NCBI RefSeq assembly: GCF_024297145.1
Contig: NZ_JANCTC010000003.1
Span: 62,001-126,000, forward strand
Length of the DNA stretch: 64,000 bases
Origin: Mesorhizobium sp. LMG 17147
GTDB lineage: Bacteria; Pseudomonadota; Alphaproteobacteria; Rhizobiales; Rhizobiaceae
Direction: 5' to 3'
The position numbers were made by a program, and so were the translations under genes. Of the stretch, positions 1 to 64,000 are shown piece after piece. The notes under the pieces are model-generated. The model worked only from the letters and a program-made list of their open reading frames with translations, was not told the DNA's origin and searched no databases. Position 1 is the first letter of the stretch, and each line of letters begins with the position of its first letter.

Positions 1-3381
<3,381 letters not shown>

Positions 3382-3387
3382 GCAAGA

Positions 3388-3418
3388 CGTCCGGTCGCGG
3401 TCTTCCCGCGACCGGACG
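3388..3418 (+). terminator. Strong hairpin after rpoB, possible attenuator
   Basis: A perfect 13-bp stem (3388-3400 pairing with 3406-3418) encloses a TCTTC loop, beginning 7 nt after the rpoB stop. No T-tract follows, so it is not a classical intrinsic terminator. It may reduce read-through into rpoC, stabilise the upstream mRNA or be a processing site. The structure is seen in the sequence; the function is inferred. Confidence 0.55.
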
Positions 3419-3420
3419 CC

Positions 3421-3469
3421 GAGCATGATCCCGAAAAGTGGTTACCGGTTTTCGGCCAAGATCATGCTC
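3421..3469. repeat. Rhizobial palindromic intergenic repeat, copy 1
   Basis: The outer arms GAGCATGATC (3421-3430) and GATCATGCTC (3460-3469) are perfect inverted repeats. Inside them CCGAAAA (3431-3437) pairs with TTTTCGG (3449-3455) around a central ACCGGT. This matches the GCATGATC...GATCATGC palindromes common between genes in Rhizobiales (RIME-like). A second, longer variant lies after rpoA at 28809-28871. It sits inside the rpoB-rpoC transcript and would fold in RNA. Confidence 0.75.
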
Positions 3470-3569
3470 AAACAACAGAGTTTCTTCGGCCGATGGCCGA
3501 TCAAGTCGGCGGGCGTTTGGCCCGCGCTAGATGCAAGGGGTTTTCGAGGACCCCGAAAAGGAGAACGGC

Positions 3570-7766
<4,197 letters not shown>

Positions 7767-7788
7767 GCGCGCAAGAAAGAGAAGATAG

Positions 7789-7813
7789 AAAAGGGGCCCA
7801 AGTGGCCCCTTTT
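7789..7813 (+). terminator. Intrinsic terminator of rpoBC
   Basis: A perfect 10-bp stem AAAAGGGGCC (7789-7798) / GGCCCCTTTT (7804-7813) with a 5-nt loop lies 23 nt after the rpoC stop. The right arm itself ends in four T. It separates rpoBC from the methyltransferase gene. Confidence 0.85.
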
Positions 7814-7851
7814 CGCATTTTGGTTCTCTAATCGGATCGGAGAAGAAAACG

Positions 7852-8517
7852 ATGAGCATGAAGACCTGGGCTTCTGTCGACGACTACATTGTCGAGGCTC
7901 TTTTCGATGCGGATCCCGCCCTCGATGCCGTTCTGGCGGCCAACCATGACCACGGCCTGCCGGCGATCGATGTTTCGCCGGCACAAGGCAAGCTGCTGTC
8001 ACTTCTTGCGCGAATGCAGGGAGCCAAGAAGGTACTCGAAATCGGCACGTTGGGCGGCTACTCGACAATCTGGATGGCGCGAGCGTTGCCCGTGGACGGC
8101 AAGGTCGTGACGCTCGAGCTTGACCCGCACCACGCCAGTGTCGCGCGGTCGAACTTTGAACGCGCAGGGGTGTCGGACCGGGTAGAACTGCGGGTCGGAC
8201 CGGCGCTTCAATCGCTTGCGGCGTTAGCCGCCGAGAATGCCGGGCCGTTCGACTTCATCTTCATCGACGCCGACAAGCCGAACAACCCGCACTATCTGTC
8301 GTGGGCCATGCGTCTTTCGAGGCCGGGGACCGTCATCGTCTGCGACAATGTCATCCGTGACGGCGCGGTGGTGAATGAAGATGGTCGTGACGCCAATGTC
8401 GAAGGGGCACGCGCGGCGTTCTCGTTCATCGGCGGCGACAAGCGTCTGGAAGGCACCGCGATCCAGACTGTTGGCGCCAAGGGCTATGACGGCTTTGCCA
8501 TAGCGATCGTCAATTGA
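7852..8517 (+). CDS. SAM-dependent O-methyltransferase (Methyltransf_3 family)
   Basis: A 221-residue class I methyltransferase of the catechol/caffeoyl-CoA O-methyltransferase type. The SAM-binding glycine motif VLEIGTLGGYSTIWMA lies near residues 62-77, the acidic ribose-binding position TLELD near 85, and FIFIDADKPNN near 137-147 supplies the metal/catechol-side aspartates. The start ATG follows GGAGAAG at the normal distance. It stands alone between the rpoC terminator and a convergent oxidoreductase gene. The substrate cannot be told from sequence. Confidence 0.88.
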   Translation: MSMKTWASVDDYIVEALFDADPALDAVLAANHDHGLPAIDVSPAQGKLLSLLARMQGAKKVLEIGTLGGYSTIWMARALPVDGKVVTLELDPHHASVARSNFERAGVSDRVELRVGPALQSLAALAAENAGPFDFIFIDADKPNNPHYLSWAMRLSRPGTVIVCDNVIRDGAVVNEDGRDANVEGARAAFSFIGGDKRLEGTAIQTVGAKGYDGFAIAIVN

Positions 8518-8532
8518 ACTTGCGCGGTGCGT

Positions 8533-8553
8533 GGCCGGACATGCGATCCGGCC
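8533..8553. terminator. Hairpin between convergent genes
   Basis: GGCCGGA (8533-8539) pairs with TCCGGCC (8547-8553) around a 7-nt loop, in the 48-nt gap between two convergent genes. Neither side has a clear T-tract, so an intrinsic terminator role is only plausible. Confidence 0.4.
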
Positions 8554-8565
8554 GACGCCCGCTGA

Positions 8566-9495
8566 TCAATCGAAAAAAGCTTGCACCACATTGCGCTTGC
8601 CCAGCATGAAGGCGTCGGCGACGTGCTGAAGGGGCGCGAGATCGACGTCGGAGGTACCCGCGCGCACGATCTCGGCAAAGCGCTTGTAAAGCATCGGGTA
8701 TTCCGCTTCCGGCTCCTCGTGAACGACGCGGCCGTCGACGGCGAGCTTCGAGCCGCCGCCGGAAAGCACCATTTTACCCCGGTCCGTCTCGGCCAGGATG
8801 TCCCAGCTCTGCGGGCCGGTCTGAAGCCAGTCGAGTTCCATCGTCACCGGCAATCCATCCGAGGTGCGGAAGGTGACGTGGGCTGCGACCGGGGATGCAC
8901 GGTTCTCCGGAAAATCGAGCTCTGCCGAACTGATGAACATTGGCGGCAGGATGTGGGTGGCGATCGACAGTGCGTTGATGCCGGGATCGAAGACGCCAAA
9001 GCCGCCCGGTGCCCAGATCCATTCCTGATTCGGATGCCAGCGGCGGACATCTTCCTTCCAGATGATAGCGGCCGATCTGATTTTGGTTGAACGGAGGAAA
9101 GCGCGAGCGGCCTCGACAGCCGGCGCATAGCGTGAATGCCAACTGGCGAACAGACAGACGCCGTTCGCTGCCGCCAGCGCCTTCAGGTCCTCGACCTCGC
9201 TGACGGTCGCGCCCGGCGGCTTTTCCAGGAAGACATGCTTTTTCGCCACCAGCGCCGTGCGTGCGGCGTCATAACGGAACTGCGGCGGCATGCACAGCGA
9301 CACCGCCTCGAGCTCCGGCACCGCGTCGAGCATCGCCTCGATCGTCGGGAAATTCGGGATGTCTTCGACTTTGCCGTGACGGCTCGCTGCGGCGACCAGG
9401 CGATAATCCTGGTCCTTCGCCAAGGCCGGCAGGTGCTGGTCGCGGACGATCTTTCCCACGCCGACGATGCCGAGCTTGATGGGATTAGAGGACAT
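8566..9495 (-). CDS. Gfo/Idh/MocA family NAD(P)-dependent oxidoreductase
   Basis: A 309-residue sugar-type dehydrogenase. The N-terminal Rossmann motif GIVGVGKIVRDQHLPAL is at residues 9-25, and the family lysine motif EKPPGATVSEVEDL is near residues 95-108. The C-terminal half fits the GFO_IDH_MocA alpha/beta domain (GFGVFDPGINALSI). The composition is reminiscent of D-galactose 1-dehydrogenases of Azospirillum and rhizobia, but the substrate is an inference. It is convergent with the methyltransferase and on the strand opposite to the surrounding RNA polymerase and ribosomal genes. Confidence 0.85.
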   Translation of the reverse strand: MSSNPIKLGIVGVGKIVRDQHLPALAKDQDYRLVAAASRHGKVEDIPNFPTIEAMLDAVPELEAVSLCMPPQFRYDAARTALVAKKHVFLEKPPGATVSEVEDLKALAAANGVCLFASWHSRYAPAVEAARAFLRSTKIRSAAIIWKEDVRRWHPNQEWIWAPGGFGVFDPGINALSIATHILPPMFISSAELDFPENRASPVAAHVTFRTSDGLPVTMELDWLQTGPQSWDILAETDRGKMVLSGGGSKLAVDGRVVHEEPEAEYPMLYKRFAEIVRAGTSDVDLAPLQHVADAFMLGKRNVVQAFFD

Positions 9496-9618
9496 GGGAG
9501 CTCCGCAGGTTGAGTGTGCTTGGTTTTACCGGAGGTCGCTTCTTAGCAGAGAACTTGGGTCGGGCAAGTCGCCGGGCTTTTGTCGCCGGCCGTGAGATCG
9601 ACCGCGATTCAGATCTCT

Positions 9619-9939
9619 TCAGATCGGCACATCGAAGGTCACGATCGACACTTCGCCTTCGAGCGCGCCCTGATAGGCGGACAGATGCGGCTCCTCGTCG
9701 GGCACGCCGTCCAGGTCACCGATTTGGTCGAGCTCGGCCTCGGCGTAACCTTCCGCGGCAAGTGATTCGAGAGCGCGGCGCACCGCCGAATCGTCGTCCG
9801 GGGCGACCAGCATCACATGCACGCCTTCCGGCTTGCCGCCTTTGCGCTTCCACACCCGACCGGTAATAATGGTGACCGGGCGCTCCTCATTGTCATTCAC
9901 GGGTTCGTACCTCCGGGCGAGGGGTTTTGGGCTGTTCAT
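9619..9939 (-). CDS. Conserved hypothetical protein, 106 aa
   Basis: A small acidic protein with no recognised domain. I place the start at 9939 (MNSPKPLARRYEPVNDNEER), preceded by AAAGGCGGC on the minus strand; an upstream in-frame extension is basic, unlike the rest, and is probably non-coding. The core TGRVWKRKGGKPEGVHVMLVAP followed by SAVRRALESLAAEGYAEAEL suggests a small alpha/beta fold with conserved spacing. No signal peptide or membrane segment is seen. It lies 123 nt from the oxidoreductase start and diverges from the str operon. Confidence 0.6.
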   Translation of the reverse strand: MNSPKPLARRYEPVNDNEERPVTIITGRVWKRKGGKPEGVHVMLVAPDDDSAVRRALESLAAEGYAEAELDQIGDLDGVPDEEPHLSAYQGALEGEVSIVTFDVPI

Positions 9940-10362
9940 GCCGCCTTTTCGCACGAAGCACGGCGTGGAAACAGCCGCAAGTCGGTCACTTTCTGCCTTC
10001 CCCTTGAAAAACGGCGCAAGAAAATTACATGCGTTTCTCGCATGGCTGCCAAACCTCGGGTTTAGCGCAATATTTGCCGCTCCGGGGTTGACGGACAGTG
10101 GCCACACGAGTAGAAGCCGCCCAGTCAGAACCGATGTGAGGCTCTCGCTTCCGAAGCGACACGCTTTGGAGTTTGCCTCAAACAGGGTTCGTTTTACGAG
10201 CGAAAAGACATTTCCGGCGTGCATGAAGCGGCTTCCGCTTCCTCTGCCATTTGTTCGGGCAAGACCGCGAGGCGCGGTTTGTGGCCCGAATTTGCGTATG
10301 GAAATGACGCTTTGAGCGGCCCTGACCGGGCAAGACACGGAATTGAGAGACAAGAGGGTTTA
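9940..10362 (+). promoter_or_regulatory. Upstream region of the str operon
   Basis: These 423 nt between the divergent hypothetical gene and rpsL hold no credible gene on either strand. They must carry a promoter for rpsL because the preceding genes face the other way. One weak candidate is TTGAAA (10004-10009), 16 nt, TACATG (10026-10031), followed by a short CATGCG/CGCATG hairpin. That choice is tentative: the candidate is about 330 nt from rpsL and others cannot be excluded. A GAGGG ribosome site precedes the rpsL ATG. Confidence 0.4.
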
Positions 10363-10734
10363 ATGCCTACCGTCAACCAGCTGATCCGCAAGCCGCGCAT
10401 TGCGCCGGTGAAGCGCAACAAGGTCCCGGCCATGCAGCAGAACCCGCAGAAGCGGGGCGTCTGCACGCGCGTCTACACCACGACGCCGAAGAAGCCGAAC
10501 TCGGCGCTGCGCAAGGTGGCCAAGATCCGTCTGACCAATGGTTTTGAAGTGATCGGTTACATCCCCGGCGAAGGCCACAACCTTCAGGAACACTCGGTGG
10601 TGATGATCCGCGGCGGCCGCGTCAAAGATCTTCCGGGCGTCCGTTACCACATCATCCGCGGCGTGCTCGACACGCAAGGCGTGAAGAACCGCAAGCAGCG
10701 CCGTTCGAAATACGGCGCCAAGCGTCCGAAGTGA
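10363..10734 (+). CDS. rpsL: 30S ribosomal protein S12
   Basis: S12 of the small-subunit decoding centre, 123 residues as expected. The start is the ATG of [12 protein letters not shown] after GAGGG. The conserved [14 protein letters not shown] and [24 protein letters not shown] are present; Lys43 and Lys88, where changes give streptomycin resistance, are wild type. It is the first gene of the str operon rpsL-rpsG-fusA-tuf. Confidence 0.98.
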
Positions 10735-10807
10735 CCGAAGCGTAGCCAAGGTCGTTCCGGACGGCGTCAAGCGACGATCCGGGATCCAGGCCACCGCGTA
10801 GAATTGA

Positions 10808-11290
<483 letters not shown>

Positions 11291-11320
11291 AGCGCGAACG
11301 AGACTGAAGAGGCACCTCCC

Positions 11321-13411
<2,091 letters not shown>

Positions 13412-13477
13412 CTCGAACGAGTTGCACCAGTAACTTAATTCAAGGCCCGCACGGGCTGGCAGGAATGGAGAGATCAC

Positions 13478-14653
<1,176 letters not shown>

Positions 14654-14716
14654 TTTGGACTTAAACCGATCTGTCGCGGGCGCTGCCCGCGCCGCGCCAG
14701 AACAAGGAAGTGACGC

Positions 14717-15025
14717 ATGAACGGACAGAATATCCGCATCCGCCTGAAGGCGTTTGATCACCGGGTGCTCGACGCCTCGACACGGGAAATCGTGTCGACC
14801 GCCAAGCGCACCGGCGCCAACGTCCGCGGCCCAATTCCGCTGCCGACGCGGATCGAAAAGTTCACGGTCAACCGGTCGCCTCACGTCGACAAGAAGAGCC
14901 GCGAGCAGTTCGAGATGCGCACGCACAAGCGTCTGCTCGACATCGTCGACCCGACCCCGCAGACGGTCGATGCTTTGATGAAGCTCGACCTGGCCGCCGG
15001 TGTCGACGTCGAGATCAAGCTCTAA
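14717..15025 (+). CDS. rpsJ: 30S ribosomal protein S10
   Basis: S10 (NusE), 102 residues, a 30S head protein that also joins NusB in transcription antitermination. It begins [15 protein letters not shown] and includes [19 protein letters not shown]. It follows tuf by 63 nt and precedes rplC by 96 nt. That latter spacer contains a small GGGGC/GCCCC hairpin (15080-15093) of unknown use. Confidence 0.98.
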
Positions 15026-15121
15026 GGAACCAGAGGTCAGCGGGGCGACCCGGAACTCTGACGGAACAAGAGGCGTGGAGGGGCGACAGCCCCGACAGGG
15101 AACTCTAAAGGAATTGAACCG

Positions 15122-15850
15122 ATGCGTTCAGGTGTGATTGCAAAGAAGGTGGGAATGACCCGCATCTACAACGATGCCGGGGAACATGTTCCCGTCACTG
15201 TTCTCCAGATGGAGAACTGCCAGGTCGTGGCGCAGCGCACGCAGGAGAAGAACGGCTATACCGCCGTCCAGCTCGGCGTTGGCCTTGCCAAGGTGAAGAA
15301 CACGTCGAAGGCGATGCGCGGCCATTTCGCGTCCGCTTCCGTCGAGCCTAAGGCCAAGGTTGCCGAGTTCCGCGTCTCCGCCGACAACATGATCGATGTC
15401 GGCGCCGAGATCACCGTCGAGCATTTCGTCGTCGGCCAGAAGGTCGATGTGACGGGAACCACGATCGGCAAGGGTTTCCAGGGCGTCATCAAGCGGCACC
15501 ACATGGGTGGCGGCCGCGCCACGCACGGCAACTCGGTGTCGCACCGTACACACGGTTCGACCGGCCAGCGCCAGGATCCGGGCAAGGTGTTCAAGGGCAA
15601 GCATATGGCCGGCCACATGGGTGACACCCGCGTCACCACGCAGAATGTCGAGGTCGTCTCGACCGACGCCGATCGTGGCCTGATCCTGATCCGCGGTGCG
15701 GTCCCGGGTTCGAAGGGTGCATGGATCCTGGTCCGCGATGCGGCCAAGGTTGCGCTTCCGGCCAATGCGCCGAAGCCCGCCGCGATCCGCGCCGTTGCAA
15801 CCGATGGTGCCGCCAAGAACGAGGCCCCGGCCACAGAGGGAGCGGAATAA
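15122..15850 (+). CDS. rplC: 50S ribosomal protein L3
   Basis: L3, an early 50S assembly protein, 242 residues, with the alphaproteobacterial alanine-rich C-terminal tail. The loop that reaches the peptidyl-transferase centre reads [19 protein letters not shown] followed by [16 protein letters not shown]. Its TAA shares one base with the rplD start, implying coupled translation. Confidence 0.98.
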
Positions 15851-16470
15851 TGGACCTCAAGATTACAACGCTTGGCGGCAAGGACGCCGGCAAGCTGAAG
15901 CTCTCCGAAGAGATTTTCGGCCTTGATCCGCGCGAGGACATCCTGCAGCGCGTCGTGCGCTGGCAGCTCGCCAAGAAGCAGCAGGGCACGCACAAGGCCA
16001 AGGGCCGCGCGGAAATCGCCCGCACCGGCGCCAAGATGTACAAGCAGAAGGGTACCGGCCGCGCCCGTCACCATTCGGCTCGCGCTCCGCAGTTCCGCGG
16101 CGGCGGCAAGGCCCACGGCCCGGTCGTGCGCAGCCACGAGCACGATCTGCCGAAGAAGGTGCGTGCGCTCGGTCTCAAGCATGCGCTTTCGGCCAAGGCC
16201 AAAAGCGCGTCGATCATCATCATCGACGAGCTGAAGCTGACCGAGGCCAAGACCAAGGCACTGATCGCGAATTTCGCGACGCTGGGCCTGAGCAACGCCC
16301 TGGTGATCGGCGGCGCCGAGCTTGACAAGAATTTCAAGCTGGCGGCGACCAACATCCCGAACATCGACGTGCTGCCCATCCAGGGCATCAACGTCTACGA
16401 CATTCTGCGCCGCGGCACGCTGGTCCTTTCCAAGGCCGCCGTCGAGGCTCTCGAGGAGCGCTTCAAATGA
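15850..16470 (+). CDS. rplD: 50S ribosomal protein L4
   Basis: L4, 206 residues, beginning [20 protein letters not shown] at the ATG that overlaps the rplC stop (TAATG). The upstream in-frame region is rplC read in another frame and is not coding. The tunnel loop ([20 protein letters not shown]) is present. In enterobacteria L4 regulates the S10 operon; no matching leader is obvious here. It overlaps rplW by 4 nt. Confidence 0.98.
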
Positions 16471-16760
16471 CCGACCTTCGTCACTACGACGTGATCGTCT
16501 CGCCGGCGATCACCGAAAAGTCGACCATGGCTTCCGAGCAGAACCAGGTCGTCTTCAATGTCGCCAAGAAGGCGTCGAAGCCGGAAATCAAGGCCGCCGT
16601 CGAAGCGCTGTTCGGCGTCAAGGTGATGGCCGTGAACACGCTTGTCCGCAAGGGCAAGATCAAGCGCTTCCGCGGCACGATCGGCCGCCAGAGCGACGTC
16701 AAGAAGGCGGTTGTGACGCTGGCCGACGGCCAGTCGATCGACGTCGCGACGGGTCTCTGA
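16467..16760 (+). CDS. rplW: 50S ribosomal protein L23
   Basis: L23, 97 residues, at the tunnel exit where trigger factor and SRP dock. It reads [15 protein letters not shown] at the start and [19 protein letters not shown] later, both standard. The start ATGA overlaps the rplD stop. Confidence 0.98.
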
Positions 16761-16782
16761 GCAAGGTCGCGAGGACAGAACA

Positions 16783-17616
16783 ATGGCACTGAAAAAATTC
16801 AACCCGGTAACGCCGAGCACCCGTCAGCTGGTCATCGTCGACCGCTCGGGCCTCTACAAGGGCAAGCCCGTCAAGGGCCTGACCGAAGGCCTGACCAAGT
16901 CGGGCGGCCGCAACAATTACGGCCGCATCACGGCCCGCTTCATCGGCGGTGGTCACAAGCGCACCTACCGCATCATCGACTTCAAGCGCCGCAAGTTCGA
17001 CGTCGTCGGTACGGTTGAGCGTATCGAGTACGATCCGAACCGCACCGCCTTCATCGCGCTGATCAAGTACGACGATGGCGAGCTGTCCTACATCATCGCC
17101 CCGCAGCGTCTGGCTCCCGGCGACAAGATCGTGGCCGGTGAATCGGTCGACGTGAAGCCGGGCAACGCGATGCCGCTGGCCTCGATGCCGGTCGGCACGA
17201 TCGTCCATAATATCGAGCTGAAGCCCGGCAAGGGCGCTCAGGTCGCCCGTTCGGCCGGTGGCTATGGCCAGCTCGTCGGCCGCGACCAGGGAATGGCGAT
17301 CCTGCGCCTCAATTCGGGCGAGCAGCGTGTCGTCCACGGCTCCTGCATGGCCACTGTCGGTGCCGTGTCCAACCCGGACCACGGTAACATCAATGACGGC
17401 AAGGCTGGCCGCACCGTGTGGCGTGGCAAACGTCCGCACAATCGCGGCGTGACCATGAACCCGGTCGACCATCCGCATGGCGGCGGCGAAGGCCGCACCT
17501 CGGGTGGCCGCCATCCGGTTTCGCCCTGGGGCAAGCCGACCAAGGGCAAGAAGACGCGGTCCAACAAGGCGACCGACAAGTTCATCCTGCGCTCGCGCCA
17601 TCAGCGCAAGAGCTAA
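16783..17616 (+). CDS. rplB: 50S ribosomal protein L2
   Basis: L2, 277 residues, needed for subunit joining and peptidyl transfer. It has [20 protein letters not shown], the [12 protein letters not shown] block, and the C-terminal [20 protein letters not shown] containing the essential histidine. The gap to rplW is 22 nt. Confidence 0.98.
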
Positions 17617-17632
17617 GAAGAGGTAACGCCAA

Positions 17633-17911
17633 GTGACTCGTTCGATTTGGAAAGGCCCCTTCATCGACGGCTACCTTCTGAAGAAGGTGGACAAGGTTCG
17701 TGAAGGTGGTCGCAATGAGGTGATCAAGATGTGGAGCCGCCGCTCCACCATCCTGCCGCAGTTCGTCGGCTTCACCTTCGGTGTCTACAACGGCCAGAAA
17801 CACGTTCCCGTTTCGGTGAACGAGGACATGGTCGGTCACAAGTTCGGTGAATTCGCTCCGACCCGGACCTATTACGGTCACGGCGCGGATAAGAAGGCGA
17901 AGAGGAAATAA
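17633..17911 (+). CDS. rpsS: 30S ribosomal protein S19 (GTG start)
   Basis: S19, 92 residues, 30S head. The reading frame starts with GTG ([14 protein letters not shown]), preceded by AAGAGG at a good distance; no in-frame ATG occurs before the conserved N-terminus. The C-terminus [20 protein letters not shown] is typical. Confidence 0.97.
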
Positions 17912-17913
17912 TC

Positions 17914-18303
17914 ATGGGCAAGGCCAAAGCTCCGCGCAGGCTTGCTGACAACGAAGCGCGCGCCGTGTTGCGCACGATCCGTATCAGCCCGCAGAAGCTG
18001 AACCTGGTTGCCGCGCTGATCCGCGGCAAGAAGGTCGCGACAGCGCTTTCCGACCTCGAATTCTCGGCCAAGCGGATTTCCGGCACGGTCAAGAAGACGC
18101 TGGAATCGGCGATCGCCAACGCGGAAAACAACCACGACCTCGACGTCGACGCGCTGATCGTGGCGGAAGCCTATGTCGGCAAGTCGATTGTCATGAAGCG
18201 GTTCCATGCCCGTGGCCGTGGTCGCGCCAGCCGTATCGAGAAGCCGTTCTCGCACCTCACGATCGTCGTTCGTGAAGTCGAAGAAAAAGGGGAGGCCGCA
18301 TAA
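17914..18303 (+). CDS. rplV: 50S ribosomal protein L22
   Basis: L22, 129 residues, lining the exit tunnel. It contains [22 protein letters not shown] and the beta-hairpin tip [20 protein letters not shown]. It starts 2 nt after rpsS stops, and its TAA overlaps the rpsC ATG by one base. Confidence 0.98.
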
Positions 18304-19028
18304 TGGGCCAGAAAGTCAATCCGATCGGTCTGCGTCTCGGCATCAACCGCACCTGGGATTCGCGCTGGTTCGCGAACACCGGCGAGTACGGCAAGCTGCT
18401 GCACGAGGACATCAAGATCCGCAAATATCTTGAGAAGGAACTCAAGCAGGCTGCGATCTCGAAGGTCGTGATCGAGCGTCCGCACAAGAAGTGCCGCGTC
18501 ACCATCCATGCGGCGCGTCCGGGCCTGATCATCGGCAAGAAGGGCGCCGACATCGAGAAGCTTCGCAAGAAGCTGATGGAGATGACCAAGTCCGAGACGC
18601 ATCTGAATATCGTCGAAGTGCGCAAGCCGGAGATCGACGCGACCCTGGTCGCCCAGTCGATCGCCCAGCAGCTCGAGCGCCGCATCGCGTTCCGCCGCGC
18701 CATGAAGCGCGCCGTCCAGTCGGCGATGCGCCTCGGTGCCGAAGGCATCCGCATCAACTGCGCCGGCCGTCTCGGCGGCGCCGAGATCGCGCGCATGGAA
18801 TGGTATCGCGAAGGCCGCGTGCCGCTGCATACGTTGCGCGCCGACGTCGACTACGGCACGGCCGAGGCGAATACGGCCTACGGCATCTGTGGCGTCAAGG
18901 TATGGGTGTTCAAGGGCGAAATCCTTGAGCACGACCCGATGGCTTCGGAGCGCCGCGCCACCGAGGGCGATCATGCGCATGGCGGTGGTGGTGAGCGCGA
19001 ACGCGGTCGCCGTCGCGAAAACGCGTAA
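18303..19028 (+). CDS. rpsC: 30S ribosomal protein S3
   Basis: S3, 241 residues, at the mRNA entry channel. The KH-domain signature [20 protein letters not shown] lies near residues 75-95 and [14 protein letters not shown] near 160-173. The C-terminus is an Arg/Gly/Glu/His-rich tail usual in this group. Confidence 0.98.
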
Positions 19029-19055
19029 GACAGTCAGGAATTTGGAGTTAGAACG

Positions 19056-19469
19056 ATGCTGCAGCCAAAGCGCACAAAGTTCCGCAAGCAGTTCAAGGGC
19101 CGCATCCACGGTACCGCCAAGGGCGGCACCAACCTGGATTTCGGTGGTTTCGGGCTGAAGGCGCTTGAGCCGAACCGCGTCACCGCGCGCGAGATCGAGG
19201 CGGCCCGCCGCGCGATCACCCGCGAGATGAAGCGCGCCGGCCGGGTGTGGATCCGTATCTTCCCGGACGTGCCGGTTACGTCGAAGCCGACTGAAGTCCG
19301 TATGGGTAAGGGCAAGGGCGCCGTCGACTACTGGGCGGCACGCGTCAAGCCGGGTCGCATCATGTTCGAGATCGACGGCGTCAACGAAGAAACCGCCCGT
19401 GAGGCGCTGCGTCTCGGCGCGGCCAAGCTCTCGGTCAGGACGCGCTTCGTACAGCGCATCGCAGAATAA
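19056..19469 (+). CDS. rplP: 50S ribosomal protein L16
   Basis: L16, 137 residues, in the A-site region of the 50S subunit. It begins [19 protein letters not shown] and includes [20 protein letters not shown]. The gap to rpsC is 27 nt. Confidence 0.98.
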
Positions 19470-19482
19470 GGACGGGCTGATC

Positions 19483-19683
19483 ATGAAAGCCGAAGACATC
19501 CGGACCAAGACCCAGGACCAGCTGACCGACGACCTGGCCAGCCTGAAGAAGGAGCAGTTCAACCTGCGCTTCCAGAAGGCCACCGGCCAGCTTGAGAAGA
19601 CCGCGCGCGTGAGGCAGGTCCGCAAGGACATTGCGCGTATCAAGACCATCGCTGCGGAAAAGTCCGCGGCCAAGAAGGCTTAA
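19483..19683 (+). CDS. rpmC: 50S ribosomal protein L29
   Basis: L29, 66 residues, beginning [22 protein letters not shown] start it at 19483, 13 nt after the rplP stop; the longer in-frame opening overlaps rplP and is not coding. The helix [20 protein letters not shown] is the family signature. Confidence 0.97.
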
Positions 19684-19694
19684 GGACGAAAACC

Positions 19695-19934
19695 ATGCCA
19701 AAGCGCATTCTGCAGGGCACCGTCGTCAGCGACAAGAACGAGAAGACGGTTGTCGTCAAGGTCGAACGGCGCTTCACGCATCCCGTGATGAAGAAGACCG
19801 TGCGCATGACCAAGAAGTACAAGGCGCACGACGAGAACAACGCCCACAAGGTCGGCGATCAGGTGTTCATCCAGGAATCGAAGCCGATTTCCAAGGACAA
19901 GCGCTGGGTCGTGGTGTCTTCGGACCAGGCCTGA
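19695..19934 (+). CDS. rpsQ: 30S ribosomal protein S17
   Basis: S17, 79 residues, an OB-fold 16S-binding protein. It begins [20 protein letters not shown] and contains [19 protein letters not shown]. It lies 11 nt after rpmC and ends the S10-type block; rplN follows after 82 nt. Confidence 0.98.
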
Positions 19935-20016
19935 TCAGGGCAAACGAAACGAATTTTGGACAGACCGGGGAGGGGTGAGAAACCCGTCCCGTTAGAAAAG
20001 AAGAAGGCGGCCAGTC

Positions 20017-20385
20017 ATGATTCAGATGCAAACAAACCTCGACGTCGCGGATAATTCCGGCGCCCGTCGTGTCATGTGCATCAAGGTGCTGGGCGGCTCG
20101 AAGCGGAAATACGCTTCCGTTGGCGACATCATCGTGGTGTCGATCAAGGAAGCCATCCCGCGCGGCCGCGTCAAGAAGGGCGATGTGATGAAGGCGGTCG
20201 TGGTTCGCACGGCCAAGGACATCCGCCGCCCGGACGGCAGCGTGATCCGTTTCGACAAGAACGCAGCCGTTCTCGTCGACAACAAGAAAGAGCCGATTGG
20301 CACGCGTATCTTCGGACCGGTTCCGCGCGAACTCCGCGCCAAGAACCACATGAAGATCATCTCGCTCGCGCCTGAAGTGCTGTAA
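20017..20385 (+). CDS. rplN: 50S ribosomal protein L14
   Basis: L14, 122 residues, first gene of the spc block. It begins [20 protein letters not shown] and has [20 protein letters not shown]. In some bacteria the spc promoter lies just before rplN; the 82-nt spacer here shows no convincing one. Confidence 0.98.
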
Positions 20386-20397
20386 GGAGCCGGACCA

Positions 20398-20712
20398 ATG
20401 CAAAAGATTAGAAAAGGCGACAAGGTCGTCGTGCTGGCCGGCAAGGACAAGGGCCGTTCGGGCGAAGTCCTTTCGGTGCAGCCGAAGGACGACACCGCGC
20501 TGGTGCGCGGCGTCAACCTGATTCGTCGTCATCAGAAGCAGTCCCAGTCCCAAGAGGGCGGGATCATCACCAAGGAAGCGCCGATCCAGCTGTCGAACAT
20601 CGCGCTGGCCGACCCCAAGGATGGCAAGCCGACCCGCGTCGGCTTCATCTTCCAGAAGGACGGCAAGAAGGTGCGCGTCGCCAAGCGCTCGGGAGAAGTC
20701 ATCAATGGCTAA
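20398..20712 (+). CDS. rplX: 50S ribosomal protein L24
   Basis: L24, 104 residues, initiator of 50S assembly. The KOW motif [20 protein letters not shown] is at the N-terminus. Its 3' end overlaps the rplE start by 8 nt. Confidence 0.98.
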
Positions 20713-21283
20713 GGCTCAAACCAAGCAGGCAACTGCCCAGAACACGCCGCGCCTCAAGCAGGTCTACAACGAGACCATTCGCAAGGCGCTGCAGGAGCAG
20801 TTCGGCTACGAGAACGAGATGCAGGTTCCGCGCATCGACAAGATCGTGTTGAACATGGGCGTCGGCGAGGCGACCGGCGATTCGAAGAAGCCTTCGATCG
20901 CGGCCGAAGACCTTGCAATGATCGCCGGCCAGAAGGCCGTTGTCACCCGCGCCCGCAACTCGATCGCCGGCTTCAAGGTTCGCGAGAAGATGCCGATCGG
21001 CGCCAAGGTCACGCTGCGCAAGGAACGCATGTACGAGTTCCTCGACCGCCTCGTGAACATCGCACTGCCGCGCGTCCGCGACTTCCGCGGGCTCAACCCG
21101 AAGAGCTTCGATGGCCGTGGCAACTATGCCATGGGCATCAAGGAACACATCGTGTTTCCGGAGATCAACTACGACAAGGTTGATCAGATCTGGGGCATGG
21201 ACGTCATCGTTTGTACGACTGCGAAGACGGACGACGAAGCCAGGGCATTGCTCAAGGCCTTCAACTTCCCCTTCCGCCAGTAA
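20705..21283 (+). CDS. rplE: 50S ribosomal protein L5
   Basis: L5, 192 residues, a 5S rRNA-binding protein. The start at 20705 ([20 protein letters not shown]) lies inside the end of rplX; the longer in-frame opening is rplX in another frame. It has [19 protein letters not shown] and the [20 protein letters not shown] signature. The short N-terminal extension before PRLKQVYNE is typical of rhizobia. Confidence 0.97.
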
Positions 21284-21310
21284 CGGCAGCGAGAAAAGGA
21301 AAAATCTGAA

Positions 21311-21616
21311 ATGGCAAAGACCAGCTCAGTCGAGAAGAACAACAGGCGCCGCAAGCTTGCGGACCAGTTCGCTGCCAAGCGCAAGGTGCTCAAGGCGATC
21401 ATCATGGATCAGTCCAAGCCGATGGAAGAGCGCTTCCGCGCTCAGCTGAAGCTTTCGGCGCTGCCGCGCAACTCGGCCAAGAGCCGCATCCGCAACCGCT
21501 GCGAAGTCACCGGACGTCCGCGTGCCTATTATCGCAAGCTCAAAGTATCGCGTATCGCGCTTCGTGATCTCGGCAATAACGGCCAGATCCCGGGCCTGGT
21601 CAAGTCGAGCTGGTAA
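21311..21616 (+). CDS. rpsN: 30S ribosomal protein S14
   Basis: S14, 101 residues, the long zinc-free form: no CxxC pairs, with [20 protein letters not shown] present. It is in the standard spc position between rplE and rpsH. Confidence 0.98.
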
Positions 21617-21628
21617 GGAGGACATAAC

Positions 21629-22027
21629 ATGTCATTGAGCGATCCTCTCGGCGATATGCTGACCCGCATCCGCAACGCGTATGGCCGCAAGAAGTCGAGC
21701 GTTTCGACGCCGGCTTCGCGCCTGCGCACCCGTGTCCTCGACGTGCTGAAGGCCGAAGGCTATATCCGCGACTACAGCCAGACCGACTTCGACAACGGCA
21801 AGTCCGAAATCGAGATCGAGCTGAAGTATTTCGACGGTGCGCCGGTGGTGCGCGAAATCGCTCGGGTCTCGAAGCCCGGCCGCCGCGTCTACGTTTCGGC
21901 CAAGTCGATACCGCACGTCGCCAACGGCCTCGGCATCGCCATCCTTTCGACGCCGAAGGGTGTGATGGCCGACCACGAAGCGCGCGAACAGAATGTCGGC
22001 GGGGAAATCCTCTGCCAGATCTTCTGA
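21629..22027 (+). CDS. rpsH: 30S ribosomal protein S8
   Basis: S8, 132 residues, beginning [20 protein letters not shown] and ending [11 protein letters not shown]. It binds helix 21 of 16S rRNA and is the spc operon repressor in enterobacteria. A hairpin with 8-bp arms (22056-22063 / 22069-22076) lies in the spacer before rplF. Confidence 0.98.
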
Positions 22028-22055
22028 TCTGGTATGTGACCCGTTGGAATCCGGC

Positions 22056-22076
22056 TTTCGGGATCAAGTCCCGAAA
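22056..22076 (+). other. Hairpin in the rpsH-rplF spacer
   Basis: TTTCGGGA (22056-22063) and TCCCGAAA (22069-22076) form a perfect 8-bp stem with loop TCAAG, in an 88-nt spacer inside the spc operon. It lacks a T-tract, so termination is unlikely; mRNA processing or stability are possibilities. Confidence 0.45.
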
Positions 22077-22115
22077 ACCGAGACCTGAAACAAGAGAAGT
22101 GACGAGGACAACAGA

Positions 22116-22649
22116 ATGTCTCGTATTGGAAAGAAACCCGTTTCGCTGCCGCAGGGCGTGACCGCGACCGTCAACGGCCAGACCGTGACGGCGAAGGGTC
22201 CGAAGGGCGAGCTGAAGTTCGTGGTGAACGACGAAGTGCTGGTCAAGATGGAAGGCAGCGAGATCGCTGTCCAGCCGCGCGACCAGACCAAGACCGCCCG
22301 TTCCAAATGGGGCATGTCGCGCACGCAGATCGTCAACATCCTGCAGGGCGTCAAGGACGGCTTCGAAAAGAAGCTCGAGATCACCGGCGTCGGCTATCGC
22401 GCCGCCATGCAAGGCAAGAACCTGCAGCTGGCGCTCGGCTTCAGCCACGACGTTGTCTACGAGACGCCGCAGGGCGTGACGATTTCGGTGCCGAAGCCGA
22501 CGGAAATCACCGTGACCGGCATCGACAAGCAGCAGGTTGGTCAGGTTGCCGCCGAGATCCGCGAGTACCGCAGCCCCGAGCCCTACAAGGGCAAGGGCGT
22601 CCGCTATGCTGGCGAGAAGATCGTCCGCAAGGAAGGCAAGAAGAAGTAA
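22116..22649 (+). CDS. rplF: 50S ribosomal protein L6
   Basis: L6, 177 residues, near the factor-binding site. It begins [20 protein letters not shown] and carries the C-terminal signature [21 protein letters not shown]. It precedes rplR by 84 nt. Confidence 0.98.
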
Positions 22650-22733
22650 TTTTAACGCCGCGGGGAGCGGTCGCGGGAGGCTCGTCCTACCGCATATGGT
22701 TGCCCCCGTTTTTGAAGGCAAGGAACTGATATT

Positions 22734-23093
22734 ATGGGCTCGAAAGAATCCACCCAACGCCGCGCTCAGCGCGTCCGCCGCCAGATCAAAAAGGTTGCCG
22801 GCGATCGTCCGCGTTTGTCGGTCCATCGCACGTCGAAGAACATCTATGTCCAGGTGATCGACGACGCCAAGGGCCACACCATCGCGGCTGCTTCGACGCT
22901 TGAGAAGGAGCTCAAGGGCTCGCTCAAGACCGGCGCCGACACCGCGGCCGCAGCTGCCATCGGCAAGCTGATCGCCGAGCGTGCCTCGAAGGCCGGCGTC
23001 AAGGAAGTCGTCTTCGACCGCGGCGCCTACATCTACCACGGCCGCGTCAAGGCGCTTGCCGAGGCTGCACGTGAAGGTGGTCTGAGCTTCTAA
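22734..23093 (+). CDS. rplR: 50S ribosomal protein L18
   Basis: L18, 119 residues, a 5S rRNA-binding protein. It has [20 protein letters not shown] and [20 protein letters not shown]. The position between rplF and rpsE is standard. Confidence 0.98.
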
Positions 23094-23176
23094 AAACGAA
23101 ATTCGCCCCGGCGACCCACAGAGGCCGCCGGATATTATCATCAACCGTGCTTCCGGAAAAAAACAAGGAACAGGAT

Positions 23177-23740
23177 ATGGCACAGGAACGTAGGGATGGC
23201 GGCCGCGGCCGTGATCGCGAAGAGCGCGACGACGGCATGGTCGACAAGCTCGTCCACATCAACCGTGTCGCCAAGGTCGTCAAGGGCGGCCGGCGCTTCG
23301 GCTTTGCAGCACTCGTTGTCGTCGGCGACCAGAAGGGCCGCGTCGGCTTCGGCCACGGCAAGGCGCGTGAAGTGCCGGAGGCGATCCGCAAGGCGACCGA
23401 ATCGGCCAAGCGCGACATGATCTTCGTGCCGTTGCGCTCGGGCCGCACGCTGCACCATGACGTCGAGGGACGCTGGGGCGCGGGACGTGTCCTGCTGCGC
23501 GCTGCCAAGCAAGGTACCGGCATCATTGCCGGCGGCCCGATGCGCGCCGTTTTCGAGACGCTCGGCATGCATGACGTGGTCGCCAAGTCGATGGGTTCTT
23601 CGAACCCCTACAACATGGTTCGCGCCACTTTCGACGCGCTGAAGAGCCAGATGCATCCGAAGGATGTGGCTGCCGCGCGCGGCATCAAGTATTCGACCCT
23701 TCAGGCCCGCCGCGGCACCGCCGTTGCGGCTGAAGAATAG
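23177..23740 (+). CDS. rpsE: 30S ribosomal protein S5
   Basis: S5, 187 residues, a decoding-fidelity protein. The start at 23177 ([20 protein letters not shown]) follows AAGGAACAGGA; a rarer in-frame start at 23147 is less likely. The signature [19 protein letters not shown] is intact, including the loop where spectinomycin-resistance changes occur. Confidence 0.97.
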
Positions 23741-23764
23741 TCGACGCTGATCAGGGATCTGACC

Positions 23765-23962
23765 ATGGCCAAGAAAGCAACCAAGACCATCACCGTCGAG
23801 CAGATCGGTTCACCGATCCGCCGGCCGAAGGAGCAGCGCGCAACGCTGGTCGGCCTCGGCCTCAACAAGATGCACAAGCAGCGCACGCTGGAGGATACGC
23901 CCTCGGTGCGCGGCATGATCGCTGCCGTCCAGCATCTCGTCCGCGTCGTGGACGAGGGCTGA
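23765..23962 (+). CDS. rpmD: 50S ribosomal protein L30
   Basis: L30, 65 residues. It contains [19 protein letters not shown] and [20 protein letters not shown]. The gaps are 24 nt to rpsE and 22 nt to rplO. Confidence 0.98.
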
Positions 23963-23984
23963 GCCAGAGCGCAGGAGAACCCAG

Positions 23985-24458
23985 ATGAAACTCAATGATC
24001 TGCGTGACAAGGACGGCGCGACGCACTCCAAGAAGCGTCTCGGCCGTGGCATCGGTTCCGGTTCGGGCAAGACCGCCGGTCGCGGCGTCAAGGGCCAGAA
24101 GGCGCGCTCCGGTGTCGCCGTCAACGGCTTCGAGGGTGGCCAGATGCCGCTCTACCGCCGCCTGCCGAAGCGCGGCTTCAACAACATCTTCGCCAAGAGC
24201 TTCACAGTCGTGTCGCTGGCCCGCATCCAGGCGGCGCTCGATGCCAAGAAGCTTGACGCTAAGACAGTTGTGACGGCCGAGGCGCTGGTTGCGGCCGGCG
24301 TCATCCGTCGCGTCAAGGACGGCGTGCGCATCCTTTCGGACGGCGACATCAAGGCCAAGCTTGCCTTCGACGTGGCCGGAGCCTCCAAGGCCGCGATCGA
24401 GAAGATCGAAAAGGCCGGCGGCTCGGTGAAACTGCCTGAGCAGGCAGCCGCCGAGTAA
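23985..24458 (+). CDS. rplO: 50S ribosomal protein L15
   Basis: L15, 157 residues. The N-terminus [20 protein letters not shown] is the diagnostic Gly/Lys-rich extension that threads into 23S rRNA. A structured 191-nt spacer separates it from secY. Confidence 0.98.
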
Positions 24459-24468
24459 CGGCAATTTG

Positions 24469-24554
24469 AAGCACGTTCGGCAAAGGCGGAATTCGGTTTT
24501 GCCTGCGGTCGTGCTTTGATCCGACAGATGTGGCGGCCGCATCAACGCGGCCGC
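24469..24554 (+). promoter_or_regulatory. Two hairpins in the secY leader
   Basis: The first structure has outer arms AAGCACG (24469-24475) / CGTGCTT (24510-24516) and inner arms GGCAAA (24479-24484) / TTTGCC (24498-24503). The second is two GCGGCCGC blocks (24533-24540 and 24547-24554) with a 6-nt loop. Both lie in the 191-nt rplO-secY spacer. They could tune secY translation or mark an mRNA cleavage site; no T-run follows either. The structure is seen, the role inferred. Confidence 0.45.
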
Positions 24555-24649
24555 TTGCATGTTTGCAGTCCGGAGCTTATCTCGTGAGCTTCGGTGACAC
24601 GCGCCGCCTGAGCTGCGGGCATCGAGCGTGACCAAGCGGAGAATCAGGC

Positions 24650-25990
24650 ATGGCTTCGGCTGCTGAACAACTAGCCTCGAATCTGAATTTTTCGGCCTTC
24701 GCCAAAGCCGAGGATTTGAAGAAGCGCATCTGGTTCACCATCGGCGCGCTGCTCGTCTACCGTCTTGGCACCTACATCCCGCTGCCCGGCATCAATCCCG
24801 ACGCTTTCGCCCAGGCCTTCTCGTCGCAGAGCAAGGGCGTGCTCGGCATGTTCAACATGTTCGCCGGCGGCGCCGTGCAGCGCATGGCGATCTTTGCCCT
24901 TGGCATTATGCCCTATATCTCCGCTTCCATCATTATGCAGCTGATGACCTCGGTCATTCCGTCGCTGGAAGCGCTGAAGAAGGAAGGCGAGCAGGGCCGC
25001 AAGATCATCAACCAGTACACGCGCTACGGCACAGTGCTTTTGGCGCTGGTCCAGGCGTACGGCATTTCGGTCGGGCTTGAGGGCGGCAACGGCATCGTCA
25101 ACGATCCCGGCATGTTCTTCCGCATCTCTACCGTCGTCACGCTGGTCGGCGGCACCATGTTCCTGATGTGGCTTGGCGAGCAGATCACCGCCCGCGGCAT
25201 CGGCAACGGCATTTCGCTGATCATCTTCTCCGGCATCGTCGCCGGCCTGCCGCGCGCCATCTCCGGCACGCTGGAGCTTGGCCGCACCGGCGCCTTGTCG
25301 ACCGGCCTGATCCTGGCGATCATCGTGCTCGCCATCATCGTCATCGCGCTGATCGTCTTCTTCGAGCGCGCCCAGCGCCGCCTGCTGATCCAGTATCCCA
25401 AGCGCCAGGTTGGCAATCGCATGTTCCAGGGCGATACCTCGCATCTGCCGCTGAAGCTCAACACGTCCGGCGTCATTCCGCCGATCTTCGCCTCGTCGCT
25501 GCTGCTGCTGCCTGCGACCGTCGCCGGCTTCTCGCAGACCACCAATATGCCTGCATGGGCCAGCACAGTCCTGGCGGCGCTCGGCCACGGCCAGCCGCTC
25601 TATATGGCCTTCTACGCGGCGATGATCGTGTTCTTCGCCTTCTTCTATACGGCGATCGTCTTCAATCCGAAGGACACCGCCGACCAGCTCAAGAAGCATT
25701 CTGGCTTCATCCCGGGCTATCGTCCGGGCGAGCGCACTGCGGACTATATCGACTATGTGCTCACCCGCATCACTGTCGTCGGCGCCATTTATCTGGTGCT
25801 GGTGTGTCTGCTGCCCGAGTTCCTGATTTCAGCGACTGGCGTACCGTTCTACCTTGGTGGCACTTCGCTCCTGATCGTGGTCAGTGTAACGCTCGATACG
25901 GTGGCGCAGATTCAGGGTCACCTGATCGCGCACCAGTATGAGGGCCTGATCAAGAAGTCGAAGCTGCGCGGGGGGAAAAAGGCCAGATGA
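24650..25990 (+). CDS. secY: Protein translocase subunit SecY
   Basis: Core channel of the Sec translocon, 446 residues with ten hydrophobic segments. Landmarks are [17 protein letters not shown] near the first membrane segment, the plug region [34 protein letters not shown], and the C-terminal cytoplasmic loop [20 protein letters not shown] that contacts SecA and the ribosome. The TGA overlaps the adk ATG (ATGA), so the two are probably translationally coupled. Confidence 0.97.
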
Positions 25991-26598
25991 GGTTGATATT
26001 GCTTGGACCGCCGGGGGCGGGCAAGGGGACACAAGCACTGAGACTGGTAGAACGACACGGCATCCCACAGCTTTCCACGGGGGACATGCTGCGTGCTGCG
26101 GTTCAGGCCGGCACCGAAGTCGGCAAGCGCGCCAAGGCGGTGATGGACGCTGGCGAACTGGTGTCCGACGCTATCGTCAACGCCATCGTGGCCGAGCGTA
26201 TCGATCAAGCTGATTGCGCAAACGGCTTCATCCTTGACGGATACCCGCGAACTCTGGTGCAAGCGGACGCCGTTGAGGAAATGCTGTCGGATCGCGGACT
26301 GGAGCTAGACGCGGTCATCGAATTTGTCGTCGACGACAAGGCGCTGGTTGGCCGAATCGTCAAACGCGCCGAAGAAGCCAAGGCCGCAGGCCTGCCGGTG
26401 CGCAAGGACGACAGTCCAGCGGTGTTCGAAGAACGCTTGAGGGAATATTACAAGAAAACCTCGCCGCTGATCGGCTACTACTATGCCAAGGGCAAACTCA
26501 GGGGCGTCGATGGCATGGCCGACATCGATGCGGTGACGCAGCAGATCGAGGCGGTGCTCAGGGCGACGACCCGGCAGGTTGGCCGGGCGGCCGGCTAG
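25987..26598 (+). CDS. adk: Adenylate kinase (short-lid form)
   Basis: Converts ATP + AMP to 2 ADP, 203 residues. The P-loop GPPGAGKGT is at residues 7-15, [10 protein letters not shown] forms the AMP site, and [10 protein letters not shown] the next conserved block. The LID is the short form seen in many alphaproteobacteria: after [10 protein letters not shown] the sequence passes directly to [19 protein letters not shown], with no four-cysteine zinc lid. It overlaps secY by 4 nt. Confidence 0.97.
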
Positions 26599-26616
26599 AG
26601 AATCGAACGATTGCGC

Positions 26617-26645
26617 TTGACTGGAGCGGCCCGCTGGGGTATGGC
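26617..26645 (+). promoter_or_regulatory. Candidate promoter before rpsM
   Basis: TTGACT (26617-26622), a 17-nt spacer, and TATGGC (26640-26645) lie just after adk in the 198-nt spacer before rpsM. The -35 is good and the -10 weak. It could give the alpha-operon genes their own start; this is a pattern match only. Confidence 0.35.
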
Positions 26646-26796
26646 GGCCCGTCTTCCTATCAGGCATGAGGCTTGCTTGTCCGCAAGGGCAAGGCAGGCC
26701 GCTTTGAACTGGAAACTCCCGCAAGGGCCGGCCTCCACCGGACGCGGGGCAACTTGAAGCGCCGGCTCGTCCGGCCTACATGGAGAAGAGAAGAAC

Positions 26797-27165
26797 ATGG
26801 CTCGTATAGCCGGCGTCAACATTCCGACCAACAAGCGCGTCGTCATCGCGCTTCAATACATTCACGGCATTGGCAAGAAGTTCGCCCAGGAGATCGTCGA
26901 CAAGGTCGGCATCCCGGCCGAGCGTCGCGTCAACCAGCTGACCGACGCGGAAGTGCTGCAGATCCGCGAGACCATCGACCGCGATTACCAGGTCGAGGGC
27001 GACCTGCGCCGCGAAGTGTCGATGAACATCAAGCGACTCATGGACCTCGGCTGCTACCGCGGCCTGCGTCACCGCCGCTCGCTGCCGGTTCGTGGTCAGC
27101 GCACACATACCAATGCGCGCACCCGCAAGGGGCCGGCCAAGTCGATTGCCGGAAAGAAGAAGTAA
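26797..27165 (+). CDS. rpsM: 30S ribosomal protein S13
   Basis: S13, 122 residues, contacting P-site tRNA and the intersubunit bridge. It begins [20 protein letters not shown] and carries the C-terminal signature [20 protein letters not shown]. The rpmJ and infA genes that sit before rpsM in some bacteria are absent here, which is normal for alphaproteobacteria. Confidence 0.98.
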
Positions 27166-27168
27166 TTT

Positions 27169-27243
27169 AGGGCAGTAAGGAGTAGGGCAGTAAGGCAATA
27201 GGAACGGCAGACATACTGCCCTACTGCCATATTCCCCTACTGC
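27169..27243. repeat. Mosaic AGGGCAGTA repeat with long inverted arms
   Basis: AGGGCAGTAAGG occurs twice, 15 nt apart (27169-27180 and 27184-27195). AGTAGGGCAGTA (27181-27192) is perfectly complementary to TACTGCCCTACT (27214-27225), and a further TACTGC at 27238-27243 can pair with the outer GCAGTA. The whole 138-nt rpsM-rpsK spacer is thus largely repeat. It resembles GGGCAGTAGGG-type mosaics scattered between genes in Mesorhizobium; that comparison is from memory. Confidence 0.6.
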
Positions 27244-27303
27244 TTTCTCCCTGGTGGAGCCGCTGGCATTACGGCGGTGTAGAGATCAACTGAAAGGACC
27301 ATC

Positions 27304-27693
27304 ATGGCCAAGGAAGCCACTCGTGTTCGCCGTCGCGAACGCAAGAACATCTCGTCGGGCGTTGCCCACGTTAATTCGACCTTCAACAACACGATGATCA
27401 CCATCACCGACGCGCAGGGTAACTCGATTGCCTGGTCGTCGGCTGGAGCCCAGGGCTTCAAGGGATCGCGCAAGTCGACCCCGTTCGCTGCCCAGATGGC
27501 CGCCGAAGATGTTGCCAAGAAGGCCCAGGAACACGGCATGCGCATGCTCGAGGTCGAGGTCTGTGGACCCGGCTCCGGTCGTGAATCGGCGCTGCGCGCG
27601 CTGCAGGCCGCCGGCTTCACCATCACCTCGATCCGTGATGTGACGCCGATCCCGCACAATGGTTGCCGCCCGCGCAAGAAGCGCCGCGTCTAA
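27304..27693 (+). CDS. rpsK: 30S ribosomal protein S11
   Basis: S11, 129 residues, 30S platform. It has [20 protein letters not shown] and the C-terminal [20 protein letters not shown]. The gap to rpoA is 104 nt. Confidence 0.98.
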
Positions 27694-27797
27694 AGAATTT
27701 ACCGAACGCCGCGCGAGCGCCTCAAGGGCGCTCCTCCACGGCATTCCAGGTCGCCCGCCACGATTGGATGGCGGCGGGACAACGGAAGGAAAGCACT

Positions 27798-28808
27798 ATG
27801 ATCCAGAAAAATTGGCAAGAACTGATCAAGCCGAACAAGATCGAGTTCTCGTCGAAGAAGAAGACGCTGACCACGCTCGTCGCCGAGCCGCTCGAGCGCG
27901 GCTTCGGCCTCACCCTCGGCAACGCGCTGCGCCGCGTGCTTCTATCTTCGCTGCGTGGCGCGGCTGTGACCGCCGTGCAGATCGACGGCGTTCTGCATGA
28001 ATTCTCGTCCATCGCCGGCGTGCGCGAGGACGTGACCGACATCGTCTTGAACATCAAGGAAATCGCCATCCGCATGGAAGGCGACGGCCCCAAGCGCATG
28101 GTCGTACGCAAGCAGGGACCGGGTGCGGTTCTCGCCGGCGACATCCAGACGGTTGGCGACGTCGAGATCCTTAATCCCGACCACGTCATCTGCACGCTGG
28201 ACGAGGGCGCTGAAATCCGCATGGAATTCACCGTCGACACCGGCAAGGGCTATGTGCCGGCCGACCGTAACCGCGCCGAGGACGCGCCAATCGGGCTGAT
28301 CCCCGTCGACAGCCTGTATTCGCCGGTCAAGAAGGTCTCCTATAAGGTCGAGAACACCCGCGAGGGCCAGGTTCTCGACTATGACAAGCTGACCATGACC
28401 ATCGAGACCGATGGTTCGATCTCGGGCGAGGACGCAGTGGCCTTCGCCGCTCGCATCCTGCAGGACCAGCTCGGCCTGTTCGTCAATTTCGACGAGCCGC
28501 AGAAGGAAGTCGCCGCCGAGCAGGTTACCGAGCTTGCCTTCAACCCGGCGCTGCTCAAGAAGGTCGACGAGCTCGAGCTTTCCGTGCGCTCTGCCAACTG
28601 CCTGAAGAACGACAACATCGTCTACATCGGCGACCTGATCCAGAAGACCGAAGCCGAGATGCTGCGCACCCCGAACTTCGGCCGCAAGTCGCTGAACGAG
28701 ATCAAGGAAGTCCTGGCGGCGATGGGCCTGCATCTCGGCATGGAAGTGCCGGACTGGCCGCCGGAAAACATCGAAGACCTCGCCAAGCGTTACGAAGATC
28801 AATATTAA
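27798..28808 (+). CDS. rpoA: RNA polymerase alpha subunit
   Basis: Alpha subunit, 336 residues. I start at 27798 ([20 protein letters not shown]); the earlier in-frame opening covers the spacer and is not conserved-looking. The assembly domain has [20 protein letters not shown] and the C-terminal DNA/activator-binding domain [20 protein letters not shown] and [20 protein letters not shown]. It is followed directly by a palindromic repeat and then rplQ. Confidence 0.98.
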
Positions 28809-28871
28809 GCATGATCCCGAACCGAAGGTCAGCGCAGCAAAAAGTTGCAGACTTTTCGGACAAGATCATGC
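28809..28871. repeat. Rhizobial palindromic intergenic repeat, copy 2
   Basis: GCATGATC (28809-28816) and GATCATGC (28864-28871) are the outer arms, starting one base after the rpoA stop. The element shares CCCGAA at the left and TTTTCGGACAAGATCATGC at the right with copy 1 at 3421-3469 but has a longer, different middle. It fills much of the 116-nt rpoA-rplQ spacer. Confidence 0.7.
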
Positions 28872-28924
28872 GGCTAACCAACTGGGGCTCAGGCCTCTTG
28901 AAACCGCAATGAAGGAGAAGAGCC

Positions 28925-29356
28925 ATGCGCCACGGATTTAAAGGCCGCCGGTTCGCCCGCAGCATAAGCCATCGCAAGTCGATGTTTGCCAATCTTGCCG
29001 TGTCGCTTATCGAGCACGAGCAGATCCTCACCACGCTACCGAAGGCGAAGGATTTGCGTCCGATCGTCGAGAAGCTGGTGACGCTCGGCAAGCGCGGCGA
29101 CCTGCACGCCCGCCGCCAGGTTATTGCCCAGATCGGCAATGAAGGCGTCGTCAAGCGCCTGTTCGATACCATCGCGCCACGTTATGCCACCCGCAACGGC
29201 GGCTATCTGCGCATCATGAAGGCCGGCTTCCGCCACGGTGATAACGCGGCAATGGCGGTTATCGAGTTCGTCGACCGCGACACCTCGGCCAAGGGCGCCG
29301 GCGACCGTGCCCGCATCGAGGCTGAAGGCACCGAAGAGGAAGCCGCGGCCGCATAA
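28925..29356 (+). CDS. rplQ: 50S ribosomal protein L17
   Basis: L17, 143 residues, with the acidic/alanine C-terminal extension common in rhizobia. It begins [20 protein letters not shown] and includes [20 protein letters not shown]. It is the last gene of the ribosomal run and is followed by a strong terminator. Confidence 0.98.
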
Positions 29357-29379
29357 GGCTCGGCTTTCCTGAGATGTTC

Positions 29380-29404
29380 AAAAGGGGCCTCCGGGCCCCT
29401 TTTT
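29380..29404 (+). terminator. Intrinsic terminator of the alpha operon
   Basis: A 10-bp stem AAAAGGGGCC (29380-29389) / GGCCCCTTTT (29394-29403) with loop TCCG, followed by further T. It is almost the same design as the rpoBC terminator at 7789-7813. It ends the 19-kb ribosomal protein run. Confidence 0.9.
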
Positions 29405-29550
29405 CTGTTTCCGAAGGTAACCGGGCAGGGCTGGTAGGGGTTTGGTCACCGGTTTTTGCGGCGACTACCCAAAATAATCGGATTTCAGCGGCTTAGCCTT
29501 TCATTTTGCACAATCGTCAGGACAATGGCGCCCGACTTGGAGGATTCGGA

Positions 29551-31038
29551 ATGCGCGTTAAACGGCTGTCCATTGTTCTGATCTGCGCCTTGATGGCGTT
29601 GGCCCTCGTGCCGGCGGCCAGGCACGCGCTGGCGGAGGAGACCAAGCCAGATCCTGGTCTGTCCGACGTGCTGACCGATCTGTTGCATGGCGTCGAAGGC
29701 GAAAACGCCACCTCCGGCCCCGACAAGCGCGTGCCGTTCGGCCGCGAGGAGGTGCAGCTGTCCTTTGCGCCGCTGGTCAAGCAGACGGCGCCGGCTGTAG
29801 TCAATGTCTACGCCTCGCAGACCGCCAAGGCGACGTCGCCCTTCGACGGCGATCCGTTTTTCGAGGAGTTCTTCGGCCGCTCGCAGCCGCGCGCGCAGTC
29901 GTCGCTCGGTTCGGGGGTACTGGTCGATCCGACCGGCGTCGTGGTCACCAATTTCCATGTCGTCAAGGACGCCGACCAGGTCAAGGTCGCGACCGCCGAC
30001 GGGCGCGAATTCGACAGTAAGGTGCTGCTCAAGGATGAGACGCTCGACCTCGCCGTGCTCAAGATTTCTTCCGACAAGCCGTTCCCGGTGATCGCCATCG
30101 GCGATTCCGACGCGCTCGAGGTTGGCGACCTGGTGCTGGCGATCGGCAATCCGTTCGGGGTCGGCCAGACCACCACCAGCGGCATCATTTCGGCGGTGGC
30201 GCGCAGCCATATCGGCGTCTCCGATTCCAGCTTCTTCATCCAGACCGACGCGGCCATCAATCCCGGCAATTCCGGCGGCGCGCTGGTCAACATGGGAGGG
30301 CAGCTGATCGGCATCAACACGGCGATCTATAGCCGTAGCGGCGGCTCGATCGGCATCGGCTTTGCCATCCCTTCGAACATGGTCCGCGCTTTCGCCGATG
30401 CGGCCAAGGCTGGGCTCGACTTCTTCGAGCGGCCGTATGCCGGTGCCGAGTTCGAGGCGGTGACGCCGCAGATTGCCGAATCGCTTGGCATGGACAAACC
30501 GACCGGTGCGCTGGTTTCTTCAGTCGAAGAGGCGGGACCCGCGGCCAAGGCAGGGCTCAAGCCTGGCGACGTAGTGCTGTCGCTCAACGGCAAGCCGGTC
30601 GAGAGCGTCGGCGCGCTGGACTACCGGATGGCGACGCTGTCGATTGGTACGAATGCCAGCTTCGGCGTTCTGAGCAAGGGTCAGCAGGCGACGATGGACA
30701 TCGCTCTGGAACGACCGCCCGAAGGCGCCAAGGCTGCGGAACTCACATTGCGTGGGCATAGCCCGTTTTCGGGTGCCAAAGTCGCTGAACTGTCGCCACG
30801 GCTTGCCCAGCGGCTCGGTCTGCGCACCGATGTCAAAGGCGTCACCGTGGTCGACGTCAACCGCGATTCGCCCGCTGCTGATTTTGGCTTCCAGCCCGGC
30901 GACGTCGTGCGTGAGGTCAATGGCCTGACGATCGACAAGGCGGCGACGCTGGAACAGGTAGCCCAGCAGGACACGCGCTGGTGGCGCTTTACCGTCGAGC
31001 GCGGCGGGCAGATACTGCGCCAGGTATTGCGTTACTGA
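29551..31038 (+). CDS. degP: Do-family periplasmic serine protease (DegP/DegQ-like)
   Basis: A trypsin-like protease and chaperone for misfolded envelope proteins, 495 residues. The start at 29551 follows TTGGAGG; a 15-residue longer frame lacks a ribosome site. A signal peptide (residues 1-28) ends ARHALAEE. The catalytic triad is His136 (TNFHVVKD), Asp166 (ETLDLAVL) and Ser241 (NPGNSGGALV). Two PDZ domains follow, near residues 290-380 and 400-490 (GVTVVDVNRDSPAADFGFQP). It lies just before rarA and after the rplQ terminator. Rhizobia carry several paralogues, so the exact symbol is uncertain. Confidence 0.93.
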   Translation: MRVKRLSIVLICALMALALVPAARHALAEETKPDPGLSDVLTDLLHGVEGENATSGPDKRVPFGREEVQLSFAPLVKQTAPAVVNVYASQTAKATSPFDGDPFFEEFFGRSQPRAQSSLGSGVLVDPTGVVVTNFHVVKDADQVKVATADGREFDSKVLLKDETLDLAVLKISSDKPFPVIAIGDSDALEVGDLVLAIGNPFGVGQTTTSGIISAVARSHIGVSDSSFFIQTDAAINPGNSGGALVNMGGQLIGINTAIYSRSGGSIGIGFAIPSNMVRAFADAAKAGLDFFERPYAGAEFEAVTPQIAESLGMDKPTGALVSSVEEAGPAAKAGLKPGDVVLSLNGKPVESVGALDYRMATLSIGTNASFGVLSKGQQATMDIALERPPEGAKAAELTLRGHSPFSGAKVAELSPRLAQRLGLRTDVKGVTVVDVNRDSPAADFGFQPGDVVREVNGLTIDKAATLEQVAQQDTRWWRFTVERGGQILRQVLRY

Positions 31039-31081
31039 GCCCGACCGTCAGCATGATCGGGCTCCAGGCAGAAGAAGTTGC

Positions 31082-32392
31082 ATGGCCGATCTGTTCAGTG
31101 TCGATGAACCGGAAAAGACGCCGCCCGGCAGGCCGCTGGCGGACCGTCTGCGCCCGAAGAACCTTGGCGAGGTCGTCGGCCAGGAGCATCTGACCGGACC
31201 CGACGGCGCGCTGACGCGGCTGATCGGCTCCGGCTCGCTCGGCTCGATGATTTTCTGGGGCCCGCCCGGCACCGGCAAGACAACGGTCGCACGGCTGCTT
31301 GCCGGAGAGACAAGCCTCGCCTTCGAACAGATTTCGGCCGTGTTTTCGGGCGTTGCCGACCTGAAGAAAGTGTTCGAGGCAGCGAAGCTGCGCCGCTCGA
31401 ACGGCCGCCAGACACTGCTGTTCGTCGACGAGATCCATCGCTTCAACCGCGCCCAGCAGGACAGTTTTCTGCCCGTGATGGAAGGCGGCACCGTGGTGCT
31501 GGTCGGCGCCACCACCGAGAACCCGTCATTCGAGCTTAACGCCGCGCTTTTGTCGCGCGCGCGCGTGCTGGTCTTTCACTCGCTCGGCGAGGACAGCATC
31601 GCCAAGCTGCTGGCGCGGGCCGAGCAGGCAGAGGGCAGGGCGCTGCCGCTCGATGAAGACGCGCGGGCAATGCTCATCCGCATGAGCGACGGCGACGGCC
31701 GCGCGGCGCTGACGCTCGCCGAAGAGGTCTGGCGCGCAGCGAAATCAAAGGAGGTGTTCGGCGCCGAAGCTCTGCAGCGCATCGTCCAGCGCCGCGCGCC
31801 GATCTACGACAAAGGCCAGGACGGCCATTATAATTTGATCTCCGCCTTGCACAAATCGGTGCGCGGCTCCGACCCCGACGCGGCACTCTACTATCTGGCC
31901 CGCATGTTCGACGCCGGCGAAGATCCGCTTTATCTCGGGCGCCGGTTGGTGCGCATGGCGATGGAGGATATCGGGCTGGCCGACCCGCAGGCGCTCGTCG
32001 TCGCTAACGCCGCCAAGGACGCCTACGACTATCTGGGCTCGCCCGAGGGCGAACTGGCCTTCGCCGAGGCGACCGTCTATCTCGCCACCGCGCCGAAATC
32101 CAATGCAGTCTATACCGCGTTCAAGGCCGCCACACAGGCGGCGAAGGAATTCGGTTCGCTGCTGCCGCCCAAGCACATTCTCAATGCGCCGACCAAGCTG
32201 ATGAAACAGGAAGATTACGGCGCCGGCTATCGCTACGACCACGACGAGCCCGACGCTTTTTCCGGCCAGGACTATTTTCCGGAGAAGATGGGAAGGCAGA
32301 CATTCTACGACCCGCCCGAGCGCGGCTTCGAGCGCGATATCAGGAAGCGGCTGGATTATTGGGCGAAGCTGCGCAGCGAGCGGGAAAAATAG
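31082..32392 (+). CDS. rarA: Replication-associated recombination protein A (AAA ATPase)
   Basis: A clamp-loader-like ATPase acting at stalled replication forks, 436 residues. It has Walker A WGPPGTGKTTVA near residues 59-70, Walker B LLFVDEIHRFNRAQQD near 113-128, sensor 1 GATTENPSFELN and the C-terminal MgsA tetramerisation domain ending near VYTAFKAATQAAKEFGSLLP. The gap to the protease gene is 43 nt, so they may be co-transcribed. Confidence 0.95.
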   Translation: MADLFSVDEPEKTPPGRPLADRLRPKNLGEVVGQEHLTGPDGALTRLIGSGSLGSMIFWGPPGTGKTTVARLLAGETSLAFEQISAVFSGVADLKKVFEAAKLRRSNGRQTLLFVDEIHRFNRAQQDSFLPVMEGGTVVLVGATTENPSFELNAALLSRARVLVFHSLGEDSIAKLLARAEQAEGRALPLDEDARAMLIRMSDGDGRAALTLAEEVWRAAKSKEVFGAEALQRIVQRRAPIYDKGQDGHYNLISALHKSVRGSDPDAALYYLARMFDAGEDPLYLGRRLVRMAMEDIGLADPQALVVANAAKDAYDYLGSPEGELAFAEATVYLATAPKSNAVYTAFKAATQAAKEFGSLLPPKHILNAPTKLMKQEDYGAGYRYDHDEPDAFSGQDYFPEKMGRQTFYDPPERGFERDIRKRLDYWAKLRSEREK

Positions 32393-32528
32393 CTGCCAGT
32401 CGCACAGTGGCGTGATCGCCGTTGTCTGGCGTGACAAAAAACCCTATCAAGATGCGCCTTCGGCCGGCGGACAGGCCAGAAACGTACCGACGATATTCAG
32501 AACGGAATCGCGCCTGGCGCGTGGAAAA

Positions 32529-33359
32529 ATGACGAAAAAATCTCGCAAGACCCTTCGGAAGTTCGCCATAGCGATCCCGCTGCTGGCGCTCGGCTTTTAT
32601 TTCATTCCCATCCTGATGACAATTTTCATTGTCCTCGGTCTGATCGACGTGTTGCGCAACGACAACAAGAACTGGGCCCTGTTCAGTGGTTATTTCCTCG
32701 GCAACGGCATCTTCACCTGGCTGCTTTCGCCCTTCAATCTGCTGGTCGATCTGCTGTGCTACAGAAACCGGGGTGTCTGGAAACTGGACCAGTTTCCTCC
32801 GGACTATCAACGCGAGGTCAACGAGGTCCTGGACGTATTCAAGGCGCGCAAGGACGAGATCATCGCCGATATCGACGCCAATTTCGGCAGCGGCCGGCGC
32901 GGCATGTATGTCTATCAGTGGTACGGCAAGCACAAAATCGACAACGTTGCCGAATTCAACAAGGATTTCAAATACATCAAGACCATCGCCGTGTCGGTGT
33001 TCAGGGGCAAGGAATCGACCTCCTGGCATTTCGGACCGCTGCGGCTCAGCCTGCGCATTCTCTACAATCTTCTCCCGGTGAAGGCCGAGGTTTTCGTCGA
33101 GTGCAACAACGCCAGGAACTACTGGCACGACAATCCGCTCTATATTTTCGACGACACGCTGCTGCACCGCTCGGTCAACGAATATGACGGGCGCCGCTAC
33201 TGTGTGTTCATGGACATCATTCGCCCGTCGCCGTTTCCCGGTCTGATCTCGACACTCCTGGCCATCGTTTCGGTCAGCGTCGAGCGCATCAATGCCATGT
33301 TCTACAAAAACTGGAAGATGATCGCCTCCAGCAAGCCCAAGAAGGCCGGAGCCGCCTGA
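32529..33359 (+). CDS. Membrane-anchored Asp/Asn beta-hydroxylase-like protein (LpxO/OlsC-like)
   Basis: A 276-residue protein starting at 32529 (MTKKSRKTLRKFAIAIPLLA); a longer in-frame start at 32412 would overlap spacer with no hydrophobic logic. Two hydrophobic stretches (about 11-42 and 48-76) anchor the N-terminus and a third lies near 233-252. The middle fits the 2-oxoglutarate/Fe(II) Asp/Asn hydroxylase family: first metal His167 in SWHFGPLRLSLR, second His213 in FDDTLLHRSVNEYDGRR, then DIIRP. That family includes LpxO and OlsC, which hydroxylate acyl chains of lipid A and ornithine lipids, and the topology matches. The substrate is an inference. Confidence 0.72.
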   Translation: MTKKSRKTLRKFAIAIPLLALGFYFIPILMTIFIVLGLIDVLRNDNKNWALFSGYFLGNGIFTWLLSPFNLLVDLLCYRNRGVWKLDQFPPDYQREVNEVLDVFKARKDEIIADIDANFGSGRRGMYVYQWYGKHKIDNVAEFNKDFKYIKTIAVSVFRGKESTSWHFGPLRLSLRILYNLLPVKAEVFVECNNARNYWHDNPLYIFDDTLLHRSVNEYDGRRYCVFMDIIRPSPFPGLISTLLAIVSVSVERINAMFYKNWKMIASSKPKKAGAA

Positions 33360-33390
33360 CACCGTGGTGTGACCGGCGCGAGGGAGCACG

Positions 33391-33777
33391 ATGTATCATC
33401 TGTTGCTTGTCTGCCTTGGCGGCGCGGTCGGCGCAATGGCCCGCTTCTTCTTGTCCGGCTTCGTCGCCCGCCGGGTTGGCGAGACCTTTCCCTGGGGCAC
33501 GATGGTGGTCAACGTCTCGGGAGCGTTTGCAATCGGTGTCGTTGCGCATGCGGTGGCGCGCGACGGCATGCCCGCCATCTGGGCCTTTGCCGTCACCGGC
33601 GGCCTCGGCTGCTACACCACGGTGTCTTCCTTCAGCCTGCAGACGCTGGCGCTGGCGCGCGAGGGCGAATGGCTGCGCGCCGGCGGAAATGTGCTGCTTT
33701 CGATTTTCCTCAGCCTCGGCGGCGTGACGCTGGGCTTTGCCGCGGGAAGTCTTCTGATTGACAGCGGGGCGCCGTGA
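33391..33777 (+). CDS. crcB: Fluoride channel subunit CrcB/Fluc, first copy
   Basis: Small membrane protein exporting fluoride, 128 residues with four hydrophobic helices. It has GGAVGAMARFFLSGFVARRV, GTMVVNVSGAFAIGVVAHAV and the pore helix-break region GGLGCYTTVSSFSLQTLAL. The last departs from the usual GGxTTFSTFSxE. It overlaps the next crcB by 4 nt. Tandem crcB pairs in other bacteria encode heterodimeric channels. The 31-nt upstream gap has no room for a fluoride riboswitch. Confidence 0.9.
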   Translation: MYHLLLVCLGGAVGAMARFFLSGFVARRVGETFPWGTMVVNVSGAFAIGVVAHAVARDGMPAIWAFAVTGGLGCYTTVSSFSLQTLALAREGEWLRAGGNVLLSIFLSLGGVTLGFAAGSLLIDSGAP

Positions 33778-34274
33778 GCGGCCCGCGGAAGCTCCGCCAC
33801 GACGGGACGGAGACTGCCGCGGCCGGGCATGGCGGACGCCTCATTGGTTGGCGCAGAACCTCCGAAACGGTTCGGCTCTATGCGACCGTGGCCGCGGGCA
33901 GCATGATCGGCGGTGTGCTGCGGGCGCTTGCCTCATCGACGAGCACTGCCCTGTGGGGCGCTGGATTTCCCTTCGGCACACTCCTCGTCAACATTGTCGG
34001 CTCATTCCTCATCGGCTTCTACGCGACATTGACGGGACCGGATGGTCGTGTCTTCGCCGGTCCGCTGCAGCGCCAGTTCTTCATGGCCGGCTTCTGTGGC
34101 GGCCTGACGACCTTCTCGGCCTTCAGCCTTGAAACGCTCACCCTCGCGCAAGGCGGGAGGTTTCTGGCGGCTGGACTCAATATCGCGATCTCCGTGGTGG
34201 CCTGGCTTGCCGCCGTCTGGCTTGGCCACATCTTTGCAGTTCGCCTCAACCGGCTGAGAGGGTCCAGGCAATGA
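33774..34274 (+). CDS. crcB: Fluoride channel subunit CrcB/Fluc, second copy
   Basis: 166 residues with GTG start overlapping the first crcB by 4 nt. An unusual hydrophilic N-terminal extension of about 33 residues precedes the first helix (VRLYATVAAGSMIGGVLRAL). It has the canonical GTLLVNIVGSFLIGFYATL and GFCGGLTTFSAFSLETLTL motifs, so this copy has the standard pore residues that the first lacks. The true start may lie further in, but no better in-frame start is obvious. Confidence 0.9.
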   Translation: MSGPRKLRHDGTETAAAGHGGRLIGWRRTSETVRLYATVAAGSMIGGVLRALASSTSTALWGAGFPFGTLLVNIVGSFLIGFYATLTGPDGRVFAGPLQRQFFMAGFCGGLTTFSAFSLETLTLAQGGRFLAAGLNIAISVVAWLAAVWLGHIFAVRLNRLRGSRQ

Positions 34275-34609
34275 AGATACCAACACAGGCACAATTGCTG
34301 CGCATATTTATCGGCGAAAACGACAAGGCAGATGGCCGTCCGCTGTATGAGGTTATCGTGCTGAGGGCCCGCGAAATGCAGATCGCCGGCGCGACCGTCC
34401 TGCGCGGCGCGATGGGGTTCGGCCATTCCAGCCGGCTTCACACCACGAAGATCCTCCGCCTATCGGAGGATCTGCCCCTGGTCATCGAGATCGTCGATGA
34501 CGAGGAAAAATTGGCCGCTTTCCTGCCCGTTCTTGAAACAATCATGACAAGTGGTTTGATTACGCTGGAGAAAGTTCAGGTTCTGCAATATGGAACCGAC
34601 AACGAATAA
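34271..34609 (+). CDS. DUF190 protein of the fluoride operon
   Basis: A 112-residue protein of the DUF190 family, which has a PII-like ferredoxin fold and is often encoded beside crcB. Landmarks are RIFIGENDKADGRPLYEVIV and GATVLRGAMGFGHSSRLHTT. Its ATGA overlaps the second crcB stop, so the three genes form one tightly coupled operon. The molecular role of DUF190 proteins is not established. Confidence 0.85.
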   Translation: MKIPTQAQLLRIFIGENDKADGRPLYEVIVLRAREMQIAGATVLRGAMGFGHSSRLHTTKILRLSEDLPLVIEIVDDEEKLAAFLPVLETIMTSGLITLEKVQVLQYGTDNE

Positions 34610-34671
34610 CCGAGTGAGATTGCGGGTGCCGGCGAATGCCGTTGCATGCCTGCAAAACGGCGATTGGAATC

Positions 34672-35652
34672 ATGGCAGGCGTTGAACAGATCACAGTGGA
34701 CGCCGGTGAGGCGGGCATGCGGCTCGACCGCTGGTTCAAGAGCCATTTCCCCGGTCTCGGTTTTGGTCATCTGCAGAAGCTGCTGCGTTCCGGCCAGATC
34801 CGCGTCGACGGCGGCAGGGTGAAGGCCGATACCCGCGTCGAAGCCGGCCAAACGGTGCGTGTGCCGCCGCTCGAAGTCGACAAAAGAGGCGAAAGCCCGC
34901 TGACCGGCCATTCGATACGCAACCAGGGCGACGCCGATGTCCTAGCCAAGATGCTGATCCATGAGGATCCGAAGGTCTTCGTCTTCAACAAGCCGGCCGG
35001 CCTGGCGGTGCAAGGCGGCTCCGGGGTCACCCGCAATGTCGATGACATGCTGGAAGCCTGGCGCAACCAGAAGGGCGAGAAGCCGCGTCTGGTGCACCGG
35101 CTCGACCGCGACACGTCGGGTGTTCTGGTTGTCGCCCGTACAAGGCTCGCCGCCATGAAGCTCGCCGAAGCGTTCCGGGCGCGTGAGACGAAGAAAACCT
35201 ACTGGGCGCTGGTCAAGGGCGTGCCGCCGAAGCGCGAGGACAAGATCTCGACCTGGTTGATCAAGGAACCGACGCCCGACGGCGATCGCGTGCGCATCGC
35301 CAAGCATGGCGAAAAGGGCGCCGATCACGCCGTGTCCTACTACCGTGTCATCGAGCAGGCTGCACAGACGATGACCTGGCTGGAGATGGAGCCCTATACC
35401 GGCCGCACCCACCAGCTTCGTGTCCATGCCGCGCATATCGGCTGCCCGATCATCGGTGACCCCAAATATTTCGAGGCCGACACCAATTGGGATTTTCCCG
35501 GCGGCATGCAGAACCGCCTGCACCTGCACGCCCGCCGCATCGTCATCCCACATCCCGATAAGGGGTTTGTCGACGTCACCGCGCCGATGCCGCCGCACAT
35601 GCGCCAGAGCTGGAACCTGATCGGCTTCGACGACGCAAGCGCGGAGGATTAA
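34672..35652 (+). CDS. rluC: RluA-family 23S rRNA pseudouridine synthase
   Basis: Isomerises uridines in rRNA, 326 residues. The start at 34672 (MAGVEQITVDAGEAGMRLDR) is preferred over one 36 nt upstream because it begins the conserved S4 domain (residues 13-70). The catalytic aspartate is Asp145 in VHRLDRDTSGVLVVARTR. GRTHQLRVHAAHIGCPIIGD near the C-terminus is the RluA/RluC signature. The choice of RluC rather than RluD rests on general resemblance. Confidence 0.9.
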   Translation: MAGVEQITVDAGEAGMRLDRWFKSHFPGLGFGHLQKLLRSGQIRVDGGRVKADTRVEAGQTVRVPPLEVDKRGESPLTGHSIRNQGDADVLAKMLIHEDPKVFVFNKPAGLAVQGGSGVTRNVDDMLEAWRNQKGEKPRLVHRLDRDTSGVLVVARTRLAAMKLAEAFRARETKKTYWALVKGVPPKREDKISTWLIKEPTPDGDRVRIAKHGEKGADHAVSYYRVIEQAAQTMTWLEMEPYTGRTHQLRVHAAHIGCPIIGDPKYFEADTNWDFPGGMQNRLHLHARRIVIPHPDKGFVDVTAPMPPHMRQSWNLIGFDDASAED

Positions 35653-35671
35653 ATGAGCGAGGGCGTAAACC

Positions 35672-35878
35672 ATGGATGAAGCGTCGCTCGTTCGTCAGTT
35701 GGTGAACTGGTTGCCATTCATCCTGATTCTCGTCGTCTGGTTCGCTTATATACGCCGCGTTGCAACCCGGCAGGGGTCGATGGCCGAAATCGGCCGTGAG
35801 AACACCGAAGCGGTAAGGCAGAATACCGAAGTGCTGAAGGCGCTGCTCGCGAAGCTGGAAAGCCAGTCCAAGCAATGA
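35672..35878 (+). CDS. Small single-pass membrane protein, 68 aa
   Basis: Not a family I recognise. A hydrophobic segment WLPFILILVVWFAYI (about residues 13-27) is followed by a basic RRVATRQG and a charged helix ENTEAVRQNTEVLKALLAKL that could form a coiled coil. It lies 19 nt after rluC and its stop overlaps the transporter ATG, so it is probably translated as part of the operon. Confidence 0.7.
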   Translation: MDEASLVRQLVNWLPFILILVVWFAYIRRVATRQGSMAEIGRENTEAVRQNTEVLKALLAKLESQSKQ

Positions 35879-36792
35879 CCGCAGCAACCGCAATGGACCG
35901 CCGCAGTTCCGTTGACGCTGCCGCCGCCGCCATCATGGTTGGGCTGACTTTTTCCTGGGGGCTGAACTACGTCGCCGCCAAGATCTCCTATGCCGGCTAC
36001 GATCCCGTTTTCCTATCGATCGCCCGCTCGGTGATCGGCGGCCTGTGTGTTTTCGGCTGGTGCCGCTGGCGCGGCATCGCGCTGTTCACGCCCGACAAGA
36101 CCCTCGTCGCCGGCATTCTGGCAGGCGCGCTTTTCGGTCTCGAGTTCCTGTTTTTGTATGTCGGGCTCGAGCACACCACCGTCGTGCGCAACACCTTGCT
36201 GGTCAATACCATGCCGTTCTGGATGTTGGTCGGCGGCCATTTCCTGCTGGGCGAAAGCATCACGGCACGCAAGCTCGTTGGTCTTCTGCTCGCTTTCGCC
36301 GGACTGGTCGCGGTGTTTTCCGATAAACTGAGCGCCCATGGCGGCGCAACATTGAGCGGCGATTTGCTCAGTCTCGGCGCCGGCATTCTGTGGGCCGTGA
36401 CCAATATCGTCATCAAGCGGTCGAAGCTGGTCACGGCCAGCGCCGAAAAGCTGCTGCTCTATCAACTGGCCGGGGCCGCCGTCGTCGGGATTTTGGTGAT
36501 GCCTTTTGCCGGCCCGCCAGTCCGCAGCTTTGCCGTTCTGCCGACCTTGGCTCTGTTGTTCCAGGCCGTCTACGTCGTCGCGTTCACCTATGTTCTGTGG
36601 TTCTGGCTGCTCCGGCGCTACCCTGCATCTGGACTGTCGAGCTTCACCTTCCTGTCGCCGGTGTTCGGTGTGCTCTGCGGCGCCGTCTTCTTGAACGAGC
36701 CGTTGACAGTTCGTATCTTCCTGGCACTCGGCCTCATCGCCGCCGGTCTTATCATCGTCAACCGGCCGGCCCGAAAACAAGCCCCCGGATGA
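35875..36792 (+). CDS. DMT-superfamily transporter (EamA family)
   Basis: A 305-residue integral membrane protein with two EamA repeats and ten predicted helices. It begins after a short polar leader with AAAAIMVGLTFSWGLNYVAA; the first repeat ends near residue 145 and the second begins SLGAGILWAVTNIVIKRSKL. Such proteins export metabolites or drugs; the substrate is unknown. It overlaps both neighbours by ATGA junctions. Confidence 0.9.
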   Translation: MTAATAMDRRSSVDAAAAAIMVGLTFSWGLNYVAAKISYAGYDPVFLSIARSVIGGLCVFGWCRWRGIALFTPDKTLVAGILAGALFGLEFLFLYVGLEHTTVVRNTLLVNTMPFWMLVGGHFLLGESITARKLVGLLLAFAGLVAVFSDKLSAHGGATLSGDLLSLGAGILWAVTNIVIKRSKLVTASAEKLLLYQLAGAAVVGILVMPFAGPPVRSFAVLPTLALLFQAVYVVAFTYVLWFWLLRRYPASGLSSFTFLSPVFGVLCGAVFLNEPLTVRIFLALGLIAAGLIIVNRPARKQAPG

Positions 36793-37586
36793 GCATGCGC
36801 GACATATTGAACGACCTCGAAGCTGGAAAGCAGCTCTCCGATCCGGACCCGGTGCGTCGCGCCCAGATCCAGATGAAGACGCAACTGCCGAAGCGCTTCT
36901 ACAAGTCTGTCGCGGTAGCACCGGTCGAAGACGGTTTTGCCGTCCATCTCGATGGCAAGCCCGTCCGCACGCCGGCCAAGGCGCTGCTGGCGCTGCCAAC
37001 CGAAAAGGCGGCTGCTCTCGTCGCCGAGGAATTCGCCGCACAGGAGGAGACCATCGACCCGGTGAGGATGCCGGTGATGCGTCTGGTCAATACGGCAATC
37101 GATGGCGTCGCCAGTGATCCCCAGGCGGTGCTGGAGGACATACTGCGCTTCGCCTCATCCGATCTGCTCTGCTACCGCGCCGATGCGCCCCAAGGACTAG
37201 TCGACCGGCAGAACGAGCATTGGGACCCGGTCATCGACTGGGTGCGCAGCGCACTCGGCGCCCGGTTCCATCTCGCCGAAGGCGTGATCCATGTCGAACA
37301 GCCGCGCGAGAGTATCGCGCTGCTCGGCCAGCATCTTGCCCAACGTGCCGATCCGCTGCGCCTTGCCGCCATTCACGTCATGACCTCGCTGACCGGATCG
37401 GCGCTGCTGGCGATCGCCGTCGACTTCGGCGAGCTCGACGGCGAGGCGGCCTGGGCTGCCGGTCATGTCGACGAGGACTGGCAGGCCGAGCAATGGGGCC
37501 ATGATGCAGAGGCGCTCGCGCGCCGCGCTGCCCGCAAGCGCGACATGATGGCCGCAGTCAAGCTGCTCGAAGCTCTCAACGGCTGA
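36789..37586 (+). CDS. ATP12-family F1-ATPase assembly chaperone
   Basis: A 265-residue protein of the ATP12 family, which helps assemble the alpha subunit of F1-ATPase and is found in mitochondria and alphaproteobacteria. The N-terminal block KRFYKSVAVAPVEDGFAVHL with DGKPVRTPAKALLALPTEK, and later RFASSDLLCYRADAPQGLVD, are diagnostic. The start at 36789 (MSMRDILNDLEAGKQL) overlaps the transporter stop; the longer frame upstream is the transporter gene read out of frame. Confidence 0.92.
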   Translation: MSMRDILNDLEAGKQLSDPDPVRRAQIQMKTQLPKRFYKSVAVAPVEDGFAVHLDGKPVRTPAKALLALPTEKAAALVAEEFAAQEETIDPVRMPVMRLVNTAIDGVASDPQAVLEDILRFASSDLLCYRADAPQGLVDRQNEHWDPVIDWVRSALGARFHLAEGVIHVEQPRESIALLGQHLAQRADPLRLAAIHVMTSLTGSALLAIAVDFGELDGEAAWAAGHVDEDWQAEQWGHDAEALARRAARKRDMMAAVKLLEALNG

Positions 37587-37771
37587 CGGCACCGCCCGCT
37601 ATTTCGCACTGCACATTAGACCAAAGTCATAATCCCAAAGGCGGTCTGCCTCTGGGCACTGCTTTCTGTCATTTTTTGCACCGGTGGCTGCACTGAGTCT
37701 GCGTTGCGAGGAAACGCGGGCGATGACGTGCAGCATCGAGGGCTGACGGAATCACACGGGAGGATACGCTC

Positions 37772-39658
37772 ATGGCAATGGCATCGACCGCCGGCAAAAC
37801 AAGCCGCGGCATGACACGCGAGGAGAAGAAGGTCATCTTCGCTTCCTCGCTCGGCACCGTTTTCGAATGGTACGATTTTTATCTCTACGGCTCGTTGGCC
37901 GCCTTCATCGGCGCCACCTTCTTCTCGTCGGCGCCGGAAGCGACACGCAACATCTTCGCCCTCCTCGCCTTCGCGGCCGGTTTCCTGGTGCGCCCGTTTG
38001 GCGCCCTGCTGTTCGGCCGCATCGGTGATCTCGTCGGCCGTAAATATACCTTCCTCGTCACCATGACGATCATGGGCCTGTCGACCTTCCTGGTCGGCCT
38101 TCTGCCCGGATATGCGAGCTGGGGCATCGCCGCGCCGGTGATCCTGATCATCCTGCGCATGCTGCAGGGCCTGGCGCTCGGTGGCGAATATGGCGGCGCC
38201 GCGACCTATGTCGCCGAACATGCGCCCGACGACCGCCGTGGCTACTACACGTCATGGATCCAGACGACGGCGACGCTCGGCCTGTTCCTGTCGCTGATCG
38301 TCATCCTGATCGTGCAGGCGTCGATGAGCAAGGAAACTTATGCCGCCTGGGGTTGGCGCGTTCCTTTCCTGGTCTCCTTCCTGCTGCTCGGCATCTCGCT
38401 CTGGATCCGGCTGTCGCTCTCCGAATCGCCGACCTTCCAGCGCATGAAGGACGAAGGCAAAGGCTCCAAGGCACCATTGACGGAAGCCTTCGGCCAGTGG
38501 AAGAACGCAAAAATCGCGCTGCTGGCGCTACTCGGCCTTACCGCCGGTCAGGCCGTGGTCTGGTACAACGGCCAGTTCTATGCGCTGTTCTTCCTGCAGA
38601 ACGTGCTCAAGGTCGAGGCGCAATCGGTCAACATCATGATCGCCATTGCGCTGGCGATTGGCTCGATCTTCTTCGTCGTGTTCGGCTGGCTCTCCGACAA
38701 GATCGGCCGCAAGCCGATCATCATGGCCGGCCTTGCACTGGCGATCGTCTGCACCTTCCCGTTGTTCAAGGCGCTGACCTGGGCAGCCAATCCGGCGCTC
38801 GCCACCGCGCAGCAGAACACACGCGCGACGGTGACCGCGGCACCGGGAGACTGCAAGTTCCAGTTCAACCCGGTGGGCACTGCAAAGTTCACGACCTCGT
38901 GCGATATCGCCACGTCGTTTCTGACCAAGAACTCGGTGCCCTACGACGTGGTATCGACTGCGGCGCCCGGTACAGCTGCGTCGGTCAAAATCGGCAACGA
39001 GACGGTTGAGTCTTATGACGCCACTGCCGCCGGCGATCAGGCCAAGGCCAAGGATGCCGCTTTCGCCAAGGCGGTCTACACGGCACTTCGGGATGGCGGC
39101 TACCCGCTGAAGCGGGCAGCCGCCAAGGTGCCGGACCAGAAGCTCGAGGCCTTTATTGCGGCCAATCCTGAGCTGAAGCTCGATGCCGCGGCAATCCGCG
39201 CCGGCGACAAGGCTACCGTTCCGACTGACCAGGCGATCAAGGACAAGCTGCTGACTGCCGACGAGGCTGCGGGAGCCCCCGAGGTCACCGTCTATACCGT
39301 ACCCGGCGGCGGTCCCTTCGCCATGTTTGCCGACCCTGCAGCGGTCAACTGGCCGATGACGATCGCCATCCTGTTCATCCTCGTGGTCTTCGTCACGATG
39401 GTGTACGGGCCGATCGCCGCGATCCTGGTCGAGATGTTCCCGACCCGCATCCGCTACACCGGCATGTCGCTGCCCTATCACATCGGCAATGGCTGGTTCG
39501 GCGGGCTGCTGCCGGCGACGGTGTTCGCGCTTAGCGCCTACAAGGGCGATATCTACTACGGTCTCTGGTACCCGGTGGTGATCGCGGCGATGTCGCTGAT
39601 CATAGGCATGATCTTTATCAGGGATACGCTCGGAACGGACCTGCACACCAAGCAGTAG
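37772..39658 (+). CDS. MHS-type MFS transporter with a large periplasmic insert
   Basis: A 628-residue secondary transporter of the metabolite:H+ symporter type. N-terminal landmarks are GTVFEWYDFYLYGSLAAF, the loop 2-3 motif GRIGDLVGRKY and GLALGGEYGGAATYVAEHAP. The repeat motif DKIGRKPIIMAG is near residue 310, then helix 9. Residues about 338-525 form a hydrophilic Ala/Lys/Asp-rich insert with two cysteines (361 and 377), after which helices 10-12 resume (WPMTIAILFILVVFVTMVYG). Topology puts the insert outside the cytoplasm. The usual family length is 420-450, so this is about 190 residues longer. The substrate is unknown. A strong terminator follows. Confidence 0.9.
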   Translation: MAMASTAGKTSRGMTREEKKVIFASSLGTVFEWYDFYLYGSLAAFIGATFFSSAPEATRNIFALLAFAAGFLVRPFGALLFGRIGDLVGRKYTFLVTMTIMGLSTFLVGLLPGYASWGIAAPVILIILRMLQGLALGGEYGGAATYVAEHAPDDRRGYYTSWIQTTATLGLFLSLIVILIVQASMSKETYAAWGWRVPFLVSFLLLGISLWIRLSLSESPTFQRMKDEGKGSKAPLTEAFGQWKNAKIALLALLGLTAGQAVVWYNGQFYALFFLQNVLKVEAQSVNIMIAIALAIGSIFFVVFGWLSDKIGRKPIIMAGLALAIVCTFPLFKALTWAANPALATAQQNTRATVTAAPGDCKFQFNPVGTAKFTTSCDIATSFLTKNSVPYDVVSTAAPGTAASVKIGNETVESYDATAAGDQAKAKDAAFAKAVYTALRDGGYPLKRAAAKVPDQKLEAFIAANPELKLDAAAIRAGDKATVPTDQAIKDKLLTADEAAGAPEVTVYTVPGGGPFAMFADPAAVNWPMTIAILFILVVFVTMVYGPIAAILVEMFPTRIRYTGMSLPYHIGNGWFGGLLPATVFALSAYKGDIYYGLWYPVVIAAMSLIIGMIFIRDTLGTDLHTKQ

Positions 39659-39680
39659 CCGGCCTGTCCCGGTTCAAAGC

Positions 39681-39712
39681 AAAGCCCGGCGCGAGCGATC
39701 GCGCCGGGCTTT
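39681..39712. terminator. Terminator after the MFS transporter gene
   Basis: A perfect 13-bp stem AAAGCCCGGCGCG (39681-39693) / CGCGCCGGGCTTT (39700-39712) with a 6-nt loop, 22 nt after the stop. It lies between convergent genes and may serve both. Confidence 0.85.
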
Positions 39713-39746
39713 GCAATTCATCAAATACCCGGGGGAGGGGAAGGTC

Positions 39747-39941
39747 CTAGCTCTTCCGATCCTGTTTCGCTTCCTCGATCGCTGCCTCATGATACCAGGC
39801 ACTTTCGAAATCCGTTCGGTTGCGCAAAGAAGCAAGTTCTGCCGCGAACTTAGCCTTTCCGCTTAAATTTGAGGCAGAGGCACGCGCTGCCACCGGGAAC
39901 ATCAGGATTTTGGCCGACTGACGAGTGGAAGTGATTTCCAT
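39747..39941 (-). CDS. DUF2735 protein, divergent from glnII
   Basis: A 64-residue protein. The start at 39941 (MEITSTRQSAKILMFPVAAR) follows AAAGGAAA on the minus strand; an in-frame start 39 nt upstream is less likely. The SAKIxxFPV motif near residues 8-15 is the mark of DUF2735, a rhizobial family I recall next to glnII. The C-terminal part FESAWYHEAAIEEAKQDRKS is charged. No membrane segment or known enzymatic motif is seen. A role linked to nitrogen status is inferred from position only. Confidence 0.7.
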   Translation of the reverse strand: MEITSTRQSAKILMFPVAARASASNLSGKAKFAAELASLRNRTDFESAWYHEAAIEEAKQDRKS

Positions 39942-40041
39942 TGTCGGTTTCCTTTCTTCGACAGAACCTTGCCGATTCAACCTTTCCCCAACATAGGTTC
40001 AGCAACCGAATTAGGCAACATGATTACGAAAAGATCAGTAC

Positions 40042-40060
40042 TTGCATATTATTTGTGCAA
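40042..40060 (+). promoter_or_regulatory. Candidate NtrC-binding site upstream of glnII
   Basis: TTGCA (40042-40046), 9 nt, TGCAA (40056-40060) is a palindrome with the TGCA-N9-TGCA spacing of the NtrC enhancer. It lies about 100 bp upstream of the sigma-54 promoter, where NtrC sites usually sit. The core lacks the C and G that flank the best sites, so affinity may be modest. Confidence 0.55.
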
Positions 40061-40156
40061 AATATGCTTGTGGATGATCCGAGCGCAGCATGACGGCGGA
40101 CCAGCGATTTTGGGTGGATACAACCCCCCTTTTGCCGCATCCGTCGCCGGGGAGAA

Positions 40157-40172
40157 TGGCACACGAATTGCA
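40157..40172 (+). promoter_or_regulatory. Sigma-54 promoter of glnII
   Basis: TGGCAC (40157-40162), ACGAA, TTGCA (40168-40172) is a complete -24/-12 element with GG and GC exactly 10 nt apart. Transcription should start near 40183, giving a leader of about 77 nt before glnII. Activation by NtrC under nitrogen limitation is established for glnII in rhizobia. Confidence 0.88.
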
Positions 40173-40260
40173 TTTTACTAGTCCGGCAGGTCGGCTGCTG
40201 GATAGGCCGGCTCGCCCCGGCGCCATCCAGGGTTCGGTGATCAAGCAACGAGAGGCTAGA

Positions 40261-41301
40261 ATGACGAAATACAAGCTCGAGTACATTTGGCTCGATGGAT
40301 ACACCCCGGTTCCCAACCTCCGCGGAAAAACGCAGGTCAAGGACTACGCCGAGTTTCCGACGCTCGACCAGCTTCCGCTGTGGGGTTTCGACGGTTCTTC
40401 GACCATGCAGGCCGAGGGCCACAGCTCCGACTGCGTTTTGAAGCCGGTCGCCGTTTATCCGGATCCCGCCCGCACCAACGGCGCGCTCGTCATGTGCGAG
40501 GTCATGATGCCGGACGGCGTGACGCCGCACGCGTCCAACAAACGCGCCACCATTCTCGACGACGAGGGCGCCTGGTTCGGCTTCGAGCAGGAATATTTCT
40601 TCTACAAGGACGGCCGTCCGCTCGGCTTCCCCGAGAGTGGCTATCCGGCGCCGCAAGGCCCGTACTACACTGGCGTCGGCTACAGCAATGTCGGCTCCGT
40701 CGCCAGGCAGATCGTCGAGGAGCATCTCGACCTTTGCCTTGCCGCCGGCATCAATCATGAAGGCATCAACGCCGAGGTGGCCAAAGGCCAGTGGGAATTC
40801 CAGATCTTTGGCAAGGGCTCCAAGAAGGCCGCCGACCAGATGTGGATGGCGCGCTATTTGTTGCAGCGCCTGACCGAGAAGTACGGCATCGACATCGAGT
40901 ACCACTGCAAGCCGCTCGGCGACACCGATTGGAACGGCTCCGGCATGCATGCCAACTTCTCGACCGCCTATATGCGCGAAGTCGGCGGCAAGGGCTATTT
41001 CGAGGCGCTGATGGCAGCCTTCGACAAAAACCTGATGGACCACATCGCCGTCTATGGGCCGGACAACGACAAGCGTTTGACCGGCAAGCACGAGACCGCG
41101 CCCTGGAACAGGTTCAGCTACGGCATCGCCGACCGCGGCGCTTCGATCCGCGTGCCGCATTCTTTTATCAACAACGGCTACAAGGGCTATCTCGAGGATC
41201 GCCGTCCGAACTCGCAGGGCGACCCCTACCAGATCGCTTCGCAGATATTGAAGACGATCGCCTCCGTCCCGACCAGCGCCGAGGTTTCGGCCGCCGCTTG
41301 A
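40261..41301 (+). CDS. glnII: Glutamine synthetase II (eukaryotic type)
   Basis: Makes glutamine from glutamate, ammonia and ATP; 346 residues, the usual GSII size. The start at 40261 (MTKYKLEYIWLDGYTPVPNL) is the family N-terminus and follows ACGAGAGG; the longer frame upstream covers the promoter. Landmarks are LPLWGFDGSSTMQAEGHSSD, FEQEYFFYKDGRPLGFP, WEFQIFGKGSKKAADQMWMA and HANFSTAYMRE. GSII is not adenylylated, unlike GlnA. It is convergent with glnA and divergent from the DUF2735 gene. Confidence 0.97.
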   Translation: MTKYKLEYIWLDGYTPVPNLRGKTQVKDYAEFPTLDQLPLWGFDGSSTMQAEGHSSDCVLKPVAVYPDPARTNGALVMCEVMMPDGVTPHASNKRATILDDEGAWFGFEQEYFFYKDGRPLGFPESGYPAPQGPYYTGVGYSNVGSVARQIVEEHLDLCLAAGINHEGINAEVAKGQWEFQIFGKGSKKAADQMWMARYLLQRLTEKYGIDIEYHCKPLGDTDWNGSGMHANFSTAYMREVGGKGYFEALMAAFDKNLMDHIAVYGPDNDKRLTGKHETAPWNRFSYGIADRGASIRVPHSFINNGYKGYLEDRRPNSQGDPYQIASQILKTIASVPTSAEVSAAA

Positions 41302-41365
41302 GAATGCGTTCACGGCGCGGACCTCGGGTGTCTCCGCCGTGACTTTCGTTCCCATCGCACTGCAT

Positions 41366-41397
41366 AAAAAACCCCGGCGTAACGGCCGGGGTTTTTT
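41366..41397. terminator. Bidirectional terminator between glnII and glnA
   Basis: AAAAAACCCCGGC (41366-41378) pairs perfectly with GCCGGGGTTTTTT (41385-41397) around a 6-nt loop. Each arm provides a T-tract for one direction, so it can stop both glnII and glnA transcripts. Confidence 0.92.
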
Positions 41398-41419
41398 CTA
41401 CGTGACTATGAGGTTCGGA

Positions 41420-42829
41420 TCACACCGAGTAATACATATCGTATTCGACCGGATGCGGCGTCATTTCGAAGCGCATCACCTCGGCCATCTTGAGCTCGAT
41501 ATAGCTGTCGATCTGGTCGTCGTCGAAGACGCCGCCGGCCTTCAGGAACCCGCGGTCCTTGTCGAGGCTCTGCAGGGCTTCGCGCAGCGACCCGCAGACG
41601 GTCGGGATCTTCTTCAATTCCTTCGGCGGCAGGTCGTAGAGATCCTTGTCCATCGGCTGTCCCGGGTGGATCTTGTTCTTGATGCCGTCGAGGCCGGCCA
41701 TCAGCATGGCGGCAAAGGCGAGATAGGGGTTGGCACCAGGATCGGGGAAGCGGACCTCGACGCGCTTGGATTTCGGCGACGAGCCGAACGGAATGCGGCA
41801 CGAGGCCGAGCGGTTGCGTGCCGAATAGGCGAGCAGCACCGGCGCTTCATAGCCCGGAACCAGGCGCTTGTAGGAATTGGTCAGCGGGTTGGTGAAGGCG
41901 TTGATCGCCTTCGCATGCTTGATGATGCCACCGATGTAGAACAGGCAGCTCTCGGACAGGCCGGCATATTCGTTGCCGGCGAAAGTCGGCTTGCCTTCCT
42001 TCCAGATCGACTGGTGGACATGCATGCCCGAGCCATTGTCGCCGAACACCGGCTTCGGCATGAAAGTGGCCGTCTTCCCATAGGCGTTGGCGACCTGGTG
42101 CACGACATATTTGTAGATCAGCATCTTGTCGGCGTTGCGGACCAGCGTGTCGAACTTGATGCCGAGCTCGTGCTGCGCGGCGGCCACTTCGTGATGGTGC
42201 TTTTCAACGCGCACGCCCATTTCGGCGAGCACAGTGAGCATTTCCGAACGCATGTCCTGTGCCGAATCGATCGGCGGCACCGGGAAATAGCCGCCCTTGA
42301 TGCGCGGCCGGTGACCGAGATTGCCGGTCTCATAGTCGGTGTCGTCATTGGACGGCAGTTCGGTGGAATCCAGCCTGAAGCCGGTGTTGTAGGGATCGGC
42401 CTTGTACTTGACGTCGTCGAACACGAAGAACTCGGCTTCAGGACCGACGAAGATCTGGTCGCCGATGCCTTCGGCCTTCATGTAGGCCTCGGCCTTCTTG
42501 GCGGTGCCGCGGGGGTCGCGGTTGTAGGATTCTCCCGAGATCGGATCGAGAATGTCGCACAGGATGACCATGGTCGACTGGGCGAAGAACGGGTCCATAT
42601 GCACCGTATCCGCATCGGGCATCAGCACCATGTCGGACTCGTTGATCGCCTTCCAGCCGGCGATCGAGGAACCGTCGAACATGACGCCATCGGCAAACAT
42701 GTCTTCCTCGACCTCGACGACATCCATCGTTACGTGCTGCAGTTTGCCCTTCGGATCGGTGAAGCGCAGATCAACGAACTTCACGTCGTTGTCTTTGATC
42801 TGCTTCATGATGTCTTTGGCTGTCGTCAT
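41420..42829 (-). CDS. glnA: Glutamine synthetase I
   Basis: Dodecameric type I glutamine synthetase, 469 residues. It has [20 protein letters not shown], the [13 protein letters not shown] block, [11 protein letters not shown], and [13 protein letters not shown]. The adenylylation tyrosine is Tyr398 in [10 protein letters not shown], so activity is expected to be controlled by GlnE. It lies 53 nt downstream of glnB, the standard rhizobial glnB-glnA operon. Confidence 0.97.
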
Positions 42830-42882
42830 GTCCCTGCTTCCCTATGTGATGACGTTTGAACGTGGCCTTTTAACGGGAAAAT

Positions 42883-43275
<393 letters not shown>

Positions 43276-43282
43276 TCAATCA

Positions 43283-43298
43283 AGCACGAACTGTGCCA
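43283..43298 (-). promoter_or_regulatory. Sigma-54 promoter of glnBA
   Basis: On the minus strand the sequence reads TGGCAC AGTTC GTGCT, with GG and GC 10 nt apart, one base from the TTGC consensus. Transcription should start near 43271, about 50 nt before the glnB ATG. NtrC-dependent glnBA promoters are known in rhizobia. Confidence 0.75.
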
Positions 43299-43426
43299 AT
43301 TGATGGGGCGCCGAGCAGCCTCACATGATTTGGATACCATGCCGCGCAGGAATGTACATTCGCATCATTCGCTGCGTCGGATGCGCCATGAACGCCGCGA
43401 GCCTACACACCGCTGGTCCTGCCGTC

Positions 43427-43443
43427 CGCACAAATATTGGGCA
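43427..43443 (-). promoter_or_regulatory. Candidate NtrC site upstream of glnBA
   Basis: The plus strand reads CGCAC, 7 nt, then GGGCA: 8 of 12 defined positions of the TGCACC-N5-GGTGCA NtrC consensus. It lies about 130 bp upstream of the sigma-54 promoter. The remaining parts of the 364-nt gap 43222-43585 show no gene. Confidence 0.4.
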
Positions 43444-43585
43444 GATCGGATATTTCATGAGCAGCTGCGCGCCGTCGTCCCGAACGAGGTGCGCCGCCAA
43501 ATTTGCTTGGGGACCTTCGTTGTTTGCGTCGGATCAAAAACTGGACAATGCTTGGGGAAATGATGTGCATGTCGCCTGATATTTC

Positions 43586-45115
43586 ATGAGCAACGAACTT
43601 TTGTCTCCCTCCGAAATGGCCGAGGCCGACCGGCTGGCGATTGCCGCCGGTCCATTCGACGGTATTGGCCTGATGCGCAATGCCGGCGCCGCGGTTGCCG
43701 CCGTAGTGCTCAAGCGCTACCCGGCGGCGACACGCGTCCACGTGCTTTGCGGCCCCGGTAACAATGGCGGCGACGGCTATGTCGTGGCCCGCATCCTTCG
43801 GGAGAGCGCCGTCGATGTCTCTGTGTGGGCGTCCGGATCGCCCAAAGGCGGCCGTGATGCGGCACTCGCTGCCTCGGAATGCCCGGTTGAAGCTCGGCCG
43901 CTGTCGGATTTCGTTGCCGAGGTGGGCTCCGTCGTGGTTGACGCGCTCTATGGGGCGGGGCTGTCCAAGCCGCTGTCCGGCGACGCCGCCAAGGTGATCG
44001 ACATTGCGGCCGAATTGAACTTGCCGGTTGTGGCGGTCGACCTGCCGTCGGGCGTTTCAGGCGAGAGCGGCAATGTGTTACGAAAGGCCTTCCGGGCCCG
44101 GACCACGGTGACCTTCGCGCGAAAAAAGCCAGGCCATCTGCTGTTGCCGGGGCGCGAGCTGTGCGGCGACATCGAGCTCGCCGATATCGGCATAGACAAC
44201 AGCATCGTTGCGCAGCTTCAACCGCGAACATTCGAGAACATTCCGGCGCTCTGGCTTGACCGCCTTCCGGTTCCGGCGGTCGACGCCCATAAATACAAGC
44301 GCGGCCATGTTGGCGTCTTTTCCGGCGGACCGTCGGCGACGGGTGCTGCGCGGCTGTCGGCGCTTGCCGCGGCCCGGAGCGGGGCAGGGGCCGTCACCTT
44401 GCTGTCGCCGGCGAACGCCATGCAGGTGAACGCGGCGCATCTGACCTCGGTCATGCTGCACAAGATAGACACTATCGCGGATGTGGACGAATTCGTCGGC
44501 AGCCGCCGCCCATCGGCCTTCGTGCTTGGCCCGGGATTTGGCATCGGGGAGAAAACGCGCGATTTTGCCCTGGTCGTACTCGGCAACGCCCATGGGCAGG
44601 GCAGCGGGATCGACGGGCTGGTGCTCGACGCCGACGGCATCACCTCGTTTCGCGACGCGCCGGATGCCCTGTTCGAAGCCGCCCGTCGATCGAAAACGCC
44701 GGCTCTGGTGATGACGCCGCATGAGGGCGAGTTCGCCAAGCTTTTTCCCGATGTCGCCGGGCACCACGATTTGTCCAAGCTCGCCAAAGCCCGCGCCGCC
44801 GCTAAGCGTGCCAGTGCTATCCTCGTCTACAAGGGCGCCGACACAGTGATCGCGGCCCCCAATGGCCGGGCAGCGATCAATAGCAATGGTGCCTCATGGC
44901 TGGCTACCGCCGGTTCGGGCGATGTGCTGTCGGGCATCATCGCCGGGTTGCTGGCTCAGGGCATGCCAGCCTTCGAAGCGGCCTGTGCTGCAGTCTGGAT
45001 CCATGCCGAGACCGGCAGCCGTTTCGGACCGGGGCTGATCGCCGAGGACCTGCCGCTGGCGCTGGTGCCGGTGCTGCGCGAGCTCGTTGAAAGCCGCGGG
45101 ATGGCTGCCGAATGA
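43586..45115 (+). CDS. nnrD: Bifunctional NAD(P)HX epimerase / ADP-dependent NAD(P)HX dehydratase
   Basis: Repairs hydrated NAD(P)H; 509 residues, a fusion of two enzymes. The N-terminal epimerase domain (about 1-215, YjeF_N) has VLCGPGNNGGDGYVVARIL. The C-terminal ribokinase-like dehydratase (about 225-505) has HKYKRGHVGVFSGGPSATGA, MTPHEGEFAKLFPD and the catalytic GSGDVLSGIIAGLLAQGMPA. It is divergent from glnB and overlaps the next gene by 4 nt. Family fusions of this kind are common in proteobacteria, so the link to glnB is probably only positional. Confidence 0.95.
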   Translation: MSNELLSPSEMAEADRLAIAAGPFDGIGLMRNAGAAVAAVVLKRYPAATRVHVLCGPGNNGGDGYVVARILRESAVDVSVWASGSPKGGRDAALAASECPVEARPLSDFVAEVGSVVVDALYGAGLSKPLSGDAAKVIDIAAELNLPVVAVDLPSGVSGESGNVLRKAFRARTTVTFARKKPGHLLLPGRELCGDIELADIGIDNSIVAQLQPRTFENIPALWLDRLPVPAVDAHKYKRGHVGVFSGGPSATGAARLSALAAARSGAGAVTLLSPANAMQVNAAHLTSVMLHKIDTIADVDEFVGSRRPSAFVLGPGFGIGEKTRDFALVVLGNAHGQGSGIDGLVLDADGITSFRDAPDALFEAARRSKTPALVMTPHEGEFAKLFPDVAGHHDLSKLAKARAAAKRASAILVYKGADTVIAAPNGRAAINSNGASWLATAGSGDVLSGIIAGLLAQGMPAFEAACAAVWIHAETGSRFGPGLIAEDLPLALVPVLRELVESRGMAAE

Positions 45116-47115
45116 ACCGCCTGACTGCGCTGCTCGTTGCGATCATTAGTGCCATGTCCATGGTACAGGCCGCGAACGCCGAAACTCCGCTAACCATCGT
45201 CGACGACCCGGCCATTCTCGCCGAGCTTGACAGCAAGGGCTATGGTTTCGCCGGCATTTTCGGCGTCGATGGCAAGGGCGATTTGAAGACTCTCTACGAC
45301 AAGGCGCCGGCCTATCATGCGATCGTCGAAACGATTGCAAGCGACGTCGCAGCATTGCGGGCCGAGATGAAGGCCGGCGGCCGGCCGCTTTACGAGGTGA
45401 CCGACGGCAATGTCGGCCGTGTCATGGACATGCGCTGGCTGAGGACCGATGCCGCGCGCTTCCGTCTCGTCGGCATAGTCAACCGGCTCGATCGGCGCGA
45501 CTTCGCCGCGCTGCAAGGCGACACGAGTTGCGGCGAAGTGCGCTTTATCTATCGCCTCGCCTACAGCTTCAAGAAGAACGGCAAGGTTTTGGCCTCGCGC
45601 CTGCCGTTCAATTTCAGTGCCATCTACAATGTCGCGCCGGATGCCGATGGCGGTTGTGTCGGCGTCGCCGGACGCTGGGCGCCACAACTCGACGAGAGCG
45701 TCGATGCCGGCTGGCTGCTCGGCGGGCCGCTGGAAAGAGCGGCACTCACCTTCAAGCAGCTCGAGCTCAATGCGCAAGTGGTCCGCTTCCCCTCCGGCCA
45801 GGAGACCGAATTCGGCGGACAGGCCGCCTATCTCATGCGCATTTTCGGCATCGACGGCGGGGCTGTCAGTGAAAGACCGCTGGAAAACACGCCCGACACG
45901 GCACGTCTCGCCGACGACGCTGCGCTGAAAGCAAGACTTGCCGACTATGTCCGCACCAATGTCGCGGCAATCGACTCCGGCGTCTACCAAATCCCCGATA
46001 AATTCTTGGCAAAGAAGGTAGTCTCATGGTCGACTTTCGGCAGCGCAAGGCAGGCCAACCACCCGTTCACGCCACTGTTCCGGCCCGCGGATTTCGCCGG
46101 GCTCGATTATTCCAAGCGGAAGCTGGTGCGCACGCCAGAAGCATTGGTCGAGCGGCTGGACAATGGCGCCTGCCAGGGCTGCCATCAGGCGGGTTCGACC
46201 GCCGGGTTCCACTTTATCGGCCTGGATGACAAGACGACCTCGCCGCTCAACCGCATCGAGGTCGGTATCTCACCGCATCTCCACGCCGACATCCCGCGCC
46301 GCGTCGCCTGGCTGCAGGCGACTGCGAGGGGTAAGGAACCGAACCGCTTCCGCCCGCTGTCCTTCGCGCCGCCGGCGACATGGAACGATGCCGGCGAAAT
46401 TGCCTATTCGCCGGCCGAAATGGCGATGCCCTGCTTCATGCCAGAAGATGCAGCCCGCTTCGGCGCGACTTGGCAATGCGGCGGCGGCACCGTCTGCACG
46501 CCGCTAGCGACCGCGTCCGGCGTGCGCACCAAGCTGGCGCAATGTCTGTTGCCCAAGGACAGCGAAAACATATTCTCCGGCCATCCGTGCCTGACCGGCT
46601 CGATCACCAGCAACCCGGCGCAACCTTTCAATGACCGCTATATCATCACCGGCCAGTTCGCGGCGTTCGCGCCAGGCATTTCGCGTACCGGCTACACCTG
46701 CCGACCGCCGAAGATCGGCGTGCCGGCGGGTATCGCCTATCGCGGCTGCGACGATCGGGATCGCAGCTTTGCCGCCTTCAAACCGGGCAAGCCGATGCCG
46801 AACGAGATTTGCGGATTGGTCGGCGGCAAAAAATTCGACACCTGCGTGGCGACCAATAATTTCGACCAGTGCCTGGGCGGCGCTGTCAATCGCGGTAATC
46901 GTCCCGCCTGCTCTACCGACCATTTCTGTCGCGAGGATTACATGTGCCAGTCGCTGCCGCCCGATACGCCGGGCATCGGCAAGGTGAAAGGCATCGGCTT
47001 CTGCTCGCCGACCTATTTCATCTTCCAGATGCGCATCGACAATCACGCCACGCCGTGGTCGGGCGCTGTCAGCGCGACGATGGGAGCCGGGTTCGGAGCG
47101 GCGGAAGCGGAATAG
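45112..47115 (+). CDS. Exported Cys-rich protein with a CxxCH motif, function unknown
   Basis: A 667-residue protein I do not recognise. A signal peptide (residues 1-23, ending VQAANA) indicates export. Cys354-Cys357-His358 (GACQGCHQAG) fits a c-type haem attachment motif, with later methionines that could be axial ligands. There are 18 cysteines: 140 and 182 in the N-terminal half, the CxxCH pair, and 14 between 441 and 631, suggesting a disulfide-bonded periplasmic C-terminal module. An N-terminal region near 90-160 (DMRWLRTDAARFRLVGIVNR) is well structured. Its ATG overlaps the nnrD stop (ATGA), so the two are co-translated. Confidence 0.75.
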   Translation: MNRLTALLVAIISAMSMVQAANAETPLTIVDDPAILAELDSKGYGFAGIFGVDGKGDLKTLYDKAPAYHAIVETIASDVAALRAEMKAGGRPLYEVTDGNVGRVMDMRWLRTDAARFRLVGIVNRLDRRDFAALQGDTSCGEVRFIYRLAYSFKKNGKVLASRLPFNFSAIYNVAPDADGGCVGVAGRWAPQLDESVDAGWLLGGPLERAALTFKQLELNAQVVRFPSGQETEFGGQAAYLMRIFGIDGGAVSERPLENTPDTARLADDAALKARLADYVRTNVAAIDSGVYQIPDKFLAKKVVSWSTFGSARQANHPFTPLFRPADFAGLDYSKRKLVRTPEALVERLDNGACQGCHQAGSTAGFHFIGLDDKTTSPLNRIEVGISPHLHADIPRRVAWLQATARGKEPNRFRPLSFAPPATWNDAGEIAYSPAEMAMPCFMPEDAARFGATWQCGGGTVCTPLATASGVRTKLAQCLLPKDSENIFSGHPCLTGSITSNPAQPFNDRYIITGQFAAFAPGISRTGYTCRPPKIGVPAGIAYRGCDDRDRSFAAFKPGKPMPNEICGLVGGKKFDTCVATNNFDQCLGGAVNRGNRPACSTDHFCREDYMCQSLPPDTPGIGKVKGIGFCSPTYFIFQMRIDNHATPWSGAVSATMGAGFGAAEAE

Positions 47116-47158
47116 GCGGACGACTCTGACATTGGCCGTAGTAGCTCCAGGCGGACAG

Positions 47159-48227
47159 CTATCGATCGAGGTCGTCGGCGATGTTCGATGTCCATTCACC
47201 GTCGAAGTGCCGGACGCGTTCGGCGACGATCGTATCGCTCAGCAGGCTCGACAAGGCGGAAACCAGAATTGGTTCTATCTTTGGAACCAAGCTAAATCCA
47301 AGAGCAATCAGACGTTCGGACCAGGGCGGATGGTCCGAGCTTTCGTTATCGGGCGCGTCCCACGCTTTTTGCGCATACTCCTGCAGGATGGGAAGTCTCG
47401 ACAAGTGAACTGCGCCGCGAGGATCCTTTCGAGTGGTGGACGAGGCGGCGTCATGGCGCCAAGCAGTTCACGCCGGATCGGACTGTAGACCTGATCATCG
47501 AAAAACGCACTGGCAGCACCGATCAGTAGCAGGGCGCGGGCCGCTTCATATGCGTCGCCGGACATCGCTGCATGGCGATCGCGTCAATTTCCGCCCGCCG
47601 CGACAACCGTATTTCTTCGCGCTCCAGCGTGCGCGACAGCGGACCAAGCAACCAGTAGAACAGGCTGCCCGAAACGGTTTTTCCCGGAGGAGCGAAGTCG
47701 AAGATTAGATCGAAGCTTTTTTCGAGTTCGGCCAGGTTGAGGCCGCCGTTTGTGTCCTTGTTTCTCAGATGTGCGTTCTCATGGACCAAGATCGCGGCAA
47801 AAGCCTTTTGGTCGGTCACTGCGAGCAGAGGAAGGCCGATGGTGAGAATCGCCCTACGGCCAAGCAGCCCCAGAAACGGCCGCTCTTCACCGATACTGGC
47901 GTTGAGATCGGGGCTCAGCACGATGGTCGTCCGGCTGGCGCGGTGTTTTCCGGCAATACTCTCCCAGATGACCCATAATTTCGGGGCTGATTCCCGAGCG
48001 ATCCCCTCCACCTTGCTGGGTCGAAAACCGGCGAACAATGTCCCGATCAACAGAACCATGCCCAGCATCGCAGCTGGGATCGCAACAACGCCAGCCGCGA
48101 TGACGGCGAGCGAATGCCGGTCGAGAAACCAGAACCATAAGACTATTGGGCAGAACAGCGGCAGAGCGAAAAGCAGGACGGCAAACCTGCCGAAGCGCGT
48201 TCCCATGTAGAGGATCAGGCGCGACAT
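47159..48227 (-). pseudogene. M48-type zinc metallopeptidase, broken by two frameshifts
   Basis: The 5' part (from 48227) encodes two to three N-terminal hydrophobic segments and the zinc motif HENAHLRN, then SRRAEIDAIAM. Reading then has to move -1 near 47560-47572 to continue as SGDAYEAARALLLIGAASAF, and -1 again near 47405-47412 to continue as SRLPILQEYAQKAWDAPDNE and on to a stop at 47159. Each segment continues the previous one in a way that fits M48 peptidases (a third zinc Glu in the RRAEIDA block), so this was one gene of about 350 codons. It lies 7 nt downstream of pccB in the same direction. Sequencing error at both sites is an alternative. Confidence 0.75.
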
Positions 48228-48234
48228 CAGCGCC

Positions 48235-49767
48235 TCACAGCGGAATATTGTCGTGTTTCTTCCAGGGGTTCTGCATGTCCTTGTTGCGCAGCATCCTGAG
48301 TGCGCGGGCGATGCGCCGGCGGGTCGAATGCGGCATGATCACCTCGTCCACATAGCCGCGCTCGGCGGCAACGAAGGGCGAAAGGAAGCGATCCTCGTAA
48401 GCCTTTGTATGCGCAGCAATTTTCTCCGCATCGCCGATGTCCTTGCGGTAGATGATCTCGACCGCGCCCCTGGCGCCCATGACGGCAATCTGCGCCGTAG
48501 GCCAGGCATAGTTCATGTCGCCGCGCAAATGCTTTGATGCCATAACGTCATAGGCGCCGCCATAGGCCTTTCTGGTGATGACGGTGATCTTTGGCACGGT
48601 CGCTTCGGCATAGGCGAACAGAAGCTTGGCCCCATGTTTGATCAGCCCGCCATACTCCTGCGCGGTGCCGGGCAGGAAGCCCGGAACGTCCACGAAGGTG
48701 ACGATCGGGATCGAGAAGCAGTCGCAGAAGCGTACGAAGCGCGCCGCCTTGCGGCTGGCGTCGGCATCGAGCACGCCGGCCAGCACCATCGGCTGGTTGG
48801 CGACGAAGCCGACGGTGCGGCCCCCGACACGGCCGAAGCCGGTGACGATGTTTTTCGCAAAATTCTGCTGGATTTCGAAGAAGTCACCCTCGTCGGCAAC
48901 TTTAAGGATCAACTCCTTGATGTCGTAGGGTTTGTTGGCATTGTCGGGAATCAGCCTGTCGAGCGACAGATCGTGATCGGTGACCGACTGGTGGCATTCG
49001 ATCTCGGGAATTTCCGCCGTGTTGGAGGCGGGCAGCAGATCGACCAGCCGGCGCATCTGCAACAGCGCCTCGACGTCATTGTCGTAGGCTCCGTCGGCGA
49101 TCGAGGACTTCGTCGTGTGGACGGAAGCGCCGCCGAGGCTTTCGGCGGTGACTGTCTCGTTGGTGACGGTCTTCACCACATCCGGCCCGGTGACGAACAT
49201 GTAGGAGGTGCCGCGGACCATGAAGATGAAGTCGGTCATCGCCGGCGAATAGACGTCGCCGCCTGCGCAAGGGCCCATGATCAGCGAAATCTGTGGGATG
49301 ACCCCGGAGGCCAGAACATTGCGCTGGAAGATCTCGGCGTAGCCGCCGAGCGCCGCCACGCCTTCCTGGATGCGGGCGCCGCCGGCGTCGTAGATGCCGA
49401 TGATCGGCGCGCGGTTGCGCAATGCCATCTCCTGCACCTTGACTACCTTTTCGGCATGCGCCTCGGACAGCGAGCCGCCGAACACGGTGAAATCCTTGGC
49501 GAAAAGATAGACCGGGCGACCGTTGATGGTGCCCCAGCCGGTAACGACGCCATCGCCGGCGATCTTGGTTTTCTCCATGCCGAAATCGGTCGAGCGGTGC
49601 TCGACGAACATGTCGAACTCCTCGAACGAGCCTTCGTCGAGGAAGACCTCGATGCGCTCACGGGCGGTGAGCTTGCCCTTCTTGTGCTGAGCCTCGATGC
49701 GGGCTCGGCCGCCGCCCATGCGGGCGATCTCGCGGCGCCGCTCCAGTTCCTTCAGCACGTCCTTCAT
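48235..49767 (-). CDS. pccB: Propionyl-CoA carboxylase beta subunit
   Basis: Carboxyltransferase subunit making methylmalonyl-CoA from propionyl-CoA, 510 residues. The start at 49767 ([20 protein letters not shown]) follows GGGGACC; the frame stays open far upstream but that stretch is antisense to the helicase gene. Landmarks are [20 protein letters not shown], the oxyanion-loop [35 protein letters not shown] and the C-terminal [20 protein letters not shown]. The biotin subunit gene pccA is not in the window. Confidence 0.95.
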
Positions 49768-50154
49768 GACCGGTCCCCAAAACGGAAAGCTGGATTGTGG
49801 TAATCGTGGCAGCAAGTGAGCGCAAGCGCCGCTTCGCCATGGCTTTTGCTGCGCTGCAGCATCCGACCCCTTGCATTCCGAAGCGAACTGGGCCATATGC
49901 GGCGGCATAGGCGCTTGGGCCGGGACACTCCGGCCTTCTCGACGAATGAGACTGGTTGCGTCTGTTTTCCCTCTTCCCGTCATATCGGCAAGGTGGCGAA
50001 AAAGCCCCGTGGCATGAAGCCTGCGGGCACGACAGCGCAGCCGTGTGGACGATGACGTCCGCCCGCCTTGTCGTTTCATGACAATTTTCGACGGCAGGTT
50101 GCGCCCTGCCGCCATCGATGTTTGCGGCCAGAAGCCGCATGAAAGAAGAACATT
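49768..50154. other. Divergent intergenic region pccB / helicase
   Basis: These 387 nt hold no credible gene. They must contain promoters for both divergent genes, but no convincing -35/-10 pair was found. A hairpin CGGCAGG (50092-50098) / CCTGCCG (50105-50111) lies 43 nt before the helicase start. Confidence 0.4.
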
Positions 50155-51576
50155 TTGACCAATGAAAACACTTTGACCGGTGAGAACACTGGGGAACTGA
50201 CCGGTTTCGCCGCACTTGGAATTAGCGGTGCACTGCTCAAGGCCACCCATGCCGCCGGCTTTACCGATCCCAAGCCGATTCAGGCGCAGGCTATCCCGCC
50301 GCAGCTCGAAGGCCGCGACATTTTCGGCATCGCCCAGACCGGCTCGGGCAAGACCGCGGCGTTCGCGCTGCCGATCCTGTCGAAGATCATCGCGCTTGGC
50401 ACCAAGCGCCGGCCGAAGACGGCTCGTGCGCTGATCCTGGCGCCGACGCGCGAGCTCGCCGTACAGATCGAGGACACCATCAAGATTCTCGCTAAGGGCG
50501 CACATGTCTCGACCGCGCTGGTGCTTGGCGGCGTCTCGCGCTTCAGCCAGGTCAAGAAGGTTGCACCCGGCGTCGACATCCTGATCGCCACGCCTGGCCG
50601 GCTGACCGATCTGGTGCGTGAGGGCGATCTCGTACTTGCCGACACCAAATGGCTGGTGCTCGACGAAGGCGACCGCATGCTCGACATGGGCTTCATCAAC
50701 GACGTCAAGCGCATCGCCAGGGCGACGGCGCCGGACCGTCAGACGGTGCTGTTCTCGGCGACCATGCCGGCCGAAATCGCCGAGCTGGCGAAAGGCTTGC
50801 TGAAGAACCCGATCCGCGTCGAGGTCGCCCCCCACAGCACTGCGGCCGCGGAGATCGTGCAGGGCGTCGTCTTTGCCCGCACCAAGCAGAAACGTCAGGT
50901 GTTGTCGGCGATGCTCGCCGACGAGGCGATGAAGTCCGTTATCATCTTTTCGCGCACCAAGCATGGTGCCGACAGGGTGACCAAGGACCTCGAGCGCGAC
51001 GGCTTCAAGGCCGCCGTTATCCACGGCAACAAGTCGCAGAATGCCCGCCAGAAGGCGCTCAACGATTTCCGCGAAGGCTCGGTGCGAATTCTCGTGGCGA
51101 CCGACATTGCAGCACGCGGCATCGATGTGCCCGGCATTAGCCATGTGGTGAATTTCGATCTGCCGGACGAGGCGGAGAGCTATGTCCACCGCATCGGCCG
51201 CACCGGCCGTAACGGCATGGATGGCATCGCCATCACGCTTTGCGACCCTTCGGAAAACGCCAAGCTGCGCCAGGTCGAGCGTATCATCCGCACCAAGCTG
51301 CCGATCGTTGCCGATCATCTCGGCAGCCCCGATCCGCAGCGCAATCCGGCCGAGAAGAACGAGCGCAGCTTCGAGCCGGCCAACGATCGCAACGACCACA
51401 ACGGCCGTCGCGACGGCAGGCGTCCCGGCGGCGCCAACAACGGCTTCGCCAAGAAGCGTTTCGGCGGCGACAAGCCGGCCTTTGCGGGCGACCGCAAGCC
51501 GGAAGGCGCCAAGCCCTTCAAGGGCAACAACAAGCGCCGCTTCGGCGGCAAGCGGCCGGCTGCGCGGGCGGCATGA
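50155..51576 (+). CDS. DEAD-box RNA helicase with a DEGD motif II
   Basis: ATP-dependent RNA helicase, 473 residues, RhlE/CsdA-like. Q-motif [13 protein letters not shown], motif [21 protein letters not shown], motif III SAT, ARGID and HRIGRTGR are all present. Motif II reads DEGD in [14 protein letters not shown] rather than DEAD (codons GAC GAA GGC GAC). The C-terminus is a disordered Arg/Gly/Asn-rich tail usual for RNA binding. No ATG or GTG is in frame before the Q-motif; the most likely start is TTG at 50155, with another TTG at 50173. Confidence 0.93.
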
Positions 51577-51625
51577 CCTGACCGTTTTGCGTCCGGCCAA
51601 GCCTGGCTTGGTTACTCACGATTGA

Positions 51626-51660
51626 AAAGGGCGACCGGAGTGACGCTTCGGTCGCCCTTT
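51626..51660 (+). terminator. Terminator of the helicase gene
   Basis: AAAGGGCGACCG (51626-51637) pairs with CGGTCGCCCTTT (51649-51660), and the stem extends three more pairs into the loop. It lies 50 nt after the stop. The right arm ends in T but only a few follow. Confidence 0.8.
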
Positions 51661-51812
51661 GCTTGAGGCCTTTGGTTTACTTCACCACCGCCTCGACCCA
51701 CACGACAATCCGCTGCGCGAGGGAAGCCGTGGTCGATGGCGCGAGCGCGTCGCCGGCAATGACGTGGCGCCCCAGCGACCCGCAAACACGATCCGTCGCC
51801 GCGTCACCGATC

Positions 51813-52634
51813 CTATTCGACCGGTGGCTTGCGGTCGAAATTCAGCGGCCGCGCATTCCAGCGGGTGACCGTGCTGATCACCCATCGGCAGAACGGCCTC
51901 GGCAGCATCCTGAGCAGCTTCAGCGTCCAGCTCAGGCGGCGTGGGAAAGTGACTTCGAAGCCGCCGCATTCGATGCCTTGCGCGATACGGCGCGAGGCCA
52001 GGTTGACCGGCATCAAGCCCGGCATCGGCAGGAAGTTCTTCTCAGTCAGCCGCGTGTCGACAAAGCCCGGATTAATCACCTGGATGCGGACGTTCATTTT
52101 GTCGAAATCGTATTTCAGCGACTCGGCCAGGATATTGACTGCCGCCTTGGTGCCGCCATAGGCGGCGGTAGTGGGCCAGCCGAAATAGGCGGTGACCGAA
52201 CCGATCAGCACGACATGGCCGCGCGAGCGCACGCGCATGCGTTCGATGACCGGCACCAGGCCATTGATGATGCCGAAATAATTGACTTCGAAAGACCGAC
52301 GGAAATTGCGCGCGACAAGATCCTCGCCCGGCGTTGCGATATAGCTTCCCGCGTTGAACACTGCCAACACGATCGGACCGAGATTTTTCTCGATCGCTGC
52401 AACCGTCTCTGCCATGCGTTTTTCGTCGGTCACGTCGCAAGGAAAGGCTGCGACACGCCCCGACATCTGCGCCGTTTCGACGATGAGCGTATCGATCGGA
52501 TGGTCATCGGGCGCAGTCACCGCGATGACATAGCCCTGAGCGGCAAGATCCTTGGCCAGCGAACGGCCGATACCGCTGCTGCCGCCCGTAATCCAGGCGA
52601 CGCCATGCTTCGGATTGGCCCGATAGAGTGTCAT
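51813..52634 (-). CDS. Short-chain dehydrogenase/reductase
   Basis: A 273-residue NAD(P)-dependent oxidoreductase. The cofactor motif TGGSSGIG is at residues 16-23, NAG at 94-96, Ser146, and the catalytic Tyr159-x3-Lys163 in AYGGTKAAV. Residue choice after the second strand (TAPDDHP) does not settle NADH or NADPH. The C-terminus (RMLPRPFCRWVISTVTRWN) is hydrophobic and basic. The substrate is unknown. It is convergent with the helicase gene and divergent from cysteine synthase. Confidence 0.88.
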   Translation of the reverse strand: MTLYRANPKHGVAWITGGSSGIGRSLAKDLAAQGYVIAVTAPDDHPIDTLIVETAQMSGRVAAFPCDVTDEKRMAETVAAIEKNLGPIVLAVFNAGSYIATPGEDLVARNFRRSFEVNYFGIINGLVPVIERMRVRSRGHVVLIGSVTAYFGWPTTAAYGGTKAAVNILAESLKYDFDKMNVRIQVINPGFVDTRLTEKNFLPMPGLMPVNLASRRIAQGIECGGFEVTFPRRLSWTLKLLRMLPRPFCRWVISTVTRWNARPLNFDRKPPVE

Positions 52635-52848
52635 GCTGCGCCCCGCCGGCTCTACTTAACCTGCGCTCTACCGGTGAAGAAATCGAATGAAAAGAGTGCT
52701 TTTCGGTACATCGTTGAAATGAATACCGGCTGGACGCCCCTGGGTGCAGGAATTGCAGTGTGCGAATGCGACTGGACCAGGCAAATTCTTGCCTTGAAAC
52801 CGAAGCTTCGGGTTTCTAGGGTTTCGCCGCACCCACAAAGGAATCTCC

Positions 52849-53883
52849 ATGCCCCGTTCTGTGATCGACGTGATCGGCAACACGCCCCTGATCCGCCTCA
52901 ACAAGGCCTCGGAAGCAACCGGCTGCGAGATCCTGGGCAAGGCCGAATTCATGAATCCCGGGCAGTCGGTCAAGGACCGCGCCGGCCTGTTTATCATCCG
53001 CGATGCGGAGCAGCGCGGGTTGCTGCGGCCCGGCGGCGTCATCGTCGAGGGGACGGCCGGAAATACCGGCATCGGCTTGACACTGGTTGCCAAGGCGCTC
53101 GGCTACCGCACGGTGATCGTCATTCCCGACACCCAGAGCCAGGAGAAGAAGGATACAATCAAACTGCTCGGCGCCGAGCTGATCGAAGTGCCCGCGGTGC
53201 CTTACAAGAACCCGAACAACTACGTGAAGCTGTCGGGCCGGCTGGCCGAGCAGATGGCGAAGACCGAGCCGAACGGCGCGATCTGGGCCAACCAGTTCGA
53301 CAATGTCGCCAACCGTGACGGCCATATCCGCACTACGGCCGAAGAAATCTGGAACCAGACCGATGGCAAGGTGGATGGTTTCGTGTCGGCGGTCGGTTCC
53401 GGCGGCACTCTGGCAGGCGTCGGTTTCGGGCTGAAGGCCAAGAACAGCCAAGTCAAGATAGCGCTGGCCGATCCGCTGGGGGCTGCGCTCTATTCCTTCT
53501 ACACCAGCGGCGAGCTGAAATCCGAGGGCAGTTCGATCACCGAAGGCATCGGGCAGGGGCGGATCACCGCCAATCTCCAAGGCTTTACACCCGATTTTGC
53601 TTTCCAGATCCCCGACGAGGACGCACTGCCGATCATATTCGACCTGATCCAGGAGGAGGGGCTTTGCGTTGGCGGTTCGACCGGCATCAACATTGCCGGC
53701 GCCATTCGCCTGGCGCGCGAGCTAGGCCCCGGCCACACCATCGTGACCATGCTTTGCGACTACGGCACGCGCTACCAGTCGAAGCTGTTCAATCCTGAAT
53801 TCCTGCGCGAAAAGAAGCTGCCGGTGCCGGGGTGGATGGAGCAACAGAGCACGATTTCGGTACCGTTCGAAAGGGTTGCGTGA
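52849..53883 (+). CDS. cysK: Cysteine synthase A-type PLP enzyme
   Basis: O-acetylserine sulfhydrylase-type enzyme making cysteine, 344 residues. The PLP lysine is Lys42 in NPGQSVKDRAG; the phosphate-binding loop GSGGTLAGVG and the substrate loop EGTAGNTGIGLTLVA are intact. It starts after AAGGAATCTCC. Its stop shares one base with the alaX ATG, so it leads a probable operon cysK-alaX-sseA-GNAT. Confidence 0.9.
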   Translation: MPRSVIDVIGNTPLIRLNKASEATGCEILGKAEFMNPGQSVKDRAGLFIIRDAEQRGLLRPGGVIVEGTAGNTGIGLTLVAKALGYRTVIVIPDTQSQEKKDTIKLLGAELIEVPAVPYKNPNNYVKLSGRLAEQMAKTEPNGAIWANQFDNVANRDGHIRTTAEEIWNQTDGKVDGFVSAVGSGGTLAGVGFGLKAKNSQVKIALADPLGAALYSFYTSGELKSEGSSITEGIGQGRITANLQGFTPDFAFQIPDEDALPIIFDLIQEEGLCVGGSTGINIAGAIRLARELGPGHTIVTMLCDYGTRYQSKLFNPEFLREKKLPVPGWMEQQSTISVPFERVA

Positions 53884-54626
53884 TGGCGCACAAGACCGAA
53901 GCGCTGTTTCGTGACGACGCCTATCTGGGGACGGCCGACGCCACTGTCGTCGCAGTCAACGATCGCGGCGGCATCATTCTGGACCGGACGGTGTTTTACG
54001 CCACGTCGGGCGGGCAGCCGGGCGACACCGGCAGCCTCGAGCGCGCCGACGGCACCGGCATAGCGATTGCCGCTACGATCACCGGCGAAACCAAGGACGA
54101 GATCATCCATGTGCCGGCGCTGGAGCAGGCAGTTCCAAAGGTGGGCGAGCGCATGCGGCTCGCCATCGACTGGCCGCGGCGGCAGTTGCTGATGCGCATG
54201 CATTCTGCCTGCCACCTGCTTACCGTCGTCTGCCCGTTCCCGATCACCGGCGCCGCGGTTTCCGAGGACGACAGCCGTATCGATTTCGACATCCCGGACG
54301 CCGGCTTTACCAAGGAAGACGTGACGGCCAGACTGATGGAGCTGGTGCGGGCCGACCACCCGATCTTCACCCGGCTCATTTCCGACGAGGAACTGGCATC
54401 CAATCCGGGCCTGGTGAAATCCAAGAATGTGCGGCCTCCGGCTGGCACGGGAAAGATCCGATTGGTCTGCATCGGCGAGAACGCCTCGATCGACAGCCAG
54501 CCTTGCGGCGGCACCCATGTAAAGAGCACCGGCGAAATCGGCGAGATCCATATCGGCAAGATCGAGAAGAAGGGCCGCGAGAACCGGCGCTTCCGCATTC
54601 GCTTTGGTCCTATGCCGCCAGCCTGA
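53883..54626 (+). CDS. alaX: Alanyl-tRNA editing protein AlaX-like
   Basis: A trans-editing hydrolase that removes wrongly attached amino acids (typically Ser) from tRNA-Ala; 247 residues. The GGQPGDTG loop is at residues 43-50. Zinc ligands are His107 and His111 (MHSACH) and Cys208 and His212 (QPCGGTHV). The start at 53883 overlaps the cysK TGA by one base. Placement between cysteine synthase and a sulfurtransferase is notable. Confidence 0.9.
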   Translation: MAHKTEALFRDDAYLGTADATVVAVNDRGGIILDRTVFYATSGGQPGDTGSLERADGTGIAIAATITGETKDEIIHVPALEQAVPKVGERMRLAIDWPRRQLLMRMHSACHLLTVVCPFPITGAAVSEDDSRIDFDIPDAGFTKEDVTARLMELVRADHPIFTRLISDEELASNPGLVKSKNVRPPAGTGKIRLVCIGENASIDSQPCGGTHVKSTGEIGEIHIGKIEKKGRENRRFRIRFGPMPPA

Positions 54627-54661
54627 TATAGGACTGCGACAGGCGGGACAGGAGAGAAAAG

Positions 54662-55513
54662 ATGGCCGACGACAGTCCTTTCACCATCGATGCCGATTGG
54701 TTGCAAAAGCAGCTCGGCAAGCCCGGCCTGACGATTGTCGACGCGTCCTGGTATCTGCCGGCCCAAAAGCGCGACGCGCGCGCGGAGTATGACGCAGCGC
54801 ATATTCCAGGCGCCCGCTTCCTTGACCAGGATGCGGTTTCGGACCCCGACGTGGCTCTGCCGCACACGCTGCCGTCGCCGCAGCATTTCGCGCAATATGT
54901 CGGCGCGATGGGTATTTCGGCCGATGACACGATTGTTGTCTATGACGGGCCAGGGTTCTTTTCTGCACCGCGCGCCTGGTGGTTGTTTCGCGTCATGGGC
55001 GTATTCCAGGTCTATATTCTCGACGGCGGCTTCGACCGTTGGAAAGCCGCCGGACGGCCGGTGACGGCGGAGCCGACGAAGATCGCGCCTTGCGTGTTTT
55101 ATGCCAACTTCGATGCCGCCCGCGTCGCCAGCCTTGCCGATATGCGCCGGATCGTCGAGACGGGGGAGAGCCAGATCGCCGACGCGCGCTCGCCTGGCCG
55201 TTTTGCCGGCACCGAGCCGGAGCCGCGCCCCGGCATCCGCTCCGGTCATATGCCGGGCGCGCACAACGTGCCGTTTTCGGCGCTTTCGGAAAACGGCGAA
55301 TTGTTGCCAAAGGACAGGCTACGCAACGTGATCGAAGGAGCGGGCATCGACCTGTCGAAGCCGGTCGTCACCTCCTGCGGGTCGGGCGTCACCGCGGCAG
55401 CCATCACGCTGGCTTTGGAGACGCTTGGCCATGCCGACAACAGGCTTTATGACGGTTCGTGGACCGAATGGGGCGGGCTTTCCGACACGCCCGTCGTGAC
55501 GGGCAAGGACTGA
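54662..55513 (+). CDS. sseA: 3-mercaptopyruvate sulfurtransferase
   Basis: Two-domain rhodanese, 283 residues. The inactive N-terminal domain (to about 130) has YDAAHIPGARFLDQDAVSD; the active domain has Cys239 in SCGSGVT, the loop typical of mercaptopyruvate rather than thiosulfate sulfurtransferases. It follows alaX by 35 nt with GGAGAG before the ATG. Confidence 0.93.
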   Translation: MADDSPFTIDADWLQKQLGKPGLTIVDASWYLPAQKRDARAEYDAAHIPGARFLDQDAVSDPDVALPHTLPSPQHFAQYVGAMGISADDTIVVYDGPGFFSAPRAWWLFRVMGVFQVYILDGGFDRWKAAGRPVTAEPTKIAPCVFYANFDAARVASLADMRRIVETGESQIADARSPGRFAGTEPEPRPGIRSGHMPGAHNVPFSALSENGELLPKDRLRNVIEGAGIDLSKPVVTSCGSGVTAAAITLALETLGHADNRLYDGSWTEWGGLSDTPVVTGKD

Positions 55514-55518
55514 CGGTG

Positions 55519-56082
55519 ATGGAAGACGGATCGCTGGAAGACATCGACGTCACCGTGACGTTTCTCGAAATGCATGTGCCGCCTGCCTATTCGCCGCCGC
55601 TGCCGTACAACCGCCAGATCGCACTGCTCAAGACCAAAGACATTCCGCTGCATTTCTATCGCTATTTGATGGATCGGGTCGGCCGCAAATGGCACTGGGT
55701 CAATGTGTTGAGGCTGAACGACGAGGAGCTTGCGGCGGGCATCCACCGCGAGGACCGTGACATCAGGGTGCTTTATCTGGATGGTGCGCCGGCCGGGTTC
55801 TTCGACCTCAAGCCGCATTTGCCGGAGGAAGTCGAACTCGCTTATTTCGGAATGATGGAGCACGCGACCGGGCAGGGCATCGGCCGCTGGTTCCTCGGTG
55901 CGGCAATCGCCGCGGCGTGGTCGCACGGGCCAAGGCGGGTAACCGTGCAAACCTGTACCCTCGATCACCCAGCAGCACTGCCGCTCTATCAAAAACTAGG
56001 CTTTACGCCAGTGGCGCAAAAAAAAGAGGTCGTACATCCGATGTCTTTCGCCGAGCGCGCGGCCAGCGTCATGCGGCCCTGA
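55519..56082 (+). CDS. GNAT-family N-acetyltransferase
   Basis: A 187-residue acetyltransferase. The acetyl-CoA motif is GQGIGRWFLGAAIAAAW near residues 119-135, with VQTCTLDHPAALPLYQKLGF as the following conserved block. The start is ATG 55519, or the GTG just before it at 55516. It lies 5 nt after sseA, so probably in the same operon. The acceptor substrate is unknown. Confidence 0.88.
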   Translation: MEDGSLEDIDVTVTFLEMHVPPAYSPPLPYNRQIALLKTKDIPLHFYRYLMDRVGRKWHWVNVLRLNDEELAAGIHREDRDIRVLYLDGAPAGFFDLKPHLPEEVELAYFGMMEHATGQGIGRWFLGAAIAAAWSHGPRRVTVQTCTLDHPAALPLYQKLGFTPVAQKKEVVHPMSFAERAASVMRP

Positions 56083-56227
56083 TTTCAGGCCCGTTCATCC
56101 AGGCTTCAGCTTGTCGTTGCCACGCCCAGGGTCTGGATCAACACTCAAATGTGTGTCCGACTTGTATGAGCCTAGCACTTTCCATATCGCTGTCGTCTAA
56201 AAACCGATGGTGATGGAGGATCGCACG

Positions 56228-57034
56228 ATGACAATACGGGTGGTAATGGCCGGCGCGACGGGCTGGGTCGGCAAGGCGCTGGTTCCGGCGATCGGGGCGC
56301 AAGGCGACATGGCGCTGGCCGGGGCCGTGTCACGCAGCGGCGCTGGGCAGGATTCCGGTCTGCTGGTTGGCATGCCGGCTAATGGTATTGTCGTTTCGGC
56401 TTCGCTGGCCGAGGCGCTGGAGGCGCCGTCGGACGTACTGGTCGACTTCACCAAGCCGCATGTCGTGAAAGACCATGTGCTGCTCGCCATCGACAAGGGA
56501 CGGCACGCTGTGATCGGCACATCGGGACTGGGTGCTGCCGACTATGCCGACATCGATGCTGCGGCGCGCGCCAACGGCGTCGGCGTCGTTGCCGCCGGCA
56601 ACTTTTCCATCACCGCCACGCTGATGAAGCGGTTTGCACTTATGGCGGCAAAATACGTGCCGGATGTCGAGGTCATCGATTATGCCAGTGCAAAGAAGCC
56701 CGACGCGCCCTCCGGTACCGCACGGGAGCTTGCTGAGGCGCTGGCCGACATCCGCAAGGCCTCAACGGCAAAGCCGGTTTCCGAGGTCTCTGGCGTGCCG
56801 GCTACACGCGGGGGTGCGGTCGGCGCAGGCGAGGGGGTGCAAGTGCACGCGCTTCGCCTGCCGTCCTACATCCTGTCCTGCGAGGCGCTGTTCGGCCTGC
56901 CAGACGAGCGGCTGACCATCCGCCATGACGCCGGCTCGTCCGCGGCACCCTATGTGGCGGGCACGCTGCTCGCCATCAGACGGGTACAGCAGATCAAGGG
57001 TCTGGTTCGCGGTCTCGACGCGCTGATGGACTGA
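56228..57034 (+). CDS. dapB: Dihydrodipicolinate reductase-family protein with an altered active site
   Basis: A 268-residue protein of the DapB fold. The start at 56228 follows GGAGG at an ideal distance. The N-terminal Rossmann motif AGATGWVGKALV, DVLVDFTKP, AAGNFSITATLMKRF and KKPDAPSGTA place it in the family. The usual catalytic stretch AHHRHK is YASAKK here: the catalytic His is Ala153, the second is Ser154, and the lysine is kept as Lys157. So it may be a divergent DapB or an enzyme with another function. A canonical copy elsewhere in the genome would fit the second view. Confidence 0.75.
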   Translation: MTIRVVMAGATGWVGKALVPAIGAQGDMALAGAVSRSGAGQDSGLLVGMPANGIVVSASLAEALEAPSDVLVDFTKPHVVKDHVLLAIDKGRHAVIGTSGLGAADYADIDAAARANGVGVVAAGNFSITATLMKRFALMAAKYVPDVEVIDYASAKKPDAPSGTARELAEALADIRKASTAKPVSEVSGVPATRGGAVGAGEGVQVHALRLPSYILSCEALFGLPDERLTIRHDAGSSAAPYVAGTLLAIRRVQQIKGLVRGLDALMD

Positions 57035-57111
57035 TCCATTTCGGCAGGAATCGGGTGGGAAGCTCTGTCTTGCGAGCATAATTTCCGGTCAACGACACCG
57101 GAGATTTTGCC

Positions 57112-57579
57112 ATGACGATAAGATTCAAAGCCTTGCCAACCGATGCGGTCCGGGCACTTCAGCGCGGCGGGGCGGATGCTTATGGCCTGATGCCAGAGCG
57201 GCAGATTTCGGACGGCGACGGCGTGCCTTGCCGTCATTGCTTGAAGAATGTTGCTGCGGGAGAAGCCTATCTTGTTCTGGCCTATCGGCCTTTTCCGGAG
57301 CTGCAGCCTTATGCCGAAACCGGGCCGATCTTTCTGCATGCGGAAGAATGCGAACGCGCTGCCGAGGTTGAGTTGCTTCCAGAAATGCTCGAAAGCAGCG
57401 ATTACATCGTGCGCGGTTATGGCAAGGACGACCGTATTGTTTACGGTAGCGGCGGCGTCATTCCGACCGACGCCATTGCCGCACGGGCAGAGACGTTGTT
57501 CAAACGCGACGACATTGCCTACGTCCACATCCGCTCGGCCCGCAACAATTGCTATCAGTGCCGGATCGACCGCGCGTAA
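57112..57579 (+). CDS. DUF1203 protein
   Basis: A 155-residue protein of the DUF1203 family. Conserved features are an N-terminal FKALPTDAVRALQRGGADAY, a CRHC pair near residues 41-44 (CRHCLKNVAAGE), PIFLHAEECERA and the C-terminal HIRSARNNCYQCRIDRA. No function is established. The gene is followed by a terminator. Confidence 0.85.
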   Translation: MTIRFKALPTDAVRALQRGGADAYGLMPERQISDGDGVPCRHCLKNVAAGEAYLVLAYRPFPELQPYAETGPIFLHAEECERAAEVELLPEMLESSDYIVRGYGKDDRIVYGSGGVIPTDAIAARAETLFKRDDIAYVHIRSARNNCYQCRIDRA

Positions 57580-57697
57580 CCGAACAGGCTGCACCGGCTT
57601 GGGCCTGTTGCACTCCCGTCGCATACAAGCGGTAGAAAGAGACTGTCGATCGATTTGCCGACCGCGGATGAACCGGCGGAAATCTCGATAACCGAGG

Positions 57698-57723
57698 AAG
57701 CGGGGCTTTGGCTCCGCTTTTTT
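57698..57723 (+). terminator. Terminator after the DUF1203 gene
   Basis: A 9-bp stem (57698-57706 with 57711-57719, one G-T pair) and a 4-nt loop, followed by a run of T to 57723. It lies 118 nt after the stop. Confidence 0.8.
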
Positions 57724-57770
57724 GTTGTCCAGTTATTCCGCGCGCCCGCCACTTTTCAGCTTTCCGACAT

Positions 57771-57800
57771 AGGAAAAACCCGTCGGACGAATCCGACGGG
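57771..57800 (-). terminator. Terminator of ald
   Basis: On the minus strand CCCGTCGGA (57800-57792), loop TTCG, TCCGACGGG (57787-57779) is followed by TTTTTCCT. The stem is perfect and lies 25 nt after the ald stop. Confidence 0.88.
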
Positions 57801-57825
57801 CACTGGAGAGGCAGATTCGGACAGC

Positions 57826-58941
57826 TCAGGCCGCGAGAACGGCCTTCGGCTCGACCAGTTCGTAACCGAGCGCTTCGGCCACCGCGCGATTCGTTATCTT
57901 GCCCTTGTGGACGTTCAGTCCGTTGCGCAGATGGTGGTCGTCTACCAGCGCCTTGAGGCCCTTGTCGGCGAGCTGCAGGCCATAGTGCAGCGTAGCATTG
58001 TTGAGCGCGTGGGCCGAGGTGACCGGCACCGCACCCGGCATGTTGGCGACGCAATAATGGATGATGCCGTCGACTTCATAGGTCGGCTCGGCATGGGTGG
58101 TGGCGTGCGAGGTCTCGAAACAGCCGCCCTGGTCGATGGCGACGTCGACCAGCACGGCACCTTTCTTCATGCCCGACAGCATTTCGCGCGTCACCAGCTT
58201 GGGCGCTGCTGCCCCCGGGATCAGCACGGCGCCGACGACTATGTCAGCCGAAAAACATTCTTCCTCCAGCGCCTCGACGGTCGAGTAGCGGGTGTGAACG
58301 CGGCCGCCAAAGATGTCGTCGAGCTGACGCAGGCGCGGGATCGAGCGGTCGATGATAGTGACGTCGGCGCCGAGGCCGGCCGCCATCCGTGCGGCATGCA
58401 GGCCGACAACGCCGCCGCCGAGCACGGTGACCTTGCCGGGGAGCACGCCGGGCACGCCGCCAAGTAGCACGCCGCGGCCGCCATTGGCCTTTTGCAGCGC
58501 CGTGGCGCCCGCCTGGATCGACAGGCGGCCGGCAACTTCCGACATCGGCGCCAAGAGCGGCAGGCCGCCGCGCTCGTCGGTGACCGTCTCGTAAGCTATC
58601 GCGGTCACGCCGGAGGCCAACAGGCCCTTGGTTTGCTCCGGATCCGGGGCAAGATGTAGATAGGTATAGAGGATCTGGCCGTCGCGGAGCTGAACCCACT
58701 CGTTGGGCTGCGGCTCCTTGACCTTCACGATCATGTCGGACTTGGCAAACACGTCGGCTGCCGTCTTGGCGATCGTGGCGCCGGCAGCGCGATACGCGTT
58801 GTCATCGGCGCCGATGCCTGCACCGGCGCCGGTCTCGACCAGCACCTCATGGCCATGCGCGACATATTCGCGGACCGAGCCCGGTGTCAGGCCGACGCGG
58901 TATTCGTTATTCTTGATTTCCCGGGGGCAACCGACGCGCAT
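57826..58941 (-). CDS. ald: Alanine dehydrogenase
   Basis: Interconverts L-alanine and pyruvate plus ammonia with NAD; 371 residues. The start at 58941 ([20 protein letters not shown]) follows AGGAGAA. The pyruvate-binding Lys75 and catalytic His96 match the positions known from the Mycobacterium enzyme. The NAD loop is [18 protein letters not shown] divergent Lrp/AsnC gene lies 157 nt upstream and is the likely regulator. Confidence 0.96.
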
Positions 58942-59059
58942 CTTTTTTCTCCTGATCCGGCCCTTTGGGGCTCGTTCCCTGTCTAGGGATAGTGAACCAC
59001 GAATCGCTCGATAAGTGTTTGCGAATGCGCTTGCCTGAGAGGCGACTCTTCGATAATCG

Positions 59060-59078
59060 TTGCGCAAAACATTGCAAT
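59060..59078. promoter_or_regulatory. Candidate operator in the ald / Lrp intergenic region
   Basis: The 157-nt space between the divergent ald and Lrp genes contains the palindrome TTGCGCAA (59060-59067) and nearby TTGCAA. Lrp/AsnC proteins bind such A/T-flanked dyads, often several in a row. Pattern recognition only. Confidence 0.3.
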
Positions 59079-59098
59079 TGTCGCAGGAACTCGCAAAA

Positions 59099-59572
59099 AT
59101 GCCGCTCGACAGGATTGATATCGCCATTCTTGAGACGTTGCAGAAGGATGGGCGGATACCCAATGCAGCGCTCGCCGAGAAGGTCGGCCTATCGCAGTCG
59201 GCCTGTTCGCGGCGGCTGGACAATCTGGAGAAATCCGGAACCATCCGTGGCTATCACGCTCGGCTGTCCAACGCTGCACTTGGGCACCAGATGACGGCGA
59301 TCGTGCATATATCGCTGTCCGGGCAATTCGAGAAGACGTTGTCGGATTTCGAGGCAGCGATAAAGCGCTGCCCGAACGTCCTATCCTGCCATTTGATGTC
59401 GGGCGAATATGACTACATCCTGCGCATAGCGGCAAAGGATCTCGTCGACTACGAACGTATCCACAAGGAGTGGCTGTCGGCAATGCCGCATGTGACGAAG
59501 ATCAATTCGTCTTTTGCCTTGCGCGAAATCGTCGATCGCACAGCGGTGGGAATGAAACCTGAACTCGCCTAG
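59099..59572 (+). CDS. Lrp/AsnC-family regulator, probable ald activator
   Basis: A 157-residue regulator. The helix-turn-helix LDRIDIAILETLQKDGRIPN with AALAEKVGLSQSACSRRLDN fills the first 50 residues, and the RAM ligand-binding domain follows (HLMSGEYDYILRIAAKDL). The start at 59099 is downstream of GCAGGAAC; a TTG 39 nt upstream is less likely. Divergence from ald suggests it responds to alanine, as AldR does in other bacteria. Confidence 0.9.
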   Translation: MPLDRIDIAILETLQKDGRIPNAALAEKVGLSQSACSRRLDNLEKSGTIRGYHARLSNAALGHQMTAIVHISLSGQFEKTLSDFEAAIKRCPNVLSCHLMSGEYDYILRIAAKDLVDYERIHKEWLSAMPHVTKINSSFALREIVDRTAVGMKPELA

Positions 59573-59584
59573 GCCCGAACTCGC

Positions 59585-60241
59585 CTAGGTGTTGACTGCC
59601 TCGGTCACCACACGGTCCATCGGAATGTCGTGCGGCTGCGGGTAGATGGTGACGATGCGCTGCAGTTCGTAGCCGACGCCGATGACCAGCGGTTTGAAGG
59701 GCATCGCGGCAAGCGTACGATCGAAGAAGCCGCCGCCATAGCCCAGGCGAAACTGCTCAGGATCGATGCCGACAATCGGCGAAATGACGATGTCGGGTAA
59801 CACAGGATCGCCGTCAGCCGGTATCGGGATATTCCAGACGCCCTTCTCCAGCCGGTCTCCGTGGGTATAGGCGCGAAAGACAAGCGGCCGGTCTTTCTCG
59901 ACGACGACGGGCAACGCCGTGCGCCCGCCCCGCGCGTCGACGGTTTCCATCCACGGGCGCAGGTCCGGCTCGCCGCGAAACGGCCAATAGAGGCTGACCA
60001 CGCGGCCGGCGATGTCACCGATCATCGCGTCGAGCCCTTCGGCAATGCGCTGCGACATGGCTGCGCGCGTGTCGGCTGAAACGGCAAGGCGGGATGCGAT
60101 CAATCGCTGGCGCTCGGCCTTGCGCCAGCGCCTTACGTCGGTCCAGTCGGATAGCGGCGGTTGGAACTCCGGGTCGAGCTCGTGCATAAAACAAGGCGGC
60201 GAGGCGTACTGCGCTGAGCCTTCATCTTGATCCCTAGCCAT
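59585..60241 (-). CDS. 5-formyltetrahydrofolate cyclo-ligase
   Basis: Converts 5-formyl-THF to 5,10-methenyl-THF with ATP; 218 residues. The family block GYGGGFFDRTLAAM is near residue 170, with WRKAERQRLIASRLAVS near the N-terminus. An N-terminal extension of about 25 residues precedes the conserved part; the start at 60241 follows AGGTG. It is convergent with the Lrp gene (13-nt gap). Confidence 0.9.
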   Translation of the reverse strand: MARDQDEGSAQYASPPCFMHELDPEFQPPLSDWTDVRRWRKAERQRLIASRLAVSADTRAAMSQRIAEGLDAMIGDIAGRVVSLYWPFRGEPDLRPWMETVDARGGRTALPVVVEKDRPLVFRAYTHGDRLEKGVWNIPIPADGDPVLPDIVISPIVGIDPEQFRLGYGGGFFDRTLAAMPFKPLVIGVGYELQRIVTIYPQPHDIPMDRVVTEAVNT

Positions 60242-60423
60242 GCTTCACCTGCAATACATACAGTTCCAACCAAGTCGTATCCTGGACGCAGGCTATATCT
60301 GGGAACGAGTCTGCAGCATGCGTATTCACGACATCAAGAGACGACTCCCAGTTAGGTGCAGCGCAGGCATTGCTGCACTGCACAAGGACACTTACATCAG
60401 CCTTGGCGAGAGGGATGAGTGAG

Positions 60424-61689
60424 ATGAACACAGCCAACCATCACGTCGTCGTCGTAGGCGCCGGATTCGGCGGTCTCGAATTCACCCGCGCACTTGCCGG
60501 CGCGCCGGTGCGTATCACCATGATCGACAGGCGTAATCATCACCTCTTTCAGCCACTACTCTACCAGGTGGCGACGACGGCGCTGGCCACATCCGAAGTG
60601 GCCTGGCCGATCCGCCATCTCCTGCGCAAGCGCGATGATGTGACGACGCTGCTCGCCACCGTTACCGGCATCGACCGCACCGGCAAGCGCGTGCTGCTGC
60701 AGGACGGCGGCACGGTCGCTTACGACACGCTTGTGCTGGCCACCGGCGCGCGGCACGCCTATTTCGGCCATGACGAATGGGAACCGTTTGCCCCGGGCCT
60801 GAAGACGCTGGAGGATGCCACCACCATTCGACGGCGTATTCTTTTAGCTTTCGAGCGGGCCGAACGGGAAACCGATCCCGCCAAGCGTCAGGCATTGCTG
60901 ACGCTGGCGATCGTCGGCGGCGGGCCGACCGGCGTGGAACTGGCCGGCACCATTGCTGAGCTGGCGCACGACACGCTGCGCGGCGAGTTCCGCAACATCG
61001 ACACGCGGCAGACGCGTGTGGTGCTGATTGAGGCCGGCGACCGCATCCTCTCCAATTTCGCTCCCGAACTCTCCGGTTATGCAACGAAGGCGCTCGAACG
61101 GCTCGGCGTGACCGTCGAACTCGGCCGGGCGGTTACGCGCTGCGATGCCGAGGGTGTCGTCTTCGGCGACACACACTTGCCGGCCAGGACAATCCTGTGG
61201 GCGGCGGGCGTCGCCGCTTCGCCGGCCGCCGAATGGCTCGGCGCGGCCGCGGACCGCGCAGGCAGAGTGCTTGTCGAGCCCGACCTGAGTGTGCCGGGAA
61301 ACCCGGAGATTTTCGTCATCGGTGACGCAGCGCACGTCCTGCGGCCGGATGGCCGGCTGGTGCCGGGCGTCGCGCCCGCCGCCAAGCAGCAGGGACGGCA
61401 CGTCGCCGCGACGATCAAGGCAAGGCTTGCCGGTGACGCGACACCGCGTCCTTTCAGCTACAGGCATGACGGCGATCTGGCGACGATCGGCAAGCGCGCC
61501 GCGGCCATCGATTTCGGCTGGATCAAGCTCACCGGCCGGCTTGCCTGGTTGCTGTGGGGCTTGGCGCATATCTACTTCCTGATCGGCTTTCGTAACCGGC
61601 TTGCGGTTTCCCTGAGCTGGCTATGGATCTACTTCACCGGTCAGCGCAGCGCGCGGTTGATCACCCAGGGCGACGACGATAGGGGCTGA
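60424..61689 (+). CDS. ndh: Type II NADH dehydrogenase
   Basis: Non-proton-pumping respiratory NADH:quinone oxidoreductase, 421 residues. FAD motif VVVGAGFGGLEFTRALAG at the N-terminus, NAD motif IVGGGPTGVELAGTIAEL near residue 170, and IFVIGDAAH near 300. The C-terminal RLAWLLWGLAHIYFLIGFRN is the membrane-attachment helix. I start at 60424 on ribosome-site spacing (GAGGG); ATG 60415 gives three more residues. The longer open frame upstream is not conserved. Confidence 0.93.
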   Translation: MNTANHHVVVVGAGFGGLEFTRALAGAPVRITMIDRRNHHLFQPLLYQVATTALATSEVAWPIRHLLRKRDDVTTLLATVTGIDRTGKRVLLQDGGTVAYDTLVLATGARHAYFGHDEWEPFAPGLKTLEDATTIRRRILLAFERAERETDPAKRQALLTLAIVGGGPTGVELAGTIAELAHDTLRGEFRNIDTRQTRVVLIEAGDRILSNFAPELSGYATKALERLGVTVELGRAVTRCDAEGVVFGDTHLPARTILWAAGVAASPAAEWLGAAADRAGRVLVEPDLSVPGNPEIFVIGDAAHVLRPDGRLVPGVAPAAKQQGRHVAATIKARLAGDATPRPFSYRHDGDLATIGKRAAAIDFGWIKLTGRLAWLLWGLAHIYFLIGFRNRLAVSLSWLWIYFTGQRSARLITQGDDDRG

Positions 61690-61820
61690 TTGTTCGCTGC
61701 CGGACATTCATCGGCGCGTCACCTCCTCTTGATGGAATCGGCTTCTGGACTCGGCTGGATTTCGGCGCGAGGCTTTGCTTCGGGCAGGACTTGTCACGTC
61801 GTGGAAGAAAGAGAAAACGA

Positions 61821-63800
61821 ATGTCCCAACTGCGCCACCTCGTCTCACGCCGCGATTTCCTCGCCGGCGTTGCCGCCAGCGGAGCGCTGATCATGCTGCA
61901 CCCGTTCTCCGCCCGGGCTCAAGCCAATCAGGCGCATCTGAGGATTATGGAGACGACCGACATCCACGTGAATGTGCTGCCTTACGATTACTACGCCGAC
62001 AAAGCCAACGACACCATGGGGCTGTCGCGAACGGCATCGTTGATTGAAGCCGTGCGCAAGGAAGCAACCAACGCGATGCTGGTCGATAATGGCGACCTTC
62101 TACAAGGCAACCCGATGGGCGACTACATCGCCTACGAGAGAGGGATGAAGGATGGCGATCTGCATCCGGTCATGAAGGGCATGAACCTGCTCGGCTACGA
62201 ATGCTCGACGCTCGGCAACCACGAGTTCAACTATGGCCTGTCGTTCATGGACAAGGTGCTGGCCGGTGCCAATTTTCCGTTCGTCTGCGCGAACCTGATC
62301 CGCGGCACCGAGCTCGCCGCGAACCCGCGCGACGACAAGCTCTATCTCAAGCCGTATGTCATCCTCGACAGGAAGATCAAAGACGGATCGGGCGCCGAGC
62401 AACCGATCAGGATCGGCATCATTGGCTTCGTGCCGCCGCAGATCATGGTCTGGGACCTGAAAAATCTCGAAGGCAGTGTCAAGACGCGCGACATCGTCGA
62501 GGCGGCCAAGGCGTGGGTGCCGCAAATGAAGGAAGAAGGCGCCGACATCGTCATTGCGCTCTCCCATTCCGGCATCGACGTGAAGCAAAGCGACATGATG
62601 GAGAATGCCTCCGTCTTCGTGGCAGGTGTCGAAGGCATCGATGCGGTGTTCACCGGCCACCAGCACCTCGTCTTCCCTGGCAAGAAGGACTTTCAGTTGC
62701 TGGAAGCCGTCGATCCGGCGAAAGGCACGCTGCAAGACAAGCCCGCCGTTATGGCCGGCTTCTGGGGCTCGCATATGGGGCTGATCGATCTGTTGCTGGA
62801 GCGCGACGGATCGACATGGAAAATCGTCTCGGCGACCTCTGAGGCCAGGCCGATCTTTGAGCGGGTCGACAAGACGAACAAGCCGACCGTCGCGGACGAC
62901 CAGCGCATCGTCGACGCGCTCAAACAGGATCACGAGGCGACGCTCGCCTATGTGCGCCGGCCTGTCGGCAAAACCTCGGCGCCGCTCTATTCCTATTTTG
63001 CGCTGGTCGCCGACGATCCATCGGTCCAGATCGTCAGTCAGGCGCAGACCTGGTACTTGAAGGACATCCTGAAGAACACCGAGTGGAAGGATATGCCGCT
63101 GCTGTCGGCAGCGGCACCGTTCAAGGCGGGTGGGCGCAACGGCGCCGACTATTACACCGACGTGCCGGTGGGCGATATCGCCATCAAGAACGTCGCCGAC
63201 CTCTACCTCTATCCAAACACGGTGCGCGCCGTCGAAATCACCGGAGCGGAGGTGAAGGAATGGCTGGAAATGTCGGCCGGCATCTTCAACCGGATCGAAC
63301 CGGGCAAAGCCGACCAGGCGCTCATCAACACTGACTTCCCATCCTATAATTTCGACGTGATCGACGGCGTCACCTACAAAATCGATCTGTCGCAGCCACC
63401 GAAATATGATTCGAAGGGCGGGCTGGTGAATGCTGGCTCGAACCGCATCATTGACTTGATGTTCAACGGCAATCCAATTGATCCCAAGCGGAAATTCGTC
63501 GTCGCCACCAACAACTACCGGGCCGGCGGCGGAGGCAATTTCCCGCAGATCAATGCCTCGAAGATCATCTACGAAGCGCCCGACACCAACCGCGATGTGA
63601 TCGTGCGTTATATCGTCAGCAAAGGCACCATCAATCCGTCGGCGGACGCCAACTGGTCGTTTGCGCCACTACCGGGAACCAGCGTCGTATTCCAGACCGG
63701 CGCCAGGGCAAAGGATTTCATTGCGCAAGTGACGTCGCTGAAGATCGAGCCGGCGGGCGAGGGCGAAGCAGGGTTTGCCAAGTACCGCATCACTCTCTAG
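61821..63800 (+). CDS. cpdB: 2',3'-cyclic-nucleotide 2'-phosphodiesterase / 3'-nucleotidase (Tat-exported)
   Basis: Periplasmic nucleotide-scavenging enzyme, 659 residues. The start at 61821 (MSQLRHLVSRRDFLAGVAAS) gives a twin-arginine signal SRRDFLAGV; the cleavage site is probably ARAQA. Metallophosphatase motifs are TTDIHVNVLPYDYY, NGDLLQGNP, GNHEFNYG, SHSG and GHQHLVFPG; the C-terminal 5'-nucleotidase domain follows (ATNNYRAGGGGNFPQ). Use of Tat rather than Sec export is a feature of this copy. Confidence 0.93.
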   Translation: MSQLRHLVSRRDFLAGVAASGALIMLHPFSARAQANQAHLRIMETTDIHVNVLPYDYYADKANDTMGLSRTASLIEAVRKEATNAMLVDNGDLLQGNPMGDYIAYERGMKDGDLHPVMKGMNLLGYECSTLGNHEFNYGLSFMDKVLAGANFPFVCANLIRGTELAANPRDDKLYLKPYVILDRKIKDGSGAEQPIRIGIIGFVPPQIMVWDLKNLEGSVKTRDIVEAAKAWVPQMKEEGADIVIALSHSGIDVKQSDMMENASVFVAGVEGIDAVFTGHQHLVFPGKKDFQLLEAVDPAKGTLQDKPAVMAGFWGSHMGLIDLLLERDGSTWKIVSATSEARPIFERVDKTNKPTVADDQRIVDALKQDHEATLAYVRRPVGKTSAPLYSYFALVADDPSVQIVSQAQTWYLKDILKNTEWKDMPLLSAAAPFKAGGRNGADYYTDVPVGDIAIKNVADLYLYPNTVRAVEITGAEVKEWLEMSAGIFNRIEPGKADQALINTDFPSYNFDVIDGVTYKIDLSQPPKYDSKGGLVNAGSNRIIDLMFNGNPIDPKRKFVVATNNYRAGGGGNFPQINASKIIYEAPDTNRDVIVRYIVSKGTINPSADANWSFAPLPGTSVVFQTGARAKDFIAQVTSLKIEPAGEGEAGFAKYRITL

Positions 63801-63885
63801 GTGAGGATTTGAGCGTCGACTCGAAACTGTCTCAGCGCTAAGATACTGTCCGGTACGGCAAACCTTTTTCCAGCAGATGGCCTTG

Positions 63886-64000
63886 TCACCCACGTGGTGC
63901 GAAACGCCGCTTGATGGCAGGCATGACCAGATCCAGTGCGTCCGTCGAAATCCCACCGGAATAATCGTCCGGCAGTTGGTCGATCGAGGCTGGGTCGTCG
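63886..64000 (-). CDS. 3' end of a minus-strand gene (truncated by window edge)
   Basis: The last 37 codons of an open minus-strand frame, read in the order DDPASIDQLPDDYSGG, ISTDALDLV, MPAIKRRFAPRG and stop at 63886, look like a real C-terminus: the composition is ordered and ends in a basic tail. The rest lies beyond the window. No family can be named from so little. It is convergent with cpdB, 85 nt away. Confidence 0.4.
   Translation of the reverse strand, partial: DDPASIDQLPDDYSGGISTDALDLVMPAIKRRFAPRG

Follow-up and report, generated by a model that had tools for sequence, protein, structure and literature searches.

A narrow family of exported proteins with one conserved CxxCH motif and cysteine-rich tail modules in Mesorhizobium and other bacteria

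The window analyzed is a stretch of 64,000 nucleotides from Mesorhizobium sp. LMG 17147, and positions without a locus label refer to it. A gene for a 667-residue protein lies directly downstream of nnr, and the two genes share four bases. The features, all on the forward strand, are as follows.

43586–45115, +, nnr, bifunctional NAD(P)HX epimerase/dehydratase with YjeF_N and NAD(P)H-hydrate dehydratase domains (domain match); function probably unrelated to that of the 667-residue protein
45112–45115, +, four-base ATGA overlap of the ATG start of the gene with the nnr stop (sequence; similar in relatives)
45112–47115, +, coding sequence of the 667-residue exported, very probably mono-haem-c, cysteine-rich protein (open reading frame; dN/dS 0.14–0.24 against seven homologues)
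45112–45180, +, predicted signal peptide, residues 1–23 (AxA cleavage site by eye; N-terminal helix 2–22 in the model)
45187–46386, +, core domain, residues 26–425 (alignment; model mean pLDDT 85.8, pTM 0.88)
45415–45876, +, β-strand-rich part of the core, residues 102–255 (structure model)
45529–45531, +, Cys140, invariant core cysteine (136/136 rows), possibly disulfide-bonded with Cys182
45655–45657, +, Cys182, invariant core cysteine (136/136 rows)
46171–46185, +, CQGCH haem c attachment motif, residues 354–358 (C, C, and H in 136/136 rows)
46204–46212, +, GFH, residues 365–367, invariant, just past the haem motif (136/136 rows)
46432–46545, +, first four-cysteine module, Cys441-Cys456-Cys462-Cys478 (no variation at any of the four in the 25-row alignment A1)
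46789–47061, +, C-terminal cysteine-rich domain, residues 560–650 (seven cysteines and D-x-H invariant in 15/15 rows)

The dN/dS values indicate that the open reading frame is a real gene under purifying selection. Its product begins with MNRLTALLVAIISAMSMVQAANA, followed by ETP across the putative cleavage point, in which a hydrophobic stretch and an AxA-type site are recognized by eye. The signal peptide in the original prediction is thereby upheld, as are its counts of 667 residues, one c-type haem motif, and 14 cysteines in the last 230 residues. The protein has 18 cysteines in total, Cys140, Cys182, Cys354, and Cys357 in the core and 14 between residues 441 and 631, and CQGCH is its only CxxCH.

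Conservation was examined in a set of 136 near-full-length rows, consisting of the query and those 135 of 153 profile-matching open reading frames that passed a coverage filter; many loci in the set are the same gene fetched twice, and 102 rows are distinct from residue 26 onward. Among the 18 frames outside the set are the plasmid members L117 and L118 as well as fragments and interrupted copies. Cys354, Cys357, His358, Gln359, Gly365, Phe366, and His367 are invariant in all 136 rows, together with Cys140 and Cys182, and His389 is nearly invariant (128/136). Of the two residues between the motif cysteines, the first varies among homologues; alignments A1 and A3 have Gly at the second, and Val occurs there in L117 alone. 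Each near-full-length row listed has one CxxCH and none has two; short fragments and one unrelated match have none. Since 119 of 20,000 residue shuffles of the protein also contain a CxxCH, the motif alone would be modest evidence, but its invariance in 136/136 rows settles that the site is real and selected, and the refutation proposed originally, a motif not conserved among homologues, fails. Of the 102 distinct rows, 100 have an even number of non-haem cysteines, the two odd rows being L056 (interrupted) and L025 (open).

The tail is more variable than the core motif. In the wider set, the cysteines of the first module are kept to different extents (Cys441, 115/136; Cys456, 114/136; Cys462, 136/136; Cys478, 94/136), and incomplete modules occur mainly in Variovorax-like rows, which lack most of the module. 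Short forms of about 510 residues stop after one four-cysteine module matching residues 441–478, their only tail module, and most of them have six non-haem cysteines, namely the core pair and this module. Long forms add the C-terminal domain, whose seven invariant cysteines are closed by PxYFxFQ...DxH in 15/15 rows, more fully G-x-C-[SI]-P-x-Y-F-x-F-Q-x-[RK]-x-D-x-H. The haem motif pointed out originally is conserved, and so is the cysteine-rich tail where present, but membership does not require the full tail, since the short forms end after one module.

As originally suspected, no known family can be named for the protein. Pfam gave no match for the query at E 10, nor for the 25 members of alignment A1 or five further members at E 1, and searches of NCBIfam, PADLOC, and PHROGs with the query and those relatives that were submitted yielded no usable match. 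Matches of two of the 25 rows to NF005813 (best E 0.073), and of the query to phrog_37203 (22 residues, E 0.0053), were attributed to chance. No PDB chain matches the family profile or the tail by sequence, and the single-protein matches to 4dou (E 0.048) and 6al9 (E 1.8) disappeared in the profile search. The C-terminal domain has no Pfam match in its 15 rows and no PDB match. Viral structures gave no match at E ≤ 0.001, phage records gave none for L112, the one short form tried, and the ten pattern matches in IMG/VR include no relative. A literature search of limited scope gave no published description of the family in the titles among the matches listed.

The family is narrow. Scanning GTDB genome contigs identified 69 loci, most of them from Mesorhizobium and some from metagenome-assembled Rhizobiaceae and Hyphomicrobiales; at 59 of them one open frame runs from residue 30 or earlier to residue 640 or later, and L048 and L062 are cut by contig ends. 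Interrupted copies are seen at eight loci (L002, L047, L049, L050, L056, L063, L069, and L070), and may reflect gene loss or sequencing error. Among 37 Mesorhizobium genomes, 18, including the source genome, have a full-length orthologue, one has a two-piece copy, two have only a paralogue (32–33% identity), and 16 have no match. A relative was found in one of 24 other genomes of the same order. A wider genome search gave real matches in 11 of 299 genomes, after removal of a weak match in G210 (E 3.9e-4), apparently a membrane protein with two cysteines and no CxxCH. A search with the tail alone matched 4/299 genomes, all Mesorhizobium, so that no other architecture was seen. With the family profile, 15 of 398 Pseudomonadota genomes were matched, as were 26 of 101 relatives of one distant match. 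The label Variovorax-like for that match comes from a single DNA match (84.6%) to a Variovorax megaplasmid. Class-wide draws matched 1/274 and 1/289 genomes, in each case the centre genome itself. Absences in these searches are soft, because the phylum was only sampled and few first-look candidates were scored (for example, 3 of 22 in the source genome itself).

The members thus comprise Mesorhizobium orthologues, a Mesorhizobium paralogue, the short f27 forms from another family of the order (perhaps Bradyrhizobium), a Variovorax-like genus, and longer, divergent forms on plasmids of Pararhizobium gei, Rhizobium lusitanum, and a Mesorhizobium, two of which are typed as conjugative. A tree of 40 core rows separates these five groups, though several deep joins, lying between long branches, may be false. 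This is a real and conserved unnamed family of exported, very probably haem c, proteins, dispensable and narrow in the sampled genomes, to which no characterized family was matched.

Co-translation with the NAD(P)HX repair gene had also been proposed. In most Mesorhizobium loci where this was computed, the gene overlaps or adjoins nnr within a few bases, and this recurrence makes translational coupling plausible. The implied link to NAD(P)HX repair is not supported: outside the Mesorhizobium orthologue group and its close metagenome relatives, nnr was not seen as a neighbour. The gene order glnA-glnB / nnr-gene is constant in Mesorhizobium loci. The paralogue adjoins genes for an iron-dependent-repressor-type regulator and a zinc peptidase, f27 forms adjoin LemA-like and TPM-like genes (by eye), and in the Variovorax-like genome the neighbours are an acetolactate-synthase-like gene (ilvB in matching records) and a penicillin-binding-protein-like one (by eye). 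On two of the three plasmids, a gene with a peptidoglycan-binding domain (Pfam; L117:10052–11326, below the Pfam cut-off, and L118:10088–11386) lies directly downstream of the member. With different neighbours in different lineages, the protein most likely acts on its own, and the nnr pairing says little about its function.

Further genes in these surroundings should be noted. L117 also has GH25-lysozyme and glucosaminidase genes, and L116 has an N-acetylmuramidase-domain gene. On plasmid p2 of Pararhizobium gei, one annotated gene separates the family member from a gene (L116:5412–6647, reverse strand) whose product has a Hedgehog amino-terminal signalling domain (Pfam HH_signal, E 3.4e-50); bacterial members of the Hedgehog/DD-peptidase family are described (PMC6027127). 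In the window, an open reading frame between the gene and a carboxylase gene (47526–48227, reverse strand) looks M48-peptidase-like by eye, has no Pfam match at E 0.01, and is present in only some related loci.

The structure model predicts five long β strands in the core of about 400 residues, with the single CxxCH behind them and a helix directly preceding it. Foldseek gave no match for the core at E ≤ 0.001. In a second look at 998 chains, the best two are both c-haem proteins of the cytochrome P460/c′-β fold, at low Z; both are aligned over more than four fifths of their own length and end at about the same distance past CxxCH (distance extrapolated). The best is cytochrome P460 (PF16694; N. 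europaea and M. capsulatus), which has one CxxCH behind a five-strand stretch, as the model predicts here. However, its solved chains have 144–196 residues against the 400-residue core plus tail here, the query and the members compared have no PF16694 match, sequence comparison gives no support, and, in the alignments, the core has no invariant or nearly invariant Lys for the P460 cross-link. The second is cytochrome c′-β (M. capsulatus and T. thermophilus), which has the P460 fold without the Lys cross-link but is small (135 residues in the matched chain), lacks such a tail, and is not found in the PDB by the query profile. A single conserved CxxCH is common to this superfamily and all 136 rows. 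Class I cytochromes c share the helix before CxxCH in the model, but the 25 A1 and five further members have no Pfam match at all and the core has no invariant Met, and MauG and bacterial cytochrome c peroxidase have two haem c motifs against one here. The structural lead to P460/c′-β, a known group of cytochromes handling nitrogen oxides, is a weak one that comes from the model; it is the most attractive.

Judged from sequence, the protein carries a signal for export (by eye) and conserved tail modules, its CxxCH and two core cysteines are invariant, and it is under purifying selection. It is very probably a haem c protein; one haem c would be attached covalently to the core by the Ccm system, of which CcmF is encoded in the genome. 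The remaining cysteines would be oxidized in pairs to give a disulfide-cross-linked C-terminal tail. Quite possibly, though we stop short of favouring it outright, the core has a P460/c′-β-like fold. The haem site would then be laid out as in that fold, with His358 as the putative proximal ligand and a polar distal face formed by invariant strand residues, the candidates being Arg125, Glu142, Asn220, and Tyr240 if these share one face. With no invariant Lys, the P460 cross-link would be absent, so that the likeliest chemistry would be binding or turnover of a small ligand (NO, hydroxylamine, or peroxide); this would be preferred over plain electron transfer because of the polar invariant strand residues, if the P460-like layout is right. 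Taken on its own, such chemistry is doubtful. A stand-alone periplasmic haem c protein with a P460/c′-β-like haem site, a disulfide-linked tail, and small-ligand chemistry is our best explanation, at a confidence slightly below even.

A serious contender is that the exported c-type haem protein has a new fold and carries electrons or senses redox state, the P460/c′-β likeness being a chance β-sheet match. The low Z, the Foldseek result, and the lack of a joint signal with P460 profiles in profile–profile comparison are consistent with it, and the invariant His367 or the nearly invariant His389 could be a second haem ligand. Chance would nevertheless have to explain why the top two of 998 chains are both c-haem proteins of one fold, aligned so extensively and ending alike past CxxCH. 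It seems improbable that CxxCH, instead of binding haem, forms a disulfide or holds a metal in an envelope protein that is rich in disulfides and purely structural: the protein is otherwise full of cysteines, their parity is even with or without the motif, and two plasmid members precede peptidoglycan-binding-domain genes, but the strict C..CH with a freely varying first inner residue and the presence of CcmF argue for haem. A partnership in NAD(P)HX repair or nitrogen regulation, read from the neighbours nnr, glnB, and glnA, is very hard to credit despite the short overlap and the constant order in Mesorhizobium. The protein is exported, whereas the nnr and glnB products are cytoplasmic; nnr was not found in the fetched flanks, some of them short, outside the Mesorhizobium orthologue group, and 16/37 Mesorhizobium genomes have no family member.

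A nameless but selected protein here gains a defined family, invariant residues, and a testable chemistry. A more far-reaching form of the P460/c′-β-like reading, which we consider unlikely, would be a new periplasmic haem enzyme family in root and soil bacteria and on plasmids, in which a greatly enlarged P460/c′-β-like domain with a polar distal pocket and no Lys cross-link is fused to a new disulfide-rich module and turns over reactive nitrogen or oxygen species outside the cell membrane. A 2025 review (PMC11928373) describes the fold, in its section 5, as exclusive to two protein families and reports peroxidase-like activity for an N. europaea c′-β member with an Arg cap. If the link is true, a third branch of this fold, large and composed of several modules, would exist in legume symbionts and other soil bacteria, to which extracellular handling of NO and peroxide may matter. 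The source genome also holds a separate true cytochrome P460 (G000:C63:224517–224888; PF16694, E 4.4e-37), the only PF16694 locus matched there.
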